A stretch of DNA of 64,000 nucleotides from an uncultured Bacteroidota bacterium (GTDB lineage Bacteria > Bacteroidota > Bacteroidia > Flavobacteriales > Flavobacteriaceae). Both the position numbers and the translations under genes were made by a program. How positions within the stretch are numbered: the stretch's first letter is position 1; each line of letters starts with the position of its first letter. Shown here in pieces: positions 1 through 64,000 of this stretch. The notes under the pieces were generated by a model, which was not told the DNA's origin, made no database searches, and was given only the letters and a program-made list of their open reading frames with translations. The stretch covers positions 1 through 64,000 of the forward strand of contig CACLCL010000004.1 of assembly GCA_902605445.1 (NCBI GenBank), given 5' to 3'.

Positions 1-2
1 AT

Positions 3-308
3 ATTAATGTTGTAAGTATTGCACCGGGTGATTATTTAACCGATATTTCTAGTCGTAGATATCATTCAGCTCTGGTTAAGGGATCACCTTATGAGAAAAA
101 ATACAGTTCATCTTTAAAAAAAATGAATAAAAATGTTAGTAAAGGTGCAAATCCTATAAAAATAGCGAAGTTGGTTTTTAAAATAGTTAATACAAAAAAT
201 CCAAAAAAAAGCTATGTCTCAGGATCTGCGCTTGAAAAATTTGGCATAATATTAAAATTCATATTACCACAAAGATTTTTTGAATATTTAGTTTTAAAAC
301 TCTTCTAA
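3..308 (+). CDS. Short-chain dehydrogenase/reductase, C-terminal fragment (5' end outside window)
   Basis: The frame of ORF 123..308 stays open upstream to the window edge, reading INVVSIAPGDYLTDISSRRYHSALVKGSPYEKKY..., an SDR-like VxPGxxxT segment. Confidence 0.65.
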   Translation: MNVVSIAPGDYLTDISSRRYHSALVKGSPYEKKYSSSLKKMNKNVSKGANPIKIAKLVFKIVNTKNPKKSYVSGSALEKFGIILKFILPQRFFEYLVLKLF

Positions 309-349
309 TAATTTACTAATTATTGTAAATTTACTTTAAATCAATACAT

Positions 350-1003
350 ATGAAATTTTTCGTTGACACTGCAAATTTAGATCAGATAGAAGAAGCCCAG
401 GATTTGGGTATTTTGGATGGGGTTACTACCAACCCATCACTAATGGCAAAGGAAGGTATAAAAGGTAAAAATAATATTTTAAATCACTATAAAAATATAT
501 GTGAGATTGTAGATGGTGATGTCTCTGCTGAAGTAATATCAACTACATACGAAGCTATGATTAAAGAGGGTGAAGAATTGGCTTCACTACATAATCAAAT
601 TGTCGTAAAGTTACCGATGATTAAAGACGGAGTTAAAGCTGCTAAATACTTTACAAAAAAAGGAATTAAAACAAATATAACACTTGTTTTTTCAGCTGGC
701 CAAGCGTTGCTTGCAGCAAAAGCAGGAGCAACTTATGTTTCCCCATTCTTGGGAAGACTTGACGATATTTCCACTGACGGTCTCAATTTAATTTCTGAAA
801 TCCGAGAAATATACGATAACTTTGGTTTCAAAACTGAAATTTTAGCTGCCTCAATTAGACACACCATGCATATAATTGATTGTGCAAAAATTGGTGCAGA
901 TGTAATTACCTCACCACTTTCTTCCATCACAGGTCTTTTAAAGCATCCATTAACAGATATCGGTTTAGATAAATTTTTAAAAGACCATCAAAAAGGTAAT
1001 TAA
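350..1003 (+). CDS. fsa: Fructose-6-phosphate aldolase / transaldolase family
   Basis: MKFFVDTANLDQIEEAQDLGILDGVTTNPSLMAKEG...; small transaldolase (TalC/FSA) motifs, 217 aa. Confidence 0.93.
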   Translation: MKFFVDTANLDQIEEAQDLGILDGVTTNPSLMAKEGIKGKNNILNHYKNICEIVDGDVSAEVISTTYEAMIKEGEELASLHNQIVVKLPMIKDGVKAAKYFTKKGIKTNITLVFSAGQALLAAKAGATYVSPFLGRLDDISTDGLNLISEIREIYDNFGFKTEILAASIRHTMHIIDCAKIGADVITSPLSSITGLLKHPLTDIGLDKFLKDHQKGN

Positions 1004-1035
1004 TTTATATTTTTGGCAAAATTTAAATATTTAAT

Positions 1036-2649
1036 ATGCTTTCAGTCTCAAATCTCTCTATACAGTTTGGAAAAAGAGTACTTTTTGACAACGTTAACAC
1101 AACTTTTAATAACGGTAATTGTTACGGAATTATAGGTGCAAATGGAGCAGGTAAATCAACTTTTTTAAAAATATTAAGTGGAAAATTGGATGCCACATCT
1201 GGTCATGTTCATTTAGAGCCAGGAAAAAGGATGTCAGTTCTTGAGCAGGATCACTCACTATTTGATTCTAATTCGGTGATTGAAACTGTAATGATGGGTA
1301 ATCTTCCTTTGTTTGATTTAAAAAAGGAGATAGACTCACTTTATGAAAATTATTCTGATGAAAATGCTGATAAAATTGGGGTATTGCAAGTTCAATTTGA
1401 AGAAATGGATGGGTGGAATGCAGAAAGTAATGCTGCATCACTTCTTTCGAATTTAGGTATTAAAGAGGATTTACATCAAAATTTAATGACAGACATAGAT
1501 CCAAAATTAAAAGTTAGGGTTCTTTTAGCTAAATCCTTATTCGGAAACCCTGATGTTCTAATTATGGATGAACCTACTAATGATTTAGATTATGAAACAA
1601 TTACTTGGTTAGAGGATTATTTAGCTAATTTTGATAATTGTATTATTGTTGTTTCTCACGACAGACACTTCCTTGATTCTGTTTGTACCCATATTTCTGA
1701 TATTGACTTCGGAAAAATTAATCATTATTCTGGCAACTACTCCTTTTGGCAAGAATCTTCTGAACTTGCTGCTAGGCAAAGAGCACAACAAAACAAAAAA
1801 GCCGAGGAAAAGAAAAAGGAATTGGAGGAGTTTATTGCTCGTTTTAGTGCAAACGTAGCCAAAAGCAAACAGGCTACAAGTAGAAAAAAGATGATTGAGA
1901 AGCTTAACATTCATGACATTAAACCCTCGAGTCGACGCTACCCAGCCATTATTTTTGAAAGGGACAGGGAAGCTGGTGATCAAATTTTAAATGTTGAAAA
2001 TCTATCTTTTTCGCTTGAAAACGAAATGCTTTTTAGCAAAATCGATCTAAATCTTGTTAAAGGAGATAAGGTACTGTTATTTTCTAAGGATTCAAGAGCA
2101 ATTAACTACTTTTACGAAATTATTTCAAACAATATAAATCAAACAACAGGTAATTTTAGTTGGGGTATTACAACAAGTTTTTCTTATTTACCGTTAGATA
2201 ATAGTAATTACTTTGATCAAAACATATCTTTAGTTGAATGGCTAAGAAATTGGGCTAAAACTGATGAAGAAAAAGAGGAAGTATTTTTAAGAGGTTTTTT
2301 AGGTAAAATGATTTTTTCTGGTGATGAAGCACTAAAAAAATGTAATGTATTATCTGGTGGAGAAAAAGTCAGATGTATGATATCAAAAATGATGATGAAT
2401 AGGGGAAATGTTCTTCTCATCAATGAGCCTACTAATCATTTAGATTTAGAAACAATAACAGCTTTCAATAATTCTTTAAAAAGATTTAAGGGAACTGTAA
2501 TTCTTTCAACTCAAGATCAACAATTTGCTCAAACAATTGCTAATAGAATTATTGAGCTAACTCCTAGTGGTATTATAGACAGGTACATGAATTTCGAGGA
2601 ATATATGAATGATAGTAAAATAAAAGAAATTAGAAATTCAATGTATTAA
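1036..2649 (+). CDS. ABC-F family ATP-binding protein
   Basis: Two ABC domains: GANGAGKST Walker A, VLIMDEPTNDLDYETI, second LSGGEKVRCMISKMMM and LINEPTNHLDLETI; no TM segments. Confidence 0.93.
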   Translation: MLSVSNLSIQFGKRVLFDNVNTTFNNGNCYGIIGANGAGKSTFLKILSGKLDATSGHVHLEPGKRMSVLEQDHSLFDSNSVIETVMMGNLPLFDLKKEIDSLYENYSDENADKIGVLQVQFEEMDGWNAESNAASLLSNLGIKEDLHQNLMTDIDPKLKVRVLLAKSLFGNPDVLIMDEPTNDLDYETITWLEDYLANFDNCIIVVSHDRHFLDSVCTHISDIDFGKINHYSGNYSFWQESSELAARQRAQQNKKAEEKKKELEEFIARFSANVAKSKQATSRKKMIEKLNIHDIKPSSRRYPAIIFERDREAGDQILNVENLSFSLENEMLFSKIDLNLVKGDKVLLFSKDSRAINYFYEIISNNINQTTGNFSWGITTSFSYLPLDNSNYFDQNISLVEWLRNWAKTDEEKEEVFLRGFLGKMIFSGDEALKKCNVLSGGEKVRCMISKMMMNRGNVLLINEPTNHLDLETITAFNNSLKRFKGTVILSTQDQQFAQTIANRIIELTPSGIIDRYMNFEEYMNDSKIKEIRNSMY

Positions 2650-5076
2650 TTACCTTAACTTCGCATCAAATTCTTTTTCTAACATTTGTATAATATTTTG
2701 CATAACCCTATCAATTTCAATTTCATTTAAAGTTTTATTTATATCTTGAATTTTAATTGATATACCATAACTTTTTTTATTTACAGGAATTGACTCACCT
2801 TCAAAAACATCAAATAAAGCTACATCCTTAATTAGGTTTTTGTTAGTCTTAGATATCTGTTCGTGAAGCTTTCTAAACTGAACATCAGAGTCAATTAAAA
2901 TCGAAAGATCTCTGTAAACTTCGGGGTATTTAGCTATTTTATCAAACTTTTTAAATTTTCTAAATTTCCTCTTTACTATATTATCAATATCAAATTCAGC
3001 GTATAATATCTCTTCGTTAATGTCAAAATATTTTGAAATTTCAGGGTTAAGAATTCCAAAGCTGCAAATACTAATATTATCAATTAAAATAGATTCACCT
3101 TGAACGAGATTGTTGTTTTCAGTAAATTTATTTTTCGTTATAGGTAAACCTATTTTATCAAATATTGATTTCACAACTCCCTTTAAATAAAAGAAATCAG
3201 ACTTAATACTATTTAAATTCCAATTGTTTACATTTTTATTGCCAGTTACAAAAAGAGCTAATTTCTCATTCTCAACAATTTTATTTTTTTTATCCCTATA
3301 ATATTCTTTACCAATTTCAAATAACTTTAAATCATTGGTTTTATGATTCTTATTATACTTTAGAGATTCAAGACCCGAGAATATTAATGAATTTCTTAGT
3401 TGAGCTAGGTCATTACTAGAGAAATTTAAAATATCAATATTTATATTAGTCTTATTTAGATTTAATTTATTTTTTGAAATAGATGTCAATGAATTAGTTA
3501 TAATTTCATAAAAACCAATTGTTGCAAGATGATTAGAAATTCTTTCGGTTATTTTGTTTTTTAAATTATTATCTCGATTAGACAGTTTATAGCTAATTTT
3601 TTTTGAAGATTTAACCTTATTATAACCATAAATTCTTAATATTTCTTCAATTATATCGGCTTCTCTCTTAACATCCACCCTAAATGAAGGAACAAGCAAT
3701 CCTAGCTTTGAGTCTGTAATACTGTTGATTTTGATATCCAACAAGCTGATAATTTTTTTTATTGTATCTTTTTCTATCGTCTCTCCAATAATTTTTTTAA
3801 TTTTTTCAAAACTTATAATGATTTGCTGAGGTTCAATTTTTTTAGAATTGATATCAATTAAATCACATGCAACCAGTGCCTCTGGGCATATTTCTTTAAT
3901 TAGGGTTACAGCTCTTTTTAGAGCATACACAGTAAGTTCTGGGTCTATACCTCTTTCAAATCTGTATGACGAGTCAGTAGATAATCCAAGCCTTTTGGAA
4001 GTTTTTCTTATTGAAATAGGGCTGAAATATGCACTTTCGATAAATATTGTTGTTGTAATATCTGAGACTCCAGATTCCTTGCCACCATATATGCCAGCTA
4101 TGCACATGGGGTTTTTTGAATCACAAATAACTAAATCATCATTAATTAGTTTTTTCTTATCGTCATCAAGTGTTGTAAAATCAGAAATTTTATTATTTTT
4201 CCTCACTACAATAGCATTACCATCAATTTTTTCATAATCAAATGCATGTAGAGGTTGTCCAACATCATGCATTACATAGTTTGTTACATCAACAATATTA
4301 TTTTTGGGAGTTATTCCAATTGATTTTAACTTATTTTTAAGCCAATCTGGCGAGTCTTTTACCACAATATTGTCCATAATTATTCCACAATATCTGTTTA
4401 CTAGTGATTCATCCTCAACAGAAAGCTTTATATTTTTAGTTCTTTTATCAATATTAAAGCTACTGACTGAAGGAGTTTTTAAATCAAGATTATCACCTTC
4501 ATAGTTAAGTCTGGCTCTCAAGTCTCTGGCGGTTCCTAAGTGGCTTAGTGCGTCAGATCTGTTTGGAGTTAATCCTATGTCATATATCCAGTCGGTTTCG
4601 CATGGGTAAATCAATTCTAGGGGTGTTCCTTCGTCATATTTATTATCAATAATCAATATTCCGTCATCAGGTTCGCCAAGATTTAGTTCATCCTGACCAC
4701 ATATCATTCCTTCACTGATTTCACCTCTTATCTTACTTTTTTTAATTTTTAATTTTTTGTTTTCAGGGTAAAGTGTAGTTCCAATTAATGCAACTGCTAC
4801 AGTTTGGTTTTTATCCACATTGGGTGCTCCACAAATTATTTGAAGATTTTCAGATTTTCCAACATTGACATCAACAATTTTAAGTCTGTCAGCATTTGGA
4901 TGCTTTTTTATTGAAATAGTTTTTCCAATAACAACACCCCTTAGTCCTCCAGGGATTGATTCAAATTTTGACATTCCCTCTACTTCGAGTCCAAGTGATG
5001 TAAGTTTTTCAGCAATTGACTCATGGTCATCCTTAAAATCAAGATATTGTTTGAGCCAATTGTATGAGACTTTCAT
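2650..5076 (-). CDS. pheT: Phenylalanine--tRNA ligase subunit beta
   Basis: 808 aa; MKVSYNWLKQYLDF start, EMAP/tRNA-binding domain, B3/B4, B5 and C-terminal anticodon-binding domain (KYPEVYRDLSILID). Confidence 0.96.
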   Translation of the reverse strand: MKVSYNWLKQYLDFKDDHESIAEKLTSLGLEVEGMSKFESIPGGLRGVVIGKTISIKKHPNADRLKIVDVNVGKSENLQIICGAPNVDKNQTVAVALIGTTLYPENKKLKIKKSKIRGEISEGMICGQDELNLGEPDDGILIIDNKYDEGTPLELIYPCETDWIYDIGLTPNRSDALSHLGTARDLRARLNYEGDNLDLKTPSVSSFNIDKRTKNIKLSVEDESLVNRYCGIIMDNIVVKDSPDWLKNKLKSIGITPKNNIVDVTNYVMHDVGQPLHAFDYEKIDGNAIVVRKNNKISDFTTLDDDKKKLINDDLVICDSKNPMCIAGIYGGKESGVSDITTTIFIESAYFSPISIRKTSKRLGLSTDSSYRFERGIDPELTVYALKRAVTLIKEICPEALVACDLIDINSKKIEPQQIIISFEKIKKIIGETIEKDTIKKIISLLDIKINSITDSKLGLLVPSFRVDVKREADIIEEILRIYGYNKVKSSKKISYKLSNRDNNLKNKITERISNHLATIGFYEIITNSLTSISKNKLNLNKTNINIDILNFSSNDLAQLRNSLIFSGLESLKYNKNHKTNDLKLFEIGKEYYRDKKNKIVENEKLALFVTGNKNVNNWNLNSIKSDFFYLKGVVKSIFDKIGLPITKNKFTENNNLVQGESILIDNISICSFGILNPEISKYFDINEEILYAEFDIDNIVKRKFRKFKKFDKIAKYPEVYRDLSILIDSDVQFRKLHEQISKTNKNLIKDVALFDVFEGESIPVNKKSYGISIKIQDINKTLNEIEIDRVMQNIIQMLEKEFDAKLR

Positions 5077-5168
5077 TTATAATGGAATAAGTAGCAAATA
5101 TAACAATACTAGTATTGAAACAAAATCAAAACTTTTTTTATTATATTAATTTATTAGAAATTTAAGTT

Positions 5169-6353
5169 ATGATTCGATTATTAATTCTTCTATTATTATT
5201 AAATTTTTATAGTTGTATTGAAAAAGATATCAAGGAATCAAATTTTGTTGGTTATTTAGTTGCAAACGATTCAATAAAAATTCCATTTGATTTTGTTTTT
5301 AAAGATTCATTAATTACAATTTCAAATTCCAAAGAAAATATTAAATTGATTAGATCAGTAGACAAACATGATTCCATAAAATTTGTTTCACCATATTTCG
5401 AAGATTATTTATTGTTCCATGATTATTTTGACTCGCTAAGTGGATATTTACATAATAAAAGTCTAGATAGAAAAGTTAAATTCTTCGCATTAAGAGGGGA
5501 AAATAAAGTAGTCAATCATGAAAATTTTTTACTTATTGAAGGAAAATGGAAAATAATTTTTAATTATGATAAAAGTGAAAGCCGCGAATCTGAAATGATT
5601 ATATCACAAAACAAAAATAAAATTCAAGGCACATTTAGGACTGAAACAGGAGACTATGGATTCATGCAAGGTTTCGTTGATAAAAATAAATTTAATCTAT
5701 CAAATTTTAACGGATACAGGGCAAATTTAGTAGAAGCTAAAGTTTATACTGATACTATTTTTGGTGTGCTTTATCAAGGGAATCACAATGTTAAAAAATT
5801 CATTGGATTTAGAGATGATAGTTTTAATTTACCTGATCCTTATGCACTTACATCTATGACTCCTGGTTATGAAAAGTTTTTATTTAGTTTCAGAGATATT
5901 GAAGGTAAAATTGTTGATAATTTTGATAAAAAATTTCTAAATAAAGTTAATATTATTCAGATTATGGGTACATGGTGTCCAAACTGTTTAGATGAATCCA
6001 TTTACCTAAAATCAATTAAAGAAAAATATAAAGATGTTGTTATAGTTTCCATTGCATTTGAATTTGCAAAATCTAAAGAACAAGCAATAGAAAATTTAAT
6101 CAAATTAAAGAAAAATATCGGAATAGATTATGATATTTTGCTAGCACAATATGGTTCTAGTGATAAAATAGATGCTGCAAATAAATTGAAATCTATTGAC
6201 ACGTTAATTTCTTACCCAACTTTATTTATCACAGATAAAAATTTGAAGGTCAGAAGAATACATACAGGTTTTAATGGCCCTGCTACAGGTGAAAAATATA
6301 CTCAGTTTAAAAGAGACTTTGAAAATTTTTTAACTCAACTAATAAACGAATAA
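5169..6353 (+). CDS. TlpA/AhpC-TSA family thioredoxin-like lipoprotein
   Basis: Lipobox LLNFYSC; C-terminal thioredoxin fold with IMGTWCPNCLDES CxxC motif. Confidence 0.85.
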   Translation: MIRLLILLLLLNFYSCIEKDIKESNFVGYLVANDSIKIPFDFVFKDSLITISNSKENIKLIRSVDKHDSIKFVSPYFEDYLLFHDYFDSLSGYLHNKSLDRKVKFFALRGENKVVNHENFLLIEGKWKIIFNYDKSESRESEMIISQNKNKIQGTFRTETGDYGFMQGFVDKNKFNLSNFNGYRANLVEAKVYTDTIFGVLYQGNHNVKKFIGFRDDSFNLPDPYALTSMTPGYEKFLFSFRDIEGKIVDNFDKKFLNKVNIIQIMGTWCPNCLDESIYLKSIKEKYKDVVIVSIAFEFAKSKEQAIENLIKLKKNIGIDYDILLAQYGSSDKIDAANKLKSIDTLISYPTLFITDKNLKVRRIHTGFNGPATGEKYTQFKRDFENFLTQLINE

Positions 6354-6357
6354 CGCT

Positions 6358-8457
6358 TTAACTTATATATTCCCAAATTTCTTTTTTATTAATAATACGT
6401 TTTAGATTTTTAACCAAAACTGCGTTATTTTTATTTGCTAATTTGGGGTCTTTTTCGATAATTTTTTCAACCAGCAATTTGATTTTCTGAATCATGCCAG
6501 AATCTTGTATTAAATTTGTTATTTTTAGAGGGATTTCACCACTTTGTTGAGTGCCCATAAAATTACCAGGACCTCTAAGCTCCAGATCTTTTTCAGCAAT
6601 TTTGAATCCATTATTTGTTTCAACCATGGCCTTCATTCTTATTACAGTTTCTTTAGATTTTTTATCGCCTGTAATCAAAAAACAAAAGCTTTCATATTTT
6701 CCTCTTCCAACTCTTCCTCTAAGTTGGTGTAATTGGGATAATCCAAATCTCTCTGCACTTTCAATAACCATTACTGAAGCATTTGGTATGTCAACACCAA
6801 CCTCAATAACAGTTGTTGAGACTAAAATCTGAGATTTATTTTCAATAAATCTTTGCATCTCATAATCTCTCTCCTCTTTTTTCATTCTACCATGAACAAT
6901 TGAAATATTATATTCTGGCATAGGGAAATCTCTTGAAAAAGTTTCATAACCATCCATCAGATCTTTAAAATCAAGCTTTTCGCTTTCCTTAATTAATGGA
7001 TAAACAACATAAGCTTGTCTTCCTGAATCAATCTGTTTTTTTAGAAAATCAATTAATTTCAAACGTTCCCTATTTGTACTATGAAAAGTTTGAATATTTT
7101 TTCTACCTGGGGGGAGCTCATCTATAATAGAAACATCTAAATCCCCATAAACCGACATTGCTAATGTCCTTGGAATTGGTGTTGCGGTCATTATTAAAAT
7201 GTGTGGAGGTAATTTATTTTTGTGCCATAATTTACTTCGCTGAGCGACTCCAAACTTATGTTGTTCATCAATTACAGCTAATCCCAAATTTTTAAAAATA
7301 ACTTCATCATAAATTAAAGAATGTGTTCCGATAATAAGATTAATTTTACCACTTTTTAGTTCATTTTTCACCCTTTTTTTATATGATAATTTACTTGACC
7401 CTGTAAGTACTGATACATTGATATTCAATAAATTACATACTTCAACAAATTTATTATAGTGCTGATATGACAAAATTTCAGTTGGTGTCATTATACATGC
7501 TTGATAACCATTTCCAATAGCGATTAATGTACTCATAAAAGCAACTATCGTTTTACCTGATCCAACATCTCCCTGTAATAGTCTATTCATTTGAGTACCA
7601 CTACCCAAATCATTTCTTATTTCTTTTATTACTTTTTTTTGTGCATTTGTTAAATCAAAATCTAAGAAATTATTGAAAAAAGAATCAAATTTTTTTCCAA
7701 TAATGGGGAAGCTATAGCCTTTTATTTTTTCCTTCCTAATATTCTTTTTAAAAATAAATCTTAATTGTAAATAAAAAATTTCTTCAAATTTCAGACGTAG
7801 TATAGCTTTATTTAGTATAGTTTTTGAATTTGGTTTATGGATGGCAATTAAAGAATCTCTTTTGCCTAATAAATTATATTTCTTTAGAATATATGCAGGA
7901 AGATTTTCTTCAACCTTATCGGCGCATTTAATTAGTAATTCATCAATAAGTTTTGAATATACCTTATTTGTGACTCCCTTTTTAATAAGTACTTCTGTAC
8001 TTGAATATATTCCATAAAATTTAGTTCTTTTCTTTGTTTTTTCATGCGTATATTTTTCTAATTCCGGATGTGCTATTGATATCAGTCCATTAAACAAATT
8101 TGCTTTACCAAAAACAATGTAATATTTATTAATTTCTAACGAATCCTTTATCCAGTTTATTGATTTAAACCAAATCAATTGAATTGATCCGGTATTATCT
8201 GAAAATTCGGCAATTAGTCTTTTTTTTCTTCCATTACCTACTTCTTGTAATTTTGAAATTTTTCCTATGACTTGAACATCATCTTTGTGACCACTGAGTT
8301 CTGATATTTTATGATATTTAGTTTTATTTACATATCTAAAAGGAAATCTATACAACAAATCGCCAAATGTATGAATTCTAAGCTCATTTCTGATTAGTTT
8401 TGCTCTATTTGGCCCTACTCCCTTGAGAAATTCAATTGATGTATCTAATGAGTCCAT
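6358..8457 (-). CDS. recG: ATP-dependent DNA helicase RecG
   Basis: N-terminal wedge/OB domain; LLQGDVGSGKTIVA, DEQHKFGVAQR, QLRGRVGRG motifs. Confidence 0.96.
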   Translation of the reverse strand: MDSLDTSIEFLKGVGPNRAKLIRNELRIHTFGDLLYRFPFRYVNKTKYHKISELSGHKDDVQVIGKISKLQEVGNGRKKRLIAEFSDNTGSIQLIWFKSINWIKDSLEINKYYIVFGKANLFNGLISIAHPELEKYTHEKTKKRTKFYGIYSSTEVLIKKGVTNKVYSKLIDELLIKCADKVEENLPAYILKKYNLLGKRDSLIAIHKPNSKTILNKAILRLKFEEIFYLQLRFIFKKNIRKEKIKGYSFPIIGKKFDSFFNNFLDFDLTNAQKKVIKEIRNDLGSGTQMNRLLQGDVGSGKTIVAFMSTLIAIGNGYQACIMTPTEILSYQHYNKFVEVCNLLNINVSVLTGSSKLSYKKRVKNELKSGKINLIIGTHSLIYDEVIFKNLGLAVIDEQHKFGVAQRSKLWHKNKLPPHILIMTATPIPRTLAMSVYGDLDVSIIDELPPGRKNIQTFHSTNRERLKLIDFLKKQIDSGRQAYVVYPLIKESEKLDFKDLMDGYETFSRDFPMPEYNISIVHGRMKKEERDYEMQRFIENKSQILVSTTVIEVGVDIPNASVMVIESAERFGLSQLHQLRGRVGRGKYESFCFLITGDKKSKETVIRMKAMVETNNGFKIAEKDLELRGPGNFMGTQQSGEIPLKITNLIQDSGMIQKIKLLVEKIIEKDPKLANKNNAVLVKNLKRIINKKEIWEYIS

Positions 8458-8574
8458 ATACTTATAATTAAAATTAATATTTTTTATTTAGCTCACATTA
8501 ACTTTGTTCATAACTAAATAAATAATTTTCTTTAGATACATAAACTATTTTTAATTTAAAGGCAAACAACTTAA

Positions 8575-10815
8575 TTGGAACAGTTCCTAAAAAATTTAAA
8601 TAATTCTCAGCTTGAGGCCACCATTCATATGGATGGCCCTATGATAGTCATAGCTGGTGCTGGTTCAGGGAAAACCCGAGTATTAACATATAAAATAGCC
8701 TACCTAATGACTAATAATGTTGATCCATTTAATATCCTAGCCTTAACTTTTACTAACAAGGCTGCCAGTGAGATGAAGGACAGAATTATAAATATTGCCG
8801 GAAATGATGCAAAAAATCTATGGATGGGAACATTTCATTCAGTTTTTGCTAGAATTCTTAGGGTTGAGGCTAATAAAATTGGTTTTACATCAAACTTTAC
8901 TATTTATGACTCAGAAGATTCACAAAAGTTGGTAAATAGGATAATAAAAGAAAATAATTATGATAAAGAACAATATAAATATAAACTAATTTTTTCTCGG
9001 ATATCCTCAATGAAAAATAATTTTATAACACCAAAAGAATATGCAGAAAATGAGGATTTACTTTTGTCTGACAAGATTTCGAATAGGTCAAAGTTTCTGA
9101 ATATTTACACAGAATATGTAAATAGATGTTTTAAAGCAGGGGCGATGGATTTTGATGATTTATTATTAAAAACGAATGAACTTTTCAGCCGTTTTCCTGA
9201 AGTTTTATATAAATATCAAAATATTTTCAAATATATTTTGGTTGACGAATATCAGGACACAAATCATTCACAGTATTTAATTGTAAAAGCACTCTCAGAT
9301 AAATTCCAAAATATTTGTGTAGTTGGAGACGATGCACAAAGTATTTATAGTTTTAGAGGTGCTAATATTAATAATATATTAAACTTTCAAAAGGATTTTA
9401 TTGATTCAAAAATTTTTAGACTTGAGCAAAATTATCGCTCAACAAAAAATATTGTTAGAGCAGCAAATAGCTTGATTAAAAACAATCAGAAAAGATTAAA
9501 AAAAAATGTATGGACCGAAAATAAAGTTGGAGATAAAATTAGTGTAAATAGGTTAATCACAGATGGTGAAGAGGGTAGGTTTGTAGCAAGCTCAATTTTT
9601 GATAACAAAATGAACAATCAACTTCAAAATAATGATTTTGCAATACTTTACAGAACAAACGCCCAATCCCGTTCATTTGAGGATGCTCTTAGGAAAAAGA
9701 ATATTCCCTATAGGGTTTTTGGAGGATTATCGTTTTATCAGAGAAAAGAAATAAAAGATGTGTTAGCATATTTAAGGCTTTTAGTTAATTCGGATGATGA
9801 ACAAGCTTTTAAAAGAGTGATTAATTTCCCTCCAAGAGGTATTGGACAAACAACAATAAATAAAGTATCGATTGAAGCTAATAAACATCAGTGCTCTGAT
9901 TATGACTTTATAAAACAACATATCAATAAATCGAAGCTGATAAACAAATCATCTTCAAATAAGCTTATAGATTTTACTTTAATGATTGAAAGCTTAAAAA
10001 GTAAATCGGAAACTCTCGATGTTTTTGAAATCACAAAAGAAGTTTTAAAGCAATCGGGTTTATACAAACTGTACAAGGATGACGAATCACTACAAGGTAT
10101 TAATAGAATTCAAAATATTGAAGAACTTCTTAATGGTATTAAAGATTTTATAGAAAATGAGAATAATAAAAATGTTTCGTCATTTCTTCAAAGTGTCGCA
10201 CTAATGACTGATCAAGATAGTGATGATGACAGTGACGATAAAGTATCTTTGATGACAGTTCACTTGGCAAAGGGATTAGAATTTAATTGTGTTTACATCG
10301 TTGGACTTGAGGAAAATCTTTTCCCAAGTGCTATGAATTTAAATTCTAGAAACGATTTAGAGGAGGAGAGAAGATTATTTTATGTTGCATTAACTCGTGC
10401 TCAAAGAAAAATATATTTAAGTTATGTTTTATCAAGATATAGATGGGGAAAACTAATAGAATCTGAAAAAAGTAGATTTATTGATGAAATTGATGATGAT
10501 TACCTAGAAAACAATAATAGAAACCCTTCATCAGATTTTACAAAATTTGAAAATGTTTCTAAAAGGGTAGGTTTGAGATATAAAAAGCTTGAAAAAAGAC
10601 CACCATCAAATTTTACTAAAGTCAAGTCTAGCTATGGCTTTTCGGGATTTAAAGAAAATTTAGTTATTGGTGATTTTGTATTTCATGAAAAATTCGGTAG
10701 AGGTTGTGTTGTTTCAATTGAAGGTAGGGAGGAAAATAAAAAAGCTGAAATCAAATTTGATAAAAATGGAACAAAAAAGTTATTACTAAGATTTTCTAAA
10801 TTAAAAAAGATATAA
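8575..10815 (+). CDS. UvrD/PcrA-type ATP-dependent DNA helicase (TTG start)
   Basis: IAGAGSGKTRVLTYKIAYL, DEYQDTNHSQY, VGDDAQSIYSFRGA, LMTVHLAKGLEF; C-terminal PcrA tail GDFVFHEKFGRG. Start codon is TTG. Confidence 0.94.
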   Translation: MEQFLKNLNNSQLEATIHMDGPMIVIAGAGSGKTRVLTYKIAYLMTNNVDPFNILALTFTNKAASEMKDRIINIAGNDAKNLWMGTFHSVFARILRVEANKIGFTSNFTIYDSEDSQKLVNRIIKENNYDKEQYKYKLIFSRISSMKNNFITPKEYAENEDLLLSDKISNRSKFLNIYTEYVNRCFKAGAMDFDDLLLKTNELFSRFPEVLYKYQNIFKYILVDEYQDTNHSQYLIVKALSDKFQNICVVGDDAQSIYSFRGANINNILNFQKDFIDSKIFRLEQNYRSTKNIVRAANSLIKNNQKRLKKNVWTENKVGDKISVNRLITDGEEGRFVASSIFDNKMNNQLQNNDFAILYRTNAQSRSFEDALRKKNIPYRVFGGLSFYQRKEIKDVLAYLRLLVNSDDEQAFKRVINFPPRGIGQTTINKVSIEANKHQCSDYDFIKQHINKSKLINKSSSNKLIDFTLMIESLKSKSETLDVFEITKEVLKQSGLYKLYKDDESLQGINRIQNIEELLNGIKDFIENENNKNVSSFLQSVALMTDQDSDDDSDDKVSLMTVHLAKGLEFNCVYIVGLEENLFPSAMNLNSRNDLEEERRLFYVALTRAQRKIYLSYVLSRYRWGKLIESEKSRFIDEIDDDYLENNNRNPSSDFTKFENVSKRVGLRYKKLEKRPPSNFTKVKSSYGFSGFKENLVIGDFVFHEKFGRGCVVSIEGREENKKAEIKFDKNGTKKLLLRFSKLKKI

Positions 10816-10820
10816 AAAAA

Positions 10821-10840
10821 AGCCCGCATCAAAGCGGGCT
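10821..10840 (-). terminator. Rho-independent terminator for the leftward OmpA gene, at the uvrD/ompA convergent junction
   Basis: AGCCCGC-ATCAAA-GCGGGCT perfect 7-bp GC-rich stem; an A-run (10813-10820) gives the U-tract on the minus strand. Confidence 0.88.
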
Positions 10841-10855
10841 TACATGAGTCAATAT

Positions 10856-11707
10856 CTATTCAAAACTTTTCATTTCGTTTTCAATCATATCATAAAATTC
10901 ATCAATTTTGGGTAAAATGATAATTCTAGTTCTCCTGTTTGTTGATCTATTTTCAGGTGTATCATTACTAACTAATGGGTTGTAATAACTTCTACCTGCA
11001 GCGATTAGTTTTGCGGGATTTACATCAAGTTCCTGTAAAACTCTTACTATTGATGTAGCTCGTTTAACACTTAAGTCCCAATTATCTATTAAGTTCCCAC
11101 TTCCAATGTAGGCTACATCGTCTGTGTGGCCTTCAACCATACATTCAAAACTTGGTTTTGAATTTACAACGGTAGCAACTTTTCCTAAAATCTCTCTAGC
11201 ACGCTCAGAAACTTCATAACTTCCACTCTTAAATAATAATTTATCTGAAAGTGATATGAATACAACCGCTTTATCAACATTTACCTCGATATCAGGATCG
11301 TTTATTCCAATTTCTTTTTTTAAGCTTGTAACTAGGGCAAATGTTACACTATCTTTTCTATTTAAAGCATCTTGAATTCTATTTATTTTCAAATCCTTCT
11401 CTTTAATGCTTTCCAAAGTTTTTTCTAAATTTTCAGCGCCTTTAGCAGTAAGTTCAAGATAATCTTGACTCTGGTTGAATAACTGATCATTTCTTTTTTT
11501 CAAATCTGATATCTGGTTAAGATAAGCTTCAGCAAGAGCTTCAGATGTTGCTTTTTCCTCAAGACAAGTATTTAATTTAACAGTAGCTGTATTTAATAAG
11601 TCCACAGTTTTTTTGTGCCTTTCCTCTAAGGCTGTAAAGTCTTTTTTTGAGACACATGATGACAATATTAAAATTGTAAGTATGTATAAGAAAACAGATT
11701 TATTCAT
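10856..11707 (-). CDS. OmpA family lipoprotein
   Basis: Lipobox ILSSC; coiled coil; OmpA-like C-terminus VEGHTDDVAYIGSG...NWDLSVKRATSIVRVL...NRRTRIIILPK. Confidence 0.9.
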   Translation of the reverse strand: MNKSVFLYILTILILSSCVSKKDFTALEERHKKTVDLLNTATVKLNTCLEEKATSEALAEAYLNQISDLKKRNDQLFNQSQDYLELTAKGAENLEKTLESIKEKDLKINRIQDALNRKDSVTFALVTSLKKEIGINDPDIEVNVDKAVVFISLSDKLLFKSGSYEVSERAREILGKVATVVNSKPSFECMVEGHTDDVAYIGSGNLIDNWDLSVKRATSIVRVLQELDVNPAKLIAAGRSYYNPLVSNDTPENRSTNRRTRIIILPKIDEFYDMIENEMKSFE

Positions 11708-11774
11708 TTTGAATGATTTTTAATTAATTATATCTAGTAAAATTAGCAAAAAGAAAAATTAAAAAGGTGGTTTT

Positions 11775-12749
11775 TTATTTTTTTAATTTTAAGTATTTTA
11801 AAATAATACTTCTTGTTCCATAATGTTTAATACTTCTTTTGTTGTTTTTTCTAAACTTGATTAGATCGTTAATATTTATATAAAACGTAAAATATGCAAC
11901 TATTATTGCTATAAAGTGCTTTAAACCTCTTGTGAATAATATAAATATAGAGATTAAAAGATCAACAAAAAATTTCTCAAATAAAATTAAAAACAAATTA
12001 TCACAACTATTTTTGGTCAACATATATAGTTGATTTCTAAAATTGTAATATGTTTTCTGGAAACTTTCTTTTTTTAGTGTTGCAGCATTTACGTGATAAA
12101 CCGTAGATTTATAATTATATTTTATATCAAATCCCATATTTTTCAACCTCCAACAAAGGTCAATTTCTTCCATATGGGCCCAAAATTTCTCGTCAAATCT
12201 GCCAGCAGTCTCAAAATATTTTTTCCTCATAAAAAAACAAGCTCCACATGCCCAAAAAATATCATAAATTTTTTCATATTGGTTTTCATCGATATCAACT
12301 ACATTATAGATTCTACCATTGCAATAGGGATAACCATATTTATCTAAGAATCCACCAGCTGCACCAGCATAATCAAAATATCTTTTATCTTCTTGATTTT
12401 TTAATTTTGGCTGAATTACTGCTGTATTTTTTTCTTTTTTGAATTGTTGAATTATAGGTTTGGTCCAATTTTTACTTACTTCTACATCATTATTTAGCAG
12501 GCAAATTATTTCGGCATTAATATTTTTTAATCCAATATTATAACCCTTTGCGTACCCATAATTCTTATTAAGTTTTATAACTTTTATTCTTTCAAAATTT
12601 TTTTTTATAAAGTTTACTGAATCATCTTTAGAGCAATTATCAATAATATAAATTTGATCTGTTTCAGGGGTATATTTACATAAAGACGGTAGAAATCTTT
12701 TCAATAATCCCAGTCCATTCCAATTTAAAATTGCTATTGCTAGTTTCAT
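11775..12749 (-). CDS. Glycosyltransferase family 2
   Basis: MKLAIAILNWNGLGLLKRFLPSL...IYIIDNCSKDDSV...LNNDVEVSKNW; rhamnosyltransferase-like GT2. Confidence 0.92.
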   Translation of the reverse strand: MKLAIAILNWNGLGLLKRFLPSLCKYTPETDQIYIIDNCSKDDSVNFIKKNFERIKVIKLNKNYGYAKGYNIGLKNINAEIICLLNNDVEVSKNWTKPIIQQFKKEKNTAVIQPKLKNQEDKRYFDYAGAAGGFLDKYGYPYCNGRIYNVVDIDENQYEKIYDIFWACGACFFMRKKYFETAGRFDEKFWAHMEEIDLCWRLKNMGFDIKYNYKSTVYHVNAATLKKESFQKTYYNFRNQLYMLTKNSCDNLFLILFEKFFVDLLISIFILFTRGLKHFIAIIVAYFTFYININDLIKFRKNNKRSIKHYGTRSIILKYLKLKK

Positions 12750-13192
12750 TTTTTTTTAGGCAAATTCTTTAAAAAAAATATTTTATTGTTTAATTTATCA
12801 ACTTTACAATAATAATGAATAATTCCATTTGTTAACATCAAAAATTTAGCATTTAACATTGTATCATATTTAAAAATTTGATCAAAGGTTTTTTGATTAA
12901 TCTCAATATTTGGTGCTTTACACTCAACAAGTAATTCACATTCAGCATATTTGTTATATATAACAATGTCAAACCTTTTTGAAATACTATTACTCAGCTT
13001 AATTTTTTTTTCAACAGAAATTAAATCTTTATTATAATTTTTTTTTGAAATTAAAAATTTAATGCAATTTTGTCTTACCCATTCTTCAGGAGTAAGCTGA
13101 ATATATTTTTTTCTTATTTCGTCAAAAATAAATTTCTTTTGATTAACTTCTTTTAATCTAAATTCATATTTTGGGAATGCTAAGTTCAACAT
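12746..13192 (-). CDS. Standalone type I restriction enzyme R protein N-terminal domain (HsdR_N) protein
   Basis: ORF 12746..13243; internal ATG at 13192 gives MLNLAFPKYEFRLKEVNQKKFIFDEIRKKYIQLTPEEWVRQ...LLVECKAPNIEI (PD-(D/E)xK-like VECKAP). Located between a GT2 gene and holA. Confidence 0.78.
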   Translation of the reverse strand: MLNLAFPKYEFRLKEVNQKKFIFDEIRKKYIQLTPEEWVRQNCIKFLISKKNYNKDLISVEKKIKLSNSISKRFDIVIYNKYAECELLVECKAPNIEINQKTFDQIFKYDTMLNAKFLMLTNGIIHYYCKVDKLNNKIFFLKNLPKKK

Positions 13193-13207
13193 ATTAAATT
13201 TCACTAT

Positions 13208-14212
13208 TTGGAAAATATTATTAAAATTAAAAATGATATTCAAACAAAAAAATTCTATCCGATATATCTTTTGATGGGTGAAGAAGATTATTTTATTAAT
13301 AATATTACCAAACTTTTAATTGATAATGTACTAACTAATGATGAAAAGCAATTTAATTTAAATATTTTATATGCTAAAGATACATCAGTTAATGAGATTG
13401 TTTATTTGTGCAGAAAATATCCAATAATGTCAAATTATCAGGTTATATTGATTAAAGAAGCTCAAGCTTTAGTTAAACAACTTGATAGACTGAGCTCATA
13501 TATTAAAAATCCATCTAAAACAACGATTTTAATCCTCAATTTTAAACATAAATCCTTAGATAAAAGAAAATCTATCTATAAATTACTTCAAACAAACGGT
13601 TTAATATTTGAATCAAAAAGATTATATGATTATCAGATTCAAAATTGGATCCACAATAAAATAGAAAATTCAGGCTACCAAATAGATAATAAGTGTGCCG
13701 CACTGATAAATGAATTTATTGGAAATAATTTAACCCAAATTTCTAATGAAATTGAAAAATTAATAGAGATTAAGAAAGATGACAAAAAAATAACTCTTGA
13801 TGATATTCAAAAATATATCGGAGTCTCAAAGGAATATAATAATTTTGAACTAAGAAAAGCAATAGCAGAAAAAAATAAACATAGGGCAATTCATATTGCA
13901 CAATTTTTCTCTAAAAACTCTTCCCTTAATCCATTAGTATTGACCACTTCAGTTATTTTTGATTTTTTCAAAAAATTATTGATTTATCACTCAATTAAAT
14001 CAAAAAATGAAAAGGTAATTGCAACTAAACTAAAAATTAACCCTTATTTTTTAAGTGAATTTAGTGTTGCATCAAAAAATTACTCATTAAGGGATACTGT
14101 TAAAGTAATTTCAATTATCAGAGATTTTGACATGTATTCAAAAGGTCTTTATGTAAAAAAAACAAATCCAAAATTAATAGAGGAGTTGGTAATTAGAATT
14201 TTAGTTGATTAA
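13208..14212 (+). CDS. holA: DNA polymerase III subunit delta (TTG start)
   Basis: YPIYLLMGEEDYFINNITKLLIDNVL... and a HolA-type C-terminus; TTG first codon. Confidence 0.88.
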   Translation: MENIIKIKNDIQTKKFYPIYLLMGEEDYFINNITKLLIDNVLTNDEKQFNLNILYAKDTSVNEIVYLCRKYPIMSNYQVILIKEAQALVKQLDRLSSYIKNPSKTTILILNFKHKSLDKRKSIYKLLQTNGLIFESKRLYDYQIQNWIHNKIENSGYQIDNKCAALINEFIGNNLTQISNEIEKLIEIKKDDKKITLDDIQKYIGVSKEYNNFELRKAIAEKNKHRAIHIAQFFSKNSSLNPLVLTTSVIFDFFKKLLIYHSIKSKNEKVIATKLKINPYFLSEFSVASKNYSLRDTVKVISIIRDFDMYSKGLYVKKTNPKLIEELVIRILVD

Positions 14213-16605
14213 AACGATGGGAATTTTTTTGGATTAAATTCATTCATTATCTTATATATTTTCTTAAAAATATCATCAAATGATGGTTTTGTAAAATAAT
14301 CACCATCTGCCCCATATGGAGTTCTGTGTTCTTTGGCAGATAATGTTGATGGCTTGCTGTCTAGATAATTGTAAATATTTTGTCTATTAATTAATATATC
14401 AAGAATGTATGCTGATGCTCCGTATTTAAAATCCTCGTCAATAATTAAAACTTTGTTTGTTTTTTTAACACTTTTTAGAATATCATTATGAATATCAAAT
14501 GGTATCAAAGATTGACAATCAATTACTTCACAAGAAATATTAAAATTTTCAAGCTCTTTCGCTACTTCAGTTAAAATATTTAGAGTTGATCCATATGAAA
14601 TAACGGAGATATCATCGCCCTCTTTTATTACCTCAACCTTTCCGATTTCAATTGTAAATTCCCCAATATTTTTAGGCATTCGTTCTTTTTTTCTATATCC
14701 ATTTAAACATTCAACAACGATTGCTGGTTGATCGCCTTTTAATAGCATATTATAAAATCCAGCAGCAATTGTCATGTTTCTTGGGACCAGTAAAAAAATT
14801 CCCCGCAGTAGATTTATCATACCACCCATTAAAGATCCTGAGTGCCATATTCCTTCTAGTCTGTGACCTCTAGTACGTACAATCAGTGGAGCTTTTTGTT
14901 TACCTCTTGTTCTGTAATGCAAGCTAGCAAGGTCATCACTAAGCAATTGTATGGAGTACAAAAGATAGTCAAGGTATTGTATCTCTGAAATTGGTCTAAG
15001 ACCGCGCATTGACAAACCTATTCCTTGTCCAATAATAGTTGCTTCTCTTATCCCTGTGTCAAAAACTCTTTTTTCACCAAATGTTTCTTGTAATCCTTCC
15101 AAAGCCTGATTAACACCTCCAATTTTTCCTGCATCTTCACCAAAAATTAAAACATTATCGTATTTTTTTAAAATCTTTCGGAAATTATCTCTTAAAATTA
15201 TTCTTCCGTCAACTTTTTTGTCTTCTTGTTCGTAAGTTGGTGGGTTTACTGTAATTTTTGTAGGATTTAATTTTGACTCACTGTAAAGATGCGAACTATA
15301 ATCATTCTGAATATCATTTTTTAAACTATTAATCCAATTAGATATTTTTTTTACTCCATCATGATTAGTTAAAATTAGTTCACGTATAATTTTTTCAGAT
15401 GCTGTAAATAGATCTTTTTTATATGGCTCCTTAATTAAAATTAACTCATTTAAAATCTCTTTAATTTTTTCATTTTCAATATTGTTCTGATCGATTATAA
15501 GCTTAAAATCTTTTATAAAATTTATAATTTCATTTACAGAATCATTTTTAGCTTCATATTTAGATTTTTTTATTTGATTTTTAACCTTTTCCTCAATTTC
15601 ATCTAGTTCCTTTTTTTCAGCAATATTGTTTTCCAATATCCATTCTTTCATTTTCTTAATACAGTCGTATTCTTTTTCCCAATCGAGCCTTTCTTTTGTT
15701 TTATATCTTTCATGTGACCCAGATGTTGAGTGCCCAAGGGGTTGAGTTAATTCATGTACATGAATAAGCACAGGAATATGTTTTTCTCTACAGATTTTTT
15801 CAGCTTTTTCATAAGTTTCAATCAGACTTACATAATCCCAACCTTTTACTTTAAAAATCTTATAACCATTGGATTCACCTTCGATTTCAAACCCTTTTAA
15901 AACTTTTGAAATATCTCCTTTAGTTGTTTGGTATTTAGATGGAACAGAAATACCATAGCTATCATCCCAAACGCTTATTATCATGGGTATTTGCATTAGT
16001 CCCCCGGCGTTAAAACTTTCAAAAAATAATCCTTCACTTGTTGCTGCATCTCCGATAGTACCCCAGGCTATTTCGTTTCCATTTTCAGAAAATTTTTCAG
16101 CACCTTTTATATCAGTTTCTTTATATATTTTTGAGGCCTGAGCTAATCCCAAAATTCTTGGCATTTGACTGGCCGTAGGAGATAAGTCAGCACTTGAATT
16201 ATATTGTGACTTAAGATTTTTCCAGTTGTAGTTATCATCTAGGCTGTGAGTTGAAAATGAACTCCCCATTTGTCTACCAGCACTCATTGGATCGTAATGT
16301 AAATCTGTATGTGCGTACAAACCCGAGAAAAACTGCTTTGTAGTTAGTTCATTAATAGCGAACATGAAAGTTTGATCACGATAATACCCAGATCTGAAAT
16401 CACCCTTTTTAAAGTACTTTGCCATTGCAATTTGAGGCAATTCTTTTCCATCTCCAAAAATTCCAAAACTTGCTTTTCCTGTAAGAACCTCTTTTCTTCC
16501 TTCAATACTACACTCCCTACTTAAATTAATTATTTCGAAATCTTTTAAAACTTCTTTTTTGAAACTATCATAAGAAATGTGTTTTCTTTTGACTTTATAA
16601 TCCAT
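14209..16605 (-). CDS. Fused alpha/beta 2-oxoacid dehydrogenase E1 component (TPP-dependent)
   Basis: N-terminal E1-alpha (RDQTFMFA...GDAATSEGLFFESFNAGG) and C-terminal E1-beta (LIFGEDAGKIGGVNQALEGLQETFGEKRVFDTGIREATIIGQGIGLSMRGLRPISEIQYLDY) in one 798-aa ORF. Confidence 0.92.
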   Translation of the reverse strand: MDYKVKRKHISYDSFKKEVLKDFEIINLSRECSIEGRKEVLTGKASFGIFGDGKELPQIAMAKYFKKGDFRSGYYRDQTFMFAINELTTKQFFSGLYAHTDLHYDPMSAGRQMGSSFSTHSLDDNYNWKNLKSQYNSSADLSPTASQMPRILGLAQASKIYKETDIKGAEKFSENGNEIAWGTIGDAATSEGLFFESFNAGGLMQIPMIISVWDDSYGISVPSKYQTTKGDISKVLKGFEIEGESNGYKIFKVKGWDYVSLIETYEKAEKICREKHIPVLIHVHELTQPLGHSTSGSHERYKTKERLDWEKEYDCIKKMKEWILENNIAEKKELDEIEEKVKNQIKKSKYEAKNDSVNEIINFIKDFKLIIDQNNIENEKIKEILNELILIKEPYKKDLFTASEKIIRELILTNHDGVKKISNWINSLKNDIQNDYSSHLYSESKLNPTKITVNPPTYEQEDKKVDGRIILRDNFRKILKKYDNVLIFGEDAGKIGGVNQALEGLQETFGEKRVFDTGIREATIIGQGIGLSMRGLRPISEIQYLDYLLYSIQLLSDDLASLHYRTRGKQKAPLIVRTRGHRLEGIWHSGSLMGGMINLLRGIFLLVPRNMTIAAGFYNMLLKGDQPAIVVECLNGYRKKERMPKNIGEFTIEIGKVEVIKEGDDISVISYGSTLNILTEVAKELENFNISCEVIDCQSLIPFDIHNDILKSVKKTNKVLIIDEDFKYGASAYILDILINRQNIYNYLDSKPSTLSAKEHRTPYGADGDYFTKPSFDDIFKKIYKIMNEFNPKKFPSF

Positions 16606-16633
16606 CTGTTATAATTAACTAAGTGAAGTGTTG

Positions 16634-16641
16634 CAAATTTA
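16634..16641 (-). promoter_or_regulatory. Bacteroidota-type -7 element TAAATTTG upstream of the E1 gene
   Basis: The minus strand reads TAAATTTGC about 29 nt upstream of the ATG; matches the established TAnnTTTG consensus. Confidence 0.5.
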
Positions 16642-16703
16642 CTTAATAGTAAATTTTTATGCAATTTTTATATATTTTTAATTTTTTAGTGATAAACGGT
16701 TAC

Positions 16704-17387
16704 TCAAAAGTTTGGACTAAAATTATAGTTTTTATGAAAGTTCTCTAAGACGTCTATTACCTCATCTTTCGTATCAACAACATAAAATAAATCTAAATCT
16801 TCTTTACTTATATTTTTATGTTCAGTTAATAAAGTATTTTTTATCCAATCAATCAATCCTTTCCAAAACTTTGATCCAACCAAAATTATAGGAAATCTTT
16901 CAGCTTTATATGTTTGTACTAAGGTTACAGCTTCAAAAAATTCATCTAATGTTCCAAAACCACCTGGCATTACCACAAAGCCTTGAGCATATTTTACAAA
17001 CATTACTTTTCTAACAAAAAAATAATCAAAATTTAGCTGTTTGTCCTTATCAATAAATTTGTTATGGGTGTCTTCGAAGGGCAAGTTTATACAAAGACCA
17101 ACAGATTTACCTTTCTTTTTATTAGCACCTTTATTAGCTGCTTCCATTATTCCTAAACCTCCTCCGGAGATAACACCATAACCACGATTTACTATTTCAG
17201 ATGATATTTCTTCAGCAAGCTTGTAGTATTTGTCATCCTGAATCGTTCTGGCAGATCCAAAGATTGAAATGCAAGGCCCAATAGCACTCATTCTTTCATA
17301 TCCTTCAACAAATTCACCCATTATCTTAAAAATAGACCACGAATCATTAGTTTTTGTCTCATTCCACTTTTTATTTCTGTTTTCCAT
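16704..17387 (-). CDS. TIGR00730/LOG family Rossmann-fold protein
   Basis: SISIFGSAR..., VISGGGLGIMEAANKGA, FVVMPGGFGTLDEFFEAVTLVQT (PGGxGTxxE motif). Confidence 0.93.
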   Translation of the reverse strand: MENRNKKWNETKTNDSWSIFKIMGEFVEGYERMSAIGPCISIFGSARTIQDDKYYKLAEEISSEIVNRGYGVISGGGLGIMEAANKGANKKKGKSVGLCINLPFEDTHNKFIDKDKQLNFDYFFVRKVMFVKYAQGFVVMPGGFGTLDEFFEAVTLVQTYKAERFPIILVGSKFWKGLIDWIKNTLLTEHKNISKEDLDLFYVVDTKDEVIDVLENFHKNYNFSPNF

Positions 17388-17399
17388 TTGTTTTTTCTG

Positions 17400-20228
17400 T
17401 TAAGTTAGCTCTTTTTTTAAAAATTTTGCCGTTAAACTTGTTTTTGAATTTAAGAACTTATTGAAAAATCCTTGGAAAATTATTTCTCCACCTTCATTAC
17501 CTCCCTTGGGTCCCAAATCAATAATATAGTCTGCTGTTTTTATTACATCTAAGTTGTGCTCAATAATAATTACCGTATTCCCTCTATCGATTAATTTTTT
17601 AATTGTCTCAAGTAGTACTCTAATATCCTCAAAATGTAAACCTGTTGTTGGTTCATCAAGAACAAATAATGTTTTTCCTGTATCTCTCTTACTCAATTCA
17701 GAAGCTAATTTAATTCTTTGCGCTTCACCACCTGAAAGTGTAGTACTTTGTTGACCTAATGAAAGATAACCTAAACCAACATTTTTTATAGTACTCAGTT
17801 TGTTGTAAATTTTGGGAATATGTTCAAAGAAAGTAGTTGCATCGTCAATACTCATATTTAAAACATCATTAATAGACTTTCCCTTGTATTTAATTTCTAA
17901 TGTTTCTCTATTAAACCTTTTCGACATACAACTTTCACATTCAATATAAACGTCTGGTAAAAATTTCATTTCAATTTGTCTTAGACCACCACCTTTACAA
18001 TCTTCACATCTTCCTCCCGAAACATTAAAACTAAATCTACCGGCCTTGTAGCCTCGAATTTTTGATTCATTTAGGTTAGAGAATAAATTTCTAATTTCTG
18101 AAAATACACCACAATACGTTGCAGGATTACTTCTAGTTGTTCTTCCAATTGGAGACTGACTAATATTAACGATTTTATCAATATTTTCTAATCCGACTAT
18201 TTTATCAAAATCGTGAACATTTTTTTCGGATTTAAATATTTTATTATGTATTAATGGATATAACGTTTCGTTTATTAAAGTTGATTTTCCACTACCAGAA
18301 ACACCTGTCACAACTGTCAAAACATTTAATGGGATTGTTACATCTATATCTTTTAGATTATTCCCTTTGCAACCTTTCAATAAGATATTTTTACCATTAC
18401 CAGGTCTGGGATTTTTAGTGTATTTTATTTTTAGTTTTTTGGAAAGATATTTAGAAGTTATTGTGTCAGATTTCAACAATTCATTTACGGTACCAGAAAA
18501 AACGATTCCACCCCCGTTTTTCCCCGCTGAAGGCCCAATATCAATAATGTGATTTGCATTCAATATCATTTCCTTGTCATGTTCAACTACAATCACTGAA
18601 TTTCCTAAATTTTTTAAGTTTACTAATGTTTTAATAAGTTTATCATTATCACTTTGATGAAGACCAATACTAGGCTCATCTAAAATGTACAATACATCAC
18701 TTAAATTAGAACCTATTTGAGAAGCCAGTCTAATTCTTTGACTTTCACCTCCTGAAAGTGATTTAGATGTTCTATTCAAATTCAAATATTCAAGACCTAC
18801 ATTTTCCATAAAAAATATCCTTTCAGAAATTTCTTTTAAAATGTCTTTGGAAATTATTTTTTGTTTTTCATTGAGTTTATTGGGTAAATTTTTTATCCAT
18901 TTAGATAATTCTGAAATCTCCATGTTTACAATGTCATTAATATTTTTACCGTCAATTTTGAAAAATAACGATTCTTTCTTTAATCTTGAACCATTGCAAT
19001 GCTCACAAACTGAATCTTTGAAATAATTTTTCGCCCATCTTCTAATTTTGATGGATTCATAATTTTCTAATTGATTTTCTAAAAAATTAACAATACCATC
19101 AAATTTTATCAAATAATCATAATTTACTCCAATTGACTTATTTTTAATTTTTAAACTATCATTTAACCCATATAATATTGCATCTAGACCTTTTTTACTA
19201 ATTTTTTTAATCGGCTCTTTTAATGAGAAATTTAATTTTTCTGAAATATACTTTATCTGTTTATAAACCCATGAATTTTTTCCCCCAACTAGTTCAATTC
19301 CGCCTTGATCAATACTTTTATTTTTATCTGGAATTAATTTTTTGATGTCAACCTCTTTTATCTTACCTATCCCTTTACATTTTATGCACGCCCCCCTTGG
19401 AGAATTAAAAGAAAAATTATTTGGTTCTGGAATTTGATATGAAACTCCAGTATCTTCACATACTAAGTTCTGACTAAAATAGCGAGTTTCGCCAGTTTTA
19501 TTTTCCATTATTAAAACTGATTTATTACCCAAATTAAAACAAGTATTTAAACTGTTTTTAAATCTCTCATTGGGGAAGTTATTTTTTTCAAAATCAAGTT
19601 TGTCAACAACTATTTCGATATCATGAATTTTATACCTGTCTAATATTGTCTTTTCATTAATGTCAATTATTTCACCATCAACTCTACATTGAACATAGCC
19701 TTTTTTTAGTGTATTTTGAAATAATTCCTGATAACTCCCTTTTCTGGATTTAATCACTGGAGCCAACAAAATTATTTTTTTTTCATTGTAGATTTTTTTA
19801 ATAAGTTCAAATATTTTATCAGAACTATAGCTTACCATTTTTTTATTTGTTTTGTGGCTATAAGCATCTGAACATCTAGAAAATAAAAGTCTTAAAAAAT
19901 CGTATATTTCAGTGGTAGTACCAACTGTTGATCTTGGTGATTTATTTACAGTTTTTTGTTCAATTGCTATAACAGGAGAAAGACCATCAATTTTATCAAC
20001 ATCTGGTCTATCGATTTTATTTAAAAATTGTCTTGCATACGCTGAGAAAGTTTCAATATATCTTCTCTGACCTTCAGCATAAATTGTATCAAAGGCAAGT
20101 GATGATTTTCCACTACCAGAAAGTCCAGTTATTACGACTAATTCGTTTCTAGGAATCTTTAAATCAATACCTTTAAGATTGTTAGATTTTGCATTATATA
20201 TTGATATTTCTTCTTTATTCTTACCCAT
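17400..20228 (-). CDS. uvrA: Excinuclease ABC subunit UvrA
   Basis: 942 aa; GLSGSGKSSLAFDTIYAEGQRRYIET, zinc finger CKGIGKI, TGVSGSGKSTLINETLYP, LDEPTTGLH. Confidence 0.97.
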   Translation of the reverse strand: MGKNKEEISIYNAKSNNLKGIDLKIPRNELVVITGLSGSGKSSLAFDTIYAEGQRRYIETFSAYARQFLNKIDRPDVDKIDGLSPVIAIEQKTVNKSPRSTVGTTTEIYDFLRLLFSRCSDAYSHKTNKKMVSYSSDKIFELIKKIYNEKKIILLAPVIKSRKGSYQELFQNTLKKGYVQCRVDGEIIDINEKTILDRYKIHDIEIVVDKLDFEKNNFPNERFKNSLNTCFNLGNKSVLIMENKTGETRYFSQNLVCEDTGVSYQIPEPNNFSFNSPRGACIKCKGIGKIKEVDIKKLIPDKNKSIDQGGIELVGGKNSWVYKQIKYISEKLNFSLKEPIKKISKKGLDAILYGLNDSLKIKNKSIGVNYDYLIKFDGIVNFLENQLENYESIKIRRWAKNYFKDSVCEHCNGSRLKKESLFFKIDGKNINDIVNMEISELSKWIKNLPNKLNEKQKIISKDILKEISERIFFMENVGLEYLNLNRTSKSLSGGESQRIRLASQIGSNLSDVLYILDEPSIGLHQSDNDKLIKTLVNLKNLGNSVIVVEHDKEMILNANHIIDIGPSAGKNGGGIVFSGTVNELLKSDTITSKYLSKKLKIKYTKNPRPGNGKNILLKGCKGNNLKDIDVTIPLNVLTVVTGVSGSGKSTLINETLYPLIHNKIFKSEKNVHDFDKIVGLENIDKIVNISQSPIGRTTRSNPATYCGVFSEIRNLFSNLNESKIRGYKAGRFSFNVSGGRCEDCKGGGLRQIEMKFLPDVYIECESCMSKRFNRETLEIKYKGKSINDVLNMSIDDATTFFEHIPKIYNKLSTIKNVGLGYLSLGQQSTTLSGGEAQRIKLASELSKRDTGKTLFVLDEPTTGLHFEDIRVLLETIKKLIDRGNTVIIIEHNLDVIKTADYIIDLGPKGGNEGGEIIFQGFFNKFLNSKTSLTAKFLKKELT

Positions 20229-20231
20229 TCA

Positions 20232-21896
20232 CTAAAAACCGTGAGCAGCATCATCGCCTCTTTTATCTGCCCCTCCTTCTAATTTATTATTTTTTATCAA
20301 TATACCATCAACTCTTCCGATCGGACCCTTATCGTAATAATTATAACCAAATTTTTTAATGTCATTTAATATGTTTTTGTCAAAAAAACTACTTTCAACT
20401 CTAATTGAATCTGGAAGCCATTGATGATGAAATCTACCTGCGTCTACTGACTCTTGCATTCCCATTCCAAATTCGTGAATATTTAGAATTATTTGTAATA
20501 CTGAAGTGATTATGGTTGAACCGCCTGGGGTTCCAACAACCATATATAATTTTCCATCATTTTCAACAATAGTCGGTGTCATTGAGCTTAACATTCTTTT
20601 TCCAGGCATAATTTTATTTGCTTCACCACCAATTAAACCAAATTGGTTAGGATAGCCAGGTTTTATTGAAAAGTCATCCATTTCATTATTAATAAAAAAA
20701 CCCAACTCTTCACAGTAAAGCTTAGATCCAAAGGTGCTATTTAGAGTAGTAGTTACAGCAACTGCATTCCCATATTGATCAACAATTGAGTAGTGTGTCG
20801 TTTCTTCACTTTCTGTAGAATATATATTTCCAAAATCGATCATACTTGAACTTGTTGGGGATTCAAAGGAGAAATCTTGCATTCTTTTTTCTAAATAACT
20901 GTTATTGACTAGTTTTTTGATATCAACATCTAAGAAGTCAGAATCACCCAAAAAATGACTTCTGTCAGCAAAAGATCTTTTTTGTGCTTCTACTAATATT
21001 TTTACATATTCCTTCGAATTGTGTTTGTATTGACCAACATCAAAGGGTTCAATCATCTTTAATATTTGATTTAAACAGATCCCACCACTGGACGGTAGCG
21101 GCATCGAAATAATATTAAGATTTTTATATTGAAAAACATGAGGTTCTCGCCATACAGCATTATAATTTCTCATATCCTCTAAACTTATTATTCCTCCTTT
21201 ATCTTGAATGAAATCAACAAAAATTTTAGCTGTTTCTCCATTGTAAAATTCATCTTTACCATTTTTCATTATTTTCTTTAATGTACTGGCTAAATTTATA
21301 TTTACAAGAGTATCATTTTCTTTTAAAGTTCTATTATATATAATTTCATTGCTATTTATTCTTATAAAATCATTGTGGAATTCTGAAATTCTGTCACTCT
21401 GTTTTTTAGTTATGACTATCCCATTTTCAGCAAGTTCAATCACTGGTCTAAAAATTTCATTTATTGGTAAACTCCCAAATCGTTCATGAACACTAAAAAT
21501 ACCTGCGATTGTTCCAGGGACACCACATGAAAGAGCACCTTCCTCACTTAACTTTTCAATTATATCACCGTTTTTATCAAGATACATGTTCTCGCTAGCA
21601 GATAGGGGAGCTTTCTCTCGAAAATCAAGTGCTCCTATTTCGCCATCGTTTTTTCTAAAAACCATAAACCCACCACCTCCAATATTTCCTGCAGACGGAT
21701 ATGAAACAGCTAATGCTAATTCAGTAGCTATCATTGCATCGAAAGCATTTCCTCCTTTTCTTAAAATATCAACACCTATTTTACTTGCTTCAATTCTGGC
21801 AGATACAACCATGCCATTTTCTGCTATGAAGCCTAGTTTATCTTTTTTACAAGAAATAAACGTAATTGATATTAGTAATAAGATTAAATTTTTCAG
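20232..21896 (-). CDS. ggt: Gamma-glutamyltransferase, predicted lipoprotein, probable CTG start
   Basis: GGT core (GGNAFDAMIATELALAVSYPSAGNIGGGGFMVFR; THYSIVDQYGNAVAVTTTLN). The ORF-track start (21812) lacks a signal peptide. In-frame upstream sequence read by eye: CTG AAA AAT TTA ATC TTA TTA CTA ATA TCA ATT ACG TTT ATT TCT TGT = (M)KNLILLLISITFISC. Confidence 0.85.
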   Translation of the reverse strand: MKNLILLLISITFISCKKDKLGFIAENGMVVSARIEASKIGVDILRKGGNAFDAMIATELALAVSYPSAGNIGGGGFMVFRKNDGEIGALDFREKAPLSASENMYLDKNGDIIEKLSEEGALSCGVPGTIAGIFSVHERFGSLPINEIFRPVIELAENGIVITKKQSDRISEFHNDFIRINSNEIIYNRTLKENDTLVNINLASTLKKIMKNGKDEFYNGETAKIFVDFIQDKGGIISLEDMRNYNAVWREPHVFQYKNLNIISMPLPSSGGICLNQILKMIEPFDVGQYKHNSKEYVKILVEAQKRSFADRSHFLGDSDFLDVDIKKLVNNSYLEKRMQDFSFESPTSSSMIDFGNIYSTESEETTHYSIVDQYGNAVAVTTTLNSTFGSKLYCEELGFFINNEMDDFSIKPGYPNQFGLIGGEANKIMPGKRMLSSMTPTIVENDGKLYMVVGTPGGSTIITSVLQIILNIHEFGMGMQESVDAGRFHHQWLPDSIRVESSFFDKNILNDIKKFGYNYYDKGPIGRVDGILIKNNKLEGGADKRGDDAAHGF

Positions 21897-21976
21897 TGTG
21901 TTAATTTTTTAACAATTTACAAATTCAAATTATTTATCTATTATTAAATAAAGTTATATTAGCGAAAACAATTTTA

Positions 21977-23353
21977 ATGCCACTAATTAAGTCGATTTCA
22001 GGAATACGAGGAACCATTGGTAACAGAGAAGGTGAGGACTTAACAAATGAAGATGTAATTATTTTTACAATTTCTTACATAAAATGGCTTAAGTCCGTTA
22101 ATTTCAGCTCAAACCATAGTGTTGTTGTTGGAAGAGATGCCAGAACCTCAGGACCGATGATCGAATCATTAGTTATTCAAACAATGACTAGTATGGGCGT
22201 TAATGTAATATCATTGGGTTTGTCTACAACTCCAACCGTTGAAATTGCAGTAACTGAAGAAAATGCTAATGGAGGTATAATTATCACGGCAAGCCACAAC
22301 CCAAAAAACTGGAACGCACTAAAACTCTTAAATCATAAAGGAGAATTTATTTCTGAATCAGATGGAAATAATATTTTAGCAATTGCAGAAACAAAACCTA
22401 GAATAGAAAATAATATTCAAAAGGGTAATGTTAAAAAAGTTGATAATTACATCAGTAAACACATTGATTTAATTTTAAATCTCAACTCTGTCAATGTTCA
22501 AAGTATTAAGAAAAAACAATTAAAAATTGTAGTTGATGCAGTTAACTCAACGGGGGGCATTGCTGTACCAAAATTATTAAAAAAGATGGGTGTTGAAGTT
22601 GTTGAGTTATATTGTACTCCTAATGGGGAGTTTCCACATGATCCGGAACCTCTCAAGGATAATTTAAAGGAATTGTCAGAATTAGTTATTAAAACTAAGG
22701 CCAATTTGGGTATTGTTGTTGATCCAGATGTAGATAGATTGGCTTTTGTTTGTGAAAACGGAGATGTATTTGGAGAAGAATATACATTAGTTGCTTGTGC
22801 TGATTATTACCTACAACAAAATCCTGGGAATACGGTCAGTAATCTTAGTTCTTCTAGGGCTATGAAAGATTTAAGTAATTCAAAAAACTGTAATCATTAT
22901 TTTAGTAAAGTCGGGGAGGTCAATGTAGTTGAGTTAATGAAAGACAAGAATGCTGTGATTGGAGGTGAAGGAAATGGAGGTGTAATATTACCTGAATTTC
23001 ATTATGGTAGAGATGCTTTGGTTGGAATAGCATTATTTTTAACTCATTTTTCAAATCTTAACATGAAGATGACTGAATTGAAAAACAGCTTACCAGCTTA
23101 TTACATGAGTAAAAGCAAGGTAAAATTAGGTGAAGGAGTTAAGCTAGACGAAATATTAGAATCCATGAGAGATAAATACTCAGAAGAGGAAATTAACACT
23201 TTAGATGGATTGAAAATTGATTTTAAAGATTCATGGGTTCATCTAAGGAAGAGTAACACCGAACCAATAATTAGAATTTATAGTGAAGCTAAATCTCAAA
23301 ATGAAGCAAATTTATTAACCGAAAAATTTGTTTCTGAAATAAGTAAATATTAA
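21977..23353 (+). CDS. glmM: Phosphoglucosamine mutase / phosphohexomutase
   Basis: VGRDARTSGPMIE, TASHNPKNWNALKLL, VDPDVDRLAFV, GGEGNGGVI motifs. Confidence 0.93.
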   Translation: MPLIKSISGIRGTIGNREGEDLTNEDVIIFTISYIKWLKSVNFSSNHSVVVGRDARTSGPMIESLVIQTMTSMGVNVISLGLSTTPTVEIAVTEENANGGIIITASHNPKNWNALKLLNHKGEFISESDGNNILAIAETKPRIENNIQKGNVKKVDNYISKHIDLILNLNSVNVQSIKKKQLKIVVDAVNSTGGIAVPKLLKKMGVEVVELYCTPNGEFPHDPEPLKDNLKELSELVIKTKANLGIVVDPDVDRLAFVCENGDVFGEEYTLVACADYYLQQNPGNTVSNLSSSRAMKDLSNSKNCNHYFSKVGEVNVVELMKDKNAVIGGEGNGGVILPEFHYGRDALVGIALFLTHFSNLNMKMTELKNSLPAYYMSKSKVKLGEGVKLDEILESMRDKYSEEEINTLDGLKIDFKDSWVHLRKSNTEPIIRIYSEAKSQNEANLLTEKFVSEISKY

Positions 23354-24240
23354 TTAGTTTTTCGATGTTTAAATCTATTGTGAGTCCATGTATAATATTC
23401 TGGAGCTTTCAATATTTGATTTTCTAATAGTTTAATAAAATCTTCCGTGATTTTAAAGTCTTTATATTTTGTTGGTTTGTCAGTGATCAGTTCAAAAGAC
23501 GCTAAATAATATCCTCTTTTAACCTTTTCCACGTTCATATAAACAACAGCCATATCATATTTTTTTGCAATTATCTCAGCACCGGTGTGAAATGGTACAA
23601 AATTGTTCAAAAAATTATTCCAATATGTTGCCTTATTTTTTTTTGGAGATTGGTCTGAGGCAAATCCATAAATATTTAACCCTTTTAATTTGCTATTTTT
23701 TAAAATTTCTTTAAATGTATTTTTGGTTGAGATTAAATTCCCATTGTATTTACTTCTAATTTTTTTTATTAAACTATCAAAGTATTTATTTGAAAGTTTT
23801 TTATAAATGGCATTTATTTTATAATCAGTAAGTCTGTCAATTATAAAAAACCACTCCCAACTAGCATAATGACCACCCATTAAAATAATATTCCTTTTTT
23901 TCTTGTATAATTCATCCAATAATTCGAAGTTCTTAAAACTGTATCTTTTCTTTATTTCAACTTCACTTATATTTAATGATTTGAATGATTCAAGAAATAG
24001 ATCAGATAAATGCTTGTAATATTTACTTTCAATAATCTTTCTTTCTAAAAGTGTTTTTTCAGGGAATGCTAGAGCAAGATTCTTCCTTACCAATTTTTTT
24101 CGATATGAAATAACATGATAAAGGATTATATATAAAAAATCTGAAAATAAATAAACCAGCCTGAAATTAGACTTTGATATTATCCAAATTAATGGATATA
24201 GAATTATATAAACAAGAAGATTCATTATATTAAGTGACAA
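23350..24240 (-). CDS. LpxL/HtrB-type lipid A biosynthesis acyltransferase
   Basis: RKNLALAFPEKTLLERKIIESKYYKHL, MGGHYASWEW, YTWTHNRFKHR. Confidence 0.88.
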   Translation of the reverse strand: MSLNIMNLLVYIILYPLIWIISKSNFRLVYLFSDFLYIILYHVISYRKKLVRKNLALAFPEKTLLERKIIESKYYKHLSDLFLESFKSLNISEVEIKKRYSFKNFELLDELYKKKRNIILMGGHYASWEWFFIIDRLTDYKINAIYKKLSNKYFDSLIKKIRSKYNGNLISTKNTFKEILKNSKLKGLNIYGFASDQSPKKNKATYWNNFLNNFVPFHTGAEIIAKKYDMAVVYMNVEKVKRGYYLASFELITDKPTKYKDFKITEDFIKLLENQILKAPEYYTWTHNRFKHRKTN

Positions 24241-24294
24241 ATATATATTTATTTAAACTCATAATAATATTTAGATTCATATTAATTACGATTG

Positions 24295-24302
24295 TATCTT
24301 TG
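24295..24302 (+). promoter_or_regulatory. Bacteroidota -7 like element TATCTTTG upstream of mnmE TTG start
   Basis: Matches TAnnTTTG; lies inside the putative upstream extension of the ORF call, 18 nt before TTG 24321. Confidence 0.4.
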
Positions 24303-24320
24303 TCGAAATTAATATTTGTT

Positions 24321-25697
24321 TTGATTGATAACGATAATATTATAGCATTAGCAACCCCATCTGGTTTAGGTGCCATATCTGTAATAAGGGTTTCTGGACC
24401 AGAAAGCATTCAAATTGTTGATAAGATATTTTACTCTTTTGAAAACACTTCCCTTAAACAAACCCAATCAAATAAAATTCAATTAGGATACATCAAAGAT
24501 TCAGATTCATTTATTGATAAAGTTCTTGTATCAATTTTTAGAAATCCAAAATCATATACTGGTGAGGATGTAGTTGAAATATCTTGCCACTGCAGTAGTT
24601 TCATTCAAAACTCAATAATTCAGTTGCTTTTAAAATTAAATTGCCGATTAGCCAAACCAGGTGAATTCACAATGAAAGCCTTCCTAAATGGTAAAATGGA
24701 TTTAAGCGAGGCTGAATCAGTTGCTGATTTAATTTCAAGTAATTCAGAAGCATCTCATAAAATCGCAATGAACCAAATGAGAGGTGGATTTAGGAATGAT
24801 ATTAATATGCTTCGAGAAAGGTTATTGAATTTTGCGTCTTTAATAGAGCTTGAATTAGATTTTTCTCAGGAGGATGTTGAATTTGCAAATACTTCAGAAT
24901 TGAAAAATATCTTAGATGATATTGAAAAAAAGTTGGTTGATTTGATTGCATCATTTAAAACTGGTCAAGTGATAAAAAATGGGATTCCTATTGTTATTGT
25001 TGGTGAACCAAATTCTGGAAAATCTACACTTTTAAATAACCTATTAAATGACGATAGAGCAATTGTCAGTCCAATACCAGGTACAACTAGAGACACTATT
25101 GAAGATCAAATTACACTGAATGGAGTAGTTTGTAGATTTATTGATACTGCAGGCATTAGAAATACTGTAGATGAAATTGAATCGATTGGCATTGAAAAAA
25201 CTTTCAAAAAAATTGATGAAGCTGAAATAATCATCTATTTGATTGATGTTTTAGAATTAACAGATGAAAAAATTAAATTTCATAAAAAATATATTCACGA
25301 AATTCAGAAAAAATATTCTGATAAACATATAATTAAGGTGATTAATAAAATTGATATTGCCGAAGATGATTTCTCTAAATCAATGAAAGCTTTGAAAATT
25401 AGTGCTAAGGAAAATATTAATATTAATGTTCTCAAAGAATCTATAATTAATCATATTCAGAAAATGACTGGAAATTATGAAAGTTCAATTATTTCTAACT
25501 CAAGACATTACGATATTTTATCAAAAACTAAACTCGAGATTGAAAAAGTTAGAAGCTCAATAAAAAATAAAGTTCCCTCTGATTTATTAGCAATAGACAT
25601 TAAGCAAGCTCTAAATTTACTTGGCGAATTAACTGGTGAAATTTCAAATGATGAAATTCTAGGGAATATATTTTCAAAATTTTGTATCGGCAAGTAA
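24321..25697 (+). CDS. mnmE: tRNA uridine-5-carboxymethylaminomethyl(34) synthesis GTPase MnmE (probable TTG start)
   Basis: IDNDNIIALATPSGLGAISVIRVSGP N-terminus; GEPNSGKSTLLNNLLNDDRAIVSPIPGTTRDTIED; C-terminal CIGK. ORF-track start 24234 adds an unlikely extension. Confidence 0.93.
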   Translation: MIDNDNIIALATPSGLGAISVIRVSGPESIQIVDKIFYSFENTSLKQTQSNKIQLGYIKDSDSFIDKVLVSIFRNPKSYTGEDVVEISCHCSSFIQNSIIQLLLKLNCRLAKPGEFTMKAFLNGKMDLSEAESVADLISSNSEASHKIAMNQMRGGFRNDINMLRERLLNFASLIELELDFSQEDVEFANTSELKNILDDIEKKLVDLIASFKTGQVIKNGIPIVIVGEPNSGKSTLLNNLLNDDRAIVSPIPGTTRDTIEDQITLNGVVCRFIDTAGIRNTVDEIESIGIEKTFKKIDEAEIIIYLIDVLELTDEKIKFHKKYIHEIQKKYSDKHIIKVINKIDIAEDDFSKSMKALKISAKENININVLKESIINHIQKMTGNYESSIISNSRHYDILSKTKLEIEKVRSSIKNKVPSDLLAIDIKQALNLLGELTGEISNDEILGNIFSKFCIGK

Positions 25698-25957
25698 ATT
25701 ATTGATAATCAATAAGTTACGTAAATATAATGAAAAAAAATTAATTATTGTAAATTTAAATATGCATTAGCTAATACTATTTATTCAAATTTAATTTTAT
25801 TTATATATATTCGCATCACACAAAAAGAATTGGTTTGATTGATTGCTATGGTTGGCTCTCTTTCAAACCTTTTCACTTTTATATAGCAACACACGATAAA
25901 CCATAAACAACTTTTTCACTAACTTGTAGATATATTAAATAATTTAAAATCAATAAT

Positions 25958-26101
25958 ATGTATTTCGAGCAAGGACAAGGAAATGCAGGAGATTTAAGTA
26001 AAATTGGAAAAGAAAAAGGAAAAACAAAACTTATTATTTGCATTATTTCTGTGATTGTTATCTTAATGATTTTAGCCTCTTTATTTTTGGATAATAGTTA
26101 A
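25958..26101 (+). CDS. Small single-TM protein (47 aa), hypothetical
   Basis: Not in ORF track. Translated by eye: MYFEQGQGNAGDLSKIGKEKGKTKLIICIISVIVILMILASLFLDNS*. Confidence 0.5.
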   Translation: MYFEQGQGNAGDLSKIGKEKGKTKLIICIISVIVILMILASLFLDNS

Positions 26102-26106
26102 ATAAA

Positions 26107-26286
26107 ATGAATACAATAGTAAAAGTTATTAAAACCATTATATTACTTTTCATAGGGTTCTTATGTCTTGGCGCACCCATCCCATATTTTTTTGGACGTA
26201 TTTTAGTAAGGTTTGCCCTGTTTGGTGCAGCAATGTATGCCATAGGCTCAGTTTGGAAAAAGAAACCTGCTGAAAAAAAGGGTTAA
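26107..26286 (+). CDS. Small membrane protein (59 aa), hypothetical
   Basis: Not in ORF track. MNTIVKVIKTIILLFIGFLCLGAPIPYFFGRILVRFALFGAAMYAIGSVWKKKPAEKKG*; 5 nt after the previous stop. Confidence 0.5.
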   Translation: MNTIVKVIKTIILLFIGFLCLGAPIPYFFGRILVRFALFGAAMYAIGSVWKKKPAEKKG

Positions 26287-26402
26287 ATTTTTAAAACAAA
26301 TAAAAAGTAAATGCTAAAATTACAAATCAAATCTTGGTCTTACTATCCTTTAAAGTCTCTTTAAGATTTTTTACTAACTTGTATGTCCATTAACAACTAA
26401 CT

Positions 26403-26996
26403 ATGAAAAACATATTATTTACACTCGCATTACTTATTTCTTTTAACTCTTTTGGGCAATCCAATGCTATTCTTCAAAGTGAATTCATTGAAAAAGAATT
26501 AAAGAAAGATTTTGATTTATACACATTACATATGAACAACAGAGATTTTGAAAGTGCTATGGATTTTATTATTCCTGAAATCTTTTCTTTGATGACAAAA
26601 GAGCAAATGATTAAGACTTTTGAAGATGCTTTTGCTGGTGGACTTGAAATGGAAATTTTAAACTATAATGATATTTCAATTTCAGAAGTAGTAAAGTTTG
26701 AAGGTAAAGATTATTGTAAAGTTCAATCATCATCAGATATTTATATGAAAATTAGTGGTAATTATTTGACCAATATTGAAACAATAAAAACAAATTTTGA
26801 TTTAAGTTTTGGAAAAAGAAGTGATTCATTTGTGTATAATAAAAGCGATAATACATTTTATGGAAAAGGTTTTATTGAAAATAGAATAGCAGTTTCTGTT
26901 TCTGGAACAAATGATTGGAAATTTATTGCTATTGATAATTTCGATGAAACAGTATTAGCAATGATTATTCCTGAACAAGTTTTAAATAAACTGTAA
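26403..26996 (+). CDS. Hypothetical exported protein
   Basis: Signal peptide MKNILFTLALLISFNSFGQ; 197 aa. Confidence 0.75.
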   Translation: MKNILFTLALLISFNSFGQSNAILQSEFIEKELKKDFDLYTLHMNNRDFESAMDFIIPEIFSLMTKEQMIKTFEDAFAGGLEMEILNYNDISISEVVKFEGKDYCKVQSSSDIYMKISGNYLTNIETIKTNFDLSFGKRSDSFVYNKSDNTFYGKGFIENRIAVSVSGTNDWKFIAIDNFDETVLAMIIPEQVLNKL

Positions 26997-26999
26997 AAA

Positions 27000-27380
27000 A
27001 TGAAAAATCTATTATTTACTCTTGCCTTACTTATTTCTTTTAGCTCTTTTGGGCAAAATATTTTAGACACAGAGAACATACATAAAGCATATCCAAATAT
27101 GACGTATGGTATACACGATGAAAATGGACTTATGGGGCACGAAGAAGGTTATTTAGGACCTGACCATTTAACTGAACTGAGATTCAAGGGAAAATTATAT
27201 GAATCAGATTTTGTGGAATTAGAATATGAAATTGAGTCAGTTGATAATGATGGTAATGAAAAAATTAGTCACCTCAGGGAAATAATATTTCGTAAATATG
27301 TTCCTAATGAATATGGCCCAAGACAACTTAGGATTTCATTCTACAGAAATGGTGATATAAAAGGTGTATTTTATTACTAA
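27000..27380 (+). CDS. Hypothetical exported protein
   Basis: Signal peptide MKNLLFTLALLISFSSFGQ, nearly identical to that of the preceding gene; mature part unrelated by eye. Confidence 0.7.
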   Translation: MKNLLFTLALLISFSSFGQNILDTENIHKAYPNMTYGIHDENGLMGHEEGYLGPDHLTELRFKGKLYESDFVELEYEIESVDNDGNEKISHLREIIFRKYVPNEYGPRQLRISFYRNGDIKGVFYY

Positions 27381-27415
27381 CGTAAATCAATTAAATAACC
27401 TACTATGAAAAAAAT

Positions 27416-27580
27416 ATGAAAAAATATTTCAAAGAATGGTGGACTGCATATGCAGTTGGTATTTTTTCTGGATTGATTACTTCAATAGAACTAGATTATT
27501 GGTGGGTTTACATACTTATCTTTAGTTTTTTAATCTTTGCGATTGATCAATATTTCATAAAGGAAAAAATGAAAAAATGA
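27416..27580 (+). CDS. Small membrane protein (54 aa), hypothetical
   Basis: Not in ORF track. MKKYFKEWWTAYAVGIFSGLITSIELDYWWVYILIFSFLIFAIDQYFIKEKMKK*; ATGA overlap with the next start. Confidence 0.55.
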   Translation: MKKYFKEWWTAYAVGIFSGLITSIELDYWWVYILIFSFLIFAIDQYFIKEKMKK

Positions 27581-27909
27581 AAAAGCTAATACTATTACTA
27601 TTTATTTCATTTGTCTTTTCTTGTAATGGTCTCTCAAAAAAACAATTAGGAGAACAGGTTAAGGAGATGATAATTGAAACTTATAATAAAACTCCTGGTT
27701 TAGAGAAAACTGAAGTAGTTGATTTAACACTTAAAAATCAAGAAGGTAATAAGTATAAAGGAGTTCTTACAGTAAAAGTTCCAAATCTTTTTGGTAGTAT
27801 GATGAATTCATTTAATAGCGACACTAGCTATGAGGATAAAATTGAAATAAAATATGATATTGAGGTAGTATACGATGGTGAAGATATCAGTTGGCAAATA
27901 TTAGATTAA
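27577..27909 (+). CDS. Hypothetical lipoprotein
   Basis: MKKLILLLFISFVFSCNGLSKKQ lipobox. Confidence 0.7.
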   Translation: MKKLILLLFISFVFSCNGLSKKQLGEQVKEMIIETYNKTPGLEKTEVVDLTLKNQEGNKYKGVLTVKVPNLFGSMMNSFNSDTSYEDKIEIKYDIEVVYDGEDISWQILD

Positions 27910-27928
27910 TGTTTCACTTAATTTTTAG

Positions 27929-28768
27929 ATGAATAGAACTATTATTCTTATATTTTTAATTTTCATTTCTTGTGATTTAGATGATACAACGATTGTTATA
28001 TACAATGAACTTGATAACCCCGTATATTTTGATGGTAACGGTATTACTGTAAAAGCCAAAGAATGGGCTGAAGTTGGAATGACAGGTGAGTTAAATGGAG
28101 TAACATATATAGTTACAGATAGAGAGATGCTTGAAGAACTAATCGATGAATTTGGAAACACTAATCATAACTTAAGTATCTATTGTACATCCAAAATTAC
28201 TGATATGTCGTATTTATTTCACTCACCAAATTCTTCATCTACATTCAATCAATATTTAAATTCTTGGGATGTTAGTAATGTAACAAATATGTCAAATATG
28301 TTTTATGGAGCATCAAATTTTAACCAGAGCATTGATTTATGGAATGTAAGTAATGTCATTGATATGAGTTACATGTTTTCAGGAGCTAAAGAATTTAATC
28401 AGGAAATTAATGATTGGGATGTCGGAAATGTTGCAAATATGGCAAGTATGTTTGCCAACGCATTTTCTTTTAATAAGCCTTTAAATAATTGGAATGTAAG
28501 TAATGTTACTGATATGAATAGAATGTTTAGAGATGAAGCTTTGGGTAACGAAGGAAGTATATTTAATCAACCCCTTGCTAACTGGGATGTCAGTAATGTA
28601 ACTAATATGTCTTTAATGTTCAGAAACCATCGAAAATTCAATCAAAACCTAGTATTGTGGAATGTGAATAATGTTACTGATTGTTTTTTGTTTTGTGAAA
28701 ATACAGTTGAATGGACTTTAAGTAAGCCTTTATTTAATTCATGTATTGAAAATCAAGGTTGTGAATAG
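27929..28768 (+). CDS. BspA-like / DUF285 repeat lipoprotein
   Basis: Lipobox LIFISC; tandem units FNQxLNxWDVSNVTNMSxMF. Confidence 0.88.
   Translation: MNRTIILIFLIFISCDLDDTTIVIYNELDNPVYFDGNGITVKAKEWAEVGMTGELNGVTYIVTDREMLEELIDEFGNTNHNLSIYCTSKITDMSYLFHSPNSSSTFNQYLNSWDVSNVTNMSNMFYGASNFNQSIDLWNVSNVIDMSYMFSGAKEFNQEINDWDVGNVANMASMFANAFSFNKPLNNWNVSNVTDMNRMFRDEALGNEGSIFNQPLANWDVSNVTNMSLMFRNHRKFNQNLVLWNVNNVTDCFLFCENTVEWTLSKPLFNSCIENQGCE
28239..28690 (+). repeat. Tandem in-frame DUF285 repeats
   Basis: Recurring 'tgggatgttagtaatgtaacaaatatg'-like units (WDVSNVTNM) through the second half of CDS 27929..28768. Confidence 0.75.
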
Positions 28769-28836
28769 TTTTAAAAATTTGTTAGTTTTACTTTTATATT
28801 TAGACTAACTATATTTTAAATAACTATCAAAAAATT

Positions 28837-29238
28837 ATGAAAAAAATTTTACTTATAAGCTTGATTTTTTCATTTTCATCTCTTAACTCTCAAAACTTTG
28901 ATGGATCATGGGGGTATAGAATCAGTGATCACTATATCACTCTATACGGTAACAAAATTGAAAACCAAAATAATGGCGGAAGAACAGGAACATTGAAAGT
29001 TGCAATATATGCTACAAATTCTAGATATAATGGTGGTTCATTAAATGGCTATCTTCTATATGAGTACAAATTAGATCCGTTAGATGCTGGCTACTATTAC
29101 TCAGATGTTTCGCAAAGAGGATGGTGCACGTACCCACCAAGGGGTACCTACTTTCTTACTATTGTTTTATTGGAATACATAACTTATGATTATGAAATAG
29201 TGGATTATGTTACGATGGATCAAACACAAAGTTTTTAG
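28837..29238 (+). CDS. Hypothetical exported protein
   Basis: Signal peptide MKKILLISLIFSFSSLNSQ; GSWGYRISDHYITLYGNKIENQNNGGRTGTLKVAIYAT, a compact repeat-like domain. Confidence 0.7.
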   Translation: MKKILLISLIFSFSSLNSQNFDGSWGYRISDHYITLYGNKIENQNNGGRTGTLKVAIYATNSRYNGGSLNGYLLYEYKLDPLDAGYYYSDVSQRGWCTYPPRGTYFLTIVLLEYITYDYEIVDYVTMDQTQSF

Positions 29239-29333
29239 TAAAAATAAATTTAAATAAATCAAATTGACTCTTCATTAATTCATCATAGTTTTTAGCTTTG
29301 AATTAGCTAAGATTAAAAACCTTAAATCATTTT

Positions 29334-29753
29334 TTATAAAAGTTTGGTATTTAATGTAATCCTACAATTTAAAACTCCAGAAATAGGACAATTGTTTTTT
29401 GCCTCATTAGCAAAATCTTCAAATGATGATTGATTTAAATTTGGGACTTTTCCATTTAAATTCATATCAATTTGTGTTATCACTCCGTCAATAAATGTAA
29501 GTTCAGCTTCTGTAGCTAATTCATCTGGATTGTATCCATTTTCATTTAAAACAAAAGCAAGCTTCATATTAAAGCATCCAGAAAGTGCAGCTGCAATTAG
29601 CTCTTCAGGGTTTGTACCAAGCTTTCCATCGTCATTTTTGAATCTGGTAGTAAAACTGTATGGCATATTACTAATTGCTCCACTTTGTGTTGATAGAACT
29701 CCGATTCCTTCATTTCCATCACCTTTCCAAATTGCATTTACTTTTCTCTTCAT
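29334..29753 (-). CDS. OsmC family protein
   Basis: KRKVNAIWKGDGNEGIGVLSTQSGAI...GTNPEELIAAALSGCFNMKLAFVL...CPISGVL; OsmC/Ohr cysteines. Confidence 0.9.
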   Translation of the reverse strand: MKRKVNAIWKGDGNEGIGVLSTQSGAISNMPYSFTTRFKNDDGKLGTNPEELIAAALSGCFNMKLAFVLNENGYNPDELATEAELTFIDGVITQIDMNLNGKVPNLNQSSFEDFANEAKNNCPISGVLNCRITLNTKLL

Positions 29754-29826
29754 GTTTAGTTAATTTAAGTTTGAATCAATATAGTGAATCATAAGTATTT
29801 AAAGTTATATATTTACCAAAAAAAAG

Positions 29827-30222
29827 ATGAGAACATTAGCAAACATTTTATGGCATTTTCCCTTTTTTGGGTTTCTTACGGCTTTTTACACTTTTTTAAT
29901 TGGAATTTTCTTTACGATAACTGTAATAGGTGCACCAATTGGACTGGGTCTTATCCAGCATTCTAAATTTCTTTTGTCACCTTTTTCAAAAAAAATGGTT
30001 TCTGATTCGGGTGCTAATAACGAAAAGTCATTTATATGGAAGATTATGGAAGTAATAGCATTTCTGTTGTATTTACCACTTGGAATTTTAGCATCAATTA
30101 TTACTGTTTTACAAATTTTATTTTTATGTATTACAGTTGTTGGTATTCCTGTCGCTATTGTTTTAGCAAAATCTCTATCAACATATTTTAATCCTGTAGG
30201 GAAAATTTGTGTAAATAATTAA
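29827..30222 (+). CDS. YccF domain-containing inner membrane protein
   Basis: LANILWHFPFFGFLTAFYTFLIGIFFTITVIGAPIGLGLIQHSKFLLSPFSKKM; second half ITVVGIPVAIVLAKSLSTYFNPVGK. Confidence 0.82.
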   Translation: MRTLANILWHFPFFGFLTAFYTFLIGIFFTITVIGAPIGLGLIQHSKFLLSPFSKKMVSDSGANNEKSFIWKIMEVIAFLLYLPLGILASIITVLQILFLCITVVGIPVAIVLAKSLSTYFNPVGKICVNN

Positions 30223-30234
30223 TTAGATAATTTT

Positions 30235-30429
30235 ATGAAGTCTATTCTTAAAAGATATTCACTTGCACTACTTGGCTTAATTTTATTTTCATCTGGGATT
30301 TGTTTTCTTGGAGAATCCATAATTATGAAATATGAAAGTGGAAATTGGGTTTTATTTGGTACTATTTCATTAATTTTGATAAATGCAGGTTTAGGCCTTA
30401 TGATTAAAAATAAATGGGGAACTTTTTAA
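30235..30429 (+). CDS. Small membrane protein, hypothetical
   Basis: 64 aa, two predicted TM segments, 13 nt after the YccF gene. Confidence 0.6.
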   Translation: MKSILKRYSLALLGLILFSSGICFLGESIIMKYESGNWVLFGTISLILINAGLGLMIKNKWGTF

Positions 30430-30437
30430 ATTATTCA

Positions 30438-31736
30438 ATGAAAAAATTACAAATATTTTTAGTTGTTATTTTCACTTTTAATTTTAACCAAATTACTTCA
30501 CAACAGGTAAGAATTTCAGGTGGTACAGTTGATATTTCTAGATTTAATAAAAAATTATTAAAAGATCTTGCTCAGGAACAATCATTATACATTAATCAGT
30601 TAATCGAAGATAAAAGAGAGCTCAATAAACGTATTAATGATTTGGAAAGTTTATTAAAAATATCCCAAAATAATTTAGATCTTTCTAATAATGAATTAAA
30701 AAAATATACTGATTTATATTCTGATGAAGTGGATAAAGTTGCTCAGTTGAGAACAGAGAACAACAAGATAAGTATTTTAGAAAATGAAATTTTGATCTTA
30801 AAAGACTCAGTTCTAACGGTAAATTCACTACTTAATACATATCAATCTCAAATAAATCAAAGTTCAAATACATCATCAAACATTTCATCATCATATGATT
30901 CATTTTTAAATGATTTATATCTTGGCATCACAGAGATTGAAAATCAGACCTTAGATTTAAAACCTGCAGGAATTATTGCCGTTAATCATATTAGGTATTT
31001 TAATAACGATGATGATTATAATAATTACAATATAAGATTAGGTCATAATATCACTCAATTTTTTGATATTTCTGAAATAGACTATCAAGTGGAAAAAAGA
31101 ATTAACAAAGAATTATTTAATACATTAGATATTCAAAACTGGAAAAGTTTTATTGAATCGAATATGTTAAGTTCAAGCAGAGCTGGAGATATTTTTCCAA
31201 CTTTTTCATTTCTCAAGGGAAAACTGCTCACAATTAAATCAGAAAATCATGAAAAAGATTTCTTATTTTCTGTCAAAGAGCATGACTATGGGCGTGATAA
31301 TGATTATTACAATAGTGTATATAATAATACAAAGTTTTCAGGTCAAAAACCCATTTATTTCAGTTTAACTGATGAAGATGAAAAAGAACATTTATTTGGA
31401 ACAATAGTAATAAACAACGAAGTGTATTTAATGTTATCTAATAAAGATTTAATTAACCTTGGTTTATCTTTTAAAACATCAAGTGAATTATCAAGAAATA
31501 CAATTTTAAAACGGGTTGATTATAATAATTATTCATATAACTATACATATGAAGATGACTATGATGACCCATTATGCTACATTCAAGACGGTCAACGTCC
31601 TATGGCTTGTCGCGATAAACGATATTACCTATATAATGACAGTAATACTCTCTATATAAAAACTAAAAAAACATTGTTTAGAGAATCTTCGATTGTTGAT
31701 CCCATATTTATATTATTTAAATTAGAAATTCAATAA
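30438..31736 (+). CDS. Hypothetical exported coiled-coil protein
   Basis: ORF 30414..31736; internal ATG 30438 gives signal peptide MKKLQIFLVVIFTFNFNQITSQ, followed by a heptad-rich segment. Confidence 0.7.
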   Translation: MKKLQIFLVVIFTFNFNQITSQQVRISGGTVDISRFNKKLLKDLAQEQSLYINQLIEDKRELNKRINDLESLLKISQNNLDLSNNELKKYTDLYSDEVDKVAQLRTENNKISILENEILILKDSVLTVNSLLNTYQSQINQSSNTSSNISSSYDSFLNDLYLGITEIENQTLDLKPAGIIAVNHIRYFNNDDDYNNYNIRLGHNITQFFDISEIDYQVEKRINKELFNTLDIQNWKSFIESNMLSSSRAGDIFPTFSFLKGKLLTIKSENHEKDFLFSVKEHDYGRDNDYYNSVYNNTKFSGQKPIYFSLTDEDEKEHLFGTIVINNEVYLMLSNKDLINLGLSFKTSSELSRNTILKRVDYNNYSYNYTYEDDYDDPLCYIQDGQRPMACRDKRYYLYNDSNTLYIKTKKTLFRESSIVDPIFILFKLEIQ

Positions 31737-31740
31737 CCCA

Positions 31741-32892
31741 ATGAAAAGAGCTTTTTTTTTACTGTTAATTTTATTTGTAGCATGTGCACCAGAGTCTGAT
31801 GAAACAAATACCGATACAGATAATGACGGTATATTTGATGTTGATGATAATTGTCTTCTTGTGGCAAATCCTGATCAACTGGATTCTAATAATGATGGAA
31901 TAGGGGATGCTTGTTCTGGTGATACAGATGAGGATGGTATCATTGATGCACTCGATAATTGCATATTCGTTCAGAACCCAAATCAACTAGATTCTAACAA
32001 TGATGGAATAGGTGATGCCTGTTCAGATTTAGATGAGGATGGTTTATTAGACAACGAAGATAATTGCCCATTAAATAGTAATCCTAATCAGGAAGATGAA
32101 AATAATGATGGTATTGGAGACGCCTGTTCTGATCTTGACGATGATGGAATTATTGATGGAGATGATAACTGTCCATTATTTGCTAATCCAAATCAATCTG
32201 ATTCAGATGGTGATAATATTGGTGACACCTGTGATGCAACAGCATTATTTGATTCCTCTGAAACATCAATATATATTGGAGATCAAATTAGTTTTTTAAG
32301 CACCTCTACAGGTAGTATTAACTTCCAAGAATGGACTTTTGAGGGTGGAAATCCAAATGTATCAAATGAAACATCATTAGATGTTACCTATAACTCCATT
32401 GGTAATTTTGATGTTAGTTTATATGTGTCAAACGGAATATATGAAGATACCTACATTGCAGAGAATTTTGTTAATGTTTGTTACAATAAGTCTTTTGAAA
32501 ATAACCAATGGGATGATTGGGTTTCAAATGGATGGGCATTTTCAAGTAGTACAACCTGTCCTGATTGTATTTATGCATGGCAAAATAGTACAAGCCCTGG
32601 TGAATCAATTGATTATGAATTATGCAGTAGTTTTAGTGATTTACCTAACAATTCAACTTTATATTTTGAGGCAATGGGAGACGGTACATTTGAATTATTA
32701 GACAGACTATCAATTAAGATTAACAATGTGGAAGTTGATGTTGAAACAATAGAGCCTGCAGGTTTAACATCTCTAGGTACTTATTCGGTCAATATTCCTA
32801 ATAACTTAAACACTGTTGATATATGTGTAGTAGCAACACTATTTTATACAAATAATATATACTTAAATAACTTAACGATTTGTGAAAATTAA
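31741..32892 (+). CDS. Lipoprotein with thrombospondin type-3 Ca-binding repeats and PKD-like domain
   Basis: Lipobox LLILFVAC; four DxDxDGIxDxxDNCPxxxNPxQxDxxxDGIGDAC units; then a PKD-like domain (WTFEGGNPNVSNETSLDVTYNSIGNFDVSLYVSNG). Confidence 0.85.
   Translation: MKRAFFLLLILFVACAPESDETNTDTDNDGIFDVDDNCLLVANPDQLDSNNDGIGDACSGDTDEDGIIDALDNCIFVQNPNQLDSNNDGIGDACSDLDEDGLLDNEDNCPLNSNPNQEDENNDGIGDACSDLDDDGIIDGDDNCPLFANPNQSDSDGDNIGDTCDATALFDSSETSIYIGDQISFLSTSTGSINFQEWTFEGGNPNVSNETSLDVTYNSIGNFDVSLYVSNGIYEDTYIAENFVNVCYNKSFENNQWDDWVSNGWAFSSSTTCPDCIYAWQNSTSPGESIDYELCSSFSDLPNNSTLYFEAMGDGTFELLDRLSIKINNVEVDVETIEPAGLTSLGTYSVNIPNNLNTVDICVVATLFYTNNIYLNNLTICEN
31810..32238 (+). repeat. TSP3-encoding tandem DNA repeat
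   Basis: Repeated 'gattctaa(t/c)aatgatggaatagg(g/t)gatgc(t/c)tgttc' units. Confidence 0.75.
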
Positions 32893-32921
32893 AACATTAT
32901 TATTTTTTTATAATTTTACAA

Positions 32922-32937
32922 TTCTAAAATTTTAGAA
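32922..32937. repeat. Perfect 16-bp palindrome abutting a start codon
   Basis: TTCTAAAATTTTAGAA directly before ATG at 32938. Confidence 0.6.
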
Positions 32938-33546
32938 ATGAGAATATTACTGCTTTTTATTTTATTATTATCGACTAACTCAATAAATGCACAGGGTTTT
33001 GGTGCTAAAAATATGGAGTTTTTTATTGGATTCAATGCAACTTCTAGCTTTGGAAATGTTGTTTCAACAGATAATTCAATTTTTTTAGATCCTGAAACAA
33101 CTAACTTTAATTTTGATAGAATGTTCCCAAGTTTTAAGTTTGGCTACAAATATTATGTTAACCCCGAACAACGAGTTGGATTCTTTGTTCAATACAAAGC
33201 AAATAGTAAGAAATTTATAAGACTTAAATCAGATGTTGATTCGGATTATCAATTCCCATTTGATGATAACTTTAACGAGTTGCAAATTGGTATCACCGCT
33301 GGACCGTTTGATTTTTCTTATGGTAAACTCCTTGATAAGATGCAAGTTAATGGAAGTGAAATTGATTTTAAAACAGCCTCTATAAATTTATCTTTAATTA
33401 CAACTGATGGGAGACCAAGAGGCCAATTAAGCTATTTTAATCTCTACACTGGAGTTAATCTAATTTCTGATTTTGACGATTTAAGTTATTTAAACTTGTT
33501 AATTGGTTTAAATTACCACTTGAGATTTAACAGAAAGAAAAACTAA
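32938..33546 (+). CDS. Hypothetical exported / outer-membrane beta-barrel-like protein
   Basis: Signal peptide ...STNSINAQGFG; aromatic-terminated alternating strands. Confidence 0.65.
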   Translation: MRILLLFILLLSTNSINAQGFGAKNMEFFIGFNATSSFGNVVSTDNSIFLDPETTNFNFDRMFPSFKFGYKYYVNPEQRVGFFVQYKANSKKFIRLKSDVDSDYQFPFDDNFNELQIGITAGPFDFSYGKLLDKMQVNGSEIDFKTASINLSLITTDGRPRGQLSYFNLYTGVNLISDFDDLSYLNLLIGLNYHLRFNRKKN

Positions 33547-33580
33547 AATCATATTTAACTAACACTAAAATTACTTTTAA

Positions 33581-35416
33581 ATGAAAACACTAAAATCTTT
33601 AAATAAGTTTATTTATCCATTTATATTTATTCTTCCATTATTTTTTATAATGTCTTGTGGCGGAGGTGGAGGTATTGAAAGTTTTGATTTATTTGCATTT
33701 AAAAATTCTAATGGCGATTGGGGTTATCTTAACTCTGAGGGTGAAATAGTTATTAATAACCAATTTGAAGAAGCAAATCCCTTTTATGACGGAAGAGCAC
33801 GTGTTGTGATAGAAAATAGTGATGGTAAAGATGTTTATGTCTTTATTGACACTAATGGTGAATATGATTACAGTAAAACTTGGGATGTTGCTATGGATTT
33901 CAGCGATGGTTTAGCTATTGTTAGAAATAATTTAGGTTACCCAAAAGCAATTAATACTGATTTGGAAGTTGTGTTAGAGTTTAAAGAAGCCTATTCAATT
34001 TCAAGATTTTCAGAGGGTAGAGCATTTATGTTTAAGGATACAGGTGATGGACAGACAGCTATTCTTTTAGACAAATCAGGAAATGAAATTAACAGATTTG
34101 ATGCTGTAGAGGGTGTAAAGGTTTTGACTCACTTTGACAATGGAATTGCTTACATTTTCTCTGATTCTGGTTATTCATTAATTGATATTGATGGCAATGA
34201 ACTTCATAATTTCGGATTTGAGAAGCTTTATAAAAATATTGGTGACTTTACAGATGGAACCGGTACAGCAATGTTTGGAAGCAAGGGTGATTGGGGTCTT
34301 TTAAATAGTGATGGATCTATTGAAGTTAATCCTCAATTTGAAAAGATATTTAAGGATGGTAAAAATTACTTAGTTAGATCTGGAAAAAAATGGGGCTGGG
34401 TAGATGATGATGGAAAATATTTTATCAACCCCCAATTTAATGACGCTGGTAACAGAGGATTCAATGGAACTGGATTGGCTCCGGTAAAAGTTGGAAAAAA
34501 ATGGGGTTACATAGATAGAGAAGGAAAACTTGAAATAAATCCACAATTTGATGCAGCTTCATCTTTTTACGGTAATATTGCTTTAGTATATGACAGATCT
34601 ATTAGAGGTCATGGAATAATCGGTTCTGATGGTAAATATGTGGCAAACCCTCAATTCAAAGAGTTTTTAGAGGAATATTATGAAACTAGACCATCATGGG
34701 ATTTGGGATTAGGAAGTGGTCTATTTTCTATTGAAACCGATTATTTAGACGTTGATGCTATTGTAAAAACAATTAAAGAAAATATTACACCTTCTGGCAT
34801 ATATAATGTAAATCCAAATAAATTAATTATCTCGGATTTGATTAACGCTAAAAATAATGATAGTACTTTTTTTAATAAGAGTTGTGGTACAGAAGGCTAT
34901 AATGTTAAAAGTGTTTCAAATTATCAAGATTATTATTATGATTATGATAATTATAAATCATATAGTGAGGGATATTACAAGCTTAGTTCTACATCACGAA
35001 TTGGCACAAATAGTCCTGATAAAGCTTATGCTCTAACTAATTTGTATAAAGTTGATTTTACTGAGTCTAACCCTGGTGCAATTATGTGTCCAAATTTTGT
35101 TTATTTAGATAATATCTCATTCTATGCAAATGTTAGAGGAAATAAAAAAATAAAGAGAGGTTTCAGAGAATACAATACTAAAGTTTACTCTTCTTCAAAA
35201 GATAATGGTCTAGGCCTTTCTAACTTAAAAGTTTCTTTTAAGACATTCTATGGAAATATTTTATCAACATATAAACAATCAAAAAGGAAATTAGTCGCTA
35301 ATCAATTAAGGGATTTAATTGATCCAAATAAAGAAATTTATAAGTCAATTAATATTGATTCTGGTGGAAGAATTGTTTTAACAATGAATGACCCGTACGC
35401 ATACTTTAGCGAATAA
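33581..35416 (+). CDS. WG repeat-containing lipoprotein
   Basis: Lipobox FIMSCGGGGG; repeated WGYLNSEGEIVINNQF / WGLLNSDGSIEVNPQF / WGWVDDDGKYFINPQF / WGYIDREGKLEINPQF. Confidence 0.9.
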   Translation: MKTLKSLNKFIYPFIFILPLFFIMSCGGGGGIESFDLFAFKNSNGDWGYLNSEGEIVINNQFEEANPFYDGRARVVIENSDGKDVYVFIDTNGEYDYSKTWDVAMDFSDGLAIVRNNLGYPKAINTDLEVVLEFKEAYSISRFSEGRAFMFKDTGDGQTAILLDKSGNEINRFDAVEGVKVLTHFDNGIAYIFSDSGYSLIDIDGNELHNFGFEKLYKNIGDFTDGTGTAMFGSKGDWGLLNSDGSIEVNPQFEKIFKDGKNYLVRSGKKWGWVDDDGKYFINPQFNDAGNRGFNGTGLAPVKVGKKWGYIDREGKLEINPQFDAASSFYGNIALVYDRSIRGHGIIGSDGKYVANPQFKEFLEEYYETRPSWDLGLGSGLFSIETDYLDVDAIVKTIKENITPSGIYNVNPNKLIISDLINAKNNDSTFFNKSCGTEGYNVKSVSNYQDYYYDYDNYKSYSEGYYKLSSTSRIGTNSPDKAYALTNLYKVDFTESNPGAIMCPNFVYLDNISFYANVRGNKKIKRGFREYNTKVYSSSKDNGLGLSNLKVSFKTFYGNILSTYKQSKRKLVANQLRDLIDPNKEIYKSINIDSGGRIVLTMNDPYAYFSE

Positions 35417-35423
35417 ACTTAAT

Positions 35424-36326
35424 TTAGAAGAATATTTTTTGAGCAAGTCTAAAAGTATTTGAGTGAGCTTCAATTATTTCATTCAGATTGGTTGAGTATC
35501 CTCCACCCATGCTAACCTGGACAGGTATATTATTTGTTTTGCATAAATTTAAAATGAAATTATCTCTTTCTTTACATCCTTTAATTGATACAGATAATCT
35601 CCCGAGCTTATCATTCTCTAAAATATCAACGCCCGACAAGTAAAATATGAAGTCAGGGTTGAATTCCTCAATTAATCTAGGAATATGGTATTTGATTTGG
35701 TTTAAGTATTCTTTATCATCAGTCTTATCCTTAAATCCATAATCAAAATCACTTTTTTCTTTTCTAAATGGATAATTATTCTCACCATGAAATGAAGCTG
35801 TAAAAACTGAATTTATATTTTTAAAAATTTCTGCTGTACCATTACCCTGATGAACATCCAAGTCTATAATCATAATTTTATTTGCCAGATTATTAGATTT
35901 CAGAAACATTGCTGAAATCGCTTGATCGTTAAGTAAACAAAAAGCTTCACCGCGATTACTAAAAGCGTGATGGGTACCTCCAGCAATATTCATGGATATT
36001 CCGAACTCTAATGCATAAATTGAGCATTCTTTTGTTCCTTGCATTATCTTTTTCTCTCTTTCAACAAGTTTTTCAGACATAGGGAAGCCAATTGCCCTAA
36101 CTTCTTTTTTGGTTAGGTTTTGGTTGATAAGATTTTTATAGTATTCATTTGTATGAACCTTTAAAATATCTATCTCCGAAATTATTGATGGTGAAAAAAA
36201 ATTTTCGTCAGTACATGTACCTTCCCTAATTAATTGTTCTGGGATAAGTTCATATTTTATCATTGGAAACCTATGATTTTCATTAAGTTTATGTTTATAA
36301 ATATTATCAAAGGCTATTTTTAGCAT
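35424..36326 (-). CDS. Histone deacetylase family protein
   Basis: AGGTHHAFSNRGEAFCLLNDQAISA, IIDLDVHQGNGTAEIF, FIFYLSGVDILENDKLGRLSVS, GGGYS. Confidence 0.92.
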   Translation of the reverse strand: MLKIAFDNIYKHKLNENHRFPMIKYELIPEQLIREGTCTDENFFSPSIISEIDILKVHTNEYYKNLINQNLTKKEVRAIGFPMSEKLVEREKKIMQGTKECSIYALEFGISMNIAGGTHHAFSNRGEAFCLLNDQAISAMFLKSNNLANKIMIIDLDVHQGNGTAEIFKNINSVFTASFHGENNYPFRKEKSDFDYGFKDKTDDKEYLNQIKYHIPRLIEEFNPDFIFYLSGVDILENDKLGRLSVSIKGCKERDNFILNLCKTNNIPVQVSMGGGYSTNLNEIIEAHSNTFRLAQKIFF

Positions 36327-36376
36327 AATAATAATTTAATTGGAATAAAATTTGTTTACATAATTTAAATCATAAA

Positions 36377-37354
36377 ATGTGCCATATGAGATTTGTTACA
36401 TTATTTATAGTTTTTATAATGTCTCTTAAAGTGTCTAGTCAAGATACTTTTTCTATCATTGCTATAGATCCCGAAACAGGAGAGGTTGGAGCAGCGGGAG
36501 CAACATGTTTATACAACCAAAATGATGGTATAATTGATATTATTTCATCAATTATCCCTGGCAAGGGTGGAATTATGTCTCAAGCCTATGTATGTGTACC
36601 TAATCTGAACTTAGAGGGTGGAATAAACCAAATGAACAATGGTCTTTCCCCATTAGAAATCATTGATTGGTTGATATATAATGACCAGTGTTCATCTCTA
36701 TCATCAAGTCATCGTCAATATGGTATAGTTGATATTGACGATAATGGTGAAATTAGAACAGCTGGACACACTGGTGCATTTGCTGATGATTACAAGGAGG
36801 ATAGACAGGGGCCTAACTATAGTATTCAGGGTAATATTCTATTGAATCAATCTGTTATTGACAATATGGAGAATAATTTTAACTCACTAAATGGAACTCT
36901 TGCTGAAAAATTAATGTATGCAATGCAAGGTGCAAACTTTCCTGGTGCTGATAGTCGATGTTTAGAGGATGGCACTTCATCATCAACAGCTTTTCTCGTT
37001 GTTTATCAACCAGATGATATAATTGGACAACCCTCAATCGAGTTAAATGTCGGTTCACAATCCCCTGGTGTCGAACCTATAAATATTTTACAAGACATGT
37101 TTAATGAATCTTTATCACTTTCAGAGCATGTTTATGATTCAATGATGTTATATCCTAACCCTTCAGATGATATAATTAAACTAAATACCAATGAAAATTT
37201 TAATATCAAAATATATGATTTAACAGGAAAAATTGTTTTTGAAAAAGTTGGTAACATATTTAATATTCAAGCTTTAGAAAATGATGTATACTTGATAAAG
37301 CTAAAGGGAATAGATAATGGTAAAAGTTTTACTTTTAAGTTTATAAAGAAATAG
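36377..37354 (+). CDS. DUF1028 domain protein with type IX secretion (Por) C-terminal sorting domain
   Basis: TFSIIAIDPETGEVGAAGATCLYNQ (Ntn-like DUF1028) and YPNPSDDIIKLNTNENFNIKIYDLTGKIVFEK...YLIKLKGIDNGKSFTFKFIKK. Confidence 0.88.
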   Translation: MCHMRFVTLFIVFIMSLKVSSQDTFSIIAIDPETGEVGAAGATCLYNQNDGIIDIISSIIPGKGGIMSQAYVCVPNLNLEGGINQMNNGLSPLEIIDWLIYNDQCSSLSSSHRQYGIVDIDDNGEIRTAGHTGAFADDYKEDRQGPNYSIQGNILLNQSVIDNMENNFNSLNGTLAEKLMYAMQGANFPGADSRCLEDGTSSSTAFLVVYQPDDIIGQPSIELNVGSQSPGVEPINILQDMFNESLSLSEHVYDSMMLYPNPSDDIIKLNTNENFNIKIYDLTGKIVFEKVGNIFNIQALENDVYLIKLKGIDNGKSFTFKFIKK

Positions 37355-37356
37355 TT

Positions 37357-37602
37357 ATGAATTATCTATTTTATGCATTATTACTTTGGGGGATTCCAAG
37401 TACTTATTTTAGAAGCAAGTTTAGAAAGATAGTATATCAAACTGATGATTGGAAAATTAATATTAAGCCCTTGTTTATTAAAGAAATTAGAGCTCTTATT
37501 TATAATATTTACCCTACTGATAAAAGATATTTACGGGTTAGAAATCATTATAGATTATATCTAATTGTATATTTACTATTGTTTATATTATACATAGTAT
37601 AA
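37357..37602 (+). CDS. Hypothetical small membrane protein
   Basis: 81 aa; TM segments at both ends; tightly spaced between neighbours. Confidence 0.6.
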   Translation: MNYLFYALLLWGIPSTYFRSKFRKIVYQTDDWKINIKPLFIKEIRALIYNIYPTDKRYLRVRNHYRLYLIVYLLLFILYIV

Positions 37603-37606
37603 AAAT

Positions 37607-38461
37607 ATGAAGTCACATTTAAAAAATATATTATCTATTTTAATAGTTGTTTCAATTTGTTTTGCCCTTGCTTTAACAACAAAAAACCAAATTGTATTAA
37701 ACGCATTCATATTAATTTTTATAATACATTTTATTTCTTTTCTACCTGCAAATTTGTATAAAACAGAAAAATATTTTGATCTTACTGGAAGTATTACTTA
37801 CATCTCTGTGGTTATATATGTTTTTTATTCTAAATTTTATAACCATGGTTTTCAATGGGGTGAGCTAATTATTTCTCTTGCGATTATTTCATGGGCTGTA
37901 AGGCTTGGTAGTTTTTTATTTTTAAGAATAAAAAAAGCTGGTGAAGATGTAAGATTTAGAGAGTTTAAAAAGTCATGGTCAAGATGGATGTTAACCTGGA
38001 TAACATCTGCTTGGTGGGTTTCATTTTGTTCAGTTTGTGGGATTACCGCTATTGCTTCAAACTCCATAATCAAAATTAATTTCCTTTTTATATTTGGTTT
38101 TCTTCTTTTTCTTTTTGGATTTATAATAGAAATAATTGCTGACTATCAAAAAACAAAGTTCAGATCAGTTGCTTCTAATAAAAATAAATTTATTACCACA
38201 GGTTTGTGGTCACTTTCAAGACACCCTAATTATCTTGGCGAGATCGTGTTATGGTTTGGAATTGCGTTAATGTCATTTTCAAATTTAAACGGTTTACAAT
38301 ACATTACACTTATATCACCTCTATTTACATATTGGCTTTTGGTCTATGTTAGTGGTATTAAGATTTTAGAGACTAGCGGTCAAAAAAAATGGGGACATCT
38401 TAAAACTTACAATAATTACATAAAAAATACTCCAAAATTATTTTTTAAAATATTTAATTAG
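37607..38461 (+). CDS. DUF1295 (steroid 5-alpha-reductase-like) membrane protein
   Basis: WSRWMLTWITSAWW...FITTGLWSLSRHPNYLGEIVLWFGIALMS. Confidence 0.9.
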   Translation: MKSHLKNILSILIVVSICFALALTTKNQIVLNAFILIFIIHFISFLPANLYKTEKYFDLTGSITYISVVIYVFYSKFYNHGFQWGELIISLAIISWAVRLGSFLFLRIKKAGEDVRFREFKKSWSRWMLTWITSAWWVSFCSVCGITAIASNSIIKINFLFIFGFLLFLFGFIIEIIADYQKTKFRSVASNKNKFITTGLWSLSRHPNYLGEIVLWFGIALMSFSNLNGLQYITLISPLFTYWLLVYVSGIKILETSGQKKWGHLKTYNNYIKNTPKLFFKIFN

Positions 38462-38470
38462 ACCTTAACA

Positions 38471-38596
38471 GTGAATAATAAATATCTTCTTATTGTCTTG
38501 ATGATAATTATTCCAATTATAGGTTTTTTATTTGGGGTATATGCGCTTTTCTTAGTATTACCTATTGGATTATTTTTTAGAAATAAATCTAAATAA
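38471..38596 (+). CDS. Small hydrophobic protein (41 aa, GTG start), hypothetical
   Basis: VNNKYLLIVLMIIIPIIGFLFGVYALFLVLPIGLFFRNKSK*; not in ORF track; overlaps the 3' end of the convergent TauE gene. Confidence 0.35.
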   Translation: MNNKYLLIVLMIIIPIIGFLFGVYALFLVLPIGLFFRNKSK

Positions 38597-39395
38597 TTTC
38601 TACAAATAATATAGATAATCCGATTAATATTACAACTAAGCCAAAAACTACCTTTAACTTTTTTTCAGCAATATTTTCTGAAAATAACTGACCTATAAAA
38701 ACACCAATTACAGAAAAAAATGTAAATAAAATTAAAAATGACCAGTTTATTTCAAGGTTTTGAACATCTCCAATAAATCCAATTAGAGATTTAAGCGAAA
38801 TAATTACAAGTGAAGTAGCTATTGCATTTTTCATCCTTAAATCAGACAGAATAACTAGAATTGGAATAATAATAAAACCACCTCCAGCCCCTATAAGTCC
38901 TGTTAAAAAGCCAATAAGTGATCCTTCTGTAAATATTAATAATTTATTTGGAGCAATTGTTTTGGTTTTTTTTAACCCTACTATGGTTTTTGGTGTTTTT
39001 TTAATCATTAAAAAGCCAGCAGAAAGCATTAATAATGCAAATAATATCAAAATCAATTTATCTTTTGTTAGTATGATATATTCAGAATTAATAATTGTTT
39101 TAGGAATTAATTCAATTAGGTATTTTCTAGTAATGTAGACAGTAAACACAGCTGAAAATGAAAATAGTAATATTGAAGAATAATTTATAAGTTTTTTCTT
39201 AATATTTTTTATAGATCCTATTAGTGAGGTTGTACCTACAACAAAAAGGGAGTAGGCGGTAGCTGTGACAGGATTTATTCCAAATAAATATACGAGGATG
39301 GGAACTGAAAGAATTGACCCTCCGCTACCTAATAGACCTAATACAAGACCTACAAGGAACGCTCCGAAATATCCAAGTATTTGAAAGTATTCCAA
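38589..39395 (-). CDS. Sulfite exporter TauE/SafE family permease
   Basis: GAFLVGLVLGLLGSGGSILSVPILVYLFGINPVTATAYSLFVVGTTSLIG and second half LTGLIGAGGGFIIIPILVIL. Confidence 0.92.
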   Translation of the reverse strand: MEYFQILGYFGAFLVGLVLGLLGSGGSILSVPILVYLFGINPVTATAYSLFVVGTTSLIGSIKNIKKKLINYSSILLFSFSAVFTVYITRKYLIELIPKTIINSEYIILTKDKLILILFALLMLSAGFLMIKKTPKTIVGLKKTKTIAPNKLLIFTEGSLIGFLTGLIGAGGGFIIIPILVILSDLRMKNAIATSLVIISLKSLIGFIGDVQNLEINWSFLILFTFFSVIGVFIGQLFSENIAEKKLKVVFGLVVILIGLSILFVEII

Positions 39396-39484
39396 AAATT
39401 TTTTTTTAGTTTGTTTTTATTAGTTTGATATTAATATAAGTTTAATTTTTCAATATCTAAACATAAATTAAATATCTTTGTTTA

Positions 39485-40138
39485 ATGATATTTACACGTA
39501 TATTTCATTTACATTTCTTATTTATATTTTTCATTTTTAATAATATTTTATCTCAAGAAATTAATAATAATACCATAAGTATAGAATCTTTAATGAAAGG
39601 TGATATTAATTTTAATATAATTGACATAAATACTTTTAAGCCAAAGGGATTAACAAATAAAGAACCTTACAATTTTTTTGATTTTAATTTTCAAGTTGAT
39701 GATAGTGATGTTCTAGATATTACAAATAAAACCAATTTAGTTTCTCCAACTTGGGAAATAAGACAATCATTTAATGAGGGTAGTAGTAGTACAAGTGAAT
39801 ATCAAAACGATTTTAACCTTGGGTTTTTAGAAACAGATTCAAATTATATTATAATCAAATGTAGAGATCATGAATATATTGATGGTGACCGGATTAGGCT
39901 AATGATTAATGGTTCAATTATTTATTCAAATATTACTCTTTCATCAAATTTTTATATTGTTGATATTGATTTGAAAGATGGGTATAATAATATCGAATTT
40001 ATTGCTCTAAATGAAGGTGAGGCTAGCCCCAACACAGCCCAATTAGTAGTATATGACGAATTTGGTAAACTTTTATCAAATAAGAAATGGCTAATTTCAA
40101 CTGGTTATAAGGCGACTTTAGGGGTCTATAAAAAATAA
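39485..40138 (+). CDS. Hypothetical secreted protein
   Basis: Hydrophobic N-terminus ending NNILSQ; GDRIRLMINGSIIYSNITL...GYNNIEFIALNEGEASPNTAQLVVYD domain. TATCTTTG (-7 like) at 39473-39480. Confidence 0.75.
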   Translation: MIFTRIFHLHFLFIFFIFNNILSQEINNNTISIESLMKGDINFNIIDINTFKPKGLTNKEPYNFFDFNFQVDDSDVLDITNKTNLVSPTWEIRQSFNEGSSSTSEYQNDFNLGFLETDSNYIIIKCRDHEYIDGDRIRLMINGSIIYSNITLSSNFYIVDIDLKDGYNNIEFIALNEGEASPNTAQLVVYDEFGKLLSNKKWLISTGYKATLGVYKK

Positions 40139-41254
40139 CTATTTATTCAGCATCACTGGCATAACCAGCATTATTAAATTTTCATATTCAGAATAACCGT
40201 CATTTGGTTTTAATATGCCTGCTCTGTTTGGGAGGCTCATTTCTAATGTTATAACATCAGAATCTAAGTTATTAAGCATTTCAATTAAGAATCTAGAATT
40301 GAACCCAATTTCAATATCTTCACCGTTATAAACACAAGTAAGCCTTTCCTCTGCTTTATTACTAAAGTCAATATCTTCAGCCGATATGTTTAGTTCAGCA
40401 CCAGCGATTTTTAATTTTACTTGGTAAGTAGTTTTATTAGAGAAAATTGAAACTCTTTTTAATGAGCTAAGAAGCTGAGATTTGTCAATTTCTAGGAGAT
40501 TTGGATTTTCATTGGGTATCACTGCTTCATAGTTTGGGTATTGACCATCAATTAATCTGCATATTAATGTTAAATCATTTAATTCAAATTTTGCATTTGA
40601 ATTATTGTACTCAATTGTCACTTCGTAATCATCATCAATAAAATTTTTAATTAGATTTAGAGGTTTTTTTGGCATTATAAATTCTGCTAGATTCGATGCC
40701 TTTAAGTCAGTTCTTGTATACTTAACTAGTTTATGAGCATCGGTAGCTACAAAAGTTAAGTTTTCGGTTGAAAATTGAAAAAAAACTCCACTCATGACCG
40801 GTCTTAAATCGTCATTTCCAGAAGCAAATATTGTGGAATTAATTGCTTTAGATAAGACGTTGCTCGAAATTTTCGTTGACGAAGGGTTGTCAAGATTTAT
40901 TGTTTTGGGAAAATCTTTACCATCGGAGTAAGCTAGTGCATATTTACCATGATTTGAACTAATTTCTATAGTATTATTTTCTGAGAAACTAAAAGTTAAT
41001 GGTTGATCAGGAAATGTTTTGAGAGTGTCTAAAAGAAGTTTAGAGGGGATGGTTGCGACACCTTTACTTGTACTATCCACTTTTATTGATGATATCATTG
41101 TTGTTTCCAAATCACTAGATGTAATTTCAAGTTTTGTTCCATCTAAATCAAAAAGAAAATTATCTAGAATAGGTATTGTGTTAGAGCTATTTATAACGCC
41201 ACCAAGAACTTGTAGTTTTTTTAAAAGATTGCTACTTGAAACAATAAATTTCAT
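40139..41254 (-). CDS. dnaN: DNA polymerase III sliding clamp (beta subunit)
   Basis: MKFIVSSSNLLKKLQVLGGVINSSNTIPILDNFLFDLDG; C-terminus NLIMLVMPVMLNK. The ORF-track start is an adjacent GTG; the ATG one codon downstream is preferred. Confidence 0.96.
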   Translation of the reverse strand: MKFIVSSSNLLKKLQVLGGVINSSNTIPILDNFLFDLDGTKLEITSSDLETTMISSIKVDSTSKGVATIPSKLLLDTLKTFPDQPLTFSFSENNTIEISSNHGKYALAYSDGKDFPKTINLDNPSSTKISSNVLSKAINSTIFASGNDDLRPVMSGVFFQFSTENLTFVATDAHKLVKYTRTDLKASNLAEFIMPKKPLNLIKNFIDDDYEVTIEYNNSNAKFELNDLTLICRLIDGQYPNYEAVIPNENPNLLEIDKSQLLSSLKRVSIFSNKTTYQVKLKIAGAELNISAEDIDFSNKAEERLTCVYNGEDIEIGFNSRFLIEMLNNLDSDVITLEMSLPNRAGILKPNDGYSEYENLIMLVMPVMLNK

Positions 41255-41318
41255 CACTGTAATTTTAGTAAATAAATCATAACATTTTAAGCTTATTTGA
41301 TATAACTTATTAACATAA

Positions 41319-42161
41319 TTATTTGAATGAAACAGTTACAGTATCATATAATTTTAAGCCCATTAATGATGATGCAGTACCAACACTTTCTCTATTGCTT
41401 TTATATATAGATATTTGCAGTTTGTCATTTGAATTGAAAATAACAAGCCCCTTACCTTCATCATTTCTTTCAGAATCAGGTAAATCAAAATTAACAATAT
41501 CAGAGTATTTCTTATAAATTTTATTAAAATTGTAGTTCCTAGCTGATATTTCAAAATCCCTTCCCTTTGAAATATTATTAAATAATGTTCTATCTAAATT
41601 AGTAATAACATTTCCAAAATTATCAATATAAATAATGCTGCATATTATTTGACTTGACTCTTTATTTACAAATGGCATAAGATTTTTTAAGGATTTAATT
41701 TCATTTATTTCCCTACCAATAATACCTAATTTTCCTCCATTAGCTATGTGACATGCAACATCTGTAAATACATCAATACTTGATTCATTATTTATTTCAG
41801 GTTTAGATATATTAATCTCAAAAATTCTTTCAGCTTTTCTGTTCTGACTTAATATACTAAGAATACCATTATCTGCAGAAATGAAATAATGACTATCAAA
41901 AACCATAACAATGTGTGAGTTTTCAATATTTTTCTCTGAATCAACATCAATAATATGTATGGTTTCATTTGGAAAATTATTAAACGAACTTTGCAAAATA
42001 TATGCAGCTTCCATTATATTAAATGGGCTTACTTCATGTGAAATATCTACAATATTAACTATGTCAACAAAATTAGATGACTTTTTATAAATTTGCCCTT
42101 TCATTTTAGCAACAAAGTGATCTTTATATCCAAAATCTGTTATTAATGTTATAATCGACAT
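41319..42161 (-). CDS. SAM hydroxide adenosyltransferase / DUF62 family
   Basis: ITLITDFGYKDHFVAKMKGQIYK...VDISHEVSPFNIMEAAYIL. Confidence 0.92.
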   Translation of the reverse strand: MSIITLITDFGYKDHFVAKMKGQIYKKSSNFVDIVNIVDISHEVSPFNIMEAAYILQSSFNNFPNETIHIIDVDSEKNIENSHIVMVFDSHYFISADNGILSILSQNRKAERIFEINISKPEINNESSIDVFTDVACHIANGGKLGIIGREINEIKSLKNLMPFVNKESSQIICSIIYIDNFGNVITNLDRTLFNNISKGRDFEISARNYNFNKIYKKYSDIVNFDLPDSERNDEGKGLVIFNSNDKLQISIYKSNRESVGTASSLMGLKLYDTVTVSFK

Positions 42162-42252
42162 TAAATTGTTAATATTTATTAATGTAAGTGGTTATGAAAT
42201 TACGTAATTTAGATCAAGTTTTCTAGTAATTTCATATTCTATTAAAAATATA

Positions 42253-43203
42253 TTGAAAGAGAAAGTAATTAAAATCAAGAAAATAGATCCGAAGGATTTT
42301 TTTGGTCCCCAAAACAAGAATATCAATTTGCTAAAAGGTATTTTTCCTGAATTAAAAATAGTTGCCAGAGGTTCTCAAATTAAGGCGTACGGAAGTGTAA
42401 AAGATTTATCAGAGCTTGAAAAAAGAATAAATAAAATATTTAACTATTTTGAACAGTATAATATTATATCTTCAAATGATATTGAAAATTTATTAAGCTC
42501 TTCAGAAATTGAAGTACAAACTTCAGCTGAAAGTTATAAGCCTATTATTCATGGTGTCAATGGTAAAATTATCAAAGCCAGAACGTTAAATCAAAGAAAG
42601 ATTATTGATAGTGTAAAAAAAAATGACATGGTATTTGCTATCGGACCTGCTGGTACCGGAAAAACCTATACTGGAATAGCTTTAGCTGTAAAAGCGCTTA
42701 AAAATAAATTTGTCAAAAAAATAATATTAACAAGACCCGCTATTGAAGCAGGTGAAAACTTAGGTTTCCTTCCTGGTGATTTGAAAGAAAAGCTTGATCC
42801 ATACATGCAGCCTTTATATGATGCATTGAAGGATATGATTCCAAATGATAAGTTGAAAAAACTTCTTGAAGATGAAGTTATTCAAATTGCCCCACTAGCG
42901 TTCATGAGAGGAAGAACACTTGATAATGCATTTGTAATTTTAGATGAGGCGCAAAATACTACCCACTCTCAGATGAAAATGTTTTTAACTAGAATGGGGG
43001 AAAATGCTAAGTTTATAATCACAGGTGATCCGGGACAGGTAGATTTACCAAAAAATACCATATCGGGAATTAAGGAAGCTATTTTGATTTTAAATAATAC
43101 AAGTGGTGTAGGTATTGTACATTTGAATAAATCTGACGTCATTAGAAATAAACTTGTCAAAAAAATAGTTGATGCTTATAAGAAAATTGAAAACAGTAAT
43201 TAA
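42253..43203 (+). CDS. PhoH family protein (TTG start)
   Basis: [58 protein letters not shown]. Confidence 0.93.
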
Positions 43204-43205
43204 TC

Positions 43206-44168
43206 ATGTTTAATTGCATAACAAATTCAAATTTTAATTTTTCATTTCAAGAACTTATTTACAAAGGGAAGGTTAGGGATGTTTATTATTTAAAAGATAA
43301 TATAATTGTAATGGTTGTATCCGATAGAATCTCTGCATTTGATGTTGTTTTACCTAGAGGTATCCCATTTAAAGGTCAGGTACTAAATCAAATTGCAGTT
43401 AAAATGATGAACGAAACAAATGATATTGTTCCTAATTGGCTAATTGCTAGTCCAGATCCTAACGTTTGTATTGGTCATTTGTGTATCCCTTTTAAAATAG
43501 AAATGGTTATAAGAAACTATCTTTCAGGTCATGCTGCTAGACAATATAAAAAAGGTGAAAGGACTCTATGTGGGGTTAAAATGCCAGATGGAATGAAAGA
43601 AAATGATAAATTTCCAGAACCTATAATTACTCCCGCAACTAAAGCGGATTTTGGTATGCATGATGAAGATATTAGTAAAGAGGATATAATTAGAAGAGGT
43701 ATTATTAGTTTAGACGATTATGAGATTCTAGAAAAATATACTAGATTACTGTTTAAAAAAGGGTCGGAATTAGCAAATGAAAGAGGCCTAATTTTGGTTG
43801 ACACTAAATATGAATTTGGAAAGACTAAAGAAGGCAAAATTGTACTAATCGATGAAATACATACCCCTGATTCATCAAGATACTTTTACTCTGATGGATA
43901 TTCAAAAAGACAAATGAAAAGTGAACCACAAAAACAACTATCCAAAGAATTTGTAAGACAATGGTTGATTTCTAATAATTTTCAGGGTCTTGAAGGTCAA
44001 AAGGTCCCTAATATGTCAGACGAATATGTGAAATCAGTTTCTGATAGATATATTGAGTTATATGAAAATATTACATCTGAAATATTTATTAAATCTGATT
44101 CAAACAATATCAAAAACAGAATATTTACAAATACTGAAAATTACTTAAAAGAATATTTTGGAGTTTGA
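43206..44168 (+). CDS. purC: Phosphoribosylaminoimidazolesuccinocarboxamide synthase
   Basis: [11 protein letters not shown]...[14 protein letters not shown]...[13 protein letters not shown]. Confidence 0.95.
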
Positions 44169-45518
44169 TAAAATTATTTCAGAAATATCTTCTTTTGTTT
44201 GGGGTTACCCACTCATTTTTATTTTAACAGGGGGGGGGGCTTATACCTTTTATTTGTTTCTAAATTTCTTCCATTTAAATACTTTTTTCATGCAATTGAT
44301 ATTATTAGAGGTAAGTTTAATGATAGAAAATCTGACGGTGAGATTAGTCACTTTGAAGCTTTAACAACTGCGCTTTCAGCCACTGTTGGAATGGGTAATA
44401 TTGCTGGAGTAGCAGTAGCAATTTCAATTGGTGGGCCAGGTGCAATATTTTGGATGTGGGTGAGTGGAATAATTGGAATGTCAACAAAATTTTTTACCTC
44501 TGCATTAGCTGTGATGTATCGTGGGGTTGATTCTGCTGGAAAAAAACAGGGTGGACCAATGTATTTTATTGTGAATGGGTTAGGAAAAAAGTGGGCTCCT
44601 ATGGCAATTTTTTTCAGCTTTTGTGGAATGGTTGGCGCATTACCAGTTTTTAATGTTAATCAGCTAACCCAAGCAATAAATGATATTATTCTAAAGCCAA
44701 ATGGTGTTGAAGTAAGTTTGTTTTCAAATTCAATAATTGGCTTAATATTAATAATCTTAACATCAATTGTAATTCTTGGAGGTTTAAAAAGAATTAGTCG
44801 CGTATCTGCTAAACTAGTACCTTTTATGGTAGCTGTTTACATAATAACAATCCTTCTTATTCTAATAGTTAATTACAATAATGTTCCTGAATATTTATAT
44901 TTAATTTTTTACGATGCATTTAATGCAGATTATTACTCAGGAAATTCAGCTCTAGGTGGTGTTTTAGGTGCATTGATAATACTTGGTATAAGAAGAGGTG
45001 CCTTTTCAAACGAAGCTGGTATAGGGATGGCCCCAATGGCACATGGCGCCGCAAAAACAAATAACCCTGTTAAAGAAGGATTTGTTGCTATGCTAGGACC
45101 ATTTATTGACACATTAATGGTGTGTACTATGACCGCACTAGCTATTCTTGTAACAGGAGCTTGGAAAACACAAGCTGATGGAGTGTCACTGACAGCTGCA
45201 GCTTTTGAATCATCCTTTTCTGGAATCGGAAATTACATTTTACTTGCTTGTGTTTTTGTGTTTAGTATTTCTTCTCTATTTTCTTATTCTTATTATGGAA
45301 CTAAATGTCTTTCTTTTATTGCTGGGGAGAACAACAAAAAAAAATATAACTACATTTATATTATAAGCATTATGCTTGGAGCTACGACGTCGTTATCAAT
45401 GATGATTAATTTAATTGATACGTTTTTTGCATTAATGGCTGTCCCAACAATGATTGCAACATTAATTTTGGCACCCAAAGTTTTAAATGAATTAAAAAAA
45501 TATGAAATCAAAAGATAG
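44158..45518 (+). CDS. Alanine/glycine:cation (AGCS) symporter, reading frame split at a G10 tract
   Basis: The TTG 44158 frame encodes [27 protein letters not shown]; the 44199..45518 frame encodes [29 protein letters not shown]...[34 protein letters not shown]. The frames meet only within G(10) at 44230-44239. Confidence 0.85.
44230..44239 (+). repeat. G10 mononucleotide tract (possible slippage/contingency site)
   Basis: aca-gggggggggg-cttatac; longest G/C homopolymer noticed in the window. Confidence 0.9.
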
Positions 45519-45762
45519 AAATAATTATTGGAGAATAAATATTAAATATGTCTCAATTCTCCTTTCAATCTGGTTTACATTTTCATTTTTATTTGGTATT
45601 ATTTTAAAAGATTTTTTAAATCAGTTTACGATTGCTGGTTTTAAATTAGGGTTTTGGTTTGCTCAGCAAGGATCTATATATGTTTTTGTTATTTTGATTT
45701 TTACATATGTTAGATTAATGAATGATCTTGATAAGGAATTTGGATTTAAAAATAATAAATGA
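45502..45762 (+). CDS. DUF4212 small subunit of sodium:solute symporter
   Basis: NYWRINIKYVSILLSIWFTFSFLFGIILKDFLNQFTIAGFKLGFWFAQQGSIYVFVILIFTYVRLMNDLDKEFG. Confidence 0.9.
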   Translation: MKSKDRNNYWRINIKYVSILLSIWFTFSFLFGIILKDFLNQFTIAGFKLGFWFAQQGSIYVFVILIFTYVRLMNDLDKEFGFKNNK

Positions 45763-47429
45763 GTATTCAATCCTGGACATATATTTTAGTAGGTATTACT
45801 TTTTCGATTTATATCGCCATCGCAATTTGGTCAAGAGTTCAATCAACCAGGGAATTCTATGTTGCTGGAGGTGGAGTGGGTGCTTGGGCAAACGGAATGG
45901 CTACTGCTGCTGATTGGATGAGCGCTGCTTCATTTATTTCAATGGCGGGTATTATTTCCTTTGCTGGTTATGATGGTGCTGTATATCTAATGGGTTGGAC
46001 AGGCGGATATGTCCTTTTAGCATTATTATTGGCACCATATTTAAGAAAGTTTGGAAAATTTACGGTACCGGAATTTATAGGTGACAGGTACTATTCTAAT
46101 AATGCTAGGTTAGTTGCCGTATTCTGTGCTTTATTAGTTTCATTTACTTATGTAGCTGGTCAAATGAGGGGTGTTGGAATTGTTTTTTCAAGATTTTTAG
46201 AGGTTGACATAAATACAGGTGTAATTATCGGCATGCTAATCGTTCTTTTTTATGCTGTTTTAGGTGGTATGAAGGGAATAACATATACTCAAGTTGCTCA
46301 GTATTGTGTTTTGATATTTGCTTTCATGGTGCCAGCAATTTTTATTTCAATACAAATGACAGGCAATCCAATACCTCAGCTAGGTTTTGGAAGTGAAATT
46401 TCTGACGGATCAACTTATCTTTTAGAAAAACTGGATAATTTAAATGTTGAATTAGGCTTTAACAAATATACTGATAATACAAAACCTTTGATAGATATTT
46501 TTGCAATCACATTGGCTTTAATGGTTGGCACTGCTGGTTTGCCACATGTTATTGTAAGGTTTTTTACTGTAAAAAAAGTTGCAGATGCTAGAAAATCTGC
46601 AGGGATAGCTTTACTATTGATAGCTATACTTTATACTACAGCTCCCGCAGTAGCTGCTTTCGCAAGAACAAATTTACTTGAAACAATTTCTACAAAATCT
46701 TATTCAGACATACCACAATGGTTTAAAAAATGGGAAAATACAGGATTAATAAAATTTGATGATCTGGACAATGATGGTATGATTGATTACACCAATGATG
46801 ATTTTAATGAATTATATGTTGATAGAGATATCATGGTTTTAGCCAATCCAGAAATAGCTAATTTACCAAACTGGGTAGTTGCTCTTGTTGCCGCTGGTGG
46901 ATTAGCTGCCGCTTTGTCGACTGCTGCTGGACTTTTACTTGTTATTTCCGCATCCGTTTCTCACGATCTAATTAAAAGAGTGTATTATCCAGAAATAAGC
47001 GAAAAAGGCGAATTAGTAGCTGCAAGAATTTCTGCTTTTTTTGCAGTTTGTGTAGCAGGATATTTTGGAATCAACCCTCCAGGTTTTGTTGCTGCTGTTG
47101 TTGCACTAGCTTTTGGTTTAGCTGCTGCATCTTTTTTTCCTGCTATTGTAATGGGTATTTTTTATAAAAAAATGAATAAGGAGGGAGCAATTTGTGGAAT
47201 GCTAGCAGGAATAGGGATCATGTTGTTTTATATGCTAAAATTTAAATTTGACTTTTTTGGAGGTGGTTCATCTGAAGATTATTGGTTCGGAATTTCACCT
47301 GAGGGATTTGGTAGTGTTGCCATGATATTGAATTTTATAGTTTCTTTTGTTGTAATGAAATTTACTTCACCAACCCCAAAAAAAATAAAAGATATAGTAG
47401 ATAACATAAGAATTCCAGAATATGAGTAG
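45759..47429 (+). CDS. Sodium:solute symporter (ActP-like / VC_2705 subfamily)
   Basis: STREFYVAGGGVGAWANGMATAADWMSAASFISMAGIISFAGYDG...GTAGLPHVIVRFFTVKK; ATGA overlap with the DUF4212 gene. Confidence 0.93.
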   Translation: MSIQSWTYILVGITFSIYIAIAIWSRVQSTREFYVAGGGVGAWANGMATAADWMSAASFISMAGIISFAGYDGAVYLMGWTGGYVLLALLLAPYLRKFGKFTVPEFIGDRYYSNNARLVAVFCALLVSFTYVAGQMRGVGIVFSRFLEVDINTGVIIGMLIVLFYAVLGGMKGITYTQVAQYCVLIFAFMVPAIFISIQMTGNPIPQLGFGSEISDGSTYLLEKLDNLNVELGFNKYTDNTKPLIDIFAITLALMVGTAGLPHVIVRFFTVKKVADARKSAGIALLLIAILYTTAPAVAAFARTNLLETISTKSYSDIPQWFKKWENTGLIKFDDLDNDGMIDYTNDDFNELYVDRDIMVLANPEIANLPNWVVALVAAGGLAAALSTAAGLLLVISASVSHDLIKRVYYPEISEKGELVAARISAFFAVCVAGYFGINPPGFVAAVVALAFGLAAASFFPAIVMGIFYKKMNKEGAICGMLAGIGIMLFYMLKFKFDFFGGGSSEDYWFGISPEGFGSVAMILNFIVSFVVMKFTSPTPKKIKDIVDNIRIPEYE

Positions 47430-49323
47430 ATATAACATAGATAGCCCGGAGAAATATTCACAATTATATATAGAGTCTGTTAATGAACCAGAAGTTTTTT
47501 GGTCAGAACTAGCTTCAAATAATTTTTTATGGGAAGCAAAATGGTCAAAAGTTTTAGATTGGGATTTTAGAAAAGCTAAGGTTTCATGGTTTAAGGATGC
47601 TAAATTGAATATTACAATCAATTGTCTGGACAGACACGTAAAAAATCATCCCACTAAAACTGCAATTATTTTTGAACCAAATAACCCTGATGAAGAATAT
47701 AAATCATACTCCTATTCAGAATTATTAACAGAGGTCTGTAAAATGGCTAATGTTTTGAAGTCAATGGGTGTTAAAAAAGGGGATAGGGTTTGTATTTATT
47801 TACCAATGATCCCTGAATTGGCATTTTCTGTTCTTGCTTGTGCCAGAATTGGTGCAATTCATTCGGTTGTTTTTGCTGGTTTTTCATCTAGTGCCTTAGC
47901 CGCAAGGATAGTTGATTGTAAGAGCGGTATTATTATAACTTCAGATGGATCATATAGAGGTAAAAAAATTTTAAATCTTAAAAAAATTGTTGATGAAGCA
48001 TTAGAAATCTGTAAATCTGATCAAAAAGTTTTACTGGTAAAAAGGACTAATGAATCTGTTAATATTAACAGTAAAAGAGATTTTTTATTAGAGGATTTGA
48101 TTGTTGATGTTGATAATTTCTGTGACGCTGAAATCATGGATGCAGAAGATCCATTATTTATATTATATACATCAGGTTCTACAGGAAAACCAAAAGGGAT
48201 GGTTCATACATGTGCTGGGTATATGGTTTACACATCTTTTACATTTAAAAATGTTTTTCAATATGATGATGGAGATATTTATTGGTGTACTGCAGACATA
48301 GGATGGATTACTGGTCATAGTTATATATTGTATGGACCATTATCAAATGGAGCAACAACAATTATGTTTGAAGGTGTACCTAGTTTTCCTGATTACAGTA
48401 GGTTTTGGCAAGTTGTTGAAAAATTTGGTGTGAATCAATTTTATACAGCACCAACTGCTATTAGAGCTTTGGCAAAACAGGGGACCAGCTTTCTTAAAAA
48501 CTGTGATCTCTCATCATTAAAGGTTCTTGGCACAGTTGGTGAACCTATAAATTTAGAGGCATGGCAATGGTATAATAAATATGTAGGAAGGAGTAATTGC
48601 CCCATTGTAGATACATGGTGGCAAACTGAAACAGGTGGTATTTTGATATCGTCAATTCCTAAAGTAATTCCAGATAAGCCAACTTTCGCTACAAAACCGT
48701 TTATAGGAATTCAAGCAATATTATTAGATGAAAACGGTAATGAATTGAAAGAGTTTAACACAGTAGGTAAACTATGTATTCAATATCCATGGCCATCAAT
48801 TGCAAGAACAATATGGGGTGATCATAAAAGATATATTGATACTTATTTTTCTGCTTTTGAAAATAAATATTTTACAGGTGATGGCGCATTTAAAGACAAG
48901 GACGGTAATTATAGAATAACTGGAAGAGTTGATGATGTCATTATTGTTTCAGGCCATAATCTTGGTACTGCGCCAATAGAAGATGCGATTAATGAACATG
49001 AACTAGTTGCAGAGTCAGCAATTGTGGGTTTTCCGCATCAAATTAAAGGAAATGCTTTATATGGCTTTATTACCCTTAAACAAGAACATGAAAACATAGA
49101 CGATATAAAAAAAGAAATTAATTTGTTAATTTCTAAAAAAATTGGTCCTATTGCTAAATTAGATAAGATTCAAATGACAAATGGTCTACCGAAAACTAGA
49201 TCTGGAAAAATTATGAGAAGGATTCTAAGAAATATTGCTTCAAAGGAATTTGATAACCTTGGAGATATTAGCACCTTGTTGAATCCGGATGTTGTCAAGG
49301 AAATTATTGATAATTCTCTTTAG
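47422..49323 (+). CDS. acs: Acetate--CoA ligase (acetyl-CoA synthetase)
   Basis: LFILYTSGSTGKPKGMVHT, WWQTETGG, YFTGDGAFKDKDGNYRITGRVDDVIIVSGH, GLPKTRSGKIMRRILR. Confidence 0.96.
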   Translation: MSRYNIDSPEKYSQLYIESVNEPEVFWSELASNNFLWEAKWSKVLDWDFRKAKVSWFKDAKLNITINCLDRHVKNHPTKTAIIFEPNNPDEEYKSYSYSELLTEVCKMANVLKSMGVKKGDRVCIYLPMIPELAFSVLACARIGAIHSVVFAGFSSSALAARIVDCKSGIIITSDGSYRGKKILNLKKIVDEALEICKSDQKVLLVKRTNESVNINSKRDFLLEDLIVDVDNFCDAEIMDAEDPLFILYTSGSTGKPKGMVHTCAGYMVYTSFTFKNVFQYDDGDIYWCTADIGWITGHSYILYGPLSNGATTIMFEGVPSFPDYSRFWQVVEKFGVNQFYTAPTAIRALAKQGTSFLKNCDLSSLKVLGTVGEPINLEAWQWYNKYVGRSNCPIVDTWWQTETGGILISSIPKVIPDKPTFATKPFIGIQAILLDENGNELKEFNTVGKLCIQYPWPSIARTIWGDHKRYIDTYFSAFENKYFTGDGAFKDKDGNYRITGRVDDVIIVSGHNLGTAPIEDAINEHELVAESAIVGFPHQIKGNALYGFITLKQEHENIDDIKKEINLLISKKIGPIAKLDKIQMTNGLPKTRSGKIMRRILRNIASKEFDNLGDISTLLNPDVVKEIIDNSL

Positions 49324-49864
49324 TCATTTCTAAAATTGCCTCAAAAACATCTTTGTAGTAATTCTTATTTTTTCCTATGAAAATATCTCTATTGTTTTGG
49401 TTTAATAGGAAATCCATTTCATCTAATGAAATTAACTTTAAATCATCAACTTCATCATTTTTATAATTTAAATTTATTTTATCCTCGTCAATCTTTAAAA
49501 TATATGTGTGATGAAATTCTTTATCAATTATATTGCTATGATTGCTTACACTACTATAAATACCAAGTTTAAATAAATCCTTTTCTTTTATATGTAAACC
49601 TGTTTCTTCAAATGTTTCTCTGATAGCAGCAGCCTTAATATCTTCTTTATATTCAATATGCCCTGCCACTGAAACATCCCAAACACCAGGATTTAATTTC
49701 TTTTTGGTTGACCTTTTCTGAATTAGTACATTTCCCTTTTCACTGAAGATCCATATATGAACTGTTGCATGAAATAAGCCATTTTTATGAATATATGACT
49801 TTGATGCTTTTTTACCAGTTTTTTTTCCGCTAGAAGTATATATTTCTAGGAATTCCTCTCTCAT
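49304..49864 (-). CDS. NUDIX hydrolase
   Basis: WDVSVAGHIEYKEDIKAAAIRETFEETGLHI Nudix box; IDI-like N-terminus. Confidence 0.9.
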   Translation of the reverse strand: MREEFLEIYTSSGKKTGKKASKSYIHKNGLFHATVHIWIFSEKGNVLIQKRSTKKKLNPGVWDVSVAGHIEYKEDIKAAAIRETFEETGLHIKEKDLFKLGIYSSVSNHSNIIDKEFHHTYILKIDEDKINLNYKNDEVDDLKLISLDEMDFLLNQNNRDIFIGKNKNYYKDVFEAILEMTKENYQ

Positions 49865-49880
49865 TATGAAATTTAAATAT

Positions 49881-50969
49881 CTATTTAAAGTAGCTAAAAT
49901 CTTCTCCCGACTTAATATTTAGCAATGTATTATAAATCAATTTAATTACATTCTCAACATCATTTTTATGAACCATTTCAACAGTTGTATGCATATATCT
50001 AAGCGGTAGAGATATCAGTGCTGATGGAACTCCACCATTACTGTATGCAAAAGCATCAGTGTCAGTACCTGTATAACGACTCGAGGCAGCTCTTTGAAAC
50101 GGGATTTTATTCTTTTTTGCAGTATTAATTATTAAATCCCTAAGTTTTTGTTGAACTGCAGGAGCATATGTAACTACAGGTCCTTTGTTGAGTTCACAAT
50201 AGCCTTGTTTCTTTTGATTTATCATTGGAGTTGTAGTGTCGTGAGTAACATCAGTAACAATTGCAACATTTGGCTTTATAGTCTCTGTTATCATTTCAGC
50301 ACCTCTTAAACCAACTTCTTCTTGAACCGAGTTAGTAACATATAGTCCAAATGGTAATTTTTTCTTATTTTCTTTAATTAGTCTCGCTACTTCAGCAATC
50401 ATAAAACCTCCGATTCTGTTATCTAGCGCACGACATACAAAATTATCTTTATTTAAAATATGAAACGGATCAGGGTAAGTTATTACACATCCAACATGAA
50501 CACCAAGTTTTTCAACATCCTTTTTGTTTTTGCATCCAACATCAATAAATATATTATCGATCTTGGGAGGTTCTTCTTTTGATGCTAATCTAGTATGTAT
50601 CGCAGGCCATCCAAATACACCTTTAACTACACCTTTTTCAGTATGTATATTGACAATTTTACTTGGCGCAATTTGGTGGTCACTTCCTCCATTTCTTATA
50701 ACTGATATTAGACCTTTTCCAGAAATATAATTAACATACCATGAAATCTCATCTGAATGTCCTTCAATGACAACTTTATATTCGTGATCTGGGTTTATAA
50801 CTGCCACGGCTGAACCATAAGTGTCCGTTATAAACTCATCTGCATATGGCTTTAAATAGTCCATCCAAATTTTTTGTCCTTCCCATTCATACCCTGTTGG
50901 TGAAGCATTGTTCAAATACTTTTCAAGAAATTGCATTGATTTTTTATTTAATATACTCTTCTTGCTCAT
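49881..50969 (-). CDS. M42 family metallopeptidase
   Basis: NASPTGYEWEGQKIWMDYL...VIEGHSDEISWYV...RALDNRIGGFMIAEVARL...SVQEEVGLRGAEMI. Confidence 0.95.
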   Translation of the reverse strand: MSKKSILNKKSMQFLEKYLNNASPTGYEWEGQKIWMDYLKPYADEFITDTYGSAVAVINPDHEYKVVIEGHSDEISWYVNYISGKGLISVIRNGGSDHQIAPSKIVNIHTEKGVVKGVFGWPAIHTRLASKEEPPKIDNIFIDVGCKNKKDVEKLGVHVGCVITYPDPFHILNKDNFVCRALDNRIGGFMIAEVARLIKENKKKLPFGLYVTNSVQEEVGLRGAEMITETIKPNVAIVTDVTHDTTTPMINQKKQGYCELNKGPVVTYAPAVQQKLRDLIINTAKKNKIPFQRAASSRYTGTDTDAFAYSNGGVPSALISLPLRYMHTTVEMVHKNDVENVIKLIYNTLLNIKSGEDFSYFK

Positions 50970-51088
50970 GAAATATTAATTAATAAATTTATATAAATGT
51001 AAAAATAGTAATGATTTAAATATATTTCTAATTAATTTAATAATAATAACTCCTTAACTTTAAACTATTATATTACAATTCAATTAAT

Positions 51089-51739
51089 GTGAGAAAATAT
51101 TGCTACTGCATTCTTTATTTCTATACTGCTCTTTCTTATTCCCAGGAAATAGCTGTTGATACAACAAATTACATTAAAATTATCGGGGATTCTGTTTATA
51201 GCGAATCAATTGAGTTAGATGAGATTTTACTCCTACCTAAAAGACCTTTTAAAAATTCACAACAGATAAGAGAATATTTAATTTTAAAACAAAAAACTTT
51301 AAAAGTTTACCCATACTCAATAATTGCATCAAAAAAACTTGATTCTTTAAATGAACAATTGTTAAAAATTAAAACTAAGAGGAAAAGAAAAAAATATGCT
51401 AAGAGTGTACAAAAATTTCTTGAGGAAGAATTTACTGAGGAATTAAGTAAGTTAAAACAATCTGAAGGACAAATTCTAATCAAATTGATTCACAGACAAA
51501 CAGGTGAGACAGCGTACAACCTAGTAAAAAAATTAAGAAATGGATTAAAAGCTTTGTTATATAATGTTACTGCTAAGGTCTTTAACATGAATCTTAAAAA
51601 AGAGTTTCTTCCCTTTGATTTGATAAATGATTATTATATTGAAGATATTATTCAAAGGGGAGTACGGGATAAAATTCTAGAATACAAAAAACCTTATAAA
51701 AATTATGATTTATTCAAGCTAAAAAACAAATGGGAATAA
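51089..51739 (+). CDS. DUF4294 domain-containing protein (GTG start)
   Basis: LDEILLLPKRPFKNSQQIREYLILKQKTLKVYPYSIIASKKLDSLNEQL...LKQSEGQILIKLIHRQTGETAYNLVKKLRNGLKALLYN. Confidence 0.82.
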   Translation: MRKYCYCILYFYTALSYSQEIAVDTTNYIKIIGDSVYSESIELDEILLLPKRPFKNSQQIREYLILKQKTLKVYPYSIIASKKLDSLNEQLLKIKTKRKRKKYAKSVQKFLEEEFTEELSKLKQSEGQILIKLIHRQTGETAYNLVKKLRNGLKALLYNVTAKVFNMNLKKEFLPFDLINDYYIEDIIQRGVRDKILEYKKPYKNYDLFKLKNKWE

Positions 51740-51760
51740 CAATATTATTAAAATTTAACA

Positions 51761-52915
51761 ATGTCTAATCAAAACTTTAAAATGATTGCTAAAACCTTTT
51801 ATGGTTTTGAAAATATTTTATGTGATGAGTTGTTAAAACTAGGTGCTCAAAAAATAAAAAAGGGGCTGAGAAGTGTTAGCTTTTATGGTGATACAGGGTT
51901 TATGTATAAATCAAACTTATCGCTCAGAACAGCACTAAAAATTTTAAAACCAATAAAGGAATTTAAATTTAACGATTTGGATGCTTATTACGAATCAATT
52001 AAAAGTATTGAATGGGAAAAATACATGGATATTGACTCATCTTTTTCAATTAATTCCGTTGTTTTTCATTCTAAAATATTCAATAATTCTAAATTTACGT
52101 CTTTAAAAGCTAAAGATGCAATAGTTGATAGGTTTAGATCTTTATTCGGAAGGAGACCCAATGTAAATACTTTAAATCCAGAAATAAAAATTGAAATTCA
52201 TGTAAATAAATCTTTTTGTACAATTTCATTGGATAGTTCAGGAGAATCGCTTCATAAAAGAGGATACAGAAAATATAATTCAACTGCCCCTATAAACGAG
52301 GTTTTAGCCGCTGGAATAATTTTAATGTCAGGTTGGGATGGAAAATCTGATTTTTTTGACGTTATGTGTGGAACTGGAACTATTTTAATTGAGGCTGCGA
52401 TGATTGCAAAAAATATTGCGCCAAACTTAAATAGGCCTTCTTTTGCATTTGAAAAATGGAAAGACTGGAATGAAACACTTTATGAAACGATTGAAGATTC
52501 AGTTAAATCTAAAGAAATTGATTATAAATTTAGGATTATAGGATTTGACATATCAAATTCTATGGTAAAAAAGGCAAAAAAAAATATTGAAATTTCTGAA
52601 ATTGAAATAATCGAAATCTATAAAAAAGATTTTTTTGACTCAAAAAAATATTCTGATGTTGAATCCGTTCTTTTTATTAACCCGCCTTACAATAAAAGAA
52701 TACCGATTGACATTAACTTATTTTATAAAAAAATAGGCGACACTTTGAAAAATAATTATGACAAGACAAGTGCTTGGATAATTACCGCTAATTTGGAGGC
52801 TATTAAATCCATTGGATTAAAATCATCAACTAGTATTAAATTATTCAATGCTCAGTTAGAGTCAAGACTATTGAGCTACAATATATATTCAGGGTCAAAA
52901 AAAAATAAAAATTAA
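51761..52915 (+). CDS. THUMP-domain class I SAM-dependent RNA methyltransferase (RlmL-like)
   Basis: MIAKTFYGFENILCDELLKLGAQKIKKGLRSVSFYGD...SLHKRGYRKYNSTAPINEVLAAGIILMSGW...FINPPYNKRI. Confidence 0.94.
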   Translation: MSNQNFKMIAKTFYGFENILCDELLKLGAQKIKKGLRSVSFYGDTGFMYKSNLSLRTALKILKPIKEFKFNDLDAYYESIKSIEWEKYMDIDSSFSINSVVFHSKIFNNSKFTSLKAKDAIVDRFRSLFGRRPNVNTLNPEIKIEIHVNKSFCTISLDSSGESLHKRGYRKYNSTAPINEVLAAGIILMSGWDGKSDFFDVMCGTGTILIEAAMIAKNIAPNLNRPSFAFEKWKDWNETLYETIEDSVKSKEIDYKFRIIGFDISNSMVKKAKKNIEISEIEIIEIYKKDFFDSKKYSDVESVLFINPPYNKRIPIDINLFYKKIGDTLKNNYDKTSAWIITANLEAIKSIGLKSSTSIKLFNAQLESRLLSYNIYSGSKKNKN

Positions 52916-52917
52916 TT

Positions 52918-53610
52918 TTATTTCTTAATTATTGGCACCAAGTATGAAATTGTATAGCTAAAACCAGCACCTATTCCAGAACTATCATAAGTCCGATTGA
53001 AACCAGGCATATAAAGGTTTGTAATTCCATCTTTATTTTTTTGGGTAAATGTTGTTTTTAATTGAACTTCTATTCCAAGAAACAAATTTTTTAAAACCTT
53101 TGTTTTTGCCCCAATAGAAATCTCACCCCAAAGTGCATTAAGATTTGATAATTTTATTTGCTCATTGATAATAGCTTCACCCCACACTGCATTATATGAA
53201 TTATTTATAATGTATTGAGTTATTGTTTGTTCAAAACTACTTAAACCAAAATTAAAACCAACATATATTAAATTTTCAATTCCTTTAATTTCTTTAGAAA
53301 GACTGTTTTTAATTCCAGCCTTTATATAATTTCCTTTAATTGTAGTATTTAAATAATAGCTTTCATTATTAATTTTTTCATTTCCAATTTCGAAAAATAA
53401 AAATAATTTCTTACTAATTCTCAAATCTGCATTTAATGATAGCCCTTCATAATTATTTTTTGAGATTGTTCGAAAAAGTTTGTGAATATCAATACCTGCT
53501 CTTAACCCAAACTTGTTAAGTGTATCAATTTCAGTTAAATTATTTGAATAGCTCTGAAAAAAGATAAAAAAGGAAAGAAAGCTAATGTAGTATTTTAATA
53601 TGTGATTCAT
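52918..53610 (-). CDS. DUF6048 family outer-membrane-like protein
   Basis: FGLRAGIDIHKLFRTISKNNYEGLSLNADLRISKKLFLFFEIGNE; adjacent to the DUF6452 and RlmD genes, as is common in Flavobacteria. Confidence 0.72.
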   Translation of the reverse strand: MNHILKYYISFLSFFIFFQSYSNNLTEIDTLNKFGLRAGIDIHKLFRTISKNNYEGLSLNADLRISKKLFLFFEIGNEKINNESYYLNTTIKGNYIKAGIKNSLSKEIKGIENLIYVGFNFGLSSFEQTITQYIINNSYNAVWGEAIINEQIKLSNLNALWGEISIGAKTKVLKNLFLGIEVQLKTTFTQKNKDGITNLYMPGFNRTYDSSGIGAGFSYTISYLVPIIKK

Positions 53611-54106
53611 TTTCGTCAGTTACTAAGTTATTTAAAATAACATAATCTAAAACCCAATTAACCTGATTAGTTGAGGGGTCAGACGGATCATAATTGTAAA
53701 AAGAAAGTATGTTGTAGTTATTTATAAATCCGCACGCTCTAGAAATAAATATTTCATTTATTTCATAATCGATAAATATGTGATTGTCAATACCATTGGG
53801 TGTATTATCAATTGGTGTAAAGTTTTTATAAAATTTAAAGTTAGAAATTGACTCATCGTCTCTTAATGGGATTGCAATTGAATCAGTGTTAATTCCGTTT
53901 ATTTCATTAAATATTTCCATTTCCCCATTTAATAGTCTGTAGATAGCTAAGTTTTCAACATCTTTTCGAAGTTCAGGATTTGAAATATCATAAAATGTAA
54001 TTATAACTCTAGGCGTTTTTTGTGAAGATTCAGGACAAATATCATCACTTTCACAACTCGTGATCATTAAAAAAAATAAGGATATTAAAATTGATTTTTT
54101 AATCAT
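53582..54106 (-). CDS. DUF6452 family lipoprotein
   Basis: Lipobox MITSCESDDICPES; PRVIITFYDISNPELRKDVENLAIY. Confidence 0.75.
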   Translation of the reverse strand: MIKKSILISLFFLMITSCESDDICPESSQKTPRVIITFYDISNPELRKDVENLAIYRLLNGEMEIFNEINGINTDSIAIPLRDDESISNFKFYKNFTPIDNTPNGIDNHIFIDYEINEIFISRACGFINNYNILSFYNYDPSDPSTNQVNWVLDYVILNNLVTDENESHIKILH

Positions 54107-55508
54107 TTTCTTTTTTTTCTAAAAATACAACATTTTCAACATGAAATGTTTGTGGGAACATATCAATTGGTTGAGATATTTTTAAATTATAAAACTCACT
54201 AAGTTCTAAAATATCTCTTGCTTGTGTTGAACTGTTACAACTAACATATATAATTTTTTTGGGAGATAGTTTTTTAATCGAAAATATAACAGATTTATCT
54301 AATCCATTTCTAGGAGGATCAACTATTATTACATCAGGTTTTTCATAGTTTTTTATTGGTTTACTAATTATATCCTTTACATCCCCGTGAATAAATTTAC
54401 AGTTTTTAATGTTATTCAATTTTGAATTAATTTTTGCTGAGTTAACAGCCTCCTTTACAGTTTCTATTCCAATAACCTTTCGTGCACTTTCTGATATAAA
54501 TAATGATATTGTTCCAATCCCACAATATAAATCATAGACAATTTCATTTCCTGTAAGATTAGAAAGTTTTTTTACAATATTATAAAGTTTTTCTGTTTGA
54601 TATGAGTTGGTTTGAAAAAAAGATTTTGCTGTAACTCTAAAATAAAGATTATTTATTTTTTCAGTTATGTAATTATTACCACTAAAATTTATTAAATCTA
54701 GGTCATATATTGTATCATTTTTTTTATTGTTTACAACATACATTAGGGATTTTATCTCCTTAAATTTATCTCTAATTGTTTCAAGAAGTTTATTAGCATT
54801 ATTTGAAAATTTGAAAAATTGAATTACAATCATTATTTCCTTTGTCAATGTTATTTTTATCATTAAGCTTCTTATATCGCCTTCTTGCTTTATCAAATCA
54901 AAGAAATTTAAATTAAGCTTTAGTGATTCTTCCTTAATAAACCTCCTAATTTTATTTGATATATTCGATTGTAAGTAACATTTTTCAATGTCTATCACTT
55001 TACTCCACATTCCATATTTATGAAAGCCAAGTGCATTTTTATCTTTAATCTTTTTATTTAATTTAATCTCATCTTTAGTAATCCATCTCGAGTTACTAAA
55101 CGAAAATTCCATTTTATTTCTATAAAAATATGTTTTATTAGATCTGATAATTGGTAAGCTTTTTTCAACCTTTATTTTACCTATTCTACTAAGATTTTCA
55201 AAAACTTCATTTTGTTTGTACAATAGCTGTTGTTTGTAATCCATATTTTGCCAACTACAACCACCACAAAGTTTAAAATGACTACACTTTGGTCTTACTC
55301 TTTTGGGTGAGTACTTATGAATATTAATTATTTCACCCTCAATGTAAGTTTTTCTTTTCTTTTTAACTCTTATGTCTACAATATCACCTGGTACACCCCA
55401 TTTTGTAAACACTACTTTGCTGTTGCTTCTTTTGGAAATAGCTTTACCCTGAGTTCCTGCCCCAGTAAGCTCAATATTTTCTAATGTGATATTTTTTTTT
55501 CTAGCCAA
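54099..55508 (-). CDS. rlmD: 23S rRNA (uracil(1939)-C(5))-methyltransferase (probable TTG start at 55508)
   Basis: TRAM domain (ENIELTGAGTQGKAISKRSNSKVVFTKWGVPGDIVDIRV), C-x5-CGGCSWQ Fe-S motif, FFQTNSYQTEKLY, DPPRNGLDKSVI, YVSCNSSTQARD. ORF track starts at 55553. Confidence 0.93.
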   Translation of the reverse strand: MARKKNITLENIELTGAGTQGKAISKRSNSKVVFTKWGVPGDIVDIRVKKKRKTYIEGEIINIHKYSPKRVRPKCSHFKLCGGCSWQNMDYKQQLLYKQNEVFENLSRIGKIKVEKSLPIIRSNKTYFYRNKMEFSFSNSRWITKDEIKLNKKIKDKNALGFHKYGMWSKVIDIEKCYLQSNISNKIRRFIKEESLKLNLNFFDLIKQEGDIRSLMIKITLTKEIMIVIQFFKFSNNANKLLETIRDKFKEIKSLMYVVNNKKNDTIYDLDLINFSGNNYITEKINNLYFRVTAKSFFQTNSYQTEKLYNIVKKLSNLTGNEIVYDLYCGIGTISLFISESARKVIGIETVKEAVNSAKINSKLNNIKNCKFIHGDVKDIISKPIKNYEKPDVIIVDPPRNGLDKSVIFSIKKLSPKKIIYVSCNSSTQARDILELSEFYNLKISQPIDMFPQTFHVENVVFLEKKEND

Positions 55509-55565
55509 TTTAATTAGTAAATTGTTATAAATTATTAAACTTAAATATAACATATATATTCATAT

Positions 55566-56795
55566 ATGAAGTTGACATCTAAAAATCTTATAGAATTAGA
55601 ATTAAAACACGGTGCTCATAATTACCATCCCTTACCTGTTGTCTTGAAAAGAGGAGAGGATATTTTTCTTTGGGATGTCGAAGATAAAAAATATTATGAT
55701 TTTTTATCTGCATACTCTGCTGTTAACCAAGGTCACTGTCATCCAAAAATAGTTTCCGAGTTGATTACTCAGTCTAAAACACTAACCTTAACTTCAAGGG
55801 CTTTTCATAATAATGTACTTGGTGAATATGAAAGGTTTATCACAGAATTTTTTGGTTATGACAAAGTGCTACCAATGAATACCGGTGTTGAAGGTGGAGA
55901 AACAGCAATAAAATTAGCCAGAAAATGGGCTTACAATGTAAAAAAAATTGCTAAAAATAAGGCAAAAATTATTTTTGTTGAGGGTAATTTTTGGGGTAGA
56001 ACACTTGGTGCTATTTCATCCTCCACTGATCCATCAAGTACTAATGGTTTTGGACCATTTATGCCTGGATATGAAATTATTCCATATAATGATATTGTGG
56101 CTTTAAAAAAGTCGTTTTTAGACCCTAATGTTGCTGCTATAATGATTGAACCAATTCAGGGCGAAGCTGGTGTTATTGTTCCTGACGATGACTATTTGAA
56201 ACAAGCGTATGAATTATGTAAATTAAATAATATTTTATTTATTGCAGATGAGGTTCAAACTGGTATAGGTAGAACAGGTAAAAGGCTGTGCTGTGATTAT
56301 TTAGGATTTAAGCCAGATATTTTAATTTTAGGAAAAGCTCTTTCGGGTGGAGTTTTTCCTGTATCTGCTGTTTTAGCGTCAGATCAAATTATGCTAACTA
56401 TTAAGCCTGGAGAACATGGATCAACTTTTGGAGGTAATCCCATTGCCTGTAAGGTTGCAATGGCTGCTCTCAAGGTGATTAAAGACGAAAAGTTAGATGA
56501 GAATGCCTACATTATGGGTAAAAGGTTTAGAGAACAAATTAAAAAATATACAAAAGACCTTCCAATAGTCAAGGAAATTAGAGGTAAGGGGCTTTTAAAT
56601 GCAATTGAAATAATAGATAAAAACAATAAAAATACGGCATGGGATATATGCTTAAGAATGTCAGAATACGGACTTCTTGCCAAGCCTACACATGGTAATA
56701 TAATTAGATTTGCTCCGCCTCTGACAATTAAAAAGGCAGACTTAGATAGTTGCATTTCGATTATAATTAAAACACTAAAAGAATATAATAAATAA
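55566..56795 (+). CDS. rocD: Ornithine--oxo-acid transaminase
   Basis: [50 protein letters not shown]...[21 protein letters not shown]. Confidence 0.95.
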
Positions 56796-56821
56796 ATATA
56801 TTAATTGGTAATTAGGGATAT

Positions 56822-57970
56822 ATGTCAAAAATTTATTTAGATAATGCTGCAACTACAATGATAAGAGATGAAGTAATTGACTCAATATCTTCGGTCATGA
56901 AATCAGATTATGGCAATCCATCTTCAACCCACAGCTATGGAAGATCTTCAAAGTCTTTAATTGAACTTTCTAGAAAAGAAATTGCAAAATTATTAAATGT
57001 AAATGCCTCAGAAATTATTTTTAACTCAGGTGGTACAGAAGGTGATAACATGATATTAAGAAGTTGCGTAAAAAATCTAAATGTAAATCATATTATTACC
57101 TCAGTAATTGAACATCATGCTGTTACACACACAGTTGAGGATTTAGAGAAATCATCAAAAATAAAGATTAGCTATGTTAAAATTGACAAATTTGGTGAAA
57201 TTGTTTATGATGATTTAGAAAAGCTATTAAAGGACAATACTCATTATAACAGTTTAGTTAGTCTAATGCATATTAATAATGAAATTGGAAATATTACTGA
57301 TATTTCAAGGGTTTCTAAAATATGTAAAAAATATAATTCATTATTTCATACTGATACTGTTCAGTCGGTAGGACATTACAAACTTGACTTTAAGGAGTTA
57401 GACGTAGACTTTTTTGTTGCAAGTGCTCACAAGTTTCATGGACCAAAAGGGATTGGTTTTACCTTTGTTAAAAAAGATTCAAGCCTTGGTGAGTTTATCA
57501 CTGGTGGCATGCAGGAAAAGGGTATAAGGGCTGGAACTGAATCTGTTCACAATATAGTTGGAATGGCAGAAGCTTTGAAAATTTCTATTAATAATATTGA
57601 TAAAGAAAAGAAGTATATCACATCTTTAAAGGATTATTTTATAAAAAAAATAAGAAAAAAAATTAAGGGTGTAACTTTCAATGGATATAGCTCTGATATG
57701 AAAAAGTCTACATACAGATTGATTAACGTCTTATTACCGATTGAAAAAGAGACAGGATCTTTGATAATGTTTAAGCTTGACATGAAGGGTATTGCTTGCT
57801 CAATGGGCAGTGCCTGTCAAAGTGGGAGTAATTCTGGATCACATGTTTTAAAAGCTATTCAAACTAAAACCGAAAATAACAAAATTTCTTTAAGATTTTC
57901 GTTTAGTATTTATAATAAAATTGATGAAATTGATTATTTAATTGATCAGCTTGTGGATTTATTAAATTAG
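56822..57970 (+). CDS. Cysteine desulfurase (NifS/IscS-like)
   Basis: IYLDNAATTMIRDEVIDSI...FNSGGTEGDNMILR...FHTDTVQSVGHYKLDF...SAHKFHGPKGIG...GSACQSGS. Confidence 0.95.
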   Translation: MSKIYLDNAATTMIRDEVIDSISSVMKSDYGNPSSTHSYGRSSKSLIELSRKEIAKLLNVNASEIIFNSGGTEGDNMILRSCVKNLNVNHIITSVIEHHAVTHTVEDLEKSSKIKISYVKIDKFGEIVYDDLEKLLKDNTHYNSLVSLMHINNEIGNITDISRVSKICKKYNSLFHTDTVQSVGHYKLDFKELDVDFFVASAHKFHGPKGIGFTFVKKDSSLGEFITGGMQEKGIRAGTESVHNIVGMAEALKISINNIDKEKKYITSLKDYFIKKIRKKIKGVTFNGYSSDMKKSTYRLINVLLPIEKETGSLIMFKLDMKGIACSMGSACQSGSNSGSHVLKAIQTKTENNKISLRFSFSIYNKIDEIDYLIDQLVDLLN

Positions 57971-60396
57971 AATTCAATATCCAAATTCATGTTAAATATT
58001 CTTGGTGTTAAATAATTTGGTATACTATATTGTCTTTTAGAATACACATCTCTAACCCATGTATTAGTTATTGAGTTTTGTATATTAAACATGTTGAAAA
58101 TTTCAACTCCTAATGAAAGTCTATCTATGTTTAGATAATTTTTAAATTTCTTTCCAAATTCATATGAAATACCTAGGTCAGCTCTCTTGTAATCAGGGAG
58201 TCTATTCAAGTACTCGTAAGGATTTGCGTAACTTGGGGAACCCCCCGGAAGACCTGTGTTGTAAATAAGATTTATATAAAGTTTTAGCTCAGGTATATTT
58301 GGAACATAGTCCTGAAAAAGAATACCAAATTTCATTCTTTGATCAGTTGGTCTAGGAATATATCCTTGATTTTCTATATTTTCTTCTGTTTTTAAATAGC
58401 CAAAGCTAAACCATGATTCAGTCCCTTCAATAAACTCACCGTTTATCCTGAAGTCAAAGCCATATGCATAACCTTTAGTATTATTATTTGCACTGTATCT
58501 AATTCTTACATTTTCAATAGTAAACGAATTCAGATTGTTGAGCTTCTTGTAGTACAATTCTGAGTTGAGCCTGAAGGGGCGCCCCCACATGTAAAATTTA
58601 TATTGATTTGAAAAGACATAATGAATAGATTTTTGTGCATCTAAATCAAAATTAAGATTACCATCTGAGTCTCTTAGTTCTTTATAAAAGGGAGGTTGAT
58701 AATAAATACCATACTTAATATTATATATCATGTTTTTATTATTTTTTGGAATGAAACCTATCTTTACTCTGGGGCTAAAAATATATTTGTGATTAGTAGA
58801 GTTAATATTCCAGTTATGATATCTTATTCCTATATTATGATATATTTTATTATCGTTTAAATAACTTTCTTTTTCCCATTGTAAATAAAATTGAATTCTA
58901 TCTATCGAGGTTTTTGAACTAGTCCTGACATTTTGAAATGGAATTATTGGTCCTTCATCAGGCTCATATGGTTGTTCGGAAATATTTTCAATGAATGGAG
59001 GAGAAATGAAATATCCCGCTGAGTCAATAACTTCCCACTCAACTATTCTGTCATTTATTTTTTCATTAGTGTATTTTAATGAAAATCTATATTCATTTTT
59101 ATTTTTTAATATTTCAATATTTGCATCAACGTTAAATATATTTGCATTCAGATTATTTCTTGCATGATTTAATTGGCTGCCAACTCCTTGAGAAAATTCA
59201 ACTTCACCCAATTCTGAATCTCCTATATTTGAATTTACTTCAGCCAATCGGTATTGGGCAAGAATATCAAAATATTCCTGTTCTGATGTATTATAATAAG
59301 ATGTATTTAAATTAAAGTTAATTGACTGATCGTATTTATAGTTGAGAGAGATTGAATTAAAATATGTAGAGTATCTATCTTTTTCTTGACCCTCATAAAA
59401 TATCAATAGTGCTATTGGTTCATCAATTGTACCAAAATTTGTTTGTCTATTTAATGGTCTAAAATTATAGTTATTAAAGGAAATATTGCTAATTCCACTT
59501 AAAGTAACTTTTTCATTTAATCTGAATAACAGAAAATTTTGTAAATCAAAAAATTGGGGACTGTAATTTGCAGTAGTTTCTTTAGAGTTTATCAATAAGC
59601 TGTTATCTCGATATCTGGCCCCAAAAACATTTGATATTTTTTCATTGTTAGATATTTTATCAAATGTTATTGAAGCACCTAATAAATTTGTATTCACTTT
59701 AACAGAGTTACTTTTTGCACTTCGATATGTGATATCTAGAACTGATGACATTTTATCACCAAATTTTGCTTCAAATCCTCCAGCAGAAAAATTAATATTT
59801 TTTGTCATATCAGAGTTTACAAAACTTAACCCTTCTTGTTGTCCAGATCTGATTAAAAAAGGTCGATATATTTCAATTCCATTTACATAAATTAAATTCT
59901 CATCAAAATTACCTCCCCTTACTGAATATTGTGTACTTAATTCGTTGTTGATGCTTACCCCGGGAAGAGTTTTTAAAATATTTTCAACACCAGGTTGTGC
60001 CCCTTTTACGTCTCTGATTTTTTCAGGTGATAGATTAATTACTCCTTTAAGATCATTTCTATTATTACTTCTTACTACTATTTCTGAAATTTGTTCAATT
60101 TTCTGACTCAATATTGGATTAAATTCAAAAATTTCACCTTCTTCCAAGTTGACATCAACTTCAACTTTTTTATAATTTATATGGGAAAAAATTAAATTAA
60201 CGGTTTGAGATGATTTTATATTTATTTTAAAAAACCCGTTTTCATCACTGGATACACCAGAATTTTTGGTTGAAATATTTACATTCGATATAGGCTCGCT
60301 GAATTCGTTTAAAACTATACCAATAACTTGAGAGTTTTGCGAAAAACTCACAAAATTTATTATAAGTGTAATAAAGAAAATAAATTTCTTACTCAT
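57967..60396 (-). CDS. TonB-dependent receptor with carboxypeptidase-like regulatory domain
   Basis: GIVLNEFSEPISNVNISTKNSGVSSDENGFFKI; plug domain PGVENILKTLPGVSINNELSTQYSVRGGNFDENLIYVNGIEIYRP. Confidence 0.94.
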   Translation of the reverse strand: MSKKFIFFITLIINFVSFSQNSQVIGIVLNEFSEPISNVNISTKNSGVSSDENGFFKINIKSSQTVNLIFSHINYKKVEVDVNLEEGEIFEFNPILSQKIEQISEIVVRSNNRNDLKGVINLSPEKIRDVKGAQPGVENILKTLPGVSINNELSTQYSVRGGNFDENLIYVNGIEIYRPFLIRSGQQEGLSFVNSDMTKNINFSAGGFEAKFGDKMSSVLDITYRSAKSNSVKVNTNLLGASITFDKISNNEKISNVFGARYRDNSLLINSKETTANYSPQFFDLQNFLLFRLNEKVTLSGISNISFNNYNFRPLNRQTNFGTIDEPIALLIFYEGQEKDRYSTYFNSISLNYKYDQSINFNLNTSYYNTSEQEYFDILAQYRLAEVNSNIGDSELGEVEFSQGVGSQLNHARNNLNANIFNVDANIEILKNKNEYRFSLKYTNEKINDRIVEWEVIDSAGYFISPPFIENISEQPYEPDEGPIIPFQNVRTSSKTSIDRIQFYLQWEKESYLNDNKIYHNIGIRYHNWNINSTNHKYIFSPRVKIGFIPKNNKNMIYNIKYGIYYQPPFYKELRDSDGNLNFDLDAQKSIHYVFSNQYKFYMWGRPFRLNSELYYKKLNNLNSFTIENVRIRYSANNNTKGYAYGFDFRINGEFIEGTESWFSFGYLKTEENIENQGYIPRPTDQRMKFGILFQDYVPNIPELKLYINLIYNTGLPGGSPSYANPYEYLNRLPDYKRADLGISYEFGKKFKNYLNIDRLSLGVEIFNMFNIQNSITNTWVRDVYSKRQYSIPNYLTPRIFNMNLDIEF

Positions 60397-62092
60397 ATAT
60401 TTTTCTATAGAATGTAATTTTTTTTATGCTAATATTTCCGCAATTATCCTTAACAGATACAACTAATTCATTTTTAGAATTGCTTGAATTTACTTTGTCC
60501 CCAAAATCATATGTTAACATATTTTTTTTTGATTCGTATTCTAAAAGTATCCATTTATTATTTATCCAACCGTTAAACGATTTAATTCCAGATTCATTAT
60601 CATTAATTTTGATAGTTAGTTTTTTTCTGTTTGAAATCCATTGGTCATTCTTTAAATTATAAAAATTTATTTCTGGTGGAATAGAGTCTAAAAGAATTTT
60701 AAACTTACCAAGTTTTTTAGCATTGCCAATTAAACTATCATTGAATTTTTCAGAAGATATAAAATAATTATAGTTTTTAGGACCCTTCATTCCTAGATAA
60801 AGATATTTTTTTCTAGAATCATCAATATTTTTTAATGAATATTTAATTGTAAACGGTTTTCGAAGAGGTATAGTATCATTGTCAATATTAATATTATTGT
60901 TTGACTCTGAAATTGTCAAACTTGTATTATAATCAAATGTCCCCTTTTTAAATTCAATAAAATAATTTTTTAATCTTATTTTTTTATCTAGATTGTTTTG
61001 AATATTAATATTTCCTTTTTTTTGGAAAATTTTTTCTTTTTTCTGTTCGGTAAAAACTATAGGAATATTGATTACTGTTATATTGTTATTGAAATCGAAG
61101 AGAATTACTTTGTAATTAATTAAAATATTTTTTGAATCATTCACTTTCAATTTTACAGCTCCATCACCTAAATTTCTATCATAAAGATTTAGTGGGTTAA
61201 TATTTTCAATATATAATTTTTGTATTTTCTCATTAGTTCTTTTTAAATGTGCATAATCAACATATGTATTTATATACGTCCATTCGTCAAAAGAAAATTT
61301 ATCAAAATTAATTTTAAAATTCACAGAATCATTAATTTTTGTAATAATTTTATTTAGACCGTAAACATTATTTGAATTATTCATAAGATCAAAAGAATTT
61401 ACACCAAATCCGATTACACCATTTGTATATATTGTATCAGTTAAATATTTTCCATTATGATTTTCAACAAATTTAATTTTTTTGAATCTAGAGTAATTGT
61501 CTTCAAGTTTACCGTTATTATATTTAAGTTCTTTGTAATAAACACCTTTTAGTGATGGAATTATTGTATCAAAAATCTCAATATTTCTGTATTTGAGAGG
61601 ATTTACAGGCATATTATTTTTATCCCTCAATTCAAAATGTAAATGTGGTCCAGAACTTGATCCTGTATTTCCGCTATATCCAATAATTTCATTTTTTTCT
61701 ATTAATATTTCAGATTCTTTCGGATAAATCTTAATTGCAAACTTTTTCCTTTTGTATTGAATATCTTTAACATAATTCTGAATTTTTTCTGAGAATTTAC
61801 TTAGATGAGCATAAACTGTAATTTTTCCGTCCGGATGTGTAATATATATTGCTTTGCCATATCCGTAAGTTGAAACCTGAATTCTACTAATGTATCCTTT
61901 TTCATAAGAATAAATATTTAACCCCTCAACTCTGTTAGTTTTAATATCAATCCCCGAGTGGAAGTGATTGGATCTTAATTCTCCAAAAGTACCTGATAAA
62001 TTTATGGGTAAATCCATAACAAAGTTTTGGTTACTTTGAGATTTTAAATCATTAATAAATAATGATAGGAGAAGAATAGCAATAAAACGCAT
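60389..62092 (-). CDS. M23 family metallopeptidase
   Basis: GTFGELRSNHFHSGIDIKT...YAHLSKF...GNTGSSSGPHLHFELRD. Confidence 0.94.
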   Translation of the reverse strand: MRFIAILLLSLFINDLKSQSNQNFVMDLPINLSGTFGELRSNHFHSGIDIKTNRVEGLNIYSYEKGYISRIQVSTYGYGKAIYITHPDGKITVYAHLSKFSEKIQNYVKDIQYKRKKFAIKIYPKESEILIEKNEIIGYSGNTGSSSGPHLHFELRDKNNMPVNPLKYRNIEIFDTIIPSLKGVYYKELKYNNGKLEDNYSRFKKIKFVENHNGKYLTDTIYTNGVIGFGVNSFDLMNNSNNVYGLNKIITKINDSVNFKINFDKFSFDEWTYINTYVDYAHLKRTNEKIQKLYIENINPLNLYDRNLGDGAVKLKVNDSKNILINYKVILFDFNNNITVINIPIVFTEQKKEKIFQKKGNINIQNNLDKKIRLKNYFIEFKKGTFDYNTSLTISESNNNINIDNDTIPLRKPFTIKYSLKNIDDSRKKYLYLGMKGPKNYNYFISSEKFNDSLIGNAKKLGKFKILLDSIPPEINFYNLKNDQWISNRKKLTIKINDNESGIKSFNGWINNKWILLEYESKKNMLTYDFGDKVNSSNSKNELVVSVKDNCGNISIKKITFYRKIYE

Positions 62093-62145
62093 CAGTTTTT
62101 TATTAGAAATAATATTTAAAATTATAAAAAATTAAAATTGAATAT

Positions 62146-62153
62146 TAACTTTG
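62146..62153 (+). promoter_or_regulatory. Bacteroidota -7 like element TAACTTTG before the coiled-coil/zapA genes
   Basis: Matches TAnnTTTG, 4 nt before ATG 62158. Confidence 0.4.
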
Positions 62154-62157
62154 TAAA

Positions 62158-62445
62158 ATGCATAGAACGAAAGAATTACTTCAAAAATTAGATGAAAAAA
62201 TTAAATTCCATTTAAGTGAATTTAATAAATTAAAAAGCATAAACGAAAAATTAAAATTAAAAAATAATCAATTGCTTGAGTCTAATTTGACAATTCAAAA
62301 TAGACTCAATGAAATAGAAAAAAATTTTAAAGCATTAAAAATTGCTAATACAATATCAATAGACGAAAAAAATATAAATGAAACAAAAAATGAAATAAAT
62401 ACATTGATTAAAGAGATTGATCTCTGTATTTCACAACTATCATAA
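62158..62445 (+). CDS. Small coiled-coil protein adjacent to zapA
   Basis: 95 aa, heptad-rich EKLKLKNNQLLESNLTIQNRLNEIEKNFKAL; 6-nt gap to zapA. Confidence 0.75.
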   Translation: MHRTKELLQKLDEKIKFHLSEFNKLKSINEKLKLKNNQLLESNLTIQNRLNEIEKNFKALKIANTISIDEKNINETKNEINTLIKEIDLCISQLS

Positions 62446-62451
62446 TATGCT

Positions 62452-62739
62452 ATGAACGATAAATTAAAAATAAAAATACCTATTGCAAATAGGGTATATC
62501 CAATGATTATAGAACCGTCAAAAGAACAGGGACTAAGACTTGCATCTCAAAAAATAAATAATCTTATAAAAAAATTTGAACAAAATTATTCAGTTCAAGA
62601 TAAACAGGATGCTCTTGCTATGTGTGCTTTGCAGATAGCTTCGAGTAGAATCCAAAAAAAAATTGATAATGATGAAACATTAGATACAATCGAGATGAAA
62701 ATTAATGATCTAATTGATATTTTTGAAAAAAATATATAA
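62452..62739 (+). CDS. zapA: Cell division protein ZapA
   Basis: KLKIKIPIANRVYPMIIEPSKEQGLRLASQKINNLIKKFEQNYSVQDKQDALAMCALQIAS. Confidence 0.9.
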   Translation: MNDKLKIKIPIANRVYPMIIEPSKEQGLRLASQKINNLIKKFEQNYSVQDKQDALAMCALQIASSRIQKKIDNDETLDTIEMKINDLIDIFEKNI

Positions 62740-62752
62740 TTTTACAATATAT

Positions 62753-62899
62753 GCCTGCATAACCTTTTTTTAAACTCAACACTATATAATTATAAAGGGT
62801 GAGTTAATTCTGTTAAATCGTGCTATATTTTGATAGATTTTTGATCAGAGTTGTAGCCCTAATCCTGTTTAAATGGAGTTTATACAAGTTTATGTGGGC
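62753..62899 (+). ncRNA. ssrS: 6S-like RNA (SsrS)
   Basis: By-eye fold: 10-bp closing stem GCCTGCATAA (62753-62762)/TTATGTGGGC (62890-62899); AAACTC (62772-62777)/GAGTTT (62876-62881); bubble 62778-62795 / 62861-62875; arm AGGG/CCCT, AATTCTG (62806-62812)/CAGAGTT (62846-62852), AAATC/GATTT; followed by ATTTTTAT. Directly downstream of zapA. Confidence 0.68.
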
Positions 62900-62919
62900 T
62901 ATTTTTATAACAATTCAAA

Positions 62920-63831
62920 TTACTTTACTTTATTTTCAGATCTTGGGTGATATTTATTCATAACATTAAGTAAAGCCTTATTATCGAGATGCATATAAAT
63001 TTCTGTTGTAGTTATACTTTGATGCCCAAGTAATTGCTGAATCGATTTTAGGTCTGCACCATTTTCTAAAAGATGAGTGGCGAATGAATGACGAAAGCTA
63101 TGAGGAGAAATTTTTTTGTTTATTTTTGATTTTAATACCAGTTTTTTAATAATTGTAAAAATCATTTCACGTGATAATTTCGATCCTCTTCTGTTAAGAA
63201 ATAGCGTGTCTTTGTACTCTTCTTTAATTTTTAATTTACCTCTTGAATTTAAAATATAGCTGTTTATACTTTTTTTATTTACTTCACTTATTGGTACTAG
63301 TCTCTGTTTATTTCCTTTTCCGGTAACAATAATAAAGTCTTCACTAAAAAAAAGATTTGAAATCTTTAGATTAATTAGTTCGCTGACCCTAAGTCCACAA
63401 CCATAAAGTGTTTCAATTATTGCGATATTTCTTTCAGATTCCGGCTTTTCTTTATTTATATTATTTATTATTCTATCAATTTCTTCAATTGAAAGAATAT
63501 TAGGGAGTTTTTTTTCAATTTTAGGTAATTCAATATTGTCAACAGGGTTATTACTTATAATATTTTCAAAAATTAGATAATCGTAAAAATTTCTAATACC
63601 CGAGATTATTCTAGATTGCGATGATGATTTTAATTTTTTAGAAATATCATAGATAAACTCTTTAATTAAATCAGTAGTTACTTCATCTGGTTTATATTTA
63701 TTTTTTTCTATTTGAAGAAAGTTTAAAAATTTATTTAAGTCGTTTTCGTAACTCTTGATAGAATTAGTGCTAAGTCCTCTCTCAATATTCAGATAATTTT
63801 TAAAATTATTTATAGAATCTTGCCAATTCAT
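62920..63831 (-). CDS. Tyrosine recombinase XerC/XerD
   Basis: YGCGLRVSELINLKISNL, TGKGNKQRLVPIS, SPHSFRHSFATHLLENGADLKSIQQLLGHQSITTTEIYMHL. Confidence 0.93.
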   Translation of the reverse strand: MNWQDSINNFKNYLNIERGLSTNSIKSYENDLNKFLNFLQIEKNKYKPDEVTTDLIKEFIYDISKKLKSSSQSRIISGIRNFYDYLIFENIISNNPVDNIELPKIEKKLPNILSIEEIDRIINNINKEKPESERNIAIIETLYGCGLRVSELINLKISNLFFSEDFIIVTGKGNKQRLVPISEVNKKSINSYILNSRGKLKIKEEYKDTLFLNRRGSKLSREMIFTIIKKLVLKSKINKKISPHSFRHSFATHLLENGADLKSIQQLLGHQSITTTEIYMHLDNKALLNVMNKYHPRSENKVK

Positions 63832-63856
63832 ATATTATTTTATGTCCTAAATTTAA

Positions 63857-63864
63857 TAAATTTG
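63857..63864 (+). promoter_or_regulatory. Bacteroidota -7 like element TAAATTTG before aroQ
   Basis: TAAATTTG with the ATG only 4 nt downstream. Confidence 0.5.
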
Positions 63865-63868
63865 CGTT

Positions 63869-64000
63869 ATGAAAAAAATAATCATTATTAATGGACCTAA
63901 TTTAAATTTACTTGGTCTTAGAGAAACAGAAATATATGGTAAAACCTCATTTAATGAATACTATGTAAGTTTAAAGCCAAAATATAAGAATGTCCAAATT
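63869..64000 (+). CDS. aroQ: 3-dehydroquinate dehydratase type II, N-terminal part (truncated by window)
   Basis: MKKIIIINGPNLNLLGLRETEIYGKTSFNEYYVSLKPKYKNVQI. Confidence 0.9.
   Translation, partial: MKKIIIINGPNLNLLGLRETEIYGKTSFNEYYVSLKPKYKNVQI

Follow-up and report, generated by a model that had tools for sequence, protein, structure and literature searches.

The window, a 64,000-nt stretch of DNA from an uncultured member of the Flavobacteriaceae, carries a 6S RNA gene of roughly 150 nt, of the 6S-Flavo family, at 62753-62906 on the forward strand. We put the probability of this reading at about 0.93. The gene extends from the base of a closing stem to a terminal run of T residues, and its precise 5′ and 3′ termini are inferred. 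RNAs of the 6S class mimic an open promoter and sequester the sigma-containing RNA polymerase holoenzyme, which is released when the polymerase makes a short product RNA (pRNA) from the 5′ strand of the bubble. The original prediction, that a 6S RNA lies downstream of zapA, is borne out by a match to Rfam family RF01685 above its cut-off, by a fold more stable than that of shuffled sequence (z of -3.2), by covariation among relatives and by the adjacency to zapA itself. The accompanying description of a divergent primary sequence, with the novelty that this implied, did not hold up: the window copy is an ordinary member of an RNA family published in 2010, and the RNA is not new. Its interest lies in what comparison across the family reveals rather than in the window copy.

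An Rfam scan of the entire window returned RF01685 (6S-Flavo) as the sole match above cut-off, at 62774-62881, with 98.6 bits (gathering score 85) over the full length of the model (positions 1-108). This family was defined in 2010 by Weinberg et al., who took 6S-Flavo to share the function of a previously validated class (PMC2864571). The original prediction had looked instead to RF00013, the canonical 6S RNA (ssrS), and the scan found no match to that model up to E = 10. RF00013 is the wrong model here because the 6S RNA of this group has its own Rfam family; the window copy shares overall architecture and a zapA neighborhood with canonical 6S, but no sequence-structure match within that limit. 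The Bacteroidales 6S model (RF01693, Bacteroidales-1) aligns to the same place with 16.8 bits (E = 9), below its cut-off of 60. Its layout is alike, the blocks ACTCA.C, C.TGT and GGAGTTT are held in common, and the RF01693 model independently finds the flavobacterial 6S loci of six genomes (G021, G294, G564, G165, G870 and G709). Since it does so, RF01685 and RF01693 look like one RNA seen at different distances.

We folded the segment 62740-62915 and compared it with 200 dinucleotide shuffles. Its minimum free energy is -38.8 kcal/mol, against a shuffle mean of -27.9 (sd 3.39), giving a z of -3.22, and one shuffle in the 200 folded equally well. The stems that had been proposed by eye for the gap between zapA and xerD are found at their places in the minimum-energy structure. 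An outer closing stem joins GCCTGCATAA (62753-62762) to TTATGTGGGC (62890-62899) with two G-U pairs, and its 3′ half, followed by a T-run at about 62902-62906, doubles as an end resembling an intrinsic terminator. Further in, TAAACTC (62771-62777) pairs with GAGTTTA (62876-62882) as the inner closing stem, helix 2, with the proposed AAACTC/GAGTTT pairing (62772-62777 with 62876-62881) inside it. The central bubble, expected to measure about 18 and 15 nt, is exactly that size in the fold, with a 5′ strand at 62778-62795 and a 3′, non-template strand at 62861-62875. Beyond it, AGGG(T) at 62796-62800 pairs with (G)CCCT at 62856-62860 to form the base of the terminal arm (62796-62860), the counterpart of the upstream promoter duplex.

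Comparison with relatives shows that this structure greatly exceeds chance expectation. We aligned 65 family members that are less than 90% identical to one another and counted the 43 pairs of the full-length structure. Standard pairs fill 95.8% of the pair cells, a percentage biased upward by the structure having been read in part off L002, one of the 65. That bias does not explain the two-sided changes, which occur in 23 of the 43 pairs, so that the covariation on which the proposed stems had been made to depend is present; they number 272 cells as against 63 in shuffles. The covariation score is 0.370; shuffles reach 0.191, and sliding the partners by one to three columns gives no more than 0.097. 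The segment is shown to be under strong selection for RNA structure. The outer closing stem (helix 1) is among the best supported, with two-sided changes in 7 of its 11 pairs; one pair is UA in 46 relatives, CG in 14 and UG in 5, and another is AU in 49, GC in 12 and GU in 4. In helix 2 the pairs bordering the bubble are invariant, while those further out covary. Taken together, the two helices form a long closing stem of 24 pairs, 11 with two-sided changes and 94.5-97.8% of cells paired. Helices 3, 4 and 6 of the terminal arm show two-sided changes in 12 of 15 pairs; the short apical helix 5 is the only stem without covariation among the 65 relatives. The asymmetric 18/15-nt bubble is kept throughout the alignment. 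The Rfam model ends at the borders of the bubble, whereas the actual RNA has an additional covarying closing stem of about 20 bp, and the comparison therefore yields a full-length structure that the public model lacks.

The same alignment bears on a different fold. AACTCA (62773-62778), part of which lies in the closing stem, could instead pair with TGAGTT (62800-62805), which would break up the closing stem and make the RNA an internal switch. The isolated 5′ piece does fold in this way, and TGAGT is highly conserved though mostly unpaired in the main fold. However, none of the alternative pairs shows two-sided changes, the covariation score of 0.014 is that of shuffles (mean 0.013), and the percentage paired does not exceed theirs. 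Where column 38 has changed to C, the closing-stem partner has followed (CG in 14 relatives) and the alternative partner has not. We consider such a switch unlikely. The hairpin in the 5′ strand, TAAACTCA with TGAGTTTA, was set aside as unsupported because it is conserved without covariation. Elsewhere, three loci of another family (f83; L137, L140 and L128) repeat in their 5′ strand the 3′ sequence of the closing stem, GGAGTTTAGC or close to it, which would allow GCTAAACTC to fold as a hairpin of as many as 9 bp inside that strand.

RF01685 is found throughout the window's family. It matches 243 of 251 genomes sampled from the family and 210 of the 211 with completeness of 90% or more and contamination of 5% or less. 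All 19 members of the genus have it, the window's own genome included, as do 24 of 31 relatives overall; across the order it matches 106 of 248 sampled genomes, mostly weakly outside the family. This distribution by itself points to Flavobacteriaceae as the most likely host family. 6S RNA has been retained even by a flavobacterium with a small genome (1.02 Mb assembled, 68% complete). One locus in another family (L017) gives a weak match of 38 bits with no zapA upstream, and is possibly a divergent 6S RNA or a chance match.

The gene almost always lies beside zapA. In the window it directly follows zapA (62452-62739, forward strand; PF05164, 58.5 bits, 8.3e-16), and a ZapA reading frame on the same strand ends directly upstream of the 6S RNA in 166 of 167 loci; the median distance between the zapA stop codon and the ACTCAAC block is 53 nt. 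In gamma-proteobacteria, too, 6S RNA (ssrS) lies in the neighborhood of zapA. Directly upstream of the window's zapA is a 95-aa reading frame, orf95 (62158-62445, forward strand), whose coiled-coil-like product has no Pfam match and is possibly a ZapB-like partner of ZapA. Downstream, xerD (62920-63831), encoding a tyrosine recombinase of the XerD type, converges on the 6S gene. In 123 loci the first downstream reading frame is instead an rny-like gene on the same strand as the 6S RNA, its protein identified by resemblance alone (a membrane start and a long charged helix). The replacement of this gene by a convergent xerD occurs in part of the genus (the window, L046, L047, L051, L052, L059 and L063).

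Because the segment follows immediately on the stop codon of zapA and closes with a stem and T-run, and because xerD converges on it in the window, it might be thought merely the 3′ untranslated region and terminator of zapA, or a bidirectional terminator shared by zapA and xerD, rather than a trans-acting RNA. A terminator, however, has no need of a covarying arm, nor of conservation in the 18/15-nt bubble and its single-stranded AAC and C.TG. The RF01685 score above cut-off and the usual downstream gene, which reads in the same direction in 123 loci, also speak against this explanation, and we hold it to be very improbable.

How the bubble of such an RNA would mimic a promoter in Bacteroidota had been left as an open question, to which comparison supplies a partial answer through the 3′ strand. 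Bacteroidota promoters carry the -7 box TAnnTTTG at -12 to -5 (PMC9723704). At the junction of arm and bubble the window has TAATCCTG (62860-62867, forward strand), which we propose as a mimic of this box from its family distribution and spacing. T62860, at -12, is paired at the top of the arm, and A62861, at -11, is the first unpaired base. The boundary between -12 and -11 would thus coincide with the fork between double and single strand, as it does in a real open promoter. Across the family the 3′ bubble strand reads TAAACTTG, TAAACCTG, AAAACTTG or, as in the window, TAATCCTG; most copies have TAAACYTG, from which the window copy differs. All 115 family loci with a recognizable box share A(-11), T(-6) and G(-5); since the final TG served to locate the box, only A(-11) counts as an independent observation. 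T(-12) is present in 94 of the 115, and the box lies 7-8 nt from the downstream duplex (GAGTTT) in 111.

The likeness is imperfect. Position -8 is almost always C in the family where the promoter consensus has T, TG is absent from the expected place in the bubble in four loci, and by a rough estimate an equally good match to some 8-mer of the bubble would arise by chance several percent of the time. Other families of the order have lost the TA half (AAATCGTG, CGATCCTG) and keep mainly C(-8), T(-6) and G(-5). In f83 the RNase P promoters are still of the TAnnTTTG type although the bubble box has no TA half, so that only the C..TG half is conserved more widely. On the template side, single-stranded AAC (62778-62780 in the window) within the ACTCAAC block is invariant in 163 of 163 loci. 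Counted from G(-5), the C of AAC falls at +1 or +2, and a pRNA is predicted to begin GUUGAGUUUA. It is plausible that the 3′ bubble strand imitates the Bacteroidota -7 box at about the right distance from the invariant AAC, and the comparison suggests which bubble bases may stand in for this unusual promoter element.

By analogy with known 6S RNAs, 6S-Flavo would fold like an opened promoter and bind RNA polymerase carrying the primary sigma factor, with TAATCCTG on the 3′ bubble strand taking the place of the non-template TAnnTTTG and T62860/A62861 that of the -12/-11 fork. Polymerase would be sequestered in this way as growth slows. When nucleotides return, it would transcribe a short pRNA with the 5′ bubble strand as template, a role for this strand that is likewise drawn from known 6S RNAs. 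The product is predicted to read 5′-GUUGAGUUUA..., with initiation at C62780 or no more than two nucleotides away, and pRNAs in relatives to begin GUUGAGUUU. Its synthesis would open the closing stem and release the polymerase.

Published work on the phylum is compatible with such a cycle. Both 6S RNA and pRNAs have been detected in B. thetaiotaomicron (PMC7366714), 6S RNA is among the transcripts detected in F. psychrophilum (PMC9723704), and the 6S survey of Wehner et al. (2014) is said to predict pRNAs for Bacteroidetes, as cited in PMC7366714. A literature search found no binding data for the 6S-Flavo family. That the RNA instead binds core polymerase or another protein, as actinobacterial Ms1 with its 6S-like fold can bind the core enzyme (PMC9130861), seems to us more improbable still than a terminator, given that the pRNAs of the related B. 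thetaiotaomicron 6S RNA imply use as a template by initiating polymerase (PMC7366714) and that the promoter-like fork fits the holoenzyme.

The comparison also bears on the expression of the RNA itself. The promoter suggested upstream of the window copy, TAATTTTA at 62737-62744, is present in the sequence but falls one base short of TAnnTTTG. An exact match, TATTTTTG (62718-62725, forward strand), lies inside the end of zapA, 27 nt before the stem; as a candidate 6S promoter it is weak because exact TAnnTTTG occurs about once per kb on this strand. Another, TAACTTTG (62146-62153, forward strand), stands 5 nt before the orf95 start codon at 62158 and is a candidate promoter for orf95, zapA and the 6S RNA together. 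Allowing at most one mismatch to TAnnTTTG, we found no conserved local promoter just upstream of the 6S RNA in the family: matches cluster only within the T-rich closing stem, ending 3 to 17 nt before ACTC, and not at any one upstream position.

In most relatives the gap that separates zapA from the 6S stem does contain the sequence A(A/C)GTTC(T/A)TTAAAAT (L002, L028, L052 and L128 are examples). Written as G[TCG]TC[TA]TT, the element is found in 118 of 166 gaps when the 6S strand is searched and in none of the 166 on the opposite strand, with about 1.5 expected from neighboring sequence; the genomes counted are related to one another, and these are not independent events. Its first base usually lies 0-5 nt past the stop codon of zapA. 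It is present in 12 of 19 loci of the window's genus, in 90 of 101 family loci outside that genus, and in 18 of 46 from the rest of the order. The window's own gap (62740-62752) is short and AT-rich and has no such element, nor do several of its genus mates (L046-L050 and L063); the genus is losing it.

The element resembles boxA, the NusB/S10 site of rRNA leaders, given for gamma-proteobacteria as GYTCTTTAANA in a study whose authors did not consider non-coding RNAs (PMC5725501). It is also like the rRNA leaders of the same genomes: all 12 16S leaders that we read hold a GTTC- or GATC-type element (AAGTTCATTGACATATTG, GAGTTCTTTACAATATTG and variants), some of them deviating from the pattern and recognized by inspection alone. 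Of 16 RNase P RNA genes, none is preceded by the element, and most have a TAnnTTTG-type promoter instead. Reading GTTCTTT as a -33 promoter element is not preferred, because in rRNA leaders it lies downstream of the -7 box and because it is absent from the 16 RNase P genes. The five copies of Bacteroidales 6S that we read differ: they lack a boxA-like element and have a TAnnTTTG-like promoter immediately upstream. At five loci (L197, L199, L202, L204 and L206) an element like GTTCTTTGAAAAT precedes tmRNA by 14-15 nt, or by 70 nt in L199.

The likeness points to NusB/S10 antitermination at this putative site and, joined to the lack of a conserved local promoter, suggests that the 6S RNA is transcribed as part of a zapA-6S transcript. 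We tentatively propose, at somewhat below even odds, that in Flavobacteriales 6S RNA comes from a zapA-6S(-rny) transcript under rRNA-style antitermination. In this proposal a boxA-type site just after the zapA stop codon, where ribosomes leave, would shield the untranslated 6S RNA from premature termination. Where the element has been lost, as in the window's genome and several of its genus mates, transcription may start from a local promoter, TATTTTTG. A search of the literature for boxA together with 6S RNA found nothing related, and the element before 6S in most of the family may be new, being apparently undescribed. If functional, it would tie the output of 6S RNA to the same antitermination machinery as rRNA. 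Four loci of a further family (f2; L015, L016, L141 and L153) have in its place, right after zapA, a short inverted repeat, GGGAA...TTTTCCC, which is possibly a terminator or a processing hairpin.
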